A stretch of DNA of 64,000 nucleotides. It comes from Gamarada debralockiae (Eukaryota > Ascomycota > Leotiomycetes > Helotiales > Hyphodiscaceae). The stretch is taken from contig NXFV01001565.1 in the NCBI GenBank assembly GCA_002803225.1, positions 1 through 64,000 of the forward strand. The letters are read 5' to 3'. The translations under genes and the position numbers were made by a program. This document shows, piece by piece, positions 1-64,000 of this stretch (position 1 is its first letter; each line of letters begins with the position of its first letter). The notes under the pieces were generated by a model, which was given only the letters and a program-made list of their open reading frames with translations, made no database searches and was not told where the DNA came from.

Positions 1-1
1 C

Positions 2-713
2 CTACTCTACTCCCCTTAATTCTTTCCACTCGCTCTCTAGCATTCCAAACTGTACCAAATCGTAATATTTCCGATTAACATAAAGCACCTCACGCTTTCT
101 GCCTTCTAAATTGAAGCCGAGCTTTCGATATAGGTAGATGGCTCTCTCGTTGAAGCTTGATGTGGAAATCTCCACCTTGTGCACATTCGCAAACTTAAAT
201 GCCCAATCTACCGCCCAGTTTATAGCTTCGCCGCCGTATCCCTTTTTGCCGCTAGTTAGGATATGTTTTTCCATATTAAGTGTACTTCAGGTGACAAACT
301 TTATTCTGGTACTCTTCGCCTATAGCAAGGCCCACAGTTGTAGTAATAGCGTTAAGAGACCCTGAAGGCGCGGACAACGTCAGGCTCCCTATCACAGTTG
401 CCGTCTCCCTCTCTTTAGCTCCTCTTGCGCCCAAACCAAGCTGCCCCAACTCGGCGGTTTCTTCTCTCGGGGCCGGAAGGCAAATGAGAACCTTTAGAAG
501 TAAATCTGTCTCAAGTAGCTTGCCAAGCTCTTCTAAGTTTGCCTTCTTAGAGACATCTCTAAAGAGACGTCCACTGAGAAGGCCCCAGCTGACGTGGTTG
601 GCAGGACCAAAAGTGTGCATCACTTCCTTGTCAGCATCGCTGTTCTCAATGTCGCGATAAACAAGTCGCTCAGACCGGTATGCATTGGCGAAGGCGGTGG
701 TAATCTCGTCCAT
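2..713 (-). CDS. GNAT-family N-acetyltransferase
   Basis: Predicted acetyl-CoA-dependent N-acetyltransferase of about 217 residues; substrate unknown. Two exons (713-300 and 241-2) are joined by a 58-bp intron that starts GTTTGT, has a CTAAC branch site and ends AAAAAG. Splicing joins EEYQNK to GYGGEAINWA and so builds the acetyl-CoA-binding loop (Q-x-x-G-x-G), which is the main reason for this acceptor choice over the nearer TAG. The C-terminal half has the usual GNAT signature with NERAIYLYRKLGF near the end. An insert of roughly 30 residues rich in Glu, Gly and Ala before the loop is unlike a minimal GNAT domain. The stop codon lies 2 bases from the window edge, so the gene is complete. 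Family call is solid; the exact start is the first ATG of the long exon. Confidence 0.85.
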
Positions 714-1825
714 TGTAAAAGCGAGAGTTCAAAGGCAAGAGAGTAAAGATGTCGAATCAGACGATATTGTGTGGTAAAATCATGTATGTATTGATGTCTC
801 TAAGGAGTCAAGAAAGGTAGGGTTGCCAGAACCCGAGATATGCGTACACAACCGTTGCCATAGCAACCAGCTCATCTGACAAAAGACAACCGCGAAAACG
901 TAGTCCTTTTCGACAGACTAAGGCAAATAAATTCCTAACCCAACATATGTCGTATTTGCAGTGACTCATTCGCCGGTTCTACATTGCCCCGCTTTGCTAG
1001 CAGTTTACTTATTACATAGTGCTTAAACCCGGCGTAATCATGCTGAAATGCTAGCGCTGCACGTGACCACTTACCACCACCACGCCTGGCCACGTGAAAT
1101 CCGCTGACGCGGCCCTGATAAGTGCCGTGGTAAGTGCTTCGGCCCTGCGACGCGACTTATCAATAGCACCATAATCACTCAGACCCGAACTCAGCGACCA
1201 TGACAGAGCAGTACGCATGGTACGAGAATCCGTCCTGAGACATTGGCAGACGCGAGACAATAGTATCGATGTTGGCTTGAATGCGATTTTGGATGCAGGA
1301 TCTGTTCCGTTGATGCAACCAAAGATTTCGTGCCTGGAAAAACAGCGTCAGGTACCAAATTATTACTAAGCTGATTATGGATCCAGCCACAGCTTCGTAA
1401 TTGAAATTACATCGTAATTATAATAGACGTGCGGGGTCGGTTGTACGCCAACCTATAATTAGAGGTACTAGCCCGCGTGGCGATCCTGCATGAATTGGCG
1501 TGCCACAGCAGCCACAAGGGCTGATGATGATTTGCAGCATGGTAGTAAGGCCGTAAAGCTCAGGTAAAACCTTTTTATAAGTATCGGGAGTAATAAGAGC
1601 TTAATGGTGGAGCTGTAAGGAAGGAACTATATTACCCTACCAAAGGGGACTGTCTACAAATCAAGCGCGAGGACGACGACGCGAACATAATTTTCTAGTA
1701 GAAGGGGTTCAGAGTGTTTAGGAGTAGCTATTTAATATAACTTGTATATAAAAAAAATAATAGTAGCGATATGTGTACAGATTTTGAGATGCTTAAAGTC
1801 AAAGTACCTATTATTTTTTTTTGGC
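714..1825. other. intergenic, no gene recognised
   Basis: Short open frames only, none with recognisable domain content or consistent splice signals. Probably holds the promoter of the GNAT gene at its left end. Confidence 0.5.
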
Positions 1826-2333
1826 ACAGTGGGTTTTTCGCTACGCAGGGATGGACGTTATACTATCTGGCATAAATTTATGCCGATATGAACATATCTT
1901 TCAGACGCACCAGCCCTCAAGAATCCGGAAGATAATTTCTCAAGGGTTTTTAGTGTGGTAGGCCTCCAGAGGAGAAATTTCGCCTGGAGTTGAGTCTCGC
2001 TTGCACAGCCCCAGAACGAAATTATGGTGGCAGCGGCTGAGCTTTTGAAGCAGCATAATCACTCGATTGCCTTTTGAATATGTGGTCTCTTAGTCATCCC
2101 ATTAGTAATGCTAAGGTCCACTGAAGGTTGCACCAGAAGGCTGGCTCATAGGCTACTCTGGCTGCTTTCGTGCAGAATATACGGTATGGGCCGTTGGGAA
2201 TCAGGGGTTCAACAGCATGGGCAGCAGGCTGAAATTGATGCCCTGAGAACATCGTGGCAGTGAGAAAACAGCAGGTATGCTTTCAACTAACGTCTGTCCC
2301 TGCGTGCCGAAACGCACCCCGTAACGAAACAAA
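1826..2333. mobile_element. MITE-like element with terminal inverted repeats
   Basis: About 0.5 kb bounded by imperfect inverted ends. The left end (about 1826-1860) reads towards ACGCAGGGATGGACGTTA; the right end (2288-2333) on the reverse strand contains GGCACGCAGGGACAGACGTTA. Roughly 25 of 35 end bases match. The right end is also present as a perfect 46-bp copy at 6382-6427. No transposase frame is visible inside, so this looks like a non-autonomous DNA-transposon derivative. Target-site duplication could not be defined with confidence. Confidence 0.5.
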
Positions 2334-3826
2334 ACGTAGGTACTTCAAGTTCAAGCGACTCAGAATCTGTGAACTCGTTAAAATTTCTATTCATTTTCAT
2401 TTCAGTGCACTATATGCCTCCCCCGAACACTCCTAACCCACTAGTTCCGAAAAATATTATCGTGTCGTCGCCGCCCCTTTAAATTTACGGAGAGCCTCCC
2501 TTAACCTTATAATAGGACTCCCTGACTTGTAACACTACCATTAAATTTTTTCACTATTTAAACATATGAAATAATTAAATATAGATATCCAGGTTCTTTA
2601 ATAACACGAAAATACTATTACTACTTTTATGGCGGCCAAGGCGTGCCCTGTTATACGAGGTCGCTATATAGGCTGATACCTCCTCTAATCAAGCGAGCAA
2701 AGGACCCTTGCCAGCTGCGTTATAGTTACAGTAATCTCGGTAAATTTTATTTATCATTAACTTTTTTTTAATAATGTAGGGCGGGTGGGCTGTGGCTTAT
2801 ATGGCTTGTATCAGGGGAGGTACTTTGAAAAGGCAGAAATAGCGGTTATCTGTGTCCTTTCCTTCCTTTCCAACCCGCCAGAGTCAGCTGTTTTCGGGTC
2901 AGCCACAACTATGGCACACGATCAGAATGACAATAAGAACAACATATAGGTGTATCGTTTCCCATAGCCATACACCGTTTGGGGGATGGCCAGTTACCTA
3001 GCTTCGCCAACGCAACGCCACGCCGCTACCATATACTTTACACCGCTGTACGGAAGTACGTAATGCCGAAGCCGAGAATAAGGGACCTTAGTCCTGCATC
3101 ATCCGATCAACCACCGTCAACTCTGTACCTACGATTACATCAAACCTGACAGTCTCAACATATAAAACATAATTAATAGCAAGTTGCAAGGTGGCTGAGG
3201 ACCCACTGGTGACCCACTAATGACCGGACAGTCATTTTCGCATCGACGCCAAGCTGCTGCGGCCAGAAGCTCTTCCTTCACCATGAAAGCCATCATCTTG
3301 TAGTCCTCAATCGAGCACGTTATGTCGAACGCCCGCAAGAACCTGGAGCACAAGAGCTTGGATACTCGTTGTGCTACGCCTGATAGCCGAGGGCAGTGTA
3401 ATTGAAAACTTTGATGCGCGTTTTGCGGCCGTCCTCTCCTGTGTTCCAGTCCCCTGCCTACAGCGGCTTGAGTAGCTGACGGTACCTCAGTGCATGCATC
3501 CTCTTACCAGGGTAAGCGCAGCCACAACAGGTCATTTAGCGGGAGAGTGACAGGGGTTAGCACTATTCTTCCAATGAAACCTCAAATTTTCCTGTCCGTT
3601 TCCCGAAATGGGCGAGACGGGCGTTCGATAACGCAAGGTGTCGGGTGTAACTTACTTTACGAGGTTTGAGTTAAAAGGGAGGAACTGCCCTCTTTACGAG
3701 CCACAACTTGCGGTCATCTCCTTCGTCAACAGCTTCAAACCATCGTAATCACAATCAAGGAAAGTTGTCACGAGACAATATTGCAGCAATTGTAATGCGA
3801 CGCTAAAGTTCTGCATTCCAGCAAAT
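2334..3826. other. intergenic, no gene recognised
   Basis: No frame longer than about 75 codons and none with family resemblance. The stretch 2460-2860 is AT-rich with poly-T runs. The last few hundred bases should hold the promoter of the membrane-protein gene starting at 3827. Confidence 0.45.
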
Positions 3827-4860
3827 ATGTTAACAACGTCCACTCCAACCACTTTGACAACATCCCTCACAACTCCTCCAGCAAAGCTCGCTGAAAGGGA
3901 TAATGTTTTACTAGGATACTACATAGTTGGAACAGCCAGTACGCGAAACGCACCAAGAACTCTGCGAGAAGGCCCTACCGTTAGGCTGACACCGGTTTAC
4001 CTATCTAGCATCGATACAGGATTGCGGTCCGGGAGAGCTGTATACAACTTCTAACACATGGGCGGGCTGTTACGCATCCACTTACTTAGCCGAGCAACCC
4101 CCGCTTTGGACTAACTGCACGTATATATTAGACCCAACGGGAACTTTCGTTCCGGGCTTAGCAACATGGTATGTCTAAATCAGTAACACCCGAGCCCACG
4201 TTCCGGTCCATTAGCGTTGATAAGAGTCATACAGTACCTCGGAAGGCTGCTTTACGCAGACAGTGTATCAAACATATCCCGATAATGTCGATCCGATGAC
4301 GAATTTCTTCTGTGCGGTGCCTGCCGGGCCATCTATGACGGTATATCGAAACCTACCTCTCGGAGCTTCCGGCACAACTTCTGGTACTGAGATCTTCTGT
4401 GCTAATTCTTCCACGTCTAATAAAATGCTTAGCTTCATCAACAAGTTCATCCTCTATATCATCACCCCTATCCCTATTCACACCTCCTTCCTCGCCCTCC
4501 TCTACAAGCAGCAAAGCCTGGATCGCAGGACCTGTCCTCGGCAGCCTGGCTCTCATAGCCGTCATCGGCTTCGGACTCTGGTATATCCGTAATCAACGAC
4601 GACATAGAAAAGAATCGTCCCCGGCACCTCAAAATCCCGATCAGCAATTTCTCCCGGAAACAAAAGCTGAGTTGCCGAATGAGGACGTGAAGCGTGAAGG
4701 TGGAGTTGGTGGAGAGTCCGCTATTCCTCCTACCCTGGCGACACAACCCAAAGCCCAGAATAAGAATTTGTATTATGAGATGGATCCTAGCCAGACGCAG
4801 GGAGTTGAGTTACCGAGCAATCGACCTGTAGAGGCTGGGAGAGCCGAGCTTCTAAGCTAG
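3827..4860 (+). CDS. single-pass membrane protein with Cys-containing outer domain
   Basis: Spliced model with four exons: 3827-3938, 4009-4168, 4235-4383 and 4433-4860. Introns have GTACGC..TCTAG with a CTGAC branch site, GTATGT..ACAG, and GTACTG..CTTAG; all joins keep frame. The protein has a Thr-rich N-terminus, a domain with several Cys (for example CGPGELYTTSNTWAGCY and a later FFCAVPAG), a Ser/Thr/Pro-rich stalk, one transmembrane helix (WIAGPVLGSLALIAVIGFGLW) followed by a basic stop-transfer RNQRRHRK, and a hydrophilic cytoplasmic tail of about 85 residues. This architecture is typical of fungal cell-surface sensor-like proteins of the Mid2/WSC style, but I do not recognise a named family. 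No clear signal peptide is visible, so the first exon is the weakest part. It lies between two copies of the same transposon end. Confidence 0.62.
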
Positions 4861-6381
4861 CATCCCAGCTATGTAAATGTATATAGCGGAATAAGCAAGG
4901 TGGTTTGTGATATAAAGAGAGCCTGCATGTAGATCTGAGTTGATGTAATATATAAGGCTTGGAAGTAGGATATGACGATTCCTGTTACTATTGATAATCA
5001 GCTCACTCTCCCCCCAGGATTTTAGTAGCACTACGTGATCTGTTAACGTTACACACAAAGACAATCCTTATTCAAAAGAGCTAATTCTTGGCGCCTTTGC
5101 TTTTCTCTTCGGCTTCATACTCTTTATTCTTCTGGACATCTATTTAGGGACTTATATATCTGCGCGTACAGAGAGTCTCTCTCTTTCTGGTCGCTAACCT
5201 CGGTGGATACGCTGAGAGGCGACGGCCCTTTCCTCAGATAAGATTAACGATGTATCGATATAATCCACGGATTCCCGTACTTTGAGGTAGTGTTATAGGC
5301 TTGGCTTCATATACCTGGAGGGTCTAAGGGGGTTGCGTCGCAGATAGGTTTGTTGAAGTTTGTAGAGGTAGTCTGGGTCGGGGTTTCGTCTGTAGGCTAT
5401 TAGTACGCAACCTCCTTTTCCGGGAATACTCTCCTAATTCTAGTTAGTTGGCAGGAGATTAGTGCACCAGATAATCTATACCTTCTTCTGGTCTTTACAA
5501 TTCAGTGCGAGCCATATCGGGCTTCGTAGCTTGAAATTAAGACAGATACTAGCCAGATGGTTGATTAGATTGAGATAACCGTGCATCTACTTTGACCGCG
5601 GTAGTACCTACACTCGAAATATCAGATGCTACTATACCCCAAAGTCGGCGGCTTGAAGAATGCTACAAGTGTCGCCGCTGTGGTGCAATGCCGCGTGGCA
5701 ACCGACTTCGTCGTCCTCGTAAATGATAATAACGAATCCACTACAATCGCTCTACGAAGAATCAAACCCAAGAACCTGAAGCTGATAACAAGAACGAAGC
5801 CGTACTATATACTTCCTGTTGAAGTCGATGTTTTAGACCCTTTTTGGAGGTGGACTCTTTGACGACGATTTTGGAACATCACTGTCGCCGATTTCTTGTG
5901 CCTGGTAGCCTTAGGAAAACAATCTTCCTGACTCAGCCGTGGCTAAGTCAGGGCGCCTGAGGCTCTAATTATGCGGTATTATTTTTCAGGCTAATTTTGG
6001 CCAATGCTCGCTAATTAGCACTAAATCTGAAGCTAAAACATATAGCGTTTATACACCCCTCTCCTCACATCGGAGAAACTCCCGGGCTGCATCGTTTTCC
6101 TCTTTGAGTGTCTTCAAAATTTGGAGCTATATTCTTCTGATATGAAACCTTTCCCTAAGTGCTCCGAATTTTGAAAAGACTCCAATAGTCGCGATTAAGC
6201 ATAGGGGTATAGCCGAAACGGCGATCGGTAACGTGATTAAAACGATCGATAGCACAACTAACCACAGTTATTTTCTTCTTATTAAGTGATCTCCTTAGGG
6301 AGAAATTATTAAAGAAAGTAACATTTTAAGCACAAACTCATAGACCTGCTAAGAAAAAAGTGGTGATTAGTAAACTATGGA
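4861..6381. other. intergenic, no gene recognised
   Basis: Contains only short open frames. The longest, 5626-5862 on the plus strand, has no recognisable content or splice partners. AT-rich stretches occur near 5980-6060 and 6240-6370. I see no conserved feature. Confidence 0.45.
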
Positions 6382-6427
6382 TTTGTTTCGTTACGGGGTG
6401 CGTTTCGGCACGCAGGGACAGACGTTA
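6382..6427 (+). repeat. second copy of transposon end (46 bp, inverted to 2288-2333)
   Basis: Identical over 46 bases to the reverse complement of 2288-2333; it includes GGCACGCAGGGACAGACGTTA. In this orientation it is the left end of an element extending rightwards, but no matching right end is visible before the gene at 6672, so the copy is solo or truncated. Confidence 0.8.
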
Positions 6428-6671
6428 TGCTATTGATTGTAGGAAGTATATTACACTGAACTCTGTGGGCTGGTAGGTTCGCGCAAATATTTTGTACGGC
6501 AGTTGATGAAGCTTCGTTACTCAAGGGAACGATGGACCAACGCACTTGCGCATCTTCCACTCTCAGAATTTCCACTCAGATGAGGATCATTCTCATCCCA
6601 TCGGCAAGCAAATTCCGAAACTGATCCTTATTTGAATTTAACAATTGATTTCTGTTGTTATAAGTGTAATC

Positions 6672-7964
6672 TTACAGTTCCAGCGACGAAGAGGGCGGCT
6701 CAACACTACCCTCAATGCTATCCCGTGTATCCTGTAAATTCGAATGAGGCAAATCATCCGACATCTCCGAATCTTCAGAGAAATCCACTGATACCTGTCG
6801 AAAATCCTCCCTGGTTTCCGCATCGGATTCCGACGGCTCAGAATCAGAGGAGACAGACGCCCCTCTCCAAATTGCCGTCGCCGGCGTCCGCTCAAGCCTG
6901 ACTGCAGTCAAAGGAGTTTTGCCTGGCCCTGCGTCTTCTCCTTCTGCGTCCTCTGGACTCGTGATTGTCCATTCCCATTTCCTTTTCTTCTCCCTTAGCT
7001 TCCGTTTCCTTGACCCAGGAGTCTCCAAATCGCTTTCCGCCATCCTTCGCCGCATTTCTTCGAAGGGTCCCGGTGTTTGACCGCCATCTCTCGTCTCGTC
7101 TCCTGTATTTGCCATTGCAACGTCCAGTGTCTCCAATATCTCCTTTTCGGGATCTTCAGCTGAGAATGGTGAATCTTCTGACAGGAGATCGATATGTGAT
7201 TTCACATATTTGTTCGTTGTGATCGTTTGCGTCAATGGGTCGTTGTAGCCCACTTTCTTATTTGCTCGATTGGCCAGTCGCATCGACATTCGACTTGGTG
7301 TAGCTGGTGTTGGTGCGGTGCGTGGGGGAAGAGGAGAGTTCCGGAGGATACTGTGGAGGGTTCGAGGGTGGGTGTACGGAGCAGCTTGACCTTGCGTGCC
7401 AATTGTTATTCGCCGGCGAGGCGGCGTTTTCGGTGAGCTCGGAATCCCTGTGTTGGTGTTCGCGGCAAAGGTAAATACTCTCGCCATCGGTTTATCTGAA
7501 CCCGCAGATTGAGGAGGCGTGAATGTGAAAGCAGAAGCGGTCGCCGGTGGGATAGCGGATGTGATCGGTTTTGACTCTGGGTGTGCTGTTGTAGGTGTTG
7601 AGTCGGGGAATGCTGAGCTTGGAGTATCGGGGTACGTGATGGAGAAAGGCCCAGGGGTTTGGGTACGCTGTGAGGGGTGGACATAGTCATTGTTTCTTGC
7701 GACAATCGTCGTCTCTAATCGTAAAGAGGTAGGTTTCTTCGACTCAAATGCTGAAGGAGGTCTTGCTGTCCTCGGGGATGCGTTTTCGATAGCAGTAGCA
7801 TAGGCATTTGAAAGTGTATTGAAAGCCGTTGGAGAAGTCGGGTCGATATATGCTTTCAGCGCCGTCGAGGACTTTCCAAACGTTTGAGAAGTCACCGGTG
7901 TTTTAATTTGAAGAGATAACCTCGGCCGCTTGGGAGGAGACGAATTTGATGGAGAAAGAGTCAT
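6672..7964 (-). CDS. conserved Pezizomycotina protein, low-complexity, function unknown
   Basis: Single-exon protein of about 430 residues. The frame is open further upstream, but I start at the ATG giving MTLSPSNSSPPKRPRLSLQI because this Pro-rich/basic opening is what family members I recall begin with; another in-frame ATG lies at 8000. The body is Ser/Thr/Pro-rich and disordered, with a conserved central segment KKVGYNDPLTQTITTNKYVK, a basic stretch SRKRKLREKKRKWEW that could act as a nuclear localisation signal, and an acidic Ser-rich tail. No enzyme domain is apparent; database names such as glucosidase attached to such proteins are likely transferred errors. Divergent from the polymerase gene at 9177. 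Confidence 0.75.
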   Translation of the reverse strand: MTLSPSNSSPPKRPRLSLQIKTPVTSQTFGKSSTALKAYIDPTSPTAFNTLSNAYATAIENASPRTARPPSAFESKKPTSLRLETTIVARNNDYVHPSQRTQTPGPFSITYPDTPSSAFPDSTPTTAHPESKPITSAIPPATASAFTFTPPQSAGSDKPMARVFTFAANTNTGIPSSPKTPPRRRITIGTQGQAAPYTHPRTLHSILRNSPLPPRTAPTPATPSRMSMRLANRANKKVGYNDPLTQTITTNKYVKSHIDLLSEDSPFSAEDPEKEILETLDVAMANTGDETRDGGQTPGPFEEMRRRMAESDLETPGSRKRKLREKKRKWEWTITSPEDAEGEDAGPGKTPLTAVRLERTPATAIWRGASVSSDSEPSESDAETREDFRQVSVDFSEDSEMSDDLPHSNLQDTRDSIEGSVEPPSSSLEL

Positions 7965-9176
7965 GACTGATGAATACGGCCTAAATGGAGCAATCATCAT
8001 AGCCAAGATCCAGAGATCCGGCAGGTGAGGAACCAGGTCGCAATGAGATAGTACTTCCAACAATACCTCTTAGGACCAGTCTAAGAGATGTAACGACGAT
8101 CGTGATATCTTGAGGTCGTGAAGATGGACAGATAATAAGACAGTGCAGACTACGCAGGTATAATAGAAGATCGCCGTGACACAAGTATCTATAAATGAAG
8201 CTTTCGATCGACAGCCATGAATAGCCTTGTGGAGAAGGAAGCGCCAAAATTGATCTAATGCAGGTGACAGAGATGCGGGTGACGGAAACAAAATAGGCGC
8301 GAATGTGATGGGGGTATTTCTAGAAGCATGGACAAACGAGAAGTAAGCAAGAAGCTACCTCCCAACACGTATTTAAGATCTGTTGGTTATGGGCTGGTGA
8401 GAAAGAAGCCAGGAAGCGCCAGGTTGAGCGCCATCACTTTTCTACATGCGGGAATGGACGCAGATGTCACATCGCTGTAATTGGATAGATGGGGCGGCCC
8501 AGCAGTGTGGCATATCCATGCTCGCATCCATATTTAACCCTCGCCAATAGTGATGCTATTTTGATTTTCATGTGGCCCAGGATTAGGGGGAATGTTTCTG
8601 GGATGTTCTGGGATTGGGTGTGGCAATCGATACGCGGCGTCAGCGCGTTTACTGTATCCTTGAATCAGCGCTTTCGTCAGTGACAGAAATTGCAACAAAA
8701 CGCGATGTGGGATTCGTCGATCTGGGGGATGGGATGGTTAGCCTGATCTCATGATCTCACTCGCGGTAAGTGAATTGGATGCTGGATGCGAGTTACGCCC
8801 GTTAAACATAAAGAAGAAAACCGGTGATGACCAAGAAAGATGTAGAATAATCGAGGATCTGTATTTGGGGAGAAATTGTGAGGGAAGCCTAGAACTCTAG
8901 ATCGACAACGGGAAAGTGTTCTGGAACGAGCCTTAATTTAGAACGGAAACTTTTGGCATTGTCAGCCTTATATTCAAGGCTCCACACACAGCCGAAGCCT
9001 TTAGGCTACCAATCTCTACTCAGCCTTACAACACCCGCTACTCAACCTCGACTCATGCTCAGCAGCTCATGTCAACGCCTATTACCTGATCTACTCTTAA
9101 TAATCACGCTACTGTTGACAAATTGAGGATGAAGATATTACCTACTGGCCACGCCCTATTTCGCCCCGACTTAGCA
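7965..9176. promoter_or_regulatory. divergent intergenic region
   Basis: About 1.2 kb between two outward-transcribed genes (the unknown protein to the left, the Y-family polymerase to the right). It must contain both promoters and 5' leaders. No individual element is called; short minus-strand frames at 7981-8291 show no family resemblance. Confidence 0.5.
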
Positions 9177-11200
9177 TGGCCGGAAAGGGCAGGAGGAGAG
9201 ATGACAGAAGAATCATCATACACTTTGTAGGGACTCAGCCTCATAACGAAATACGACGTCAAGTGCCAACTCTAACTCTAACCCTACTATCCAGGATTAC
9301 GACTGCTTTTACGCGTCCGTCTTTGAAAATGAGAACCCAGAGCTGAAGTCTTTGCCATTAGTATGTCTCTGCTATACTCCAACTTTACGCAAGGCTGACT
9401 TCTCAAGGCTGTGCAGCAGGTACTAACATTCTAATCTGTCTTTACCATCCAACAATAGGCTAAGTTTGCCAGAAACAAATAATCGTTACATGCAACTACG
9501 AAGCTCGGCGAAGAGGACTGCGCAAACTCCAGTTAATCACCGAGGCAAAGAAAACAGTCCCCGATGTGGTCATTGTCTTAGGGGAAGAACTAGGCCGCTT
9601 TCGAGATGCATCAAAGGCATTATACAAATTCCTAGAGGGTTTCACATGGAGTGGGAAGGTGGAACGATTGGGATTCGACGAGGTGTTTCTCGACGTCACC
9701 GATATCATCGACTACAACGAATCCCTCCTAAACCCGATCGATCTGACTCATTCATTCTTCTATCTCAAGCGCAATGATCCTACCGTCGGCTTCGCGTTCG
9801 ATGCAACAAGCGTTTGTGGTCCAACATACCCGGTCGAAGAGACGCAGCCACCTACAAAGGGTTCGACAGACGGCATAGATCTGCGCACGCGACTCATCCT
9901 TGGTTCACATCTTGCCCAACATCTGAGATTAAGCCTAGAGGAACAAAAAGGCTATACGTCAACCGTTGGGGTCTCTACTAACAAGCTGCTTAGCAAGTTG
10001 GTAGGTAACGTACATAAGCCAAAGTCTCAGACCACGCTGCTGGATCCATACGATGTACCTGGCGGCGGAGTCGGACTTGATGCCGATAGGGTACCTGAGA
10101 GTAACGTGAGAACGTTCATCGATGACCATGACATTGGCAGAATTCCAGGCATTGGATCGAAGATGTCACAGAGGATCCGGAATCACCTCTTGTCAAGGCC
10201 TGTTGACTTTGATGACGGCCGCGACTGGAGCGGTACCAGAGAAGCTGTCACGGTCCATGATGTCCGGCTCTTTCCTGGCATGGGGCCAGAAGCCCTCGAG
10301 CAGATCCTTGGGGGTCCAGGCACAGAGCGAGGGATTGGTGGCAAAGCGTGGGATTTGATCAATGGGATTGATGACACCGAAGTTCAGCAGGCGAAGAAGG
10401 TCCCGACACAAATCAGCATCGAGGATTCCTATAGCCGTCTCGATACTTTGCCGCAGGTTCACAAAGAGCTCCGAATGCTCGCGACAAGTCTCCTCAAACG
10501 CATGCACACCGATCTTCTGGAAGATGACGAAGACACTGAAGCTGGGAGAACACAAAAGTGGATTGCTCACCCCAAGACAGTCCGTCTCTCAACTAGGCCT
10601 AGACCTCCTCTAAATGCCGACGGCACAAGAACGAGAAACTTCAATCGCATATCGAGGTCCGGTCCCCTACCAGGTTTCGTCTTCAATCTGAAAGATGGTA
10701 TTGATCCGATCGTCGAAAAGCTTGTCCAAGAAACTCTGATCCCGATGTTTCGACGCTTGCATCCTCAACAATCCGGTTGGAACTTAAGCTTGATGAATAT
10801 TGGTGTTACGAACATGGTTGAAACAGCAAGCGAGGACGGGAAAGGCACAGGGAGAGATATCGGACGCATGTTCAAGCGGCAAGAAGATGTTCTCAAGGAA
10901 TGGAAAGTTGAAGACAGAGATGTTCCTCCAGATCCTCTCCTCAGAGAGGAATCACGAAACGAAGTAGAGCTTGCGGGTTTGTATCAAGCTGAGCCAAGTG
11001 CTGGCAGTGAAGCTATCGATCAAATCATGGCTGGTTCTGAGGATACGATATATCCGACGCAGAATACGATTGATGAGCAGGCACTGTGGGAAGAGGATGA
11101 CGATGACGAGGAAGGCCAGGAGAAGTGTCATGAGTGTGACGCTGTTATGCCCGCCTTTGCCATGGCTGCTCATCAGCGATTCCATAGTATGGGGGAGTAA
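9177..11200 (+). CDS. Y-family DNA polymerase, iota type
   Basis: Translesion DNA polymerase of about 618 residues, acting in the nucleus on damaged template. Exons: 9177-9227, 9295-9360, 9408-9419 (12 nt) and 9473-11200. Splicing yields IIIHF-DYDCFYASVFE (first catalytic Asp and steric-gate region), PLAVQQKQIIVTCNYEARR, then ERLGFDEVFLDVT with the second catalytic Asp-Glu pair, a TNKLLSKLVGNVHKP segment and helix-hairpin-helix residues around RIPGIGSKM. The VQQK..VVTCNYEAR wording is characteristic of Pol iota rather than eta or kappa. The last 30 residues hold a Cys2His2 motif (CHECDAVMPAFAMAAHQRFH) like a ubiquitin-binding UBZ finger. Branch sites CTAAC and CTGAC precede all three acceptors. 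The family is certain; the microexon needs transcript data. Confidence 0.9.
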
Positions 11201-11506
11201 TCGAGGACTTTTATTAGAGCTTGTTATGGACTTAATTTCAAGTGATGACTGTGCGACTATCCCGTTTTTCTGTGCCACCACTTCCTCCGTCTGCTCTCTC
11301 ACTCTTCGCGCTCTTTAATTCCCTTGTCTAAAATGTTTCAACCATTTAGAAAGCCTCAGTTGGCTACGATACTTATACGAATCTTTTCAATTCCAGCTAT
11401 TCTATTTGGAAACGACAAGACCACCAAAGATCCATTAGCCGTGCCAACCGCTCATCTACCCGGTTTTATCTTATCCACCAAAAGCCACAGTTCGGCCAGC
11501 GTTTCA
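11201..11506. other. 3' flank, no gene recognised
   Basis: Short stretch after the polymerase stop codon; probably its 3' UTR and terminator. A plus-strand frame from 11324 has no support. Confidence 0.4.
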
Positions 11507-12350
11507 TCACTTTTTCACATAGACCAGAGTATCTTCCAGAGGATTACGGCCAAATGAGCTGGCATATCTCTTCTCCTTCTCCTTAGCCCAGTTTTCATCC
11601 ATCAGCCTCTCACGCCAATTCAAACGCCGCTGCACTTGAGCAGGTAGATTTCCAGCATGTTCGAGACGTCGTAGATGTGTAATCTGTGCCTGTACGAGAA
11701 AACAGATGTTTACCGTACGTTGGTGAACTTCTTAATTCCTTTATTTCGTTCAAGTGCGGGTCGACGGCAGAGTACAGGCGAGCCAATCCCAGCGGCATAT
11801 TCTAACCACTTGGGCAGAAGGTTTTGGAATTTCTAGAAACAGCACCCTCTCATCATTGGTCTCCCCATTTCTGCCCTTCAAATCGCAGGGGCACACTTTC
11901 GCCTCCAAATTTTCTCGCTTGACCTTTGCCAAACTCCTCTCAATCTTCTCTTCCAATCAACCTCGACTCCTTCTACTCTTCTAATCGAGGTATATAGTAT
12001 CAAGTTTCACAGTTCAGGTAGATCTTTGCAAACTCCGTGTACGGGGCCGGACACTTTTGATACGTCTTCAAGCCCTCATACATAGGTTCTCAACACACCT
12101 GTAGAATAGTCGGTAATAGAAGTGAAGAAGTCGAAGCACAGTATGCCTGATCCCACTGCACCTGTACAAATCTTGGCGTGTTCAAATAATTCCAAATCGT
12201 CATGCGAATATCGAACGGCAGCTTGCTGAAGAAGCGGAATGTTCTGGGCGGCCTGGTAGTATTGAGTGCTCGCTCTTGCTGTGCTTTTTGCCAAGCGAAC
12301 ACCTCAGGTCTCCACAGCCTTATCATCGCTCGTAAATTAGCAGAACCCAT
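11507..12350 (-). pseudogene. decayed 2EXR-domain gene (copy A)
   Basis: Starts with an ATG at 12350 and a clear 2EXR-type opening, FRFFSKLPFDIRMTIWNYL..RFVQVQW. The frame stops at 12090-12092, where TGT TGA GAA replaces the expected TGT CGA GAA (Cys-Arg-Glu). Reading on in the same frame gives YEGLKTYQKCPAPYTEFAKIYLN, which is family sequence, so the stop is a single CGA-to-TGA transition. Further downstream, matching pieces are split over frames, ending with WRERLMDENWAKEKEKRYA and a stop at 11507. The C-to-T change is of the kind made by repeat-induced point mutation or deamination. Confidence 0.75.
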
Positions 12351-12802
12351 CGTTGCGTTTATTGTCCTTGGGGATTGAGGGAGGGGAAGAGAAGAAAGTA
12401 TCCACTAGGTTGGAATCCGGACCGGGACCAACGGGATATCCGATCACAGTCCTCTGCGTCATTTAGGGCTAGCGTAAGTACGTTGCAAAATTATTCCAAC
12501 CTCAAGAAGGCTTTATTGATCCTGAAGAGTTTCTCATTAATCTCTTTTGCTAGTAGCAGTGCGACTGTGTGATTGGTCGGCAATCTCACGTTGCTCTCTA
12601 GTTCTACATGTGAAGTCTGCATAAGCTCGCTCTCGTTGAGATGTTGATGAGTATCAGTCCTTCATGATCCTCTCTCTGAATCCCATTGGTTCTCTCCATA
12701 TCAGCCAGAAGTGACAAGGTCAATCCAAAGATCCCCTCATCCTGCCAATCATACACGTCTATCCGCAATCGTCCCAAGTTTCGGGTTAAAAGGTCTGAAG
12801 TA

Positions 12803-13535
12803 CTAGCATTGTATCTCAAGCGACAATATCGGTAACTCGTAAGGATCCCGAGGTCGGTACAAGTCAGACAACACCCGGGCTCGTCCTCTGCTGCTCCAAG
12901 AAATATATCTCTTCTCCCTTTCCGCCCAGCTCATGTCCATTAATCTCTCATGCGGATTTATACGCCTTCGTCCTTCGACAGACAAATATTCCATCCTCTC
13001 CAAAAACGCTTCTAGCCATCCGCATAAGGTCTTGTGCACTCATGTACACAGCAGATATGTTTCATGCCGCTGAATCCCCTTAGGTCGGAACGAGAATGTG
13101 GGTGTAGGTAGCCGTCAACGAGCAATCTTTTGGATCTTACTCAATTCCGCTTTGGCAATTTTTCCCCCGAGTCGTGTGGGGCCGAAGGTCTTCCAATGAA
13201 AAATATCCAATCAATCTCATAATTGAGATATATTGTCGCGAATTCGGGAGATGAAGCAAGGCATTTCTGATAGGTCTTCAGCCTTCAAAGCAAGATTTTT
13301 GACAGACGTGCAAGAGGCTCGGCGGTGGATGCGGGGAGGTTATTCGCCGAAGTTTCTCGTTCCATTGGATTTTTACGAATCGAGACGTGATGATTGTGAA
13401 CTTCCGGATCATAAGGCGGATGTTGAAGCAGAGTTTGGGAAATGGGGGGAAGGTTGGAGGTGTGCATGGTTCTGAGGCGAGCAGCTTTTTCCCGCGACGG
13501 CGCTTCTTGTGGGACTGTATGGGGTCCGAATTCAT
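12803..13535 (-). pseudogene. decayed 2EXR-domain gene (copy B)
   Basis: ATG at 13535 followed by FPPFPKLCFNIRLMIRKF and RFVKIQWNEK, a degraded 2EXR opening. The frame ends at 13278, while the continuing family sequence LKTYQKCLASSPEFATIYLNYE is found in another frame immediately downstream, so a small insertion or deletion broke it. The C-terminal piece with ERLMDMSWAEREKRYISW (12803-13039) closely resembles the corresponding piece of copy A, showing that A and B are sister copies in the same orientation. Coordinates are approximate at the 3' side; sequence to about 12604 may belong to it. Confidence 0.65.
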
Positions 13536-13968
13536 TGTCGAATATGACTGTTGGACTTTCGAATATATGACCTAGGAGAAGAAAAAATTGTAGGTTGAAA
13601 GTGCGGGCCAAGGCCAAGTGGTGTAAGGATGCCTATCAGAATCCTCTATGCCACCAGCTTAACATTCTCTCAGGTAGGAGATCGCATTGCTACCACAGAG
13701 TTTCTTTCCAATATGACCCTTCTGAAAGACACCACGGTACAGTCTTAAGCTTAAACCGGCTTTAGATCATGGACCCAGGGATTTGGGCATACCATTCCAG
13801 GGAGACTAAGCCTTAACTGGAGCTTCGAAACGTATCAGCTTTCGAAAAAATATGTAAATTCTCACGAGGTCATATCTCAAAACAGACAACAACTTTTCAT
13901 CGAAGGGCATGACTGAAGTGAACGCAACTCGCAAAGCATCCCCGATGTTTTCTTTTCCCTGATTCCCA

Positions 13969-14605
13969 GATCTCCCAAGAGAACTACGAGACGAGATATT
14001 TAAGTTACCCTTCACAGTCCAAGGCTCGTGCATGTAAAAGCAACACCTCTAAAAGACAAATTAAATCGGCACAAGCGGACCCGCTGAGATCACCCGAAGG
14101 GAGACCCAATATGAGACTGAAGTCAGACCTCATTCCAGGAATGTTACTCGCCTGCCGAAAATCTCACACAATAGCGTCAAAGCACTACTCCAAGGCGTTC
14201 CACTGCGATGGCTTCGTTCCCGAGTTATGGTTTAATTTCGAGAACGATATATTGTATTTCAATAGCGACGCTTCCCTCCTGCAAAGTAGTCACCATCGTG
14301 TGGACACATTTGGGTGGGGATACGACACGACAAAATTTTCAGACAAATTCGGGGATTGGAGAGAGTGCAGAAGCTGGCCCTTTCAATCCTCTTGTACGAG
14401 ACTCTTCAAGTCTCGTTCAGAAGCCGCTTTTCAAGATTGGGCAGCAGACATTTCGCGCTTCTTTCCGAATCTGAGGCACGTTATGATTGTGAAGGAACAG
14501 CAAATTGGAAAATCTCCGCATTTGGAATCTCGTTTTTTACATCGGGCTCACCTTGCCATTATTGAGCCGATTGATGTGAGGAGGACTTGGATTGATTATA
14601 TGTAG
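13969..14605 (+). pseudogene. decayed 2EXR-domain gene (copy C)
   Basis: The remnant begins with LPRELRDEIFKLPF at about 13972 and stops soon after. A second open piece (14111-14605) contains ACRKSHTIASKHYSKAFHCDG, very like ACRESYAVASKVYSQAFHCDG-type sequence in the intact neighbour at 15178. Within that piece the expected segment RGLERVQKLALSILLYE is in a different frame at about 14314-14400 before the original frame resumes with FFPNLRHVMIVKEQ. Two compensating frameshifts and a missing middle of the first domain make this a pseudogene paralogous to the intact gene just downstream. Confidence 0.7.
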
Positions 14606-15177
14606 AGTAAGAACAGCATGCGAGAGCGTTTTTGGTTCAGAATTGGTCTATGGATAAGAACAGGATAATCCTACCAGAATTTCCCTGGCGGAGACAGAAA
14701 TAAGCAAGACTTGGTTTCGTTTCAGATTTCAGGCCGAGGGTTGGATGTGGTGTTGTCGTTCTCGACGATATGAGATTGGAAAAGGCTAACCTCGTAAGAT
14801 GGAGCATGGGGTAGACAGAATGCGCCGTATGGAGGTTCGCTAGATTGAATACCAGAAAATGAAGCAGGGCAAGTTAACAACCCATCATGGAAACATTCAC
14901 CGAGGATATCTACCAATCGATGGACTCCACGGATTGATATGCAGAGAACTTCGACGCTTTTGCATGATGGCGGGCATGGACCGTGAATAAAGAGGGCATC
15001 AAGTTAAGGCTAGTCGGCAACTTACCGAGCTTACCGCATTGTTCCAGACTAGAACCATGGGTACAAAAGTAAGCTTAAAAAATCGAGGTTTTGAGTCACT
15101 GGCCCGCAGCCCAGTTCAGAAAGGCATATCTCCCAACCATCATTCCTACATCCTCTCAGAGAACTTCTCAAGAAACA
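14606..15177. other. intergenic
   Basis: No gene recognised; should include the promoter of the intact 2EXR gene starting at 15178. Confidence 0.4.
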
Positions 15178-16182
15178 ATGAACAAGATGCTCGCCCAAAG
15201 CTATACAATGACGCTCAACTCAAACGCTAACATCGCTCATAAGGATGAATCCCTTCAAGCATCCTTCCCCAAATTCGGCCTCCTCCCCAAAGAACTTCGA
15301 GACGAGATTTGGCAGTTCGCACTCCCAGAACCGAGAGTAGTGCATCTCGAGCAACGCCCAGTGAAGAGCAAGTTCCGTATTACCAACGCAATCCAAGTAC
15401 CAACCTGGGGATACAGAACAGACTGCCCTCCTCCGGTAATCCTGTTTGTCTGTCGCGAATCATATGCTGTAGCCTCCAAAGTCTACTCGCAAGCCTTTCA
15501 CTGCGACGGGTCAGTCCCCCAGACATACTTCGACTTCCAGAAGGACACCTTGTACTTTAATATCGACTCATTCTGTCGAGAAAGCCGAGGTCGACTTGCA
15601 TTGAAGGACCCATGCCGAGGTCAACTTGTATTGAAGGACCCAATCAAGGTATTCGGTCGTATCCATGGGCTGAAGCAGGTCCAAAACGTAGCCCTTTCCA
15701 TTTCCATGCCGCTGCGCTCCTGTGTTTTTGAACACAATCAGGAAACCTCGATTCGATTATGGATACGTGAAGCCTCAATGTTATTCGAGGGTCTGAAGCA
15801 ACTCATCATTGTGACAGAGCAGTCACCTGACGTCTCTTCGTCTGGGATTTACGATTTGGGTTTCGCAGATCATACAAGCCTGGCAGTCATTGAGCCTGTT
15901 GATGTTCACCGGAGTTTGATGAAATATAAGGAACCCGAGCGTTGGGGATTTGATCGAGGAAATCCTAAGCATGTTGTTCTTGAACACTGGAAAGGTCGCA
16001 TAGGAAATTTGCGTAAGGTGATTCAGACGCAGTTTCCAGAGGATGTAAAGAAACAACCTTTGCCCATGTTCGAGATTGATTATGGGGTTGTTGTTTTAGG
16101 GGAAGTGAAGGAGCAGTTGGACAAAGCGAGGAAGCAGTTCCACAGAGAGAGCACTGAGTGCTCTCTAGAGGCTTGTCGGTAG
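15178..16182 (+). CDS. 2EXR-domain protein (copy D, intact)
   Basis: Intronless frame of 334 residues. The start is the first ATG of a longer open frame. The 2EXR domain is near the N-terminus (FGLLPKELRDEIWQFALPEP, then VVHLEQ), followed by CRESYAVASKVYSQAFHCDG and a typical QTYFDFQKDTLYFNID. 2EXR proteins are abundant in Pezizomycotina; molecular function is unknown. Around residues 138-155 an almost exact 30-bp tandem duplication repeats the reading RGxLxLKDP twice. Closest relative in the window is the decayed copy C just upstream in the same orientation, so D is probably the surviving member of a local duplication. Confidence 0.8.
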   Translation: MNKMLAQSYTMTLNSNANIAHKDESLQASFPKFGLLPKELRDEIWQFALPEPRVVHLEQRPVKSKFRITNAIQVPTWGYRTDCPPPVILFVCRESYAVASKVYSQAFHCDGSVPQTYFDFQKDTLYFNIDSFCRESRGRLALKDPCRGQLVLKDPIKVFGRIHGLKQVQNVALSISMPLRSCVFEHNQETSIRLWIREASMLFEGLKQLIIVTEQSPDVSSSGIYDLGFADHTSLAVIEPVDVHRSLMKYKEPERWGFDRGNPKHVVLEHWKGRIGNLRKVIQTQFPEDVKKQPLPMFEIDYGVVVLGEVKEQLDKARKQFHRESTECSLEACR

Positions 16183-16437
16183 TTTCTAAATAGGAAAAGC
16201 TTGACAAATTAAACTAGTCGTAGACTAATATCTAATATCTAATATCTAATCCATCCACTTCACTGGCCCAGATGAAATCACTGTTTATCTCGCCATGTGA
16301 TTTCAAACCCCAGTACCGGGAGAAGAGAATGAAGCATTGAAGGGTGGAGGGTTCGCTCTAAATCACAAAAAGAACTTCCGGATTCGAGGAGCCGATGAGA
16401 TCCACCCTGCATTCGATCACTCACCAATACCACGAAA
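16183..16437. other. 3' flank, tandem short repeat
   Basis: Contains three tandem copies of TAATATC(T) around 16229-16250 just after the copy D gene; otherwise nothing recognised. Confidence 0.4.
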
Positions 16438-16937
16438 TCATAAAGTCGGGCTAGGAATATCGTGGCACTCGGTTGTGGTGACTACGTACCAGCCAAGCCC
16501 GATCCTGAGCATTGAGTCTAGTCCAAAGGATGGGGATTCGACACCGGCCTTTTCTTGCAGCCGTATCACTTGCCTCAAGCTCTTCATATAAAGTGCCATG
16601 TCTTCCTGTCTTGGACAATATGCTACAAACACAATTACATCATGTTCATCACTCTGACATAAAATTTCAACTCACAGCATGACACGCCATAGCAATAATC
16701 GCTCCAACAGTTCCTTTGCTTGTTGCAGCTTCCAGATCTGACATTCTCGACTTCAAGAGCTTGAGAGCTTGGCATGTTGTATAACTCGACAGTCTCGTAC
16801 TCTTGCGACTTGACCCTTTCTGTGGGCCGGGAATATCGCAAAAGAAGAATCAAATTGGCGAGCACTTGGTGGAACGCGGCGACATCAACAAAGGCGAAGG
16901 GAAATAACGCTTCTCGGTAGGATTCAATGTCACCCAA
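16438..16937 (-). pseudogene. fragment of fungal transcription-factor C-terminal region
   Basis: Minus-strand pieces resemble the middle/C-terminal region of Zn2Cys6-type fungal regulators: SYREALFPFAFVDVAAFHQVLAN (16870-16930), then, after a frame change, QALKLLKSRMSDLEAATSKG and VGAIIAMACHA, then EDMALYMKSLRQVIRLQEKAG (16500-16600). The pieces are in order but in two frames without clean splice sites, no DNA-binding domain precedes them, and downstream resemblance fades. I read this as a 5'-truncated, frameshifted remnant. A badly mis-modelled spliced gene is the alternative. Confidence 0.5.
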
Positions 16938-18082
16938 GAACTTATCGAATACTGTTCAGGAAGTGATTTCTGAATGAGGGTTTGAATACGTAATGACTGA
17001 CTATGGTCTACCAACTCACGTGTACGGCGTTCAATTTCACAGGATACTTTATGAAAAGGTCTAGTCTTGTGGAACTGAATCTTTAGATGTAGGGAAAATA
17101 GCCCAGCTCGAGTATTTGCAACTCTCCTTGTGCGCCTAGATTCACCCCGCCCTGATTTATGGCGACTGCTCTGGTCGTCGCTATACTATTGGATACAGCC
17201 TGGAGTAGCTCCTCATTTTTGGAGGTCGTGGTTTGCGCCGCCTTTTGCCAATGTCGATCATGACATGCCTTTTCACTAATCTCTTTGTCTTTCTATCCTT
17301 GATATTTGGACCTGTGAGATTTATAAAAGCAAGGCCTACTTCGTTCGGACTCTTCGGTGGTAGAGTGGTATTGAAGCAAGCGTATTTGCATCTGGATCTA
17401 CCATCACGAACAATTAATTCTTAACATAGACTGACTCGCAGTAGGAATCTAAGATCGACGAAAGGGAAAAAAGTAAGTTTAAAAATTATAATCAATGCGA
17501 CTGTAAATATCTCACTATGCAGACTTGGCATGAATTGAGAATACTAAGACTTTTGGATGTTCGTTGTGCTGGACTGCCGACGACTTCGGTCCTTCCGAAA
17601 TCTAATATCCCTCAATTTTTCATAACAGAAATCAACTTTCAGTATGACCTCGAGCTGCAACTGAACGGAGAATAAAGGAAACTCAAGTTATGAGAGTTTT
17701 GATGTCCAACACCGATCAGAATGAATCTCTCTTTACCGATGATCGGACAGCGACTCAGGGTATCGATCAGAAGTAACAGGTAGGAGACCTTCGTTTTCAC
17801 AATTTTGATTGCACTGGGAATATTTATCGTTGATTTTGCTTCGCTTCTGTCGGGATACTTTAAAGTGGAGACATCTAGATCATCACGTGGCGCAATCTCC
17901 GACGTAAAGTTGCGCGTTCGATTGGCCAATCTTCCCATATCGAAACTTCAGCTGCATCTCGTTCGCTGGCACACGCTACTGTTTCCACGCAGGTTACAGT
18001 ACATCGACCAAGAACAATACCAAGAAGGTTCGTTGAACCTAGTATCTTGCCTCACCCACTCACCCCCTGGGAGGCAATTCCG
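16938..18082. other. intergenic, no gene recognised
   Basis: No supported coding sequence. The right part should hold the promoter of the 2EXR gene beginning at 18083. Plus-strand frame 17805-18176 overlaps that gene's start in another frame and has no family resemblance. Confidence 0.45.
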
Positions 18083-19240
18083 ATGTCATCAAGAACGCGT
18101 TCATCGTCGAATACGTCAATGTCGGGGCTTGATGACGGACTGTTCAACAAGCTACCAAAGGAGATCCGACTCTTGATCTGGGAGCAAGCATTACCAGGAC
18201 CACGAATCATCCATCTTCAACGCCATCTTTTGAGGTTATACGGCATTACGAGGGTTTGGTCTGACAAGTCTATCGAGGATGTTGATGATGAAGGCTGGCC
18301 TAGATTCTTTGATGTGCCATGGGAGGATTCGGATGCCGAAGATATGTCTGACGACGACAGGCATGAACGTGATTTCTACCCAGAAGATCAACTTCTTGGA
18401 TTCAGATCTCAGAGCCCTCAGAACACGGGCCCGGCTTTGGTATTCGTGTGTAGGGAGTCACTGGAAGTAGCTGAGCGATTCTACACGAAGGCCTTTGGAG
18501 ATTATTATGCTTTTCCGGAAAATTGGTTCGATTTCGAAATCGACACGCTCTATTTGGACTTGGGTTGGCAGGGTGTAAGTGATATTGCGTTCGATGCTGC
18601 AGACTTTGGGGATGATGCCCTCAAAGTGAAGCACTTGGCTATTTACAACCATCGTGACGACTATCAATTGAGAGCCACAGAAGAGCACGAGGAACTGGTC
18701 TGCGAAATCCTGGATAATTTTTGCAATCTCGAGACCTTCACGTTGGTGAACAGGCGACATGACGAATCCCGCGAGAAAACGTCAGATCTTGTGTTCATGG
18801 ATCCTATGGAGCTGCTCATTTGGCAGTCATATCGAGGCTGCAACACCCCCGACGTCGATATGGCGAAGCTCAACTTGTGCATAGAGGAGTTGCTCGAAGC
18901 AGAGGCACGCCTATCGCCGATGACGATAAATTGGGGTGAGCGTCCTCAGAGTCGCATTCCACCTTGGAAGAGACCCAAGCCATGGGAGTTGCCCAAGATC
19001 AATCGGAAGATCATCACGACTCGCTATATGAAGGAGCTCTTAGAGGCGATTGCGGGAGGTCCTGATAAGGTCGAAAAGCTGTCTGCGCTGTCTTCATCCT
19101 GGCTCAAAGAAATCTCTCGCGACCCAGTCAGCGCATTCAATTCGGTAGATTTCACGCTCACGCAGCAACGCATGTACATGGAAGCATTCGTTGCGACCTT
19201 TCCCGAGTCTTCGGCCCGGAATATCGAGGATGAAGTATAA
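18083..19240 (+). CDS. 2EXR-domain protein (copy E, intact)
   Basis: Intronless 385-residue protein starting at the first ATG (MSSRTRSSSNTSMSGL). The 2EXR domain begins LFNKLPKEIRLLIWEQALPG and IIHLQ, interrupted by an acidic insert rich in Asp (DVPWEDSDAEDMSDDD), then resumes with ALVFVCRESLEVAERFYTKAFG and ENWFDFEIDTLYLDLGW. The C-terminal part is helical and charged. Belongs to a different subfamily from copy D, with copy F immediately downstream as its sister. Function unknown. Confidence 0.82.
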   Translation: MSSRTRSSSNTSMSGLDDGLFNKLPKEIRLLIWEQALPGPRIIHLQRHLLRLYGITRVWSDKSIEDVDDEGWPRFFDVPWEDSDAEDMSDDDRHERDFYPEDQLLGFRSQSPQNTGPALVFVCRESLEVAERFYTKAFGDYYAFPENWFDFEIDTLYLDLGWQGVSDIAFDAADFGDDALKVKHLAIYNHRDDYQLRATEEHEELVCEILDNFCNLETFTLVNRRHDESREKTSDLVFMDPMELLIWQSYRGCNTPDVDMAKLNLCIEELLEAEARLSPMTINWGERPQSRIPPWKRPKPWELPKINRKIITTRYMKELLEAIAGGPDKVEKLSALSSSWLKEISRDPVSAFNSVDFTLTQQRMYMEAFVATFPESSARNIEDEV

Positions 19241-19493
19241 CCCGGCACCTTTACTCTTGGGACGATTGTTAGAATAGTATCCTATCTCTCTAATACCTAA
19301 CATGTGCCTCAGTAAAACCTCGATTTTCAATCCGTCTCCTCGTCATGACTGAAGTCGAGGACAATGATGATAGATCGGGTAAACCTAGGTGACACGGTCT
19401 CGCGCGATCGGCCTTGTCCTCCACGAAACGAAATTTTGTCTATCAACTTGCTCTATTCGATACAGGCTGTAACTTCTCCGACAACCCCACAGT

Positions 19494-20744
19494 GTGTCAA
19501 GCAAGACGGAAGTCCACAGATCTTATATCTTGAGTTATACATTTCACCTCTTAGCCCTGACATCAAGACTTAACGAGCTATGCAACAATGTCAACAATAT
19601 CCACCGCCACATACTTCGCACCCCCTTTCCCGGCATACCAGCTCTATACCTCAAACACGAACCGAAATTCCGGCGGTTCAATGACCTACCCAAAGAGATC
19701 CGTCTCCTGATCTGGGAGGCAACATTACCAGGGCCCTGCATCGTGCTCTGGGAGCGGGAAAGTTATTGTCTCCACCAATGCTCTAGAATTTGGTCGGACA
19801 AAACAACCGACGATTTGAAAGATGGGAACAATTCATTCTTCAATATAATGCGGGACGACGAATTGGTAGGTGGCGATAAATTTTCAGAATGGGACGAAGG
19901 CGTCACTTATGGTCCCACGTTTGAAGATTGTTCTCACAGATGGACATCTCAGTCCGACCTCGCAATGGCGAACGTGTGTCGAGAGCCCCCTATTTGTGGT
20001 AGAAAAGTACTACGCCAGGACTTTTGGGGATGTGGAAGCGTTCCTGGAAACCTGGTTTAACTTCGATATGGACATTCTCCACATAAACTGGGGCTGGGGC
20101 CACGGATCTTCTCATGGTCCCGAGGACTTCGGGGACATAGCACTGAAAGTCAAGCACCTAGCTCCTATCACGACAAAAAGGAGCTTAACAACTTTGGATT
20201 TGAAGACTACAAGCAATACGTTTGCGACATCATCTGTAGCTACTTTAACGTCGAGACGCTTACCTTGGCGATCAAGAGAAACCTGGTGCACAGATACCCC
20301 AAAGGATCTCAGGATTGTAAGAGCCTTGTGTTTATGGATCCCATTGATCTGCTGGTTTAGCAAAACCTGGGGGCAGGGAATGATCTGAATGAGGATACCG
20401 GGAATGTCGATATGCCAGAACTCAACGCATGTATGATGGACTGGCTAGAGGATGGGCGATGTGAACATTGGAATGAAAAAGACGTTAAACGTTTCAGGAA
20501 AGGCTGGCTTGAAGACGGTGTTCCCAAATTTGATCGCAAAATCGTCACCGCCTCCTATATAGGGATACTCGCAGATATTGCTGGTGGACCGGACAAGATC
20601 GAAAACCTGCTCCAGATAACGGTCGCATGGGCCAACTCTCAACTTGAGAGCGACTCAAAGGAAACAGCCGAGCTGTCCGCGAGTACAACGATATCGATAT
20701 CTCGAGTTGTTCAACAGAAAATTCCCCGAATCGCCTTTTTATGA
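19494..20744 (+). pseudogene. decayed 2EXR-domain gene (copy F)
   Basis: Direct tandem relative of copy E. It starts with FNDLPKEIRLLIWEATLPGP and has the same insert position. At about 19985 the frame changes inside the conserved ANVCRE.P block (continuing FVVEKYYARTFGDVEAFLE in another frame). A second frame change follows VKHLA, after which HDKKELNNFGFEDYKQY and TLTLAIKRN are read. At about 20357 a TAG replaces the codon expected to be Trp after MDPIDLLV (compare MDPMELLIW in copy E), and the same frame then continues to 20744 with DVDMPELNAC-like sequence and AGGPDKIENL. Two frameshifts and one G-to-A nonsense change make it non-functional. Confidence 0.8.
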
Positions 20745-21400
20745 TGTGCCTCTGCCCAGAGGAGATCGCTGGTGTCGCTTGCTCAGCCCTTGAGTCTGAA
20801 CATCGAGGCGTGCAAGGGAAGAAACCACTACCTCAGTCTTGGGCTGTATAAACCTTTGAGTTTTGGCGGTAGTTCAGGAGCAGGCCTGATTCAGTAGGGG
20901 TAGGGATCTTCACTGCTGTTTGATGATTCTTCGGATGTATAGATGGATGACGACCGTTATTGCAATACAGGACGAATTGGAAATTTATGATAGGTACAAA
21001 TCAGCTGGTTCAATTGATTGATTGAACACCTTAAAGGCCCCGGTCCGAAGGAGCTGGGAATCTATCGTTCCCAAAGATCGCAAAGCCTGTACGACCATTT
21101 GCTGACCGGTCGACGTTGAGGCTGTTTGATGCCTCTCTTCAACTAACGTCTGATCAACTTTCTCCGCAATTCTTTCCTTCCACAATCAGTAAGTGGTCGA
21201 CCCAAAAGGCATAGCACCAACACGGAACAGAAACATTCCAAAATCGCTTGATTCTGTTCGCACTATGTACAAAATCCAATTATCCAAATTGGGCGGTGAA
21301 AATATTTTGATGTGAAAGGAACAAGTGCCTGGCTTTCCCCCTTCCTCTCTTCGATAACTCCCTCTCCCTTTCAGCTCTGACTTCATCTCAAGTAGAGTAT
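20745..21400. other. intergenic between copy F and the polygalacturonase 3' end
   Basis: No supported gene. Contains 3' sequences of two convergent units. Confidence 0.45.
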
Positions 21401-22751
21401 CTAGCAGGAAGCACCAGAGGGAATGTTCTTGCAAGCGCTGCTGGTCTTTCCTCCAGTAACAGAGACACCTGACCACGTCCATCCAGAGCAAGATCCCTTT
21501 CCGCAAAGAATGTAGACATTGGTTGCGGAGGAAGAAACCGTACCCTTGACGTTGGAGAGCGTAAGTCCAGTGATGGGAACGCCGGTAGTAGGAGTGCCAG
21601 TGGGAGAACCGTTCTCGTAATCCTGCTCAATAACAATACCGTACTTAGTAATACCAGAGAGAGTAATATCCTTGTAGGTAACACCAGAGACGGATCCAGT
21701 GGCATCATAGACAGTCTTTATGCGGACACCGTTCTGGGAGTTCTTGATTGTGGAGGAGGAGATGGTGACGGTCTTGACGGTGTTATCAGTGCGTCCGCCG
21801 ACGGAGCCGATGGAGAGGCCGTGGCCGCCGGAGCAAGTTCCGCCAGTGAAAGTGATGCTAGTTCCAGAGTTGATGGCGAGGCAGTCGTCTTGGTTGACAC
21901 TTTGATCGAATTAGTATGAGTGTTAGGAAGAAGGAAAGGGGGAACTTACATATTGGCACCAGAAATAGTGACATCAGTGGACGATCCAACATCAAAAGCA
22001 TCAGTGTTGTGGCCCAAAGAAGCACCATTTGCGTTGTTCATGGTCAATCCAGAAACAGTGAGAGTGGTGGCACCGTTGATGCTCACTTTGAAGATTTCCG
22101 AGTCAGCAGTTGCTCAATAAGGAAGTAAGAGTGAGTTAAGCGAGGTTCTGTGAGTTCGTAAGGATGTCTTTACTCCTAAAGACATACTATTTGAGACAGA
22201 ATATGCTCTTGAAACTCGCGAATTTGGACAAAAGAGGAAATGGATTGCTCCGGGAAATTCATACTAAGCTGAACTGGGGAGTCCTTGAAAGTAAGGCCCG
22301 AGATGGTGGACTTGGTCAGCGAGTGAGCGTAGAAGAACTTGGGCTTGGTCTTTCCTCCGTTCGTTCCCTCTCCATCCCACCATCTAGCACCGTTGCCATC
22401 TATCACGGATCCCGATGCGCCGGTCACGGTGATAGAGGTTCCAGAAACTGAGATAAGAGGACCAGACCATTCTTCGTATCCGAAGGTTGTGGTTCCCTCA
22501 AAGATGACGTGGGTGCCGGTTGTGAGCTTGGTGAGATCGAGGGTGGTTCCAGCAGGGACAGCGACGTTGTCCAAAACGATGGTGGCACAAGCAGCCTTAG
22601 ACTTGACAGCTGAAGCCGCGTTAGTGAAGGTGCAAGTGGTAGCACGCTCGGCGAGTTCAGCACGAGCGGTAGGAGCTGGTGCAGCAGCAGGAGCAGCGCT
22701 GCCAAGAGAGACAGTAGCCAAAAGGCTAAGGATGGTCTTAATTTGAACCAT
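21401..22751 (-). CDS. endopolygalacturonase, GH28
   Basis: Secreted enzyme of 373 residues hydrolysing alpha-1,4-galacturonic acid linkages in pectin. Exons 22751-22265, 22085-21950 and 21899-21401; introns of 179 bp (GTATGA..AAAG with CTGAC branch) and 50 bp (GTAAGT..AAAG) keep frame. An N-terminal signal peptide ([20 protein letters not shown]) and Ala/Pro-rich propeptide precede a Cys-containing start of the beta-helix. All four GH28 motifs are present in order: NTD (about residue 189), QDD (about 211), GHG (about 233) and RIK (about 267). The 179-bp intron is longer than its neighbours and contains an alternative GTATGT donor that would break the frame. Closely resembles endo-PGs of plant-associated Leotiomycetes. 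Neighbouring genes are 2EXR copies, not other pectinases. Confidence 0.93.
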
Positions 22752-24618
22752 CTTGGCTGTAAAAGCTTGAAGAATAATTATAAAAAAGCTGGAGAAAAGA
22801 ATTTTTGGTAAAGCTTGTGAAGGTTCAATGAATGACTAGAGAAGAAGAAGAATCCCTTGGATGATGATCTTGAGAGCTTCGCATCTTCGCCTTTCTATAC
22901 TTTTCAGCCCAAGATTGAGAATGGCGCATGACCCCTTGAGCCCCATATTTCTTCCGTCAACACCATCAACGTGAAGAAGAGCGAGCCCTGAAATTTGGTC
23001 GGAGACCAATGCCATCGAGCCCAAAATGGAAAGCCAAGAAATACAAATTGGGAGGCAATCTAATGAATTGAGGTGACTCGCGGAATGGCAATCTCTGGCG
23101 CCTCTGCAGGATGACATGAAAAAGGTCACTCCTCATACCAAGACGGGCGGACCCCGCTCAGCAGTCAGCGGTTCAGGGGGGTCGTGAGGCACATTCAGTA
23201 TGTTGCGGTATCCGAGCTTTCTGGAGTTGCAGAGAGAGTGATGTGAGACATTCGTGGAAAGCTTCCGAATTGAGCATCATCGAGCTTGGACTTCCAATCT
23301 CTGTACTTGTAGAGAACATATGACCTGTGGATCTGAATAAAATTGGTCTGTCACCGAATAGCGTCGAACCTAAGGTCGAATATCATCCAACGTTTCTCGC
23401 ATATAAACTGGTCGAGGACAAGGGTTGGGACCGTGTGGACGATGTGGACTGGTCTACTCGTATGTATCTCCGTACCCCTGGAGACTCAGCCAGCCTCCAG
23501 CTCTCATTTCACTGCGGGAGTTTCAATTATCAGATCTCTCATAAACTCGAAACGAATGATCCACAAAACGATCCAACGACCTTACAGTTAAATTAAGATT
23601 CACCAATCATGCCAAGCAACGCCAAGGCGTAGAATTCTTCCGCGACTCAGAGTTCCCGAGCTCCAGTCTTGGCGGTAGCTTTCTGTTGCTGGAATTTCTG
23701 GGGAAGGTTGCCAGATCCCAATTAAGCATACTTGAAGATCCGATGGCTATTCCTGTCGTGGTCACGGAGTGACAATGTGACATGCACGTAATTATGGTCA
23801 GTGTGCGGGCAGTCGGATATGTTCCACAGAGCGCGGTTTAAACGGAGAATTTGCTTGCGTCCGTACTCTTTCGAAATGAAGTTGAAAACACTGGAGAAAA
23901 CCAGCTGATCCACTGAGCAGATCTTTCTGGAATCAGTGTACAAAGCCAATTCGATGCTTGTCTCCACTCCGATCCGATGATCTAGAACACTTTCATTTCT
24001 TCCAAATCCACTGTACAAGCAAATTTTGAAAGAATCCGCGGTATCTTCCTTGAATCCACTTCTACCCGCAATGACCGAAATTCACCATCTCGCATCGGCT
24101 TTACGAAGCCAAGGGAAATATCGGGAATGAAAAAGGAGTCCCGGCCCACAGGCATGAAAAAGCACTTGAAAGTCGTTTATCTCATCATAGTGACAACACA
24201 AGCAACAAAACCAATACGATTTTCGAACCATGGAAGTTTGATAGAGAATGTCATCATACACCTGTTAGATGTCACTTCACTTATGAGCACGGAGAAAAGA
24301 AGCTTCAAGCACCAAACAATTCCCCTATATCTTTCTCTCAAAGTTTCTCAAGTATCAATATCCTGGGAGCCGCTTTGTAAGCCTCTACAGGAGCTTGAGC
24401 GAAATCTGGACAGAAGTCTTGTCGTGCGAGAGGAGCTTCTTCCCCCTGCGGGATTGGTTGGTTTGAGTCTCCAGTCTGCTACCAACTTTTAGGCAAAGTT
24501 AAGGCATCGAGGCCAGTTACTGATTGACGTGCGTATCCGTACGTTTCCTCTAATAAACTCTATGGCCGAAGCTGCAGCCGTGACGTGAGATTGCTTCGTC
24601 CCTGCTGCTCGACCCTTT
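22752..24618. other. intergenic, no gene recognised
   Basis: The left part is the polygalacturonase promoter. Several frames of 80-120 codons (23327-23596 plus, 23722-24018 minus, 24127-24492 plus) have no recognisable family and no consistent splice partners. They may be remnants of decayed genes. Confidence 0.45.
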
Positions 24619-26649
24619 TCAGTGAATCCAAGCTCCTGGCATTCGAGGTCCTCTTCTCAAGAGACCTTGTGCTCGTGCAAGCTTGGCAGCTTTCTTGCGC
24701 TGTCCACGCTGGAATCGTTCATCATCTTGGCCATACCGATGCCAGTCTGGGAAGGTAAATGGCCAATCTAGCATTTCTCGTCGTCTAAAGTACTTTATTG
24801 ATTGTCCAAGGTATTTGAATTCATCGAGTACCTCGAATGCGGGCCCCAGGGGATCAAAGTACCAGTCCCAGAACACCGTGAAAGGTTCTTCAAGTGTATA
24901 TACGAGTACCTGGTCAATCTGGTCTCGATCGAAGAAAGGTGTTTCGTTGGACATGGCAATTTCCACATGCAAGTATTCGAGGATATCAACACCAGCCATT
25001 GACAGAGCTTCCAGCCAGAAATTACCTAGGAACATTGACTCAAATGGATCGTCGCTGTAAGTCATAAGATCGTTGAGTATTGACCTGTTTCCATCTTCGC
25101 GGTGATGAATGGAAGCTCCAAGGCCAATCAACTTTCCAATCAAAGTCTTCCCGAGTTGGTACTCCTTGGTCGCACAAGTCCAGTCCATACAAGATCGATT
25201 GATCGTCTCCACAACGGCTTCTAATGGCGATATTAAATACTCATTTACATTCTGCTCAGTGACCCATGCATCTATCACGAACTCCAAATACGATATATTG
25301 AAAATGTTGATGAAAAGACGAGGGTCAGCCTCTGACATGTCGTCGGAGTAGGTGTCTAGCAGACGATAACAGTTGGTGAAGGAGCCAGACGGAGCTGATA
25401 GGTCATCTCCGCTCCAAAAGAAGGCGAGGTATTTAGAAGGAACGCTTTAGTCACTAAGCAGAGTCCGATTTCAATGGGAGACAAGCTACTTACTCTCCAT
25501 AGTTATCTGTTACATCCATCTTCAAGCCCAGTTGGAAGAGCATTTCACAAATCTTATCGTCATGGTTATTCATAGCTATCTGTAATCTTGATTAAAACTG
25601 TACTTCTGCCCATGATATTATGATGTCAGATCATGACTCACGTGAAGTAATGAAAACCCATCCTTTTCAACACTATAGGGTGAGAGGCTTCCAGTACTGA
25701 AGCAAGCCTGCAGTCCGACAATGTCACCGGTTTTGCACATAACAATGGCTGGATGATCATCCGAGAGGACAGGATATGTCCGAATGGCGCCGTGTATGAC
25801 TCCAAACGAGTTCGAGTATTGAACTTCGATACAGCGGGACAAGAAGGAAGGCATGAATACCAATTCCATAGTCTCGAGCTCTTGCAACTCGTCAAAGTGC
25901 TGATGTTGCTGACGTCTTCGTCGAACATACAAGGTCCCAAAGGGACTCCTATATTGACGTATTGATGATAACTGCAACTTTCCAGATTCTGAGGCGGGGG
26001 GTTGAGACTTCAGGTTGGCGGCTGACTTGGTACGGTTTCTAGACTGAGAAGTGGTCGGAGACACCTTGGTCTCCTCATAGAGAAGAGCTACCTGGCTATG
26101 AATGCTAGCAGACACTTGAAGAATTTCGTCCCGGCTTCGCGAATGAACCGCACTGTATACATCGTTAGCAGACATTATTTCCCCTCTTGCGTCAACTTAC
26201 GTTAAGTTCATAGTCATGGTTAAGTCCAAAACCGTCACAGCATGCTGCAACTGCGTTTCGAACTCCTCGATATCTTTCTTCTTACAAGCCAACCTGAAAG
26301 ACCCAAAAGATCTGACAACCTTGTGCTTGCCCTCCGAAGTCGTCTTCGCTCTCTCGACTACATCATCCAAAATCGCCAACTTCGTCTCACACGTTCTTAA
26401 TGCTTTATGCACACTCGCACATATCCTGTCATCCATATCCCCATTGTATTGTCGTTGCCGCTCCATGAGCATGCTGATATTCTCGACGATCAACTCGAGC
26501 TGCTCCAGGAGGTCAATGAGCCGTGTCAGCTCTTTCGGAGCATCTGAAACATTTCGCAGGAATGACCGGACTTCGCGGACGGTACCCAAGAGTTGGATTG
26601 CAAGAGAGACAACGGCCATAACACTGGCTCCTGCGCTCAGCCCGTCCAT
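24619..26649 (-). CDS. fungal STAND-type N-terminal domain protein with ankyrin-like region
   Basis: Four-exon model, 623 residues: 26649-26201, 26152-25642, 25579-25494 and 25444-24619. Introns are 48, 62 and 49 bp with GTAAGT, GTGAGT, GTAAGT donors, and all phases match. The N-terminus (AGASVMAVVSLAIQLLGTV, SDAPKELTRLIDLLEQLE) is the helical Helo-like/STAND N-terminal domain found ahead of NACHT or ankyrin modules in fungal NLR-like proteins. No NACHT or other NTPase domain follows. Instead a linker leads to an ankyrin-like unit split over exons 2-3 (GDIVGLQACF, EKDGFSLLHIAMNNHDDKICEML). The rest is unassigned. Possibly related to non-self recognition proteins, but that is inference from the N-terminal domain only. 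Confidence 0.78.
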
Positions 26650-27127
26650 GTTTGCAGCCTTGTAGGAATCGGGAATCGTACAGGACAGTTGCGGATTGGT
26701 TCAAGTTCTAAAACGTATACTGCGTAAAATGATATACAGTATGCAGAGGTAAAGTGGAGCAAGCTGGATTCTGTGATGCTACCGCGAAAGAGTTGAATGA
26801 AGGTTCGAGATATCCGGACCACGCAGCCTTGCTGTGTCGTGTATGCAGCATAAAAAGCCCTTGACCAATGATGATGGACGTCGCTAAAAGCATGCCTTGC
26901 GTAGCCTTTGAAGAAATCGAAACCTCACTGCATCATGGCAATACATTCAAGATCCGCTTGGAGATGTTTGGAAACTCTGTAGCATTGACGAAAACGATCT
27001 GGTATCTTACAACCCAAACTTACAATCTAAACTAACGGTATGCTTTTCTCCTCTAATGCTCACCCAACCAGGCCACTCCAATGCAAAACCCAATCTAAAA
27101 TCATCCACCAACCACTTCTAATACGTC
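26650..27127. other. intergenic
   Basis: Promoter side of the STAND-N protein gene and 3' side of the membrane-protein gene; nothing else seen. Confidence 0.4.
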
Positions 27128-28955
27128 TCAAGGAGTCAACACCCGATGTAAAATCTTTCCCAAAACACCTCTAACCCTCTCCGGCCTTTCTCCGACACAA
27201 GTAAACACCACTGCCGTACTAACAGCAAACGCCGCCGTCTCCCTCCACTGCTTCTCCCAAGGATATCTTCTCGGCAACAACGTAGCCAATGCTCTCGGCG
27301 CCACAAACAACCCAATATCCTGTCTTCGTCCTTCATTCTCGAGTAAGATGCTCCAGCCACAAAGTGCACATCCGCTCGCAACGCAGATCCCCGAGTCAAT
27401 TTGCTGGCATGCAGAAACGGAGGTTCCGAGAACTTTTGGTCCAATGCGAGCGCGTGCTAGACAGACGCCGTAGAAGTATAGCGCTATGAACGTACCTAGG
27501 AACGCCGACGAGCGAGCGGAGGACTTGAGTGCGTATAGTAGCCCTTTCCTCGATGGACGACGAAGAGTGAGTGCGAGGTTAAGAGGTAGGTATGTTGAAA
27601 ATGCCCATATAAATGACCTGACAAATCTCGAGAAGGCGTGATATTCGCAGTTCTTGCCGGTTCCCATATGGACTATCTCGCAGGGGAATGGGATGCTCTT
27701 GACTGGATCTCCCCAATCTAAGGGCCAGTTGTAGTCTTTGCACATCCCTTGCAGGATATGCGCTTGGCCGGTTTCAAGGCCGTATTGAAGTTCGCCCCAT
27801 CGGCAGTGACGCAGTGCGAGAAGAAGACGCTGGTCGACGGCTGCGGCGGATTTGATCCATTTGTTGTACGAGCGGGGGAGACGATCGGGGGTGTAGATCC
27901 AGGCCCACATTATTAGAGCACATGATGTTGCGAAGATGGAAGAGTCTGTTAGGGTTGAGAGAGCATTTTCGGCCTATCGCAATTCATTAGTATCGCTTTC
28001 AATTGAAGTTATAAAATACTTGCCTTCGTCCACTTTCCTGCCGCTACCTGACGAGCTTTCCGTTGAGACCATAGTTCTCCAACTATCACATCAAAGGCTC
28101 TTGTGACGGCGAAGAGCGTCAAATCCATGGTGCGGCCCGCGAAACGCTTAGGTCTGACGATTACTCCTGTGGAGGTCGTGAAGGGACCTTCCATGAAAGC
28201 CGTGCTTGTCTTCGATTGGAGCAGTTTCACACTGAACCATGCTGCGATGAACGTTGAAAGCCATTTTGTGAGTCTGCGTTCCGTCAGCGAAGAATCCGCA
28301 AGATTCAGAGGTCAAAACAAATGAAGAGCCGCATTGAAAGATGAAACGAGAGGCGTGATAGAGGCAGCCGAAGGGAGCACGACTATTAACCAGACACTCC
28401 TATTACATGCAAGAAGTGTCCATTGCACATGTCAAGCCTTCTGATTCTGAGACTTGCCCCTTGGACATGGCGTTACTTACATCCAGACTATAGCCGAGTT
28501 GAAAGCCACTTGACGGGGCTACGGAACAGATGGAAATTGAACTGCCTACCTCAATTGCGCTACCTGTGACAGACTCCTAGCAAGACGTTCAAACACTTTC
28601 CGCAGGGGTATCTGATTAGAGTTAGCAAAAGGAGAGCGGAAGCCGGACTCCAGTCACGTGCCTCAAGCAAAGTTGAACCCCCAACCAATGTCGCACAGAA
28701 CGTAGGAAACCTCTGCAACTCTAAGCCTCCTTTTAGAATCCGAATAAGGGAGAGCAAAAAATAGCCTTCCGGCTTCTCATCGAAATTCTTTCGTTTCCAA
28801 CTCAAATGTGTTAAAAGGAGGGTCAATAATCTTGGGGCAGTGCTTGAGGCGTAACCTAAAACATAGGCACGAAGGACAGGCCGGAGAAGAGGAGGAATTC
28901 TTTGCTCAAACGATCTGCCCCGAGGCAGTTTGGGAGAGATTGTCTGCATGGCCAT
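27128..28955 (-). CDS. TMEM135-like polytopic membrane protein
   Basis: Predicted integral membrane protein of 483 residues, in exons 28955-28662, 28611-28550, 28273-28024 and 27973-27128. The N-terminal part has RPVLRAYVLGYASSTAPRLL and RFPTFCATLVGGSTLL; the C-terminal part has LRRPSRKGLLYALKSSARSS, ASGCALCGWSILLENEGRR and LFVAPRALATLLPRRY, which I recognise from a conserved fungal family related to TMEM135. Animal TMEM135 acts at mitochondria and peroxisomes. Two introns appear to use GC donors: AG|GCACGT..AATCAG and AG|GCAAGT..GATAG. With GC donors all phases agree (0/0 each), whereas nearby GT donors break the frame. The third intron (276 bp) is GT-AG with a CTGAC branch. The start is the first ATG in the open frame; an upstream exon cannot be excluded. 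Confidence 0.75.
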
Positions 28956-29142
28956 GGGTTGGAGTCGGAAACTTCCTGGAGAGAGATCAGCAAGTTTCAC
29001 CCTTAATGAGCGACATATAGGGTAGTCAGATGACGAGAAAGCCAATTTGAGATAGAATTGCCAGCATCATATGCAGCACCTCAGGGGAGATCCGGATCAT
29101 TTTCGGCATGAGAAATCGTATGAAAAACGTCACTTACCCTAC

Positions 29143-29520
29143 TGGAGACCGAGGCTTGTTTTGGCAGATATCCACAAACGGAAGCTACCCCGGAATTGAA
29201 GACATCCGAAAACTGGAGTAGTAAAATTGTCACCAATGCAGATTGGCTAAAGGGTGCAAAATCCAAAGTAGCATCGATTGTTTGGGCGAAAGGGGGATTT
29301 TCGCCAGGGAAAAGGTGGCTGAGTCGTTCCAAATGTTCGAGAAAAGGGCCTGCGACGATGATGTTGAGCGGGAGATCCAAGATCGAAACGAGATGAGCTG
29401 CACAGGACCAGGGCAGTTCGAGGCGATATGCGCCGTTGAAGGCCCGTTCCTGGCAGGTTTGGCTTCTAGAAGTGATAGGCTCAATTTTCGTAATAATAAT
29501 ACATGGGATATGTAGAGGAC
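29143..29520 (-). other. unresolved coding-like open stretch
   Basis: A minus-strand frame reads ERAFNGAYRLELPWSCAAHL, then NIIVAGPFLEHLERLSHLFP, up to a good GTAAGT donor at about 29143. Codon composition looks protein-like, but I cannot join it in frame to the downstream membrane-protein gene or to a convincing upstream start. It could be a 5' exon of that gene, part of a separate small gene, or a chance frame. Confidence 0.25.
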
Positions 29521-29683
29521 AACAGAGGCATTGAATTGACTGAGGCCGTAAGGTTGTCTGAAGGTTCGGAGAATACGCAGGTGGTTGCTCCGTGGCTTAA
29601 CCCGCAAGCACGTTGTTGGGAATACGATTAACTGCGAATGAGAGGTCCTAGGTAGGGGTGGCCGAGGTATGGGGAGAGGACTA

Positions 29684-29706
29684 ACTGACTGACTGACTGA
29701 CTGACT
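29684..29706. repeat. ACTG tetranucleotide microsatellite
   Basis: Nearly six tandem ACTG units in an intergenic stretch. Confidence 0.8.
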
Positions 29707-30558
29707 CTCGAAACACCACTCGAAAAGGAGGAGTAAAGAAGAAGGGATTCAGACAAAGACTACTCGAGCAAAAGGGCTCCAAGAAGACGGGAAGGACTGT
29801 AAATGGATCCAACGCAAATTGATGCGAATCACGAGTCTTTGATATGGGACTCTCTTTCTCCCTCTGCCCATCCAGGGATTGTTTCGAGCAATGGAGGAGG
29901 ATCTGGCGAGAGCTGGGGCCTCTAGCGTCATTCTAGCTCGGGCCAAGGCCTGGCTAGACTGAAAGGTTCGATGCAGCGTTTCCCTCCGCTTCTTCTCTTT
30001 GGCATGTGAACATCAAAGAATATCAACACTCTTGGCCACACAGACCAACTCAAAAAAAGGGACCCATAGGGACATCATATGCAACACACAAACAGTGGAG
30101 ATTTCAATCCTGCAATCGTCTTTAATACTTTAAGCTTCAGTATTTGTTGGGAATTCCATCTACGTACGCATCATTGTCCCTAACCCGAAAAACGCCCCTC
30201 TTGTCTTGCCAGCGGTTCCCCACGGTTACTTGACGGCACTGTACCTCCACTCAACTCGCCAAAACTCAAGAGTCCTCCCAACATTGTCCGCGACACCACT
30301 TTCAGCCTCCCCAGAGCCAGAAACATCGGGGTTGGAGCCCTATATATGCCTCTTATCTGGACTAGTTACTCTCGTACTCGTCCAGAGCTGGGCCGTACTC
30401 ACGTCAGATAAGAGGAGCTTACGAGGATGAAATCCGGGGTCACACTGGCCCTTCTGGTGACCTCACACAAAACATCGACGACTCCATCCAGCTCCGCTTA
30501 TTACCATTTCCTATAGTCCCAGTCTACGGCACTCATGCTCGCAGTTCAGCGTCTCAGT

Positions 30559-31956
30559 ATGGGTTCGTCGAAGCCACCGAACCTTGAAATGCCATTCGGC
30601 TGTATGCCTCGTTGCCCATGAGCTCCGTTCACAGTTGCTAACTCTACTGCAGATTCATTTGATAATAATACGAATTTTCCTTTTCCGTCTCCTACCGCAC
30701 CTGCGCCCGGTCCTTCTTTACTCGATGACAATGAATCAAAATTCCTAGACAGCTTTTTCGATGGAGTATCTGCAGATAACTTCAACTATGACTTTTTCTC
30801 GAACGCGCCCGATGGATCAGAACTTGGCCTTGGGTGGGAGGAACTGCCGCCTACATTTATGGGAACTACTTCTTCCTTTGGCCAACAACCTCAGATTGCG
30901 TCGAACGGGTTGTCGGATACAAATTTTAATGATATTCATCAACATATGAGCGGCGGACCGCCTTCGATACCACCTTCAACATCCGCGGATGTTCTCGCAG
31001 CGGCGACTCTATTGCAGAACGGATCTACTGGTCGATCACACAGTATTGGAAATGATGCTCTATTCCGCAGTCAAGAAAACCAGCTACAATCTACGAACGG
31101 CCAGGTGAGAGCGCAGTCAATGTCACATTACCAACCCGCTCGATCAAACACGATGCAAGATCGACCTCCAGGTGATGATTTCATGCGAGATACGTTCTAC
31201 ACCGAGATGATGTTTGGAAGCCAAAATCCACCAACCCGTCCCAGACTCGCAAACGCCAAAGCCGACATCCGTTGGGGTTCAGACTCCGGATTTGGAGTAC
31301 CTCAAGGCTTCATTCCTCCCACAAACCAAGAGAAGGTTTCAGCAGTAGAACGTTACCACATCAAAGCTGTTGAGACTGCATTCCTGGAAACAATCCATCA
31401 GCATCCAAGTAGTGCCGAGTCAACCCGTCCATCAAGTCCCGTTCTCAATTCCATCACACCACATCAAAGAACCAAGTCCATCGGCCGGGCAAAGGATGAC
31501 GATGATCAGGATTCAAGGCCAAGGAAACGGAGGAAGAGCAAATTTCAAGAGGATGCGGATGATGATGACGAATCGCCCGCTTCGACAACGAATAAAGCTG
31601 GCACCAAGAAACGGAAATCCATCAAGAAAGCATCATCAAACGACTCTCCAACGCCCTCTTCAGAGCAGAGCCACAAGAGACGCAAATCAACAGCAGCAGC
31701 CAACGCAACAACCAAAACGGCCAGAGAAAATCTGACAGAAGACCAAAAGAGGGAGAACCACATCAAGAGCGAGCAAAAACGGCGAACTTTGATCCGGGAA
31801 GGCTTCGAAGATCTCGGCGAGCTGGTACCTGGCCTTCGAGGCGGGGGATTCAGCAAGAGTGCTGTGTTGATCATGGCTGCGGATTGGCTGGAAGACTTGA
31901 TACAAGGCAACGAGGCGTTACGGCGGCAATTGGATGCAATGCAAGGACGGGTATGA
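30559..31956 (+). CDS. bHLH transcription factor
   Basis: Nuclear DNA-binding regulator of about 448 residues. Exons 30559-30601 and 30653-31956, with a 51-bp intron (GTATGC, GCTAAC branch, CTGCAG). An in-frame ATG at 30535 would add eight residues. The N-terminal two thirds are disordered, with Asn/Ser/Pro-rich and acidic parts. Several Lys/Arg clusters (PRKRRKSK, KKRKSIKK, HKRRKS) precede the C-terminal bHLH domain. The basic region has the E-box-reading His-x3-Glu-x2-Arg-Arg pattern (HIKSEQKRR), then helix 1 (IREGFEDLGELVPG), a loop and helix 2 (SKSAVLIMAADWLEDLIQGN). This type resembles Ino4-like fungal bHLH factors; the target genes cannot be told from sequence. Confidence 0.88.
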
Positions 31957-32908
31957 GCTGAAATGCAAAAATGGGATACTTCACGGCGAATAGGCAGGCA
32001 TGGCTCGGGATTTACGGCGGGGTGTTAGGGAATAGGTTGTGATGTTTTAATGATACACAGGAATCTTATTCATTGGGCTCCTCTGCATGAGGATTGGATT
32101 GCAATGGAAGGAATGGTTATGCTCAGGCGAGCACTGTTATTCTTTGACTTCGTGTGCTACTATACAGGTGACGGCACATAAAAATAATCAAAATATTAAG
32201 GAATTAATCTATCGTGTTGCTCTCTTCACTGGCCTACTAGTCCAAATGGTCGTGGTCCTGCAGATGCATCTCTACCTGCACCTACTTCCACTTGAACAAC
32301 CCAGCAGATCTTAAAACACTCGCGTAACTCTGATCCTCCATCCTATTCTGCCTCTTGCTGTTCTGGTCATAATCCCCACTTGAACATCAATCCTTCGTGA
32401 ACTTCACCTTCCTAAACACCGCTCACTATCGGTTCCTTGGACAAGTGTGACCCTGCCAACCCATAGTCCAGGGGGCATCCCAAAACGGAAGTTCCAGATG
32501 AAAAAGCAAATACAAATGAGTTTCTACATATCGGGTTTCGGGACTTCAAAAGGTAAGATCCTACCTCTGCAGAAGCTCGGCAATCATCCCTGATACTTTC
32601 GGCTTTGATCCCAGATGGATTCGGCATGCGCACAGGGCGATATTTCATTCGCTGGAGGAACGGAAGACGGATTTGTCAACAGTCAAACACTCAGCACATC
32701 AGGACCCAGATAAGAAAAGAACAATTAGATACAAATAGAGTTTCATGCTATTTCATAGTTTACAAGGAAAAGCTAAATGTTACTCAAATACCCATCCTCA
32801 AAGCCAACTAAACCTAGCAATAAATTCTCCGAGCAATTTTATACCAGCATAAATCATGAGAATTCATCAGCAACGTTACTAAACATCAAAGCCAGAAAGT
32901 AAGAGCCC
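31957..32908. other. convergent intergenic region
   Basis: Lies between the 3' ends of the bHLH and ZIP4 genes. Short frames only; nothing supported. Confidence 0.45.
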
Positions 32909-35900
32909 TCACACCTCACTATCAAACTTCAATCCCGCCCATTTATTCTGTAACAACTTTTCCAACGCGCCTCCATCTGCACAAAAATGTGCAATATTGA
33001 GCGCTTGGCCAGCCCAATCCTTACATCCTTCATCGTTCTCGCTACAGTATAGATCTACGGCGTGGTTGAAGGCTCGGGTTGCAACCCATTCGAGTTCTTC
33101 GACTGGGTATGGCTGCTCGGTCTGTGTAAACGTCAGTTTGGAAATTGAGTTGAGGATGAAGAGGAGAGTGGAGGTGGTGAGCGTACCTCCGCGGCCTCTT
33201 GAGCAAGATTGCAGATTTGGCCAAGAAGCTGCGCTGCGGTGTCTGGACTATCAGACAACGCGACTTGGAATAGACAGCGCATGTACTTCGCTAACTTGAT
33301 GCTGTCCAATGAGTCGAGGGCCCACGCTTCGTTCACGATTTTCTTCAACGTGGTTACTAGGACTATAGAAAGTTTTTAGCAACTTGACGCAAAAACGGGA
33401 GGGGAAGTCATAAACCGTCAGTGGGAGGCTGCGAGCACATAATACAATCTGCCATCATCTCATAAACCCGCATCTCCTTGCATATCTCAGCTTTCAGTAT
33501 GACCTCTCCTAGATCACCCCAAGCTTTCAAGTGACACGCAGCTTCGAAATCAAACGCAATCAAGACAGACAGCTTCTGCAGTAGATCTTGCGATGGTCCT
33601 TCTTCCATCTTCTCTAATTTGTGCTGAAGCAGGTTATCGAAACTCGCGACATGTTTTCGCAGATGAAGGTAATCCTGCAGGGAGGTTTCGACATGGTCTC
33701 CTCCGCGAGCTAAGGCGATAAGAGCTGTTGCTGCGGAAAACTCGCAGAACATCTTGCGGAGGGAAACATCATCGGATATTTGCTCGCTGATATCCTGGGG
33801 GTATTGATCGATGAATGCAATGCAGCATTGCAACATTCGTAGGGAGTGGCGAGGAGCCCAGCGCGAGAGGTGATCAATGGAAAGATTGTAGGAGTTCTTC
33901 GAGAACCAGTCGAGCTCAGTAATTGTCCAGAGGGTTTCGGAGGTCTGTGATATTCGAGGTGCTTTGTGCATAGAAGCAACTCCTAAGACGGGGTCAGTCC
34001 GTATGGGTCTCGGCGCGACAAGACGAACGTCTTACCTCCTTCGAAGAGCTTGCAGAGCTTCTCCACCGTTTCATCCGCCTTGGAAGGCCCTTCAACAACC
34101 TTCGATTTATCGATCAATGCCACCGTCAATCCAATGGTAAGACGAAGCAGCGATGGTAGGTGAACGCTGCTTGGAGCTCCGTACCCAAATTTCTCGAGAA
34201 CAAGCTGCAGAGCGGCCAGTGTTTGTAGCTTGTCACCAATCTGCTGAGCATCCAGCACACAAGCATATAAAAGTGTTGAATCCTGGGAAGAAGAGGAGCT
34301 GATAATTTGAAGGCATTCAGAGGCGAACTCGAATTCCTCGCATCGGATGGCGATCTTGTACATCAGGAATCGTGTCATAGGTTCGTTCTTAGTGACTTCT
34401 GACATTGATCCATAGATATCTCTCGCGCTACTGAAGGCTTGCGTTGCGATTGCACACAAGAGAAGCTTTCTATAAAGGGGTGTCAATTCTTGAAGTTATT
34501 ATGAAGATCTCTGCTTACATACCTCGAGATTCTGGCCACGTTGAGTTCTCCGGACTTCTCAAATATTGGATGTAGTGCCAAGCGGCACCATTTCTCGGTC
34601 ATCTCATGTTGCTTTTGGGTATAGTTCGACTCAATCCGCTTCCACAGTAACTAGTAACTATCAGTAAGCTAAATATCAGATTCGAGGGGTAGTGAACCAA
34701 CCGTATGTGCTGCCAGTGTCGCTGCTGAGCTGATCGGCTGTCTGATATTCGCGACGATGAATGAAAACAGTTCTTCTAAGGACATTAAAGCGTCGACGCT
34801 GTCTCTCTGGCCGACTGTCATATATAAGCGCGTGATGAGGACTTTCTCGACCCATTCCTCCTTGCCTTCTGACAATATGCGGAGTGACAACAGCTCATCC
34901 AATGCTCTGCACGCCAAACTTGGACTCTTGTCGTTGAGTTTACGGATATGGTACATAATGAGCTTGAAGTTTTCTGCGCTAAGAACCGTAGAACGAGTCA
35001 TCCTCCGCAAAATATCCGCATATGAATTGCTGTCGAAAGTCTCGTTGGTCGTTGAAGAAAGGAGTTCGAGTTTCAACAGCAAGACGATGAGTTTGTCTCC
35101 CACTTCGCTCTCAAGAAGTTCGACCAGACTGCGTGCTTTATCACCTGTCTCCTGGGTCTGCCGTCCCATCAATGCCTTGATATTCGACTCAAGTATTGAC
35201 ATTCGAAGTTCGCTAGCATCCATGCTGAGTCTGTCCAATTCCTGACCGGTAATGACCTCAAATGCTCTTTCCAACCACTTCGCAGCCATTTCGTATTGCT
35301 TCTTGAGTAGTAGATCTTTTCCCATCTCGTAAAGAGTATCGGCTAAGCTTTCTGCGGTATTTGGATCGAAAAGTTGATGCGACGACATGGATTTGTTGAA
35401 CATGTGTTCAGCCATGCCCAGGTTATCCTGATGCCATGCCTACGAAACTAGTCAGACCCTAATGAGACAATGTGGCACATGCGGCAGCTTACTAGTGCAG
35501 TCCTGAGAACGTAATACTCTGCGATCAATCTTTGGTGGACTTCACCATCCTCTGCTGGGGAGTCGGCATCAGGATTCCCTAGCTTCAGCTCATAGCCACC
35601 AAGTTTCTCGAGGACTTTCAGCGCGAATTCAAATCGTTTGACTTCTGCAGGAAGGTTAGCAGAATTGCAGAATTGCATTGCATCTACTCACGAATACAAT
35701 TCTTCGCCGCCTTGATTCCAATCTTCATCAGTCGTAACGTGTTCGCCGTAGTGCTCTTCCCTGCTTCGAGAGCACCGTCTAGGAGCTGGAATGCGAAGAC
35801 ACGCGCCACGAGAAGTATGCTCGGTGCCTCTTGAGGGTTGTCAGACTCATAACTGCGTCGAAGTCGCGTGCACAGGTTCCACAAAGTCGTGCCAATTACA

Positions 35901-36159
35901 TCAATTTCTTCACATTTGGATGCCGCAGACGTGCCTAGACTACCTGGGAACTCTAAGACGTAGTTTTGAAGTTCATTGAAGAGTGCACCATGAGATGGCG
36001 AGGACACAGCCGTTGGCAGCTGCTCTTCCAAGTCTGCTGCAAAGGCTGTGATCAACTGTTAGCTGTGGCGGCGATTGCTTTGGACGAAAGGAGGAACTTG
36101 CAACGAATAGTTTTTAGTCTCTTCTCTTTGTCAGGACGTGCAGGCCTAGTCGGTGCCAT
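32909..36159 (-). CDS. ZIP4: meiotic crossover protein SPO22/ZIP4
   Basis: TPR-type scaffold of the ZMM group that promotes meiotic crossovers and synapsis. The nine-exon model gives 935 residues: 36159-36105, 36036-35692, 35644-35493, 35439-34702, 34650-34523, 34469-34036, 33982-33416, 33362-33187 and 33121-32909. The eight introns are 47-68 bp and every junction keeps frame. Helical repeat sequence runs throughout, for example KYDAA-like units AAKWLERAFEVITGQ, LACRALDELLSLRIL and SSARDIYGSMSEV. The C-terminal block YPVEELEWVATRAFNHAVDL is a hallmark of the Spo22/ZIP4 family. Length is in the usual fungal range. The first exon (18 codons, donor GTTGCA) is the least certain. Confidence 0.88.
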
Positions 36160-36698
36160 GTTGATGTTGTGGAAGGAAGAGGATGGTTTGGGGATCCAAC
36201 GCTGCTTTAAGATTGTGCGAAATGTTGGCGGTGCGATGATTGTTTGAAAACAGCGACGGTATCCAGCAAATCCACCTTGGGGACTCGTCTAAACTTGCGG
36301 CGTCATCCGTATAAAGAAGAACGGTGTACAATTTCTGCGTCGACTCAAAATTTCGGAGTTTCGTTGACAGTAGTGAGTAGTAAAGACACAAAGCCGAGTC
36401 TTATCATGCAACTTCCACCGCATCGTCGAACAGAACCGGGGGTTGACTCGAAAGATCTACTAAACGGAGCACTTTTAAGGAACTCAACTATTGACTTAAA
36501 TTTAATGACTGGTTCCTTCCATTTTACAGCATGAAAAACCTCTGATTTACAAGAACAATGATATGCTTGCAAGTAGGTTTTTTTTTGGCCCGTACCTAGT
36601 ATCCTTTGCAGCTCCAAGCACCCATACGCCTATTCCCTTTCCATCCAACAAGTTTAATGTACACAAATAGTCTCGTGTACGTACAAGACACTTCATCG
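36160..36698. other. intergenic between two same-strand genes
   Basis: Holds the ZIP4 promoter and the 3' flank of the Zn2Cys6 regulator; no gene seen. Confidence 0.45.
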
Positions 36699-38593
36699 TC
36701 AACGTTTGACGGGATCTTGTGGCAGAAAGTTGCCCACAATAAGAGAAGGACTGTGAAGGGAGTCAGTATGGGCTCACAACGCAGAGGATCTGGACTAACT
36801 CACATCTTGTGATCATCTCTCCTGATGGTGAATGAGAAGCAACACTTGATAGTCGGGTCTTTCGACTGGTCGTCTGGATTCTTCAGAGAACAGCTTGTTA
36901 GGAGCGCCTTCTGATTCTGATCGAAAGCAATAGCTCCGAACTTCTCCCAATAATTGACCAGCGATTCCTCGTGTAGAATTTCGTGAAGTGCAATTTTCCC
37001 CTAAGCAAAACAGTCAGTAATATATCTTGATATACGTGGCACACATTACTCACATCTCTCAACTTCTCAATGGGAACGTGTATCAACTCAGCCATCTCCT
37101 TGTTGCCTCGGAATATCTCCCCTGTTCGTCTCCAGCAGCATGCTGGTATGGCCATACTTGCAAACACACGGTCATATTCCATGAGGCTGCGCTCAAACCA
37201 CATCTCAACATAAATAAGCTCAATATCTGTTAATGCCTGAACCTTCTCCCTAAACTTTGGCCTGAAGCGATCCAACTGTCGAAGAATCTTTTGCTTCTGA
37301 GCTGCATGCAGATGACCATCCATGTAAGCTGAGAGACGTGCGTAACCTTTGACATAGTTGAAAGGCTTCAGCATTCCAGCGTCGTATTTGGCTCGTAAAA
37401 GACGCTGCATTCTCTCTTCAGGGGCATCGTTACCCGTCGGATCTGCTGCTTGAAGATAGTACTCGCGTGCTTTATCGGTTGGTATGACGCTGGCAGGCCG
37501 TGAGATTGTATTGCCCTGAGAGTTTCCGGAAAGATTCAAGGAACCCGCCGGTTGTGATGTTGGTGGAATCGGTACATTGTTGAGGCCTCCAGGTAACATT
37601 GTACCAGACTGATCGACGTAGAAATTTGAGGTATCTTCAGGTAGTAACGCGCCGTCGTCGAGCAAGCTGTTGTTGAGGAAGTCGTTCAACAGATTGTACT
37701 CATTTGTCACTTCGGGAGCGTTGAACATATACGACGGGTGATAGTTATGCATGTCTTGGAATTGGTTCTGCGATCCAAGCCAGTCATTTGAGTACCCGAT
37801 GACTTCGTCTTATTAGTTCGCCTCCTGGCAAGATCAGAGCAATCGGGAGCTTACATTGATTGCTGTTGCTATTTAGAGCATTTGCCTGAAGACTTGAAAC
37901 AGGTGACGGCTGAACAAGTTGTAGAGGTCCTCCTTGCGAGAGTGCTGTTGCGCCCAGTCCCAAACCGTTATCTTGTGACTGTTGTTCCTGAGATTGCTCG
38001 AACGAATTGTTTATGCCGTTGTCGATATTTGACTGGAGCTGATCTGGTGGCGATCCATCATCCTCCGCCGCAGAATTGCTATGCTGACTCTTCGATTTCT
38101 TCGTCTGGTGCGTGGCCGTCGTCGACTCGTCGCGAGGCTCATCATGGCAAAGATGCCCAATGTTCCTTTTAATACATCTCGTGCAAGGACGCTCCTTTTT
38201 GTCCCACCGTAAAAGTTAGTCATACAAGCTTGTGTATCGCGAGTGGCTGCATATATTGGAAAGGCGGCCGTACCAAATCGCATGTCATATGCTAGCAGAG
38301 TACCAGATCGAATTAGCTTATGCCAAACATTTGTGCGTATGCGCATTCATCATGGCTCCCCCTTGTATTTAAGATCCAATGGAGCACTCACAGATCGTCG
38401 ACAATATACACAAGCTTCAGGAACACGACCCAAGATCAGCGGATGTTTCAAAGAGCGAAGTCGAAGCTGTTGGCGTGCTCTGCGTACCATGATTCACTTT
38501 GCGCCTCTTCTTAGGGCTTTTGTTTGCGCCAGAGGCAGTGGGCGACGTCTGCGGCTTTGTCTCCTGCCCATTACTGGCTCCATTCTGTTCCAT
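36699..38593 (-). CDS. Zn2Cys6 transcription factor, ERT1/AcuK family
   Basis: Predicted regulator of gluconeogenesis/non-fermentable carbon use, 494 residues. Exons 38593-38488, 38414-38392, 38291-38274 (18 nt), 38194-37855, 37802-37054, 37000-36804 and 36750-36699; all phases match. Splicing assembles a complete zinc cluster: ACVYCRRS (exon 2), HMTCDL (the 18-nt exon), ERPCTRCIKRNIGHLCHDE (exon 4), giving spacing C-x2-C-x6-C-x5-C-x2-C-x8-C. A Gln-rich linker follows, then the family-typical C-terminal PAS-like region with YVKGYARLSAYMDGHL, ELIYVEMWFERSLMEYDRVF and MAIPACCWRRTGEIF, ending SFTIRRDDHKIPSLIVGNFL. KRNIGHLCHDE is also close to the Gsm1 branch of this family, so AcuK versus Gsm1 orthology is open. 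The ATG lies ahead of a basic disordered stretch. Confidence 0.88.
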
Positions 38594-39200
38594 GACATAG
38601 GAGGCTATGCTTCGAGGGCTTCCATCGGATCGCGATGTCGCGCTGTTGTGTTACGGACCGAAGGCTCTTCTCGTGGTGTCGGAATTTCCTCTGCGCTGAA
38701 CCTGGGCGGGCTCGTCAGTGCTACGTTCTAGAAATTTGGAAGTGTCCAACGAATGCGCACCGTTATTCCGAATCGCTGGAGAATTTTCAACAAATCGCAG
38801 CCCTTAATTGCGTTGCTGTCAAAGAGATGCAGAAGAAAGAAAGGATCGCGGGGGCTTGAAGCGGGTCATTGGAAACGGAAGCGGGCCGAGAGGTCATCAA
38901 AACCAAGGGCTGGCTGGTGTCAACGGGCTTTTGCTTGACAAGCACGAGTACTTCGACAAGGCATGTGGCAACTCGTATTTGGGTATCTTTTGAAAAGGTA
39001 CATAATGTATCATTGACCAACTCGTTATCATTCATATCATATCATCGTAACACAATTAATGCCTAAGACTTAACCATAAGCCCCTTCCCGTCACCCGTTC
39101 ACCCGTACCGAATCCGCATTACTCTCCAATCGCTGAAGATACACCGAGCAGTTAATTGATGGCGTATGCATTAATACCTTGGTCTCCTTCCTGGAAATCT
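38594..39200. other. intergenic between two same-strand genes
   Basis: Promoter side of the Zn2Cys6 regulator and 3' flank of the CENP-Q-like gene; no supported coding sequence. Confidence 0.45.
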
Positions 39201-41737
39201 CTATCCAAGCACTATGTCCTCATATGCATTGCTTTCAAGGTGGTCGAATAAAGTAGCTTGCACAGCAGCTCTGCTCTTCGTAATTGCTTCAGAAATGCCT
39301 CCAACCCTACTGATGTTGCCTTGAATGGTGTCCAAGTGATCATTGAGCTCCTTGGCAATGTCTTGGAGATCCTCGTCCTCCTATGAATGTGTTAGCTTTC
39401 GAAATATTCAAAACTTGAGGAAACGTGGACATACAGTATGAGAGAAAGGAAGGGCGCTCCGAAGAGCGTCTCCCACGCCCAGATGGCCTCCCAAACCATC
39501 TTCATTGGTCGTTGAATCCGATTGAAGCAATGAATGCAGCCTCCGTCGAGCATCTTTCCTCACGATTGCTTCAGTTTTTGCATTGGCTTCCAACTTCGCC
39601 ACCGCGGCCTGGTCGGATTCGAGATACTGTGTCTCCTTCGTCAATTCGGCCTCCAGCAGCTCATTTGCATGCAAAGCAGGGGTAAGTTGAGCTTCCAGAG
39701 CTCTGTTATGATCCAGTATCTTCTCGAAATCAAAGTCGTCCTCTCGGTTGTTACGCATTGGCGGAGGAAACGGAAGTCCTTTTGAAACCTTACTTATCAG
39801 TCTGCGAGATATCATATGTAAAGCTGTATTGGCTTCAGTCCTCTTCCGATCGTCATTGAGATGCACGACAACTGGTCGTTGGAGGTCATTGACCAGTTGA
39901 GAGATTCGCTCAACGCAAGCTGGTGGTAGTGGCTCCCATTTCGCCTCGATAGTTTGACGAGAGACCTTTCGTGTTATTGGAGCCAGGTGTTGATATCTTG
40001 GAGGCTTGTGGGTGTGAGGAGGGGGATCCTGTTGAGATCCTCTTTCTACTCGACGCCGCTTGGTTTCAGGCGGTTCTTCGACCATTTCTAGATTTCAGGT
40101 CAGCATAAAGTCCCATTTAGAACTAATATCAATGATAACCTACCTTCCGCTTCTGTGCGTCCCCGTTTAGCATTGGCATTTGAAGGACGTTTCGAATTCT
40201 TACCGCGAGACTTGGATGCAATACTCTCTTGGATATCTTCATTTAATGGGTGTTCCCGTCTCCTGGATTTGTAAGGTTCTTGTGCAGCGGCAGAGCCTTT
40301 TCTGGCTTTGGCATCGGTAGCCTTCGAACTATTGCCACGCTTCTTGGGGACATTTCCGTCTCTTGCTAGTGATGAAGTAGCAGCTTCAATCTCAATGACT
40401 GTTCCCGATCGTCGATCACGAGCTTTGGGCCCTTGTAAGCCCTTCGCCGAAGATTCGGCAGCCGCTGGTTCATCTGTCTTAGCGTCTGGCTGTCGTTTTC
40501 TTCTCTTTGATTGAGCCTGGTCTTGTGTAGAAGATATAGCTAGATCTACAACCTCAGCGTCAGATTGTCGTGTACGCTTCTTATTCATCGCAACTTTAGC
40601 AGGAGCTGCAACATCTGCTTGGGTTTCAGCCTCCGCGTTTGCCGCCTTCCCACACTTCTTTCGAGAAACTCGCTCCTTGGCAGACAATTCAACAACGACT
40701 TGCACTTCCGCTTCGATATTGGATCGACCTCGCCTCGAAGGTTTTGCTGACTTGTTGTCTGTCCCCACAAGTGGCTCTTCAACAGCCGCATTCAGCTCAT
40801 CCTCGGCCTTTGAGCGTTGACCACGTTTCTTTCCTTCAGGTTGGGGTTTCGTTGCCATCTCTGCAACAACTTGTAGTTCATCTTGGGTATTTGAAGATCG
40901 CCCACGTCGTAACGGCTTAGATGCAGTAGCTTCGTCAATCCGTGGTCTAGGAGCAGGTTCTCCAGCCCTTGAGGTTGAACGCGGACGTCCACGCTTTTTC
41001 TCGCCATTCGCTGGGCCTTCCGCTACTTCCCCATTGTCTGGCTCTTCCACCCGAATAGCAGTCGGTCTTCCATGCTTCTTCGGTATGACAGCAGCCTCTA
41101 CTAGACCATTGACGAGCTCATCCTGTGCTTGCACGACTGCAGGCCGTCCACGTTTCTTCTTCGCCTCGCTCGCATTTTCAACAGGCTCATTGACAAGTTT
41201 GTCCTCCTCTGCTTGTACTGCGGCAGGTCGTCCACGCTTCTGCTTGATCGCACCGCCATCCCCAGCGGCAGCTTGCAACTGCGCTTCCGTGTTCAACGAC
41301 CTCCCACTCCTCATTGGCTTCGGAACTGGTCCATCCTCCCCTCTTCTTTGCGCAGACCGTCCGCGTTTCTTCTTATTATTCGCGCCCTCAACCTCAGCGG
41401 CCAGTTCCGCAGCAGCTACCGCTTCTGCCTCCGTGTATGATGATCTTCCCCGTCTCAACAGCTTCGAAACCTCTCCATCTCCATCTTGCGCATTTTCAGT
41501 ATCTTCCTCAGTCACAGACTTCCGTCTCTTCCCTCTATTCCCAGCCGCAGGTGCCTCCTGAATTATTCGTTCCGCGCCAGAGACTGTAGGGCGACCACGT
41601 TTCTTCGCCAGAGGTTCATCTAGTTGTTGCGGAGGTTCCGCCGCATTCGAGGTGGAGGGTGCAAGCCACCAATCTGAAGGCCGTGAGCGCTTTCGCTTTG
41701 ATACTGCTGGTTCGGGAGCCTGAGATTTGTTAGACAT
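39201..41737 (-). CDS. inner kinetochore CENP-Q/Okp1-like protein with AT-hook-like repeats
   Basis: Predicted constitutive centromere-associated network subunit of 808 residues. Exons 41737-40144, 40087-39435 and 39380-39201; introns of 56 and 54 bp keep phase. The C-terminal ~270 residues carry the CENP-Q-type helical region: PPACVERISQLVNDLQRPVV, FDFEKILDHNRALEAQLTPA and a coiled coil around ELTKETQYLESDQAAVAKLE, finishing in the last exon with LDTIQGNISRVGGISEA. The first ~530 residues are a long disordered array of KKRGRP/RRGRS-like AT-hook cores separated by acidic/Ala-rich spacers; I count about ten to twelve units of varying decay. Such an N-terminus would favour the minor groove of AT-rich DNA. 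Fungal Fta7/Okp1 relatives often have some AT-hooks; this many is notable. Confidence 0.82.
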
Positions 41738-42219
41738 TGTTGAATTTGTAGAAACGGGCCTGTTACCATGATTTATTTTGGCGTGAGGTGTTTTGAATAG
41801 TTGAGTTGATTTCGCGTTTTCGAAGTTGAAAGTCGCGTTTATTGGACGTGACTGGTGGCTATGTACACGTGACTATTGAAATTGGCCATTTAAGGGACGT
41901 TTCAATTGGCAAGATGATAATAGTTTGTGGTGTTTGGGATCTCAGTCTTGTTTAGGGCGAGCACTTATTTATATTGGTGGAAGTCCCAAGTCTGTTGGTT
42001 GACTTTGAAGGAATACCTAATCTGGCTTTCATCCGAACTGCGGAAACAAATGCGAACGATCAAAAATATTGGCAGGAGGTTTGCTCGCTTCTTTATTCGT
42101 CAAACCTCACAGAATAGAAGACATCTAATTTACAGTCCAAGATCCATTCCCATTACCGTCAACGCCGACAATGCACCTTAACGCCACGCTCGCCCAATGC
42201 AAGCATAACTAAAATCATC
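41738..42219. other. intergenic between two same-strand genes
   Basis: CENP-Q-like promoter and SEC6 3' flank; no gene. Confidence 0.45.
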
Positions 42220-44475
42220 CTATTTGACCTTACTCATAATCGTCTCCAACCCTCTCACAACCTCAATCTGCGCAGCTCTCGCTTTCACAGCATTCAGCAA
42301 ACTCCTATCAAAATCATCTCTAGCCCTCAAAACAGCCTCCACCCAACTGAGTTGCAAATCCCAATAATCAGCCTTAAAAGCAGCAAAAGCCTCCGGAACA
42401 GATGCCTTGTCAATCTCGATCAATTGCAGGAAAGGTTGTGTGACTTTCCACTTTTCCTTGATTGTTTCAGCGACGTCGGGGCTGAGGTAGGCGCTGTTGA
42501 AGAATCCAAAGGCGGTTTGGATATCGTCGAAAAGCTTGTCTTTGTATGGATCGTTGCGCTTGAATTTCGCTCCCTTGTTCTTCACGCTGGTTAGATAGCG
42601 AATTAAGAGCTCATCCGCTAATTCTTCGATGAAGATATCGAGTAAGGAGTGATGTATAACGGTCTTGTAATCGCCGACGTATTCTTCGAATGTGACGACC
42701 ATCTGCTTCATTGCAAATGCAGTGTACCATTTTGGAGTGAAGAAGTCGGGCATCACAGTCCTGAAATCGACTGCAAAGATGAGCTGAGCGAATTTGGCTA
42801 CGCAGTGCGTACTTAGATCGACATAGCCATCGCGGAGTGTAGAGATTTCCTCCTCGGCTCTCTGGAGGTATTGTGGAGATACCAGAGGCTTGAACTTGTT
42901 GTGGAAGCTCGATAGATATGCGAATCGGCCTTCGTCTTCGTTGTCATCAATGCAAGCAATCTGATCGTTTGCGGTAGCAACAAGCCAGTCTTGCAGAGCT
43001 TGGAAGCCTTCTAGTTCTGGTGTGTTTCCATAATATCTCGCGGCCTCATCGTCAAGCATCTTTTGCCAATTCTGTTGTCGTGACTTGAGCCGTAGGATCA
43101 TGGCATCAACAACACCTTCTGTAACGTCCTGGCGTTCCGAGTTGGCCGCTGCATCAATCTGCTCTTGCAACATTCGCCACATATCCACCAAGTTCTTGGT
43201 CCTGAAATATCCATACTCATCGGCGTCCAAGTTCGAACCATCCACATTCCTCTCGGCAAAGTCCTTCTTCTCCGTTTTGAAGATTCTATCAAGCCACTGA
43301 TCCAGAAACTTGATGATCAATTGTCGGAAATCCCGGACCAATTCGCCTTCCCGACCATCAAGGACCTGTGGTACCAATTCGTCTTGCTTGAACCCCAATT
43401 TGGTCATCTTCTTGTAGTACTTTTCCGGCCAATTGAGAATCGACAACATATTCGCAGAGCTGGTATCCGGGTCATCGATCATTCCGATGAGGAAATCGTG
43501 CATAATCTTATGGTAAACCTTCCCATAAGTCTGGAAGATCCTCCATTTCTTCGGCATAAGGGGAACCATTCCCTGTTTAACAGCATTGAGATCATTGAAG
43601 AACCATTTCAGGTTCTTCTCCAACTTGGAGGGATCCTCTAGGAATGCCTGCTTCGACTCAGTCATTTGTTCCTCCGCGTGGATCTCGATTGCCTTCAAGA
43701 ACTTCTCCTTGTAACCTCTCGTCTTCTTCGCGCCGTCCGTGATGCTCTGAAATCTGGCCGCCATCTCCTTATGATCTTTCAGTGCTTCTTGTAGCGCTGC
43801 CACCCTCTTGTCGCTCTTCTCTTCCGCCTCAACAATGACTGCCAACCGCACCACCAACCCATTGTTGCCATTTATGAGCACACTGATAACATTCAAAGCA
43901 ATCATAGCAATATGCTCATCAAACCAATCAATCGTGTCGTCCAACCTAGCGAAATAATCCTCCAAAGTACTCTGCAAACTCTGATCGTCCGCTCTTAAAA
44001 TCTGGTCCATAGCATCGTCCCTTATATTCCGCAATTGCGTCAATTCGTAATGTACCGCCAGTAAATTCGGCATATTCTCCGGATCCTGATCGTCTTCCCT
44101 CAACATCTGCTCCACCTGAATCAATTTATCATTAAACCCCTCCAAATTCCTCCGCATAGTCTCTACAGCACTGAAATTCCTATGCGTCTTCGAAACCAGA
44201 TTGATATTGGGGAAATCGCGAATCATGTTCTGCGCCTCAGCGCACAGCTTGTCGATCTTCATCATTTCGTCCTTGATAAGCTGTACCGTCCGTTGCCCAT
44301 CCGTGATACCGTTCATCCCCGATTGTGTGATTTCCAGTTGCTCTTTGAGCCCGCTTCGAAGTTGCGAATCGACCGCTCCCTTCTTGCGAGTGTATTCGAG
44401 CTTCATGGCGGGGATTTTGTCGAGGTCGTCCGGATGTCGGAGCAGCTCGGCGAGCTTGACTGTCGAGCTGTCCAT
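42220..44475 (-). CDS. SEC6: exocyst complex component Sec6
   Basis: Intronless 751-residue subunit of the exocyst, which tethers secretory vesicles at the plasma membrane at hyphal tips and septa. Start is the ATG of MDSSTVKLAELLRHPDDLDK; the open frame continues upstream without an ATG and with a possible CAG acceptor in the leader. Family-typical segments include MKLEYTRKKGAVDSQLRSGL, FDEHIAMIALNVISVLING, FLDQWLDRIF and VTFEEYVGDYKTVIHHSLLD near the C-terminus. Length matches the Sec6 family. Divergent from the mitochondrial ribosomal protein gene with only 272 bp between start codons. Confidence 0.95.
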   Translation of the reverse strand: MDSSTVKLAELLRHPDDLDKIPAMKLEYTRKKGAVDSQLRSGLKEQLEITQSGMNGITDGQRTVQLIKDEMMKIDKLCAEAQNMIRDFPNINLVSKTHRNFSAVETMRRNLEGFNDKLIQVEQMLREDDQDPENMPNLLAVHYELTQLRNIRDDAMDQILRADDQSLQSTLEDYFARLDDTIDWFDEHIAMIALNVISVLINGNNGLVVRLAVIVEAEEKSDKRVAALQEALKDHKEMAARFQSITDGAKKTRGYKEKFLKAIEIHAEEQMTESKQAFLEDPSKLEKNLKWFFNDLNAVKQGMVPLMPKKWRIFQTYGKVYHKIMHDFLIGMIDDPDTSSANMLSILNWPEKYYKKMTKLGFKQDELVPQVLDGREGELVRDFRQLIIKFLDQWLDRIFKTEKKDFAERNVDGSNLDADEYGYFRTKNLVDMWRMLQEQIDAAANSERQDVTEGVVDAMILRLKSRQQNWQKMLDDEAARYYGNTPELEGFQALQDWLVATANDQIACIDDNEDEGRFAYLSSFHNKFKPLVSPQYLQRAEEEISTLRDGYVDLSTHCVAKFAQLIFAVDFRTVMPDFFTPKWYTAFAMKQMVVTFEEYVGDYKTVIHHSLLDIFIEELADELLIRYLTSVKNKGAKFKRNDPYKDKLFDDIQTAFGFFNSAYLSPDVAETIKEKWKVTQPFLQLIEIDKASVPEAFAAFKADYWDLQLSWVEAVLRARDDFDRSLLNAVKARAAQIEVVRGLETIMSKVK

Positions 44476-44747
44476 GGTGATGGCGAAAGCAATCTGCAAA
44501 GTCTGTTGTTCCTCTCATTCAATCCATTTGAAGCTTGGAGAGTTCGTGTGAGAGGTTACGCATCAGGCTCGTGGACTGAGCGTGACGGAACGGAAAATCT
44601 CAAGCCCCGGACATCATTTTTGAATGTCGCAATATCCAGGAACTGGAACTTCAACTTTGTCAAGGCGCAACCGTCTCTTCGAAGACAAAGGTAATTGTTG
44701 CTTCTCAAACATATGGCTCACTCACTGACATTCATACTCCAGCCACA
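44476..44747. promoter_or_regulatory. compact divergent promoter with 5'-UTR intron of uL30m
   Basis: Separates SEC6 and the uL30m gene. On the plus side a probable leader intron spans 44691-44742 (GTAATT donor, CACTGACATT branch, CTCCAG acceptor), ending 5 bases before the uL30m ATG. The shared promoter must therefore be within about 200 bp. Confidence 0.6.
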
Positions 44748-45008
44748 ATGTCCTATTTCCGAATAACCCTCATGCGATCAGGCATCGGCCTGCCAAAACG
44801 AACCCAAGGTGTGCTGAAAGCCCTTGGCCTTCGCCGACGAATGAAGACAGTCTTCTTCCCCGTTACGCCTGAAGTCGCTGGTCAAATTATGAAAGTCAAG
44901 GAATTAGTGGCTGTTCAGGAAGTGGACAAGGCGATGACGAAGGAGGAGCTGAAGGACGAACGAAGACCAGATGCTGGCTATTACATCGAGAGCGCGGTGC
45001 CACGGTGA
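44748..45008 (+). CDS. mitochondrial ribosomal protein uL30m (MRPL33-type)
   Basis: 86-residue large-subunit protein of the mitochondrial ribosome. The short single exon begins [20 protein letters not shown], the ribosomal L30 fold signature, and continues [17 protein letters not shown], ending in a hydrophilic tail. The size is right for fungal uL30m. No long presequence is present; the basic start may suffice for import. Confidence 0.92.
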
Positions 45009-46134
45009 CGAGAGTAATTAAGGCGGAAGGGCGGAGGTGGGCGCTTTAGGATGTCTTCCGATTGTTCTATTCAAGTCTGGTCTAGGTTATGGTTGCAGTT
45101 GGAAGCTGGATCTTGAAATACGGGGTTTGAGTCTCGCATTCGAATCGATTCTCGACATCCCCAGACAATGGTGTAGCTTGATGGACAATGTACTCAACAG
45201 GGATATGGTGTTAGTTGGTCTTGGGCTGTTACAAACAATAGTGGTTTCTTGGTTGAGCGATACATTACAAAAGGGGCCATTCTGAATCAGGTTTCAGGAC
45301 AACATGACAGAAAGTCGTGGATTGTACAATATAAACATATAAAATCTCGGCCTTGGGCGCTCATAGAGTATCAGAATCAACACTTCAACACTCCAAATCA
45401 ATTTCTCTGCGTACAACGTCTTCAAGACCATCTACTTACACAGCATCCGCATGACTCTACGAGATATAAGCCCTTGGAGAGGGGAGCTCCGCGGCTTACT
45501 CAGGCGTATCAGAGAGAGGAGAGACATCTCGCGTTGGTGGAACCATTAAGGCGAACTTTGCTCTACTCCTAGGCCCAACATTAACACTTCAGACATATGA
45601 CCCCTCTACACCACCTTAGAGCAATGGGACCACATAGAGGAAATCCAGTACCACTGAAATGGATACGGCGCCAACCCTGCCAATGACTGGGAGACAACCT
45701 GGTTTTTGAAAGAATGGCTCTATGCAATTACATGCCTATTGTTGCGGAGGCACGCTGCGGACCAAATCACTAGTGAGGCTGTGATTGCCCAAATCTGGAC
45801 GAATAGGCTACTTTCACGGGCTGGTTGAGAAGTTGGTTAGAATAGACATCCAAGACCAGGAGAGTATTCATGGATACAGACTATCTGGAATTTCAATCAC
45901 TCAACATGTCAGAATAATCGAACTTCAATCGCTGACATACAAAGGAAGTCTGTGGTATGAAAAGTCTCAATTACTACCAGAAACCTGGTCATGCTGCATC
46001 ATAAAGTGTCTGGGCCGCTACGTTCAGAAAGAGCACGACTTTTTAATGTAAAGTCCCTCCAATCCCTAGTCCAGAGCCGCAATAATAGAAAAGTGACGCC
46101 ATTCTCCACCCATGCTACCCTCACAATGACCACC
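45009..46134. other. convergent intergenic region, no gene recognised
   Basis: About 1.1 kb between the 3' ends of uL30m and EAF3. Several short frames, none with family resemblance or splice support. Confidence 0.5.
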
Positions 46135-47889
46135 CTACTGACTACGAGCCTTCTCCACATACTCCTGACTTGGCGTCTCGTATTCGGTACTGAAATAAAC
46201 GGAGGCCTTCTTGCCGAGCCAGTTGGTGATCTTTGAAAGTTCTTCGCGAAGGCGGTTGACTGACTGCATATCCATATTGGTCTGAGCAATCAACTCTGGG
46301 AGGGAGACTGTAGCGCATTAGTCTTGTTGATCAATAGCAAGAGATTATAACAATTACCTAAAAGACGACACAAATGCTCTGCTCCATAAATATCACCGAC
46401 CGTCTTTCCAGCTAGTTCACCCTCGCTTGCTTCCATCGACTGTCGGAAATCGAGATACTGGGTGCGCTCAAATCTGGAGACATCATTAGTGATGGCCGAG
46501 AATTTTATTAGCAGTTGTATCTCACCTGTAGAGTAGAATACGTCCCAAACACTTGTCAAAGTAGAGATTCAATCCAGCAACGACTTCCTCCAAGATATCG
46601 GCTTGTGCACTGCCTGGCTGTCTTCTTGGTCTCTCATGCTCGACGTAATCTTTCAAGATTGAGTTGACAGAATGCTTGGCGGGTAGTGGGACAAGTTGTT
46701 GGGCCTTGGTGACATTCTCCCAGTCGTCGACTAGAATGGCTTTGATGTGGTCGGGAATAACGAGCTTGACTGAAGGTCTGGCGAGAAAGCTATCTTCCTG
46801 ATAGCGAAAGTTATGTGTTAGAATCTTTTCCTCCTCGATATCAGGTAGAATCTTTCGCTTGACAGCCTTTTGCGGGACGAGACCAGGAAAGATAGAATCT
46901 TCTTCCGAGGAATCCAATTCGGACGATTCACTTGAATCCTCATCCCAATCGCTGACTTCAATTGAATCTCTGACTGCAGAGTTCCGAACGGGTACAGTTC
47001 CGTCCCTGATGTCCCTTGGATCCGGTTCGCCTTCGTCGCGAATGATTCCGGCAATAGGAAGGCACATCCATTCGGGCTTGTCGCTGTAATACAGACGGTT
47101 GGCAGGCGTGTCGGTTCCTCTCTCGATGTGAGCGATTAGCTTTGGATGAAGTTTCAGCTCTTCGTTATCCTTGACCTTGTCCTTGTTGAATTTGTTGACA
47201 TCCAGATCCTTATACTTGTCCGGATCCTTAAGTTCGCCGTTGAAATCGAGGTATTTGTAGTTGCGAGGAGGTCGCTGTAAAACGGGGTCAGCAATCACTC
47301 ACTTTGTTTGAGGCTTTCGGTCTCTGCTGTCCGAAGAACTCACGATGAGCAAGTGGTCAGGAGCCAGGCATTGGTCAGAGCGAAGAACTCTCAGAACGTC
47401 CCAATCCTTGCTTTTCGGATCGGCCCAAGATGCATTTACAGTAGCTGAGCTTCTAGTGCTCTTGCGAGGAAGGTTGGAAGTTGACAACTCGTCCGAGACA
47501 CGTTGTCGACGAAGTCTTGGGCTTCTCGCAGCATCGACATCGGATTCGACCGTCTTTGAGAGCTGTGAGGATTGTGTGAGATGTTGATTCATAATGAATA
47601 ATTGAAGTCTGGAAGCTTACTGGCTTGGGATTGAAGGTACGGTTATTAGTACCATCGTTGCTGCCGTTTTCATTTCCCTCAGGCGGACCCAAGAAGGCTC
47701 GAGGGCTAGGCGATTTCGCCCGCTGGCGTTTAGGAGCAATTGTGTGAGCTGGTACAAAAAGCCATGTTTCGAAGGTGAACTTACGTTTTTCAATGTTCTC
47801 AATGAAGCAAAGACGCCCTCATCAAGATCGACATTGTCAACATCTTCTCCATCAGACGAGCTGATGTAGATGACACGTTTTCGCGTCAT
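46135..47889 (-). CDS. nested alternative transcript: novel N-terminus joined to the MRG domain
   Basis: Inside EAF3 intron 2 and on the same strand, an ATG at 47889 opens a chain of exons: 47889-47785, 47722-47621, 47562-47344 and 47274 onward. Introns of 62, 58 and 69 bp have GTAAGT/GTAAGC/GTGAGT donors and CAG acceptors, all phase 0. The last exon reads with no stop and in the correct frame straight through the EAF3 exon-3 acceptor (FRYQ then EDSFLARPSV), so splicing would yield a 487-residue protein: 301 new residues replacing the chromodomain, followed by the complete MRG domain. The new part begins MTRKRVIYISSSDGEDVDNV, is Ser/acid-rich and basic in patches, and contains RPPRNYKYLDFNGELKDPDK and HPKLIAHIERGTDTPANRLY. 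I do not recognise this region. About 230 bp upstream inside the intron could be its promoter. The model is inferred from sequence alone. Confidence 0.55.
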
Positions 47890-48772
47890 TGCAAAGCAAG
47901 GTTGTGTATGTGGATGGAAATGATTCTTCAAGTTTGGTTGAAGGCGAGGTGATGATTGGCAAGAAGTAAAGACGAGGTCCATAATCCCGAGTACGCGTTG
48001 AGGTTGGAGGTGAATCCGAGAAATTCAGTATCAAAATGCGTGTGGCCACGCGATGGCATCCAGGAAATCCAGCTCCGGTGAATAGGTCAAGCGCAAATTA
48101 AGTAACAGCAAGGAAATAGAGGACTCACATTTTCAATCTCGTAGTCACGAGCTCTTCTTTGACCACCACGTCCACTCTGAGCAGCAACTGAAGCAGTTCG
48201 TTCTTCGCTTCCACGTCCAGAGCTGAAATCCGAGCCGTTTGCTCTACCGCCATGTCCTTTCTTTCCAGACTTCGGCTGCTTCTGCAGAGCCTTCATCTGG
48301 TTGTGAAGCTGGGCTGCAAGTTCTTTATTCTCTTCCGTGAACTTTCTCACTCGATCCTGTGGAACCCAGTCGTCCCACTACTCAATCACGTGGTTAGAAA
48401 CGCACTCAACAATTTGCAGAGATGAAGCCATCTTTTCAAAGACTTGACAAAGAAAGGGATGAGGTTGGTGCTTGCTGTAAAGTAATACAGCCAGGTGGAA
48501 AGCGGAAAAGTAGACAAGCGTCATTCTTTCTAATAGGGAAGCAGCTTGACTACCCCTTCCAAGCAAGTCATGCCGCATCAGGGATTCACACGGGGTTGAC
48601 TTACTGTATTCTTCCATCCTTTATAATGGATCTTATATTGAAAGGATGTCGCGTCTTCAGTTGGTCTTGAATCCAAGACTTTTGCCTCATAAAGCATTTC
48701 GTGGTGGAAGCAGAGAACTCTTTCATCTTTCGAAAATGGTGCCGTCGCCGCTGCTGGTTTAGAGGGAGCCAT
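46135..48772 (-). CDS. EAF3: EAF3/MRG15 chromatin protein (chromodomain + MRG)
   Basis: Subunit of the NuA4 acetyltransferase and Rpd3S deacetylase complexes; its chromo barrel reads H3K36 methylation. Exons 48772-48605, 48377-48129, 46797-46526, 46473-46358 and 46307-46135 give 325 residues, the normal family length, with all phases matching. Exons 1-2 encode the chromo barrel (KDERVLCFHHEMLYEAKVLD, FQYKIHYKGWKN joined to TWDDWVPQDRV) and a basic linker. Exons 3-5 encode the MRG domain (ARPSVKLVIPDHIKAILVDD, AGLNLYFDKCLGRILLYRFE, REELSKITNWLGKKASVYF). Intron 1 is 227 bp; intron 2 (48128-46798) is 1,331 bp, more than twenty times the local norm, and contains the nested exon chain listed next. 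Confidence 0.92.
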
Positions 48773-49164
48773 GTCTTTCCAAATCCAAGAATAAGATAAT
48801 CAACCTGATGAGCAAATAATCCAAAGTGTTGGTGTTTGCACTTTTTCGCAGAGGAAAGATACAGTAGAAGGAGAAATGGAAGTGATTTCGCGGAAGCGAG
48901 GCGGGAAGCGCGTTTTTGAACGCGTCCGCTCAGTCAGCCGAGACAACATTTTTTTGTACTACAACTGCGACGAAGTGAGACTCTCTTGAGCAAATTCAAT
49001 TCGCGAGGGTGTTGTATGCGTGGAATTGCAATTTCATATCTACTGCCCTGGCAACAACTCCTAAGCACATCCACTTCATCCTTTTCGGAGCCACCATCTC
49101 CGTCATTCGATCTCTTCTCCCTTCAGAGAACTCTCCACATCAAACCCCTCCCATCAAACCCACA
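48773..49164. promoter_or_regulatory. divergent promoter EAF3 / Cnl2
   Basis: 392 bp between two outward start codons. Contains a T-run near 48949-48957 and pyrimidine-rich stretches close to the plus-strand start; no specific site called. Confidence 0.55.
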
Positions 49165-49808
49165 ATGGCGCCAACAGAAGCAACAATCCTCTCAACCTTC
49201 CTCCTCCCTCCCGCGCCCCTCCCCCAAATCATCTCCCTCCAAGCATTCACCGCCCTCTTCCCGCGCGCCCAACAATCCTCCCCACAAATCCGAACGCTCT
49301 ACCGCGATCTCCAATACCAGCGCTCCAAACTCGTTGATTCAATCGCCCAGAACATAGCTACAGAAGTTAAGCACGGGAATAAACAAAGGCAGGCTGTGAT
49401 TAGGGAGCGGAGAGCGGCGGGGAGAGAGGTGCAGGACGACGAAGTCGACTTGGAAAATGCGGTATGTGATCTTTCCGGGTTGGTGGAATACGGAGGAGGG
49501 GAGGGAAAGAGGGATGTTTGTATTGATTGGTACTGATGGGGTAATAGCTGTTTGGGCCTACGTCGAATTTGCCGGTGAGCAAACCACACACCCTCAAGTC
49601 TATTATCCCGGAACTGGAGAGCGCGGCGGAGGAAGTAGAGGATGAGGTTCGGAGACTGGAAGAGGAGGCGGAAGCGCTGTTGGAGGAGATGCGAGGGACG
49701 GTTGGGAGATTGAGTGATTTGCGATATGGACGATTGGCGAATGGGCAGCTGAGGGAACAGGTTCTGGAGGGCTTGGGAAGGTTGGAAGCTTCTTGTGAGA
49801 AGAGCTAA
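49165..49808 (+). CDS. kinetochore protein Cnl2/NKP2 family
   Basis: Small inner-kinetochore protein of 185 residues. Exons 49165-49461 and 49548-49808, with an 86-bp intron (GTATGT..AATAG, phase 0). The N-terminal part (ILSTFLLPPAPLPQIISLQA, FTALFPRAQ) and SKLVDSIAQNIATEV are typical of the Cnl2/NKP2 family; exon 2 begins LFGPTSNLPVSKPHTLKSII and is followed by a Glu-rich coiled co-helix (EVEDEVRRLEEEAEALLEEM). In yeast, Nkp2 pairs with Nkp1 in the Ctf19/CCAN complex, next to Okp1 (CENP-Q), whose relative lies about 8 kb away in this window. Confidence 0.85.
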
Positions 49809-50078
49809 TTGGACGCGATGGCACAAATGGTTATGCGGAAGGCGTCTGGAGTATGATACCCAACGGACAATGGACAATGGAATTATCATTGATAAATACT
49901 TATATATTTTGTTTGAGCCCGGCCATGAACAGTCCCATTCGTTCTTCCATTTTGAACGTTCCAAAACCCTCCTGTATGAGATGTCCTCTTCCTATATCAA
50001 GAGCCTTCTCCCCCTTCATCAGACAACCTCCCCATCACCCTCTTCCTTTTCCGCCTATATCGCATTTACTACATGGCA

Positions 50079-50975
50079 TTAGTAATTTACTCCATCTCCT
50101 GGTGGAGCTCCAACACGTACCCGAGCTGCTGCGGCAGGAGCTGCACCTCCAGCGGCTGCACGACCTGCTCCAGGTTGAGGACCAAGAGTTCTCTTGTTCC
50201 TAGAGTGGGGGTCAGCAAATGGCACTCTTGTAGGCAATGATATAACTTACATGATGCTTCTGCTGATGAAAGAGATACCAATCATGAACAACCAGCTAGG
50301 AACAACACCAAAGACCCATAAGACATATCCAAGGGGAACCCCAAGACCGAGTTTGGCGAGCTGTCCATCGAATGGGTGGAAGTAACCCTCATAAGGAGTC
50401 TTCTCCTTCCATGATTGAGTGGCATGGAGATCGGTGAAGGTCTTGACGTTGGTGGTAGTGGTGTTCAATGAGACGAGGCGGATATCGACTGGAGCAGGCT
50501 TAGCTGCAACTTCCATGATCCAGAGTTGAGGAGGGCCTGCTCCCCAGGAGTTGCAGAGGACAGGTTGGTTGTCGCAGTTGAGATATGCCAGATGTGGTGC
50601 CGTAGGATTAGCAGCAAACAAAATGGCGCTTTCATTGAATGCCTTCTCAACGTTTCCGCAAAGGCCAAAGCATGTCTTGTTGCCTCCAGTAACAAGAACC
50701 CACCACTCTTCTGGTGTCGAGCTTACGGGCTTAACGCTTGATCGGATGGTGCTCTCCCAGTCGTTGAGAGTCAAGACATTGACAGCTTTTCCACCAGCGT
50801 TGGCAGCCGCAGCATTGATATCGACTGTATGGGGTTTGCTCGGGTTGGGGATGTAAGAGGAGATCTTGTCGAACCAGTATTGCGCCTGAGCCTTAGCCTG
50901 CTCAAGAGGAGATTCTTGCTGTGTGGCAGCAGCGAGCAGGGGGAGCGTGAGGAGAGTTGCTGTTGAGAAACGCAT
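50079..50975 (-). CDS. secretory-pathway membrane protein, unnamed conserved fungal family
   Basis: 281 residues in exons 50975-50251 and 50199-50079 (51-bp intron with GTAAGT, CTGAC branch, CTCTAG). An N-terminal signal peptide (MRFSTATLLTLPLLAAA) is followed by a lumenal domain. It contains EEWWVLVTGGNKTCFGLCGN, reminiscent of a thioredoxin-like fold with a C-x3-C pair, and ends in one hydrophobic segment (VPLGYVLWVFGVVPSWLFMI). The short tail is Ala/Gly/Pro-rich (GAGRAAAGGAAPAAAARV). Probably a type I membrane protein of the ER; catalytic function is not evident. Confidence 0.78.
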
Positions 50976-51743
50976 TGCGATTAAGTCGATGGGAATGGAA
51001 TGGAAGGTGGAGGATTGGGGGACAGGAGGATGAGATTAAATTGTAGGCTTCAGCCGCGATGAGCTCAGGATGACGGCGATAAGGCTAAAATGTAGCCGTG
51101 AAGAAGATGGGACGAATGTCAAAGAGAGACTGTAGAATGTGCAGAAAAGGCGCAATGGATTACAATAAATGTAAATATTGCCCAGGTGAAGATGTGGCCC
51201 GATTGAGAATGGTCGAAGAGGGAACCAAACAGAAGACCACCTCAGAAGGGATGGAGCTTCTCAAATTGCGCTGACTGGTCGCCGTGGCAGCGGCACAACC
51301 TGGGAAAGGAGGGTCCAAGTCGCACGTGCAAGTTCGCGGGGAAATGATTCAAGATCCCGTCCTCTATGGCGGGCTATAGACAAAGGTTGATCATAATCCT
51401 CCAGCCATTTTACTCTTGGTTGTCCTTTAACGGCAAGATCGATTCTGAATCTCTCCTTCCTTTTGAGCAAGGCCTCCTCAAGCGCTCCGTATACCTGAAC
51501 GATTATATGTAAATACTGATGCTCCCTCCGTGTGGAAAAGCAGCTTTCTTGGCCGATCCATGAAAGGAAGCGACCAAAACTCAAATGACCCGCCGCACTT
51601 GCAGCTCCACAGAATCAATTTCATTGGTCGACCGTTTTGGCGCGGTCTTCCTATCGATTGTGAAGGGAACTTTTTCTTGAAGCGAATTTTCGAGATATCC
51701 CAAGCAAAGGCGCAAGAGCACAGAGCCAACAGACTCAATCAAG
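50976..51743. promoter_or_regulatory. divergent intergenic region
   Basis: Separates the secretory membrane protein and RRP12 genes; no coding sequence supported (frames 51261-51769 are shadows or chance). Confidence 0.5.
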
Positions 51744-54700
51744 ATGTCTCTCGCAGAGAAGCTCGACAAGATCCGCTCGCCGAAGCTGCAGAATCAACAT
51801 CAGGTAAGAATTCGTCCAATCTTGTTTGCTGCGAAAGGATACTGACTGAGAACTCAGACCGCGATTGTGTTGTCTGCCGTAGAAGATACCCTACGAGATC
51901 AAAAATCAGAAACTTCCCCAACAGGATATTTCGCAGCACTCCTCGCCCTCCTTCGGCAATCAGTATCATCCACGGGTACTGTTAATAAAGACTTAGCAAC
52001 TTCCGTTGTCTATCTCCTCGATGTCGTTACTCCATACGCTCCACAACCTCTACTTCGCTCGAAATTCTCCCAAATTCTCACGAACATTGCCCCCGCATTG
52101 ACTCTGCCAGAAGCAGACGCGCCTCTTCTTAGACCTTCCATAGGGTGTCTCGAATCACTCTTGGTCGCGCAGGATTCAGCAGCATGGGAACTTTCACAAA
52201 CGCAGATTGGCCCGCGACGTGCCATGGCCGGTCTGTTGAACCTGGCGGTGGATCACAGACCGAAAATCAGAAAGCGGGCTCAAGAAGCGCTCACGAAAGT
52301 CCTGAAGAACCCCCCTCCGAGCCCATCGATAGACCACCCTGCGGCAGATATGTGCGCTGAAACGGCGCTCAAGAGCCTGAGTGATCTTGCAGCTCGATCG
52401 AGTCAGGCAAAGAAGCAGAGAAAGAGCGGTACTTCGGAACACGAACCTGCGTTGATACATTCTTTACAATTGGTCAAGACAGTGGCTGCAGCCTCGGGCG
52501 GTTGGCCTAGCAAGAAGATTGAAGCACTTTGCGAGGTTCTCCTGAATATCTCCAGGTCTAGCAACGAATACTTGACGATGGCTGCATTTGAGGTATTTGA
52601 GATAATATTCGAAGGAATGGCGGACGAGGTTGCGTCTTCAAAACTTCCTCGACTTTTGGAGGTAATCTCTGAGCTCCGGCCTTCTCAAAACGATTCACAA
52701 CTTTTACCGCCTTGGATTGCGGTACTCTCGAGAGGGTACGATGTCTCGGCGCAGATTGAGCCGGATGAAACTTTCCAAAAATTACCTGAGCTATTTACTA
52801 TGATCTCCGGTTTTTTGGCATCTTCATCACACAATATTCGAGTATCGGCATCAGAATGTTTAATTTCATTTATGGCGAATTGTGTCCCAGATACTGTTCT
52901 TCTTGAGCCTTCGATATTCGATGAGAAGGTCTTAGAAAAGCTCGCCAAAGCGGCGGTCGATCTTCTCAGTGTCAAATACCAGGCAGCATGGATGGAGACC
53001 TTCAATGTTATGGGTGCTATGTTTGACGGTCTACGATGGAGAGCGGATCCCATATTGTCCGATATTGTAAAAACAATCGGTGAATTACGTGGCAACGATT
53101 CGTTTACTGGCAAGAAGGAGGCAGATGAGATCATCGGAAAAGCAATTCGGGCTATGGGTCCAGAAAGCGTTCTCAAGATCCTACCACTGAATCTTGCGAA
53201 GCCAAAAGCCGGACAACCTGGCCGAGCGTGGATGCTCCCAATCTTGCGCGACTATGTCAGTAATACCAACCTGCAGCACTTCAAGACGGAATTTGTTCCC
53301 TTGAGCGAGTTGATGTTCCAAAAAGTCATCGACAACGGAGAGGCGGAGAAGACGATGGAGATCAAGATTTTCGAGACTTTGGTTCAACAAATCTGGGCGC
53401 TGCTGCCAGGGTACTGTGATTTGCCCCTCGATCTCACTGAGTCTTTTGATCAGGCGTTTGCTGAAATGGTGTCAAATTTGCTTTATCAGCAAATTGATTT
53501 ACGGTCAGATATCTGCAGAGCTCTTCAGACTTTGGTGGAGTCAAACAAAGCCATTGTGGGTATCGAGACAGAGGATGATCTTGTTCTTCAGAGCAGAGTC
53601 TCCAAGGCAGCTGCTCAGAAGAATCTTGACCATCTCTCGACATTTGCTCCCAATTTGCTGGCCGTACTATTTAATGCCTACAACGGGACATTACCGCATT
53701 ATAGGGGCCACATATTACTCTGTATCAATGCTTATCTAAGTATCGCCCCAGCCCAGGAGCTGACAGCTACATTTGAGAGCGTTACCAAGATGCTGGAGTC
53801 CTCTCTTGCCGAGTCAGGAGCACAAACGCAAGCAGAGAAACAGAAACAGAAACTGCAAAATTCCACCGACAAGATGCCACCCATGAGCCATACACTCATG
53901 GATCTAGTCATCACAATATCAATCTATCTGCCACGAGAAAGCTTCAGCACTCTCTTCAGCCTAGCATCACTCATCGTAGTCAAGGACGATGACCCTCAGT
54001 TGCAGAAAAAATCGTACAAGCTCATTCCTCGGCTTGCAGAATCTGCAGAAGGCAAGCAGGCATTGCAAGAACGGAGCTCCGAGCTGCAACAACTATTGTT
54101 GAATAGTGCAGAGAAGGTCTCGGCTCCAGCGAAAAGAGATCGACTTTCCGCAATCTCAATTCTCATCCCATTCCTCCCCAACGACTCCCTCCACTTCATC
54201 CCAGCTATCCTATCAGAGGTTGTCATATCCTGCAAAGAAGTCAACGAGCGAGCACGAACCGCCGCATTCGATCTGCTCATCCTCATGGGCGAGAAGATCG
54301 TATCAGCGTCTGGTGCCATGATCGACAATAGCAAGGTGGCCCACATGCCTGACGATGCTCCAGCCGTGACCGCCAACCTCGAGGAGTACTTCACAATGGT
54401 CAGCGCCGGTCTAGCAGGAAGCACACCTCACATGATATCTGCCTCCATCACAGCTCTCACTCGAATCCTCTATCACTTCCGCGAATCTCTCAAACCCGAA
54501 ACTGTCACCGATCTTGTCCAAACCCTAGATCTCTTCCTCACATCCAACAACCGCGAAATTGTCCGCAGCGTCCTCGGTTTCGTCAAAGTCTGCGTAATCA
54601 GTTTGCCGACAACACTCATGCTACCTCGTCTCGCGACACTGATACCGAATCTGATGGTATGGAGTCACGAACACAAAGCGCATTTCAAGGCGAAAGTCAA

Positions 54701-55550
54701 ACACATCCTCGAGCGCATGATTAGAAGATTCGGAGTCGAGGTCGTGAATAAGAATTGTCCGGAAGAAGACCGCAAACTTATTGCGAACATCCGCAAGACC
54801 AAAGAGCGCAATAAACGTCATAAAGATGCGGCGAAGGCAGCCGGCGTGGAAGGAAGTGACGATGAAGACGATGGGAAGAGGAAGGGACGATTCGAGAGCG
54901 AGTATGACGAAGCCGTCTACGGAAGCGATGATTCTTCTGACGACTCCGACATCTCCGCCAATGATCTAGGTAAGAGCAAGAAAGGCGCCAAAAAAGGTGG
55001 AAAGACGTACATCGTGGAAGACGAAGAGGAGCCTTTGGATCTTTTGGATCGTAGAGCGCTGGCAAATATCTCTTCTACCAGACCACTTAAGCAAAGAATG
55101 CCTGGCAGGACGAAAGCGAAGGTGGATTTGGATGGAAAGCTGTTGCTTGGTGGAGATAGCGATGACGATGCGATGGTTATTGATACCCCTGCAGAGAGCA
55201 AAGCCAATGAAGGCGGAGTTGATGCGTATGTCAGTGCGATTAAGGGTCGGGATGCGGTGCAGAGAGGTAGAGGTGGTAGATTAAAGTTCTCGAATAAGAG
55301 GAGTAAGGATGAGGATGAGGAGATGGATGTAGATGAGGACGAGGTTCAGGCTGTTAAGAAGAAGATTGGTGGGAATTCGAGAGATGGGTTCAGAGGTGAT
55401 AGAAGCAGAGGTGGTTCCAAGGGTGGAAGTGGCAGAGGTGGAATTGCGAATGGGAGAAGAGGATTGGGTGAAGGGAAGAGACATGATAGTGGTAGCCGTG
55501 GACATGTTGGCAGAGTCATGAAATCACCTCGGGGTAGAGGGCGTAGATAA
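51744..55550 (+). CDS. RRP12: ribosomal RNA-processing protein 12
   Basis: HEAT-repeat factor of 1,250 residues needed for maturation and nuclear export of both ribosomal subunits. Exon 1 (51744-51803, MSLAEKLDKIRSPKLQNQHQ) and exon 2 (51858-55550) are separated by a 54-bp intron with CTGAC branch and CTCAG acceptor. The NUC173 region (GYFAALLALLRQSV, LLRPSIGCLESLLVAQDSAA) is near the N-terminus, helical repeats fill the middle, and the C-terminal 200 residues are charged (SEYDEAVYGSDDSSDDSD), ending in an RG/RGG-rich tail (GGSGRGGIANGRRG, SPRGRGRR). Length and order match the RRP12 family. Confidence 0.95.
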
Positions 55551-55599
55551 ATCACCGTGGCAGGAATTCAAAGGCTTTCAACTGGACAGTGAAACCTTG

Positions 55600-55824
55600 T
55601 TAGGAGCGAGAGATGATGAATAGTTTGGAGACGTTGTACGAGACGAGGGTATGCGTGCAGCCAAAGCCGATACCGCGGGAGCCTCCCGCGATGACGGCGA
55701 CTTTTCCGGTGAGGTCGGGGACTTCGGAGAGTAAGAATTGGTGTACTTTGCTTGTGAGGCTGTGGGATGCTCCGCCGAAGTTCTCGGCGATTGTTGATTT
55801 GACTGTTTCTTGTATAGCTGTCAT
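55600..55824 (-). pseudogene. truncated short-chain dehydrogenase (N-terminal part only)
   Basis: The frame of 74 residues contains VPDLTGKVAVIAGGSRGIGF, the NAD(P)-binding Gly motif of the SDR family, and stops at KLFIISRS, where the second Rossmann strand should continue. No further SDR sequence is found in any frame before the RRP12 stop 50 bp away. It lacks the NAG, Ser and YxxxK elements and cannot be an active enzyme. It is either a remnant of a gene cut off by a rearrangement or a small gene of unknown role. Confidence 0.65.
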
Positions 55825-57559
55825 TAGGGGCTAACTTGAGTATTGTCTAATTTGACGGAAATTAGGATGACTGAAGTGGGAATCGTGCAAGTCGCAGGAT
55901 TAAGAAAGAAATACACTTCATTAATATTTTAGATCAAAGGAAACAATGAAAGGGGACGTTCCAAAATAGGAGGTAGGCACACCTGTGCCGCTACCTCCTG
56001 AACGATGTCATGGGCCAGTGTCATGATGTAGACGATTCGGACAAGAACTTTCTTGTGAGAGAACGGGTAGGGATGAAATGTGCGCATGTTACAGTTCACT
56101 AACTTGTTGGACACTCAAATATCTTAATTAATGACCCAAGATGCACCTGCATTGGGCTTCGTTGAAGTCATGAAGTCATCGTGGAAGAGGACAAAAATGG
56201 TAGGTGCTAGCCACGTGAGGTGAAAAACGTTTGAACTTTATGTATCCCCGCTATCCACAAATAACCATCAATCAAAATACATTCCGCAAGTGCGTTTCAA
56301 ACAGCCTGCTGTTATCTTCTACGCAAACCAATCACAGTTAAAGCTTGCTATTGTTCAAGAATTTTATTTTGAAGTTCTTCGTGCCGCATTGTCTAGGAGA
56401 TCTAGCGATTTCTCCACGCAAAGGTTTTAAGACATCGCGCCTGATCTCACTATGGCTAGGCACTTTCACTCTTTCAACGATAAGCTGTTGGTATGAGTAC
56501 CCTTATACCATGGTGATGTGGCACCAGTCCAGAATAGGCTCAAAGACTGCTTCAATTCAAAATCTCTACCTTTTCCTACAAAGCTCAATCCTTCCTTATA
56601 TCTACAACCTGACTCTAGCTATTCGGTCAACCCCAATAGTCAGCCCTGATGGTCAGCCTTAACGGTCGATCCCGAACCCTAGACACCACCGTACCTTCTA
56701 GGCCTGTCAACAAAAGCCAATAGTAGCTTCGAGTGAAGCAGATTTAGACGCCTAAAGGAGGCGTCTCCGATATCAGCCATCCTCTGTCACCGCGAATCAA
56801 AATAATATTCCTGATCGGAAAATTATGATAGGAGGATTTTTGAGACCGTCATAGATCTGGATCACTTCCCGTCGAGGCTGTCGTGGATTCCGTTATTTAC
56901 ACATATGGCCTAGCTATGTACTATTCTGGCTGGTCGGGCAGAACTTCGAGCTTCGTGATAGCATTCCTGTCGGTGGCCTTAGCCACTCCACAGGGCATTT
57001 TTCAAAGCGTGAAGTGTGGAATGCGTCGTTATGGAGGCGTCTGTTTACTTTGACAAGAAGGTATACTTTGGTAATAATCTGACCTTTTGTCTGCGCCTCT
57101 CGAAGATTCTACTGCGACGAAGGGAAACCAACCAATAGGCTATCACGGTCTTACTAGATTACACCCAAAAAGGTTTAAACAGCTCGTGGAAGCGCAGACG
57201 GAGAAGGTCAGATTACTGCCCAGGCTACGAAGTATAAGCAAATGCCTGTTGGAATGAGTAATCAGTGACTCTGGTTCTAGGCACCATGAGACATGTGACG
57301 CATCACATGACTCATAGATCACTTGATCAGTGTGACGTGTTCCATGAGTAATAGGGAGATTCCCGTCTACTGTATAAGTACAGGCTACTGTACTTGGTTT
57401 TGCTCTTCAGTAACTTCGCAACTTCGCAACTTAATGATCCAACTTGGTCACTCCTTATTCCTGCTTTCTTACCTGTCACGTGATCATATTGCAAGAACCC
57501 TGCACCTTATTTTTTTTTTTCCCTGACAATACAACGAACCCTGGCGAAAACGAATCCTT
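55825..57559. other. gene-poor stretch, no gene recognised
   Basis: About 1.7 kb without supported coding sequence. It contains an inverted-repeat pair at 57075-57215 (listed separately) and a short tandem CAACTTCG repeat near 57410-57432. Confidence 0.5.
57075..57215. repeat. foldback-type inverted repeat
   Basis: TAATCTGACCTT at 57075 and AAGGTCAGATTA ending at 57215 begin two arms of about 24 bases that are nearly complementary (TAATCTGACCTTTTGTCTGC versus TAATCTGACCTTCTCCGTCT on the other strand), separated by roughly 95 bp. Resembles a short MITE; no coding content. Confidence 0.55.
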
Positions 57560-59361
57560 ATGGTCTCTTCAAGCAGTCATGCATTACAACTGGCGACCCT
57601 TGTTTTTCTCATTCATATTACCCAGTCTTTTCGGAAATGAACAGCTTGTGCCTGGTGGACGAATTCCCTCTCGAGCGACCTTGTAATAAAGGAAGATGCC
57701 AGCAAGGATATGGTGGATGTTCCTGGGTTGAGAGTTTTGCAGAGTGTGTATGCCCCAATGTTACTAACAACGTGAGAAGACAGACTTCAGGGGCCACAAC
57801 AGCCGACGTGCCAAAGGACCAGTTACAGGGTGTCCTTCTCCAGTTACAGCAAACGGAATTCACCATTCTTGCGCTGATCAACGAATATATGATGGATGGA
57901 CAACTCGATTCTACAGATCCAAGTGGAGTTTTTGCAGGAGAACAGGTGGTCTCGATTTCTTCCCCATACCTACATCTATGAACTTGGGAGCCTCAGCTCC
58001 GCAGTTGGCTCGGTTTTGTTAGCTATGCCCTCAGCAATGCCTACAGCATTAATGAATATTTCGGATTCTGGAGACTGTACCTACAATATTTCGACTACGA
58101 CACTGCAATCGACACTCACCGTAACAGCCACATCGGTGACAGTGACTGGCTTCTCAAACGCCACAAATGCGGCTGCTTCAAGCACCACGACGGCAGAATC
58201 TGGAGTAGCAGGCTCATCCACAAGCCTGACAGACGCGGTTGCTTCCAGAACCATGACAGATTCTGCGGCCGCTACAAGCACAACAAGCTTTACGGATTCC
58301 ACGGTATCAACACCGAACGGTGGAATCTTCGCACAAACCTCTTCAGGATCAGGAGCAGCCCAAACCACCTCGGAACCAGCAGCCGTATCAAACTACACCG
58401 GAGGATCCGCCCCAGGAACTGGACAGGATTTCGACAACGAACTATAAATTCAACGACCAATCCTCCAAGAACGTAGCAGTGTATTTCGGCCAGACACCCG
58501 TGACGGGCGGAATGACATTAGCAGCTCAGTGTGCGGACCCTAACATCGACATTGTGATCCTGGCTTTCGTCATCTCTGCCGCAGACGGCGGGCAGATATT
58601 ACGACTTGTAATCTAAATACGGGAAGAAGGTGATGTTGAGCATCGGAGGAGCAACGAGTCAGATCTCATTCGCCTCACCCTCGTCAGCCAACAATTTTGC
58701 GACTACGATGTGGAATCTGTTTGGACCGCCAAGCAGCAATGTGGCTATTGGATTGAGACTGTTTGGCGCGTTTCAGATTGATGGATTTGACGTCGGTGCG
58801 GATCCCTCTATCATTTCTTCCGCAGAATATACAACACAGGAGGGCGTGAAATGACTCGACTTGTATGAACAGACAACGAAGACAACCTCGACACAAACTG
58901 GAACTACTTTGCCTCCACTCTCCGCAGCCACTACTCCACCGCAAAGAAAACCTACTGCCTCTCCTCCGTCCCTCAATTTTCCTTCCCCGATAAATCCAAC
59001 CCAGAAGTCCTCCTCCTCCTCCTCCTCTGCGTTTTTCGTCTGGGTGGAACTCTACAACAACCCTGAATACTCTATCGGCACCGAATCCGCTTTTACTGAA
59101 TCCCTCCAAGAATGGTCTACCGCTCTAGCAAAATCAACCATGGCAGTGAAACTCAGGATGTACCGGCATTCAGTGCGGCGAGAAGCACGGCCTATGCGGC
59201 GATTGGAAATACAGAGGGTATGCAGGCTGTTGCGAGTAGTGTGGAGAAGATGGAGTTGCCGAATTTTGGGAGTGACTTTTTGGGATGGGCTGGAGAGGAT
59301 ACTCAATACGGCTGGTGGGAAGGATATTTTGGGTTGGACGAAGGCGGGGTTGAATGCTTAG
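57560..59361 (+). pseudogene. decayed GH18 chitinase (class III, fungal)
   Basis: Pieces of a secreted chitinase lie in order but in several frames. Possible signal peptide MVSSSSHALQLATLVFLI at 57560; a Ser/Thr-rich region (58050-58440); KNVAVYFGQTPVTGGMTLAA and DPNIDIVILAFVISAADGG (about 58470-58590); KKVMLSIGGATSQISFASPS (about 58622); then IDGFDV. Between IDGFDV and DNEDNL a GTGCGG..GAACAG segment (about 58795-58873) behaves like an intron, restoring the catalytic DGxDxDxE motif. Later come VELYNNPEYS, PAFSAARSTAYAAIG and VTFWDGLERIL, again in different frames. The block between VISAADGG and KKVML, including the expected SGG-side residues, is shortened, and at least three frame changes lack splice explanations. 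Non-functional as it stands. Confidence 0.75.
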
Positions 59362-59964
59362 TAGAGGTGAATGGGTTGGAAGGATGGAAAAGTTGTATTT
59401 GCATTTGGATTTGGGGTTAATCAGACCTCAGAATTTCGATCGTTCAGTTGGAGTGAGCGATTACTCGTTCATTGGGACCGTTTTCGGGTTTGGGACGGAT
59501 TGGAATTTGTTTGCATTTTGGGATGGATTATCGGTACAATTTTGAGGGAGAACTTAATGTCTACGACGAAGAAGACAAAAACGATGATACGGACGATTAA
59601 TGGATGGTGGACCAAGAGCACGGATGTGAGCGTTTCTATACCACTTTTTGGGCTCAGATATTTTGGTTTGGGCAATACACCTTTACTTTCTTCCCTCGAA
59701 GTATTATGGCATGCCAACCTGAGCCTTGGGTAGATTTTGAATCCGACTCATTCTTCCCCGACGCACAAGATGTGATTACTTGAAAGTGACTGTGAAGTCT
59801 GTGAATACCAGCTTAGAGTGAAGTCCGAACATAAGTTGGGATAGGCCGACTAGCCACAGCCCCTCTTTAGGAACCCAATATCTCGCAACATCACAGTCAC
59901 TTAATCACTCTGAAACATTCACAATAGCAAAAGCTTTGCCCATGTTTTGAATCCAGTAATAGTG
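59362..59964. other. intergenic
   Basis: 3' flanks of the chitinase remnant and the rhamnose dehydrogenase gene; nothing else supported. Confidence 0.45.
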
Positions 59965-60879
59965 TTACTGTAAATTCACAAACAACCCCCCATCAACAAG
60001 CAACTGCGCCCCATTAACATACCCACTCAACTCCTCACAAGCCAAGAAAACCGCCGGGCCTGCCATATCCCTCGGCTCTCCAGTCCTTCCAAGCGGTATC
60101 CTACTCTCCATATACTCTCTCTTCTTATCATCATTCAAATCCTCTTCATTCAGCTGCGTCTTAATTGTTCCCGGGAGTAATGCGTTGCATCTGATCTTAT
60201 ATTTCCCCAGAGCTACTGCCATGCTTTGCATGAGCGAGAGGACACCGGCTTTGGTGGGTGTGTAATGGGTTTGGAGACCGCCACCGACGAGCGCGGAGAT
60301 GGAGGAGATCCCGATTATGCAGCCGCCGTCGCCTTGTTTCGCCATTTGCCGTGCTGCCGCTTGGCAAGAGTAGAAGGCGCCGTCGAGATTTATGCGGACT
60401 GTTGAGGCGAAGAGGTCGTGGTCGAGTCTGCAATTCACAGTATGTCAGCAATCTGCCAATGTTTCCTGTTTCCCTTCACAGCTCCTATCCAGCCTCCAGA
60501 TTCCCATCAAATCCACTTAGCACAGGGCAAGAAAGACCCACTCCAAAAACTCAGCAAACTGGCAAACCCCCGCATTACTGACAAATATATCCAACCGTCC
60601 AAAAGCCTTCACAGCTTCCTCTACAAGACTTTTCCCCGTCTCGGGCTTTGCCACATCTCCTTCTACCTCAATCAGTTTCCCCGCCTTGTCATCTTTCGCT
60701 TTTATAGCTGCGGCTTCTTCGAGCAGGGAAGCTTTGTGGTGGGAATCGGAAGGGAGATTGAGATGGTTGATCGCAACGTTGCAGCCTTGACGGATGTATT
60801 CAAGGGCTATGGCGCGTCCGATTCCTGTTGTACCGCCAGTTATGGCGGCAGATTTGGAGAGAAGGAGGTAGTGAGGCAT
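59965..60879 (-). CDS. L-rhamnose 1-dehydrogenase (SDR family)
   Basis: First enzyme of the fungal non-phosphorylated L-rhamnose pathway, oxidising L-rhamnose to L-rhamnono-lactone with NAD(P)+. 266 residues in exons 60879-60542 and 60427-59965; the 114-bp intron (GTGGGT..TTGCAG) joins FAEFLE to LDHDLFASTV in phase 2. Start is the ATG of MPHYLLLSK. SDR signatures: TGGTTGIGRAIA cofactor loop, NHLN after the second strand (typical of NADP-using rhamnose dehydrogenases), SNAG, and the catalytic Ser-Tyr-Lys in SSISALVGG..HYTPTKAG. The C-terminal block IRCNALLPGTIKTQLNEEDL and LLVDGGLFVNLQ is nearly the wording of characterised yeast L-rhamnose dehydrogenase. Same strand and next to L-rhamnonate dehydratase. 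Confidence 0.88.
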
Positions 60880-61732
60880 TGTGGAAAGGGGGCTTGGGAG
60901 TGAGGATGGAGAATTGTTGACCCGGTGCAAAGGATCGATGTAAAATTATTGGGAGATTTGTTTGACGCGAGTAATGCAGTGATCAAGGCAAATATATCAT
61001 CAGCATGGCAAAAACCATCGTCGACTCCAGCTCATGAAGGGCGATTGCTTCGCGAGCTGTGGCTGTGGACTTTCCTTTGGGTTTGTTGAATCCCTGCCCC
61101 TCCACCCCGCGATTCGGCATCTCGATGCAATTGTGTCCGAGACACGCGTCCAGGTCACATGCACATTGCAAGTCGAGAATTCTATGGGTTGGGCTGTGGA
61201 ATGGCTGGTGGAAAATCAGCAATTCATATTTGGAGCAAGGGTCTGGGCCCCGGTAGTGAGTGGCCAGGAAAGGAGGTCGACCTGGCAAGTCATGTGACAA
61301 ATGCCCAGGTCGAAGCGCTTCAAGAGTCTGGTACATCTCCATGGGTATCTCCTTGAAGGAGAACTGCGGCAAGCCGGTTGGAGCGCCTTTGCGGAAGAAC
61401 GGGAGATATGCTGGAGTTGGATGCGTGGTGCTTGGGAGGAAGGAGCGAGGACAGGGAGCGTCATCTCGAGAAGGGAGAGTAGTGAGTACCCTCCCCTCGG
61501 CTTGGAAATTTCTCCATCACTTTCGTTCATCAAAATTGAACCAGTCTCCAGAACCACGTCTACACTGTACTTCGAGAATCACCAATAGGTGCTTGTGCTT
61601 AAGGAATTCCACCTTGTAGAAATATACTTATATGGAAAGCTTCAGTTGTATACTCCGGGAAATTCCGATCTTGAAATATAAATGCATGAAATAAATAGCC
61701 GTAGCCGTATAGCCGTAAATGCACCAAACCAC
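60880..61732. other. gap between the two rhamnose-pathway genes
   Basis: About 850 bp. Minus-strand frames 60983-61372 and 61216-61557 are open, and one contains a Cys-rich piece (CACDLDACLGHNC), but none matches the lactonase or aldolase expected in a rhamnose cluster, and no start or splice pattern is convincing. Should contain the dehydrogenase promoter. Confidence 0.4.
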
Positions 61733-63163
61733 CTATGATGTCGTCAAATCGTTTACACCTTTAACCAATCCATTTACAAGACCTTCCTTCTCCTCTAGTT
61801 TCTTCTCGATGGCAGCTTGACCCAGTGGTCTCTCTGGGTTGGGCGTCAATAGATACTGGGCAGGGATGAGTCTCGCAGCTGGGTTCAAAGTCAATCCAAA
61901 CCCAGGCTTGTCGAGTTGTGAGACGTTCAGGTACCCATTAACGGGGATCGGCTCATCGACAAACAAGTCTCCAAATACTGGGAGCACAGTCTTTCCATCG
62001 GGTGAGTTTGCGAGGTATTCCTGGAATGGGCAGTTTGTTTGGGATACCACAAAGTGGTAGCTGTAAGGTCCGCTGGCGTGAGGAACAACTGGGATGTCGT
62101 ACGCAGCTGCCATGGCAGCGACTTTGAGAAGCTCCGTCATACCGCCAAGCCACATAACATCGGGCTGAATGATATCGAGATTTCGACCCTCAATGAGCTT
62201 CCGGAAACCAAATCTCGAATACTCATGCTCCCCGGTTGTGAATTTGAGTTGGGGATGAGCCCGCTTGATCAGTGCAAATCCGTCCGTGTCGTCGGGAGAC
62301 AGGCATTCCTCCCACCAGTTGATGTTGAGATCCAAACACGCCTTGGCGATCTCGATTGTGTATGGCACATTCAAGCTCATGTAACAATCGACCATTATTG
62401 GGAAATCCGGTCCAACGCTCTCTCTGTGCTTTCGGAGAAATTCGACATTCTTCTTCAGGCCCGCGTGGCCTTCCTCTGGGCAATATGGCAGAGGAACCTT
62501 TGCACCCCAGAAACCCATTGCTTTTGCAGCTGTAGGCTCTGGGCCAGTGCAGTAGAAATCGAGTCTTTCGCGTGTGGCCCCACCAATAAGCTTGTAAACG
62601 GGCTCGTTCCTGATCTTGCCAAGCAGATCCCAAAGTGCCAGATCAATGACTGAAATGACAGCAACTGGAAGTCCCTTACGTCCATAGAACATGGAGCCTC
62701 TGTACATTTGCTCGAACAGGTGATTTGTGTCTCGAGGATCGGCGCCGATCAGGAATCGTTCGAAATGTTGGTGAACAAGCCAGCATGCTGGAGGACCTTT
62801 GGGGTAATAACATTAGCTTGGGATTTATATACCCAATGGAACAATGCTCTTACCTCCAAAGCCGGTTGCGAATCCAACCGTGCCATCCGTGCCTTCAATT
62901 TCGACGCAGAATGAACCCAAAACATTGATTCCCCAGCTGGTTCTCGAAGCTCGGTATTTCTCCCATCTCGACATAGGCGTCGATATGGGGGTATCAATCA
63001 GCCTGCGATCATGTTAGCAGACAAAAACCATCGAGAATTCTGTCCGAACTCACCAATGGCCACCCTTGACATTGTGATAATCCCCTCCGGACCCCACGCC
63101 ATCTACAACGTAGGTGCGGATTGCTTTGATGGAGGGGAAGCTGCGTGCTGTAGAGGAAGCCAT
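61733..63163 (-). CDS. L-rhamnonate dehydratase (enolase superfamily)
   Basis: Third step of the same pathway: dehydrates L-rhamnonate to 2-keto-3-deoxy-L-rhamnonate. 440 residues in exons 63163-63054, 63002-62854 and 62796-61733; introns of 51 and 57 bp have GTGAGT and GTAAGA donors, and all phases match. The N-terminal capping region includes GSGGDYHNVKGGHW and GTDGTVGFATGFGGPPACWL; the barrel has VDCYMSLNVPYTIEIAKACL, WWEECLSPDD and TGEHEYSRFGFRKL, supplying the metal-binding Asp, Glu and Glu in the expected order, and VPHASGPYSYHFV with the late active-site His. Close match to RhmD/LRA3-type enzymes. Tandem with the dehydrogenase gene. Confidence 0.9.
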
Positions 63164-64000
63164 GATGTGGATCGATTCGGTTCAACGGAGTCAAGCACGA
63201 TATCCAAAATTGAATTGTTGATGGTGTTTGAGCTATTGTATCCGCGGTCTTATGGGTGTACTGGTTCTTTAGGTGTTCTGTCGCACGTTGAAACCGGAGC
63301 AGGAATGGAGTGGTGGAAACAGCTTTGGTGGGGTCATGTTCCTCCATTGTTCGGACAGAATTGACCCTTTCGCCGAGACAGTCAAGAAACGAGGTTGGTC
63401 GGCATCTTAAGGTTGATAAGAAGGACCGACCGCGAAAGCAAGAGTCGTTCGATTCGAAGATCAATGGACTTGGCGGAGAATTGGTTGGTGTTCACTGTAC
63501 AAAGGCTGGGATGGGATATTTATTTGCATGTGCTGTGTCAGGATATCTAGAGATAAGGTAGCCATGTGGTGGTGCAGACAAAAGAGCCTGAGAGGCGAGA
63601 ATGCGGAGAACTTGAATCGCTCCAGGGCAGGGAAGCGGACCGTGATTGAAAAGCAGGAGCATGTTAAGGAATCAAGTCAAATACTAAAATATCGAATCTC
63701 CCAAAGCAACAAAGCAATTCCAACACCAAAAAGTGCTTGGAAAATGATGTTTATCAATTATTGATGATTTTTTATTTTATTATATTTTTTTTGAAATGCT
63801 CTCGCTGTAAAGTCCATCTTCACAAGCCACCCATGACTCTTGAAGTTAGGCTCAAATGAACAATTCAAAATCCTGTAAGGTCAACTTCTTCCCGTCTTTC
63901 AGTAATTTAAAACCATCCGCACTTTTCCAATGATTCGTATCATTCCCTTCTTCTCGTTTGCTTCACTCAGTCACATGGGTGCTGTCAACGCTGTGTCCAC
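63164..64000. other. upstream region at window edge
   Basis: Contains the promoter of the dehydratase gene. No recognisable coding sequence; 63760-63795 is a T/A-rich run. Confidence 0.45.

Follow-up and report, generated by a model that had tools for sequence, protein, structure and literature searches.

Introduction

Eaf3/MRG15 is a methyl-lysine reader that helps to target the Rpd3S complex to transcribed genes. A vertebrate MRG protein without a chromodomain, MRGX (MORF4L2), is encoded by a separate gene. In yeast Rpd3S, the MRG domain of Eaf3 was reported to bind the SID and PHD1 of Rco1, two copies of Eaf3 are present per complex, and both chromodomains bind an H3K36me3 analogue (PMC10709384). 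Similarly, S. pombe SIN3S contains two copies of Eaf3 (PMC10115800). Intragenic initiation was reported to be suppressed by Rpd3S (PMC11006229). In Zymoseptoria, deletion of eaf3 led to the loss of H3K36me3 in regions that are also affected by the deletion of ash1 (PMC10553808). An alternative start was described for ZEB2 of Fusarium graminearum, which has a long and a short isoform, and the alternative start gives an inhibitory form without the DNA-binding domain (PMC9604717).

A nested start within EAF3 was not found in the titles and abstract openings among the literature matches listed. A term search over the available portions of papers on alternative starts in fungi gave no mention of Eaf3 or MRG, and the words isoform and intron are absent from the available portion of the Zymoseptoria Eaf3 paper (PMC10553808).

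The EAF3 locus described here was found in a contig of the fungus Gamarada debralockiae, and the window is the whole stretch of 64,000 nucleotides that was analyzed. An earlier note on this DNA had predicted that the locus also makes an MRG product without the chromodomain. The prediction has gained weight from the conservation of the same fusion in many sequences and from an annotated Sclerotinia protein of the same design.

Results

The canonical EAF3 chain

The MRG domain was found in one place in the 54.3-Mb assembly, at the EAF3 locus. The outer, canonical chain is composed of the following features.

48605..48772, minus strand: EAF3 exon 1, 56 codons, start of the chromo barrel; after splicing, the protein passes the cut-offs of the chromo-barrel profiles PF22732 and PF11717
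48129..48377, minus strand: EAF3 exon 2, 83 codons, remaining chromo barrel and linker, with a phase-0 donor
46798..48128, minus strand: EAF3 intron 2, 1,331 nt, GTGAGT...TATCAG, which contains the nested chain
46526..46797, minus strand: shared MRG exon 3, common to both chains
46358..46473, minus strand: shared MRG exon 4, common to both chains
46135..46307, minus strand: shared MRG exon 5 with the stop, common to both chains

When 48772-48605 and 48377-48129 were joined to the MRG exons, a protein of 325 amino acids was obtained, with introns of 227, 1331, 52, and 50 nt. This is the length that the earlier note had expected only if intron 2 is 1,331 bp long. There is also good support for the removal of all 1,331 nt, since VENEETF of human MRG15 aligns without gaps with the canonical junction EIEN/EDSF (the slash marks the junction). 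The canonical protein scores 221.8 bits for MRG (PF05712; cut-off 22.8) and 78.1 and 39.1 bits for the chromo barrel families PF22732 and PF11717, and it is thus classed as an Eaf3/MRG15-type protein.

Introns of about 50 bp had been described as usual in the window. This holds for the EAF3 introns of 52 and 50 nt, but not for EAF3 intron 1 of 227 nt. Intron 1 (48378-48604) divides the chromo barrel and exceeds the nearby introns of 50-62 nt, and its codon-usage scores are non-coding in all six frames.

The nested chain within EAF3 intron 2

On the same strand, intron 2 holds a second chain of four exons, preceded by a putative promoter region.

47890..48128, minus strand: candidate intragenic promoter plus 5' leader for the nested transcript, assigned purely from position
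47785..47889, minus strand: nested exon 1, with the ATG at 47889, beginning MTRKRVIYISSSDGED
47621..47722, minus strand: nested exon 2, 34 codons, poorly conserved
47344..47562, minus strand: nested exon 3, 73 codons, part 1 of the conserved block (WADPKSKDWDVLRVLRSDQCLAPDHLLI)
46798..47274, minus strand: nested exon 4, 159 codons, part 2 of the block (RPPRNYKYLDF...LPIAGIIR) and an acidic/Ser-rich linker, in frame through the acceptor

The nested introns, of 62, 58, and 69 nt, all run from GT to CAG and share phase 0. The GT-AG chain was recovered as it had been described, with four phase-0 exons, clean splice sites, and a frame that continues into the MRG exons; the ATG at 47889 and the junction positions reported before are exact as exon ends. 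The chain translates to 487 amino acids, of which 301 are from the nested exons and 186 from the MRG exons, and this is the product that had been proposed, 301 residues followed by the whole MRG domain. The nested chain has its own start codon and its exons are joined in frame to the shared exons, which is the structure of an alternative first-exon isoform. Scored through MRG exon 3, the nested chain reaches 109.8 bits for PF05712 against a cut-off of 22.8 and belongs to the MRG family. Chromodomain families are absent among its Pfam matches up to E 10, and the nested product is not of the Eaf3/MRG15 type.

Codon usage was scored with a model built from ten long stretches of the window that are free of stops and presumed to be genes, and with this model the proposed frame of nested exons 1-4 scored 0.16, 0.11, 0.02 (barely positive), and 0.17, compared with 0.07-0.09 for four shared or canonical exons. 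The five remaining frames of every nested exon were negative, bar 0.01 in one frame of exon 2, and the 239 nt upstream of the nested ATG scored below zero in each of the six frames. An open stretch of 167 phase-0 codons leads up to the MRG acceptor, and 5 of 5000 dinucleotide-shuffled versions of the intron did as well. The earlier note had judged that such agreement of frame is hard to reach by chance, and a chance open reading frame is ruled out by the homologues and the shuffles.

When the exon-4 block was used as a query of 159 amino acids, it was found in a single place in the 54.3-Mb assembly, at the locus, and a second copy was not found. Insertion of a duplicate from a parent copy at another locus was also considered and is ruled out, since neither the exon-4 block nor the MRG domain was found at any other place in the genome.

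Homologues of the nested part

Three homologue searches with MRG-free queries gave 14, 34, and 20 proteins, which represent 48 distinct proteins, or 49 sequences when the window is included. The nested part is fused in frame to MRG within the same protein in 43 of the 48 homologues (44 of 49 with the window). The block-to-MRG linker has 21 different lengths among the 44 in-frame sequences, from 22 to 133 residues; the frame to MRG has therefore been kept through many changes of length. This homology with in-frame MRG fusion is decisive for the reality of the nested chain. The earlier note had asked if MRG always follows the 301-residue part: it does so in 43 of 48, and among the other five, three (by eye) continue beyond the MRG start off-frame and two end before MRG.

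Mean pairwise identity was calculated over 31 full-block sequences, including the window, as 46% for the block, 26% for the linker, and 78% for the MRG exon. Clustering of these 31 sequences by single linkage, with a threshold of 60% identity in the block, gives 13 lineages. The relatives were compared as proteins, and chromodomain exons are assumed to lie upstream in them.

The homologues also bear on the nested introns. At the junction of nested intron 3, 41 of the 48 read straight across with two or fewer inserted residues, which confirms this intron. Nested introns 1 and 2 are aligned across by one and two of the 48 homologues, respectively; as the surrounding sequence is poorly conserved, these two introns are supported by their splice sites, phase, and open frame. 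Starts of the form M-x-K-K-R that resemble nested exon 1 by eye are present in P0025, P0027, P0029, and P0039. The homologues that terminate exactly at LLYR, where the next donor of the window starts, number 31 of 48, and most of the homologue proteins look like exon-level calls by gene finders that are blind to introns.

The conserved block

The block starts at WADPKSKDWDV, ends with LPIAGIIR, and is about 90 residues long. A conserved-looking block had been noticed from the window itself; its conservation was verified in the homologues, but its extent is larger than the stretch named at that time. No convincing Pfam family was found for the block when 10 and 13 members were scanned. DUF3223 (E 0.11) and NanE (E 0.38) were each matched weakly in one of 10 members (Pfam, E up to 1), FCSD_central was matched weakly in one of 13 members (E 0.033), and these candidates were rejected. 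Similarly, sequence searches of the PDB with the block gave nothing in one search and a single chance-level match in each of two others (E 0.12 and 0.4).

Structure prediction was applied with AlphaFold. The model of the open reading frame P0004 has a pLDDT of 66.5 and a pTM of 0.31. In Foldseek, its best matches are ten Eaf3/MRG chains with E from 0.011 to 0.19, followed by chance matches, and no match of this model reached E 0.001. The model of P0016, which holds the block only, has a mean pLDDT of 73.2 and a pTM of 0.34 and shows short helices; between residues 21 and 110, the means over ten residues are 78-96, with one at 69. A Foldseek match for the P0016 model was not found at E up to 10. 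The block looks like a small ordered motif without a recognised fold, which may depend on a partner.

In the nested linker at about 46880-46980, an FPGL motif follows the acidic/Ser-rich stretch and recurs in many homologues; it is possibly a short docking motif. At the border of linker and MRG, PF18639 Longin_2 was matched below its cut-off (E 0.11 in the window; 25.3 against 27.3 bits in P0044) and was taken as spurious.

Dual use of the acceptor and the branch site

Two elements of EAF3 intron 2 lie within nested exon 4.

46798..46800, minus strand: CAG acceptor of EAF3 intron 2, which is also the last codon (Gln) of nested exon 4
46817..46821, minus strand: CTAAC, which is probably the branch site for EAF3 intron 2 and is translated as Leu-Thr in nested exon 4

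The residue that precedes the MRG exon is Gln in 43 of the 44 in-frame sequences, including the window. It is Lys in P0047, which could be encoded by AAG. By the genetic code, a CTRAY branch site is free of stops in only two of the three frames. A dipeptide compatible with CTRAY is present 6-10 residues upstream of MRG in 38 of the 44 sequences and in 3 to 13 of the 44 in seven other five-residue windows, where the set of compatible dipeptides was defined post hoc and the sequences, which are related to each other, were compared as residues and not as codons. The compatible dipeptide is absent at -6 to -10 in P0011, P0036, and P0045 and in the Sclerotinia-like P0038, P0044, and P0046. An earlier count of the dipeptides LT, TN, and LM, pairs that were picked after inspection, gave 30 of 33, compared with 13 of 330 in control windows.

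The Gln together with a dipeptide compatible with a branch site is what is expected if the longer transcript still uses the same acceptor. The simplest reading would be that both the splicing at this acceptor and the read-through of it have been kept in most lineages. One coding sequence seems to double as the branch site and the acceptor of another transcript.

Discussion

Alternative explanations

The alternative that survives best is that the nested exons are optional internal exons, which are spliced after EAF3 exon 2 and give a protein of chromo barrel, block, and MRG. Since the EAF3 exon-2 donor and every nested acceptor share phase 0, splicing of this kind would keep the reading frame. 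For ordinary Eaf3 to be made, the exon-2 donor would have to skip the nearer phase-0 nested acceptors, and hybrid proteins are therefore a live alternative. However, P0025, P0029, and P0039 each have a single uninterrupted frame from the M-x-K-K-R start to MRG, without nested introns, and offer no usable nested acceptors. The annotated protein SS1G_14339 also begins without a chromodomain. By eye, a pyrimidine-tract acceptor was not seen in the window just upstream of nested exon 1, although one in-frame AG is present. With these points weighed, the internal-exon explanation is considered unlikely.

The nested exons could also form a separate gene that is closed off ahead of MRG by a splice or stop that escaped notice, so that its frame with MRG would be incidental. 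P0016 and P0027 end upstream of MRG, and P0001, P0005, and P0026 run on into the MRG DNA out of frame, with C-termini that by eye resemble shifted translations of the MRG exon. These five are set against the 43 of 48 homologues that stay in frame with MRG despite a variable linker, and P0027 is on a contig of 1,455 bp and may be cut off before MRG. An extra linker intron would explain the missing fusion in P0001, P0005, P0026, and P0016; for the first three, either such an intron or a loss of the fusion in the lineage accounts for the shift of frame. A separate gene is thus judged highly improbable.

A chance open frame or a decayed insertion in an overgrown intron, without any product, would fit the low conservation of nested exons 1 and 2, but it is refuted in substance and scarcely credible in view of the 48 homologues with protein-level constraint and a frame kept with MRG, and of an exon-4 block without a second copy in the genome.

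Proposed mechanism

Both chains of the locus, the canonical and the nested, are well-formed. An intragenic alternative start in EAF3, which produces a second MRG protein with the chromo barrel replaced by a conserved block, is the explanation that we hold to be likely. Judged from the sequences, one gene probably gives rise to two chromatin proteins with different targeting.

Transcripts from the outer promoter would have all 1,331 nt of intron 2 spliced out and would encode ordinary Eaf3 with chromo barrel and MRG. From a second, putative promoter inside intron 2, at about 47.9-48.1 kb, the nested transcript would start. As the nested transcript would lack the intron-2 donor, exon 4 would be read through the intron-2 acceptor, as Gln, into MRG. 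The nested product would retain MRG, and the chromo barrel that reads H3K36me would be replaced by a charged start, the block of about 90 residues, and the variable linker. From the intact shared MRG exons, we infer that the nested protein may join the MRG complexes (Rpd3S/Sin3S, NuA4 or TINTIN) as a second subunit form with different targeting. The form without the chromodomain would redirect the complex elsewhere or compete with full-length Eaf3. The splicing of nested introns 1 and 2 and the effect on targeting are likewise predictions.

A more speculative extension, to which we give a small but real chance, is that the nested start serves the Eaf3 pathway as an inherent sensor and switch, whose state could sustain itself once repression weakens. 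Since Eaf3 in Rpd3S reads H3K36me3 over transcribed gene bodies and suppresses intragenic starts, it would hold down the start in its own gene. With weaker repression, the nested protein would be made and would occupy MRG sites, of which there are two per yeast Rpd3S. Its conserved block would act as a targeting part other than a chromodomain, and the reading of H3K36me could be weakened further.

If the alternative start is true, MRG complexes may have two targeting states that are set by the choice of start. Two proteins would then be removed together by the deletion of eaf3 in such fungi, and knock-out results would need to be read again. The finding also adds a conserved block without a recognised fold.

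Comparison with known systems

One annotated homologue is P0044, which is the Sclerotinia sclerotiorum gene model SS1G_14339, a 480-aa 'MRG domain-containing protein'. Like the nested protein, it has the same block followed by MRG, and no chromodomain was matched in it at E up to 0.1. It differs in that it is known here as a database gene model whose MRG part is without residues present in exon 4 of the window. The model has LLYSDACPQTCASDTYGAEHLC where the window reads FERTQYLDF..., and part of the MRG domain is missing, which may reflect a splicing error in the annotated model. The locus tag SS1G_14339 was not mentioned in the literature searched.

Compared with Eaf3/MRG15, the locus has the same MRG exons, and its outer chain is an ordinary Eaf3; in contrast, the nested form lacks the chromo barrel and carries a different conserved N-terminal block. 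The nested form is similar to MRGX (MORF4L2) in that an MRG protein without a chromodomain is present beside a full-length relative. However, MRGX has its own gene, whereas the two EAF3 forms share one locus and three exons. The ZEB2 case, as far as it is described in the available part of the source, is also similar, as a fungal alternative start removes an N-terminal functional domain; Zeb2S is a plain truncation, whereas the nested EAF3 form gains new conserved coding exons (PMC9604717).
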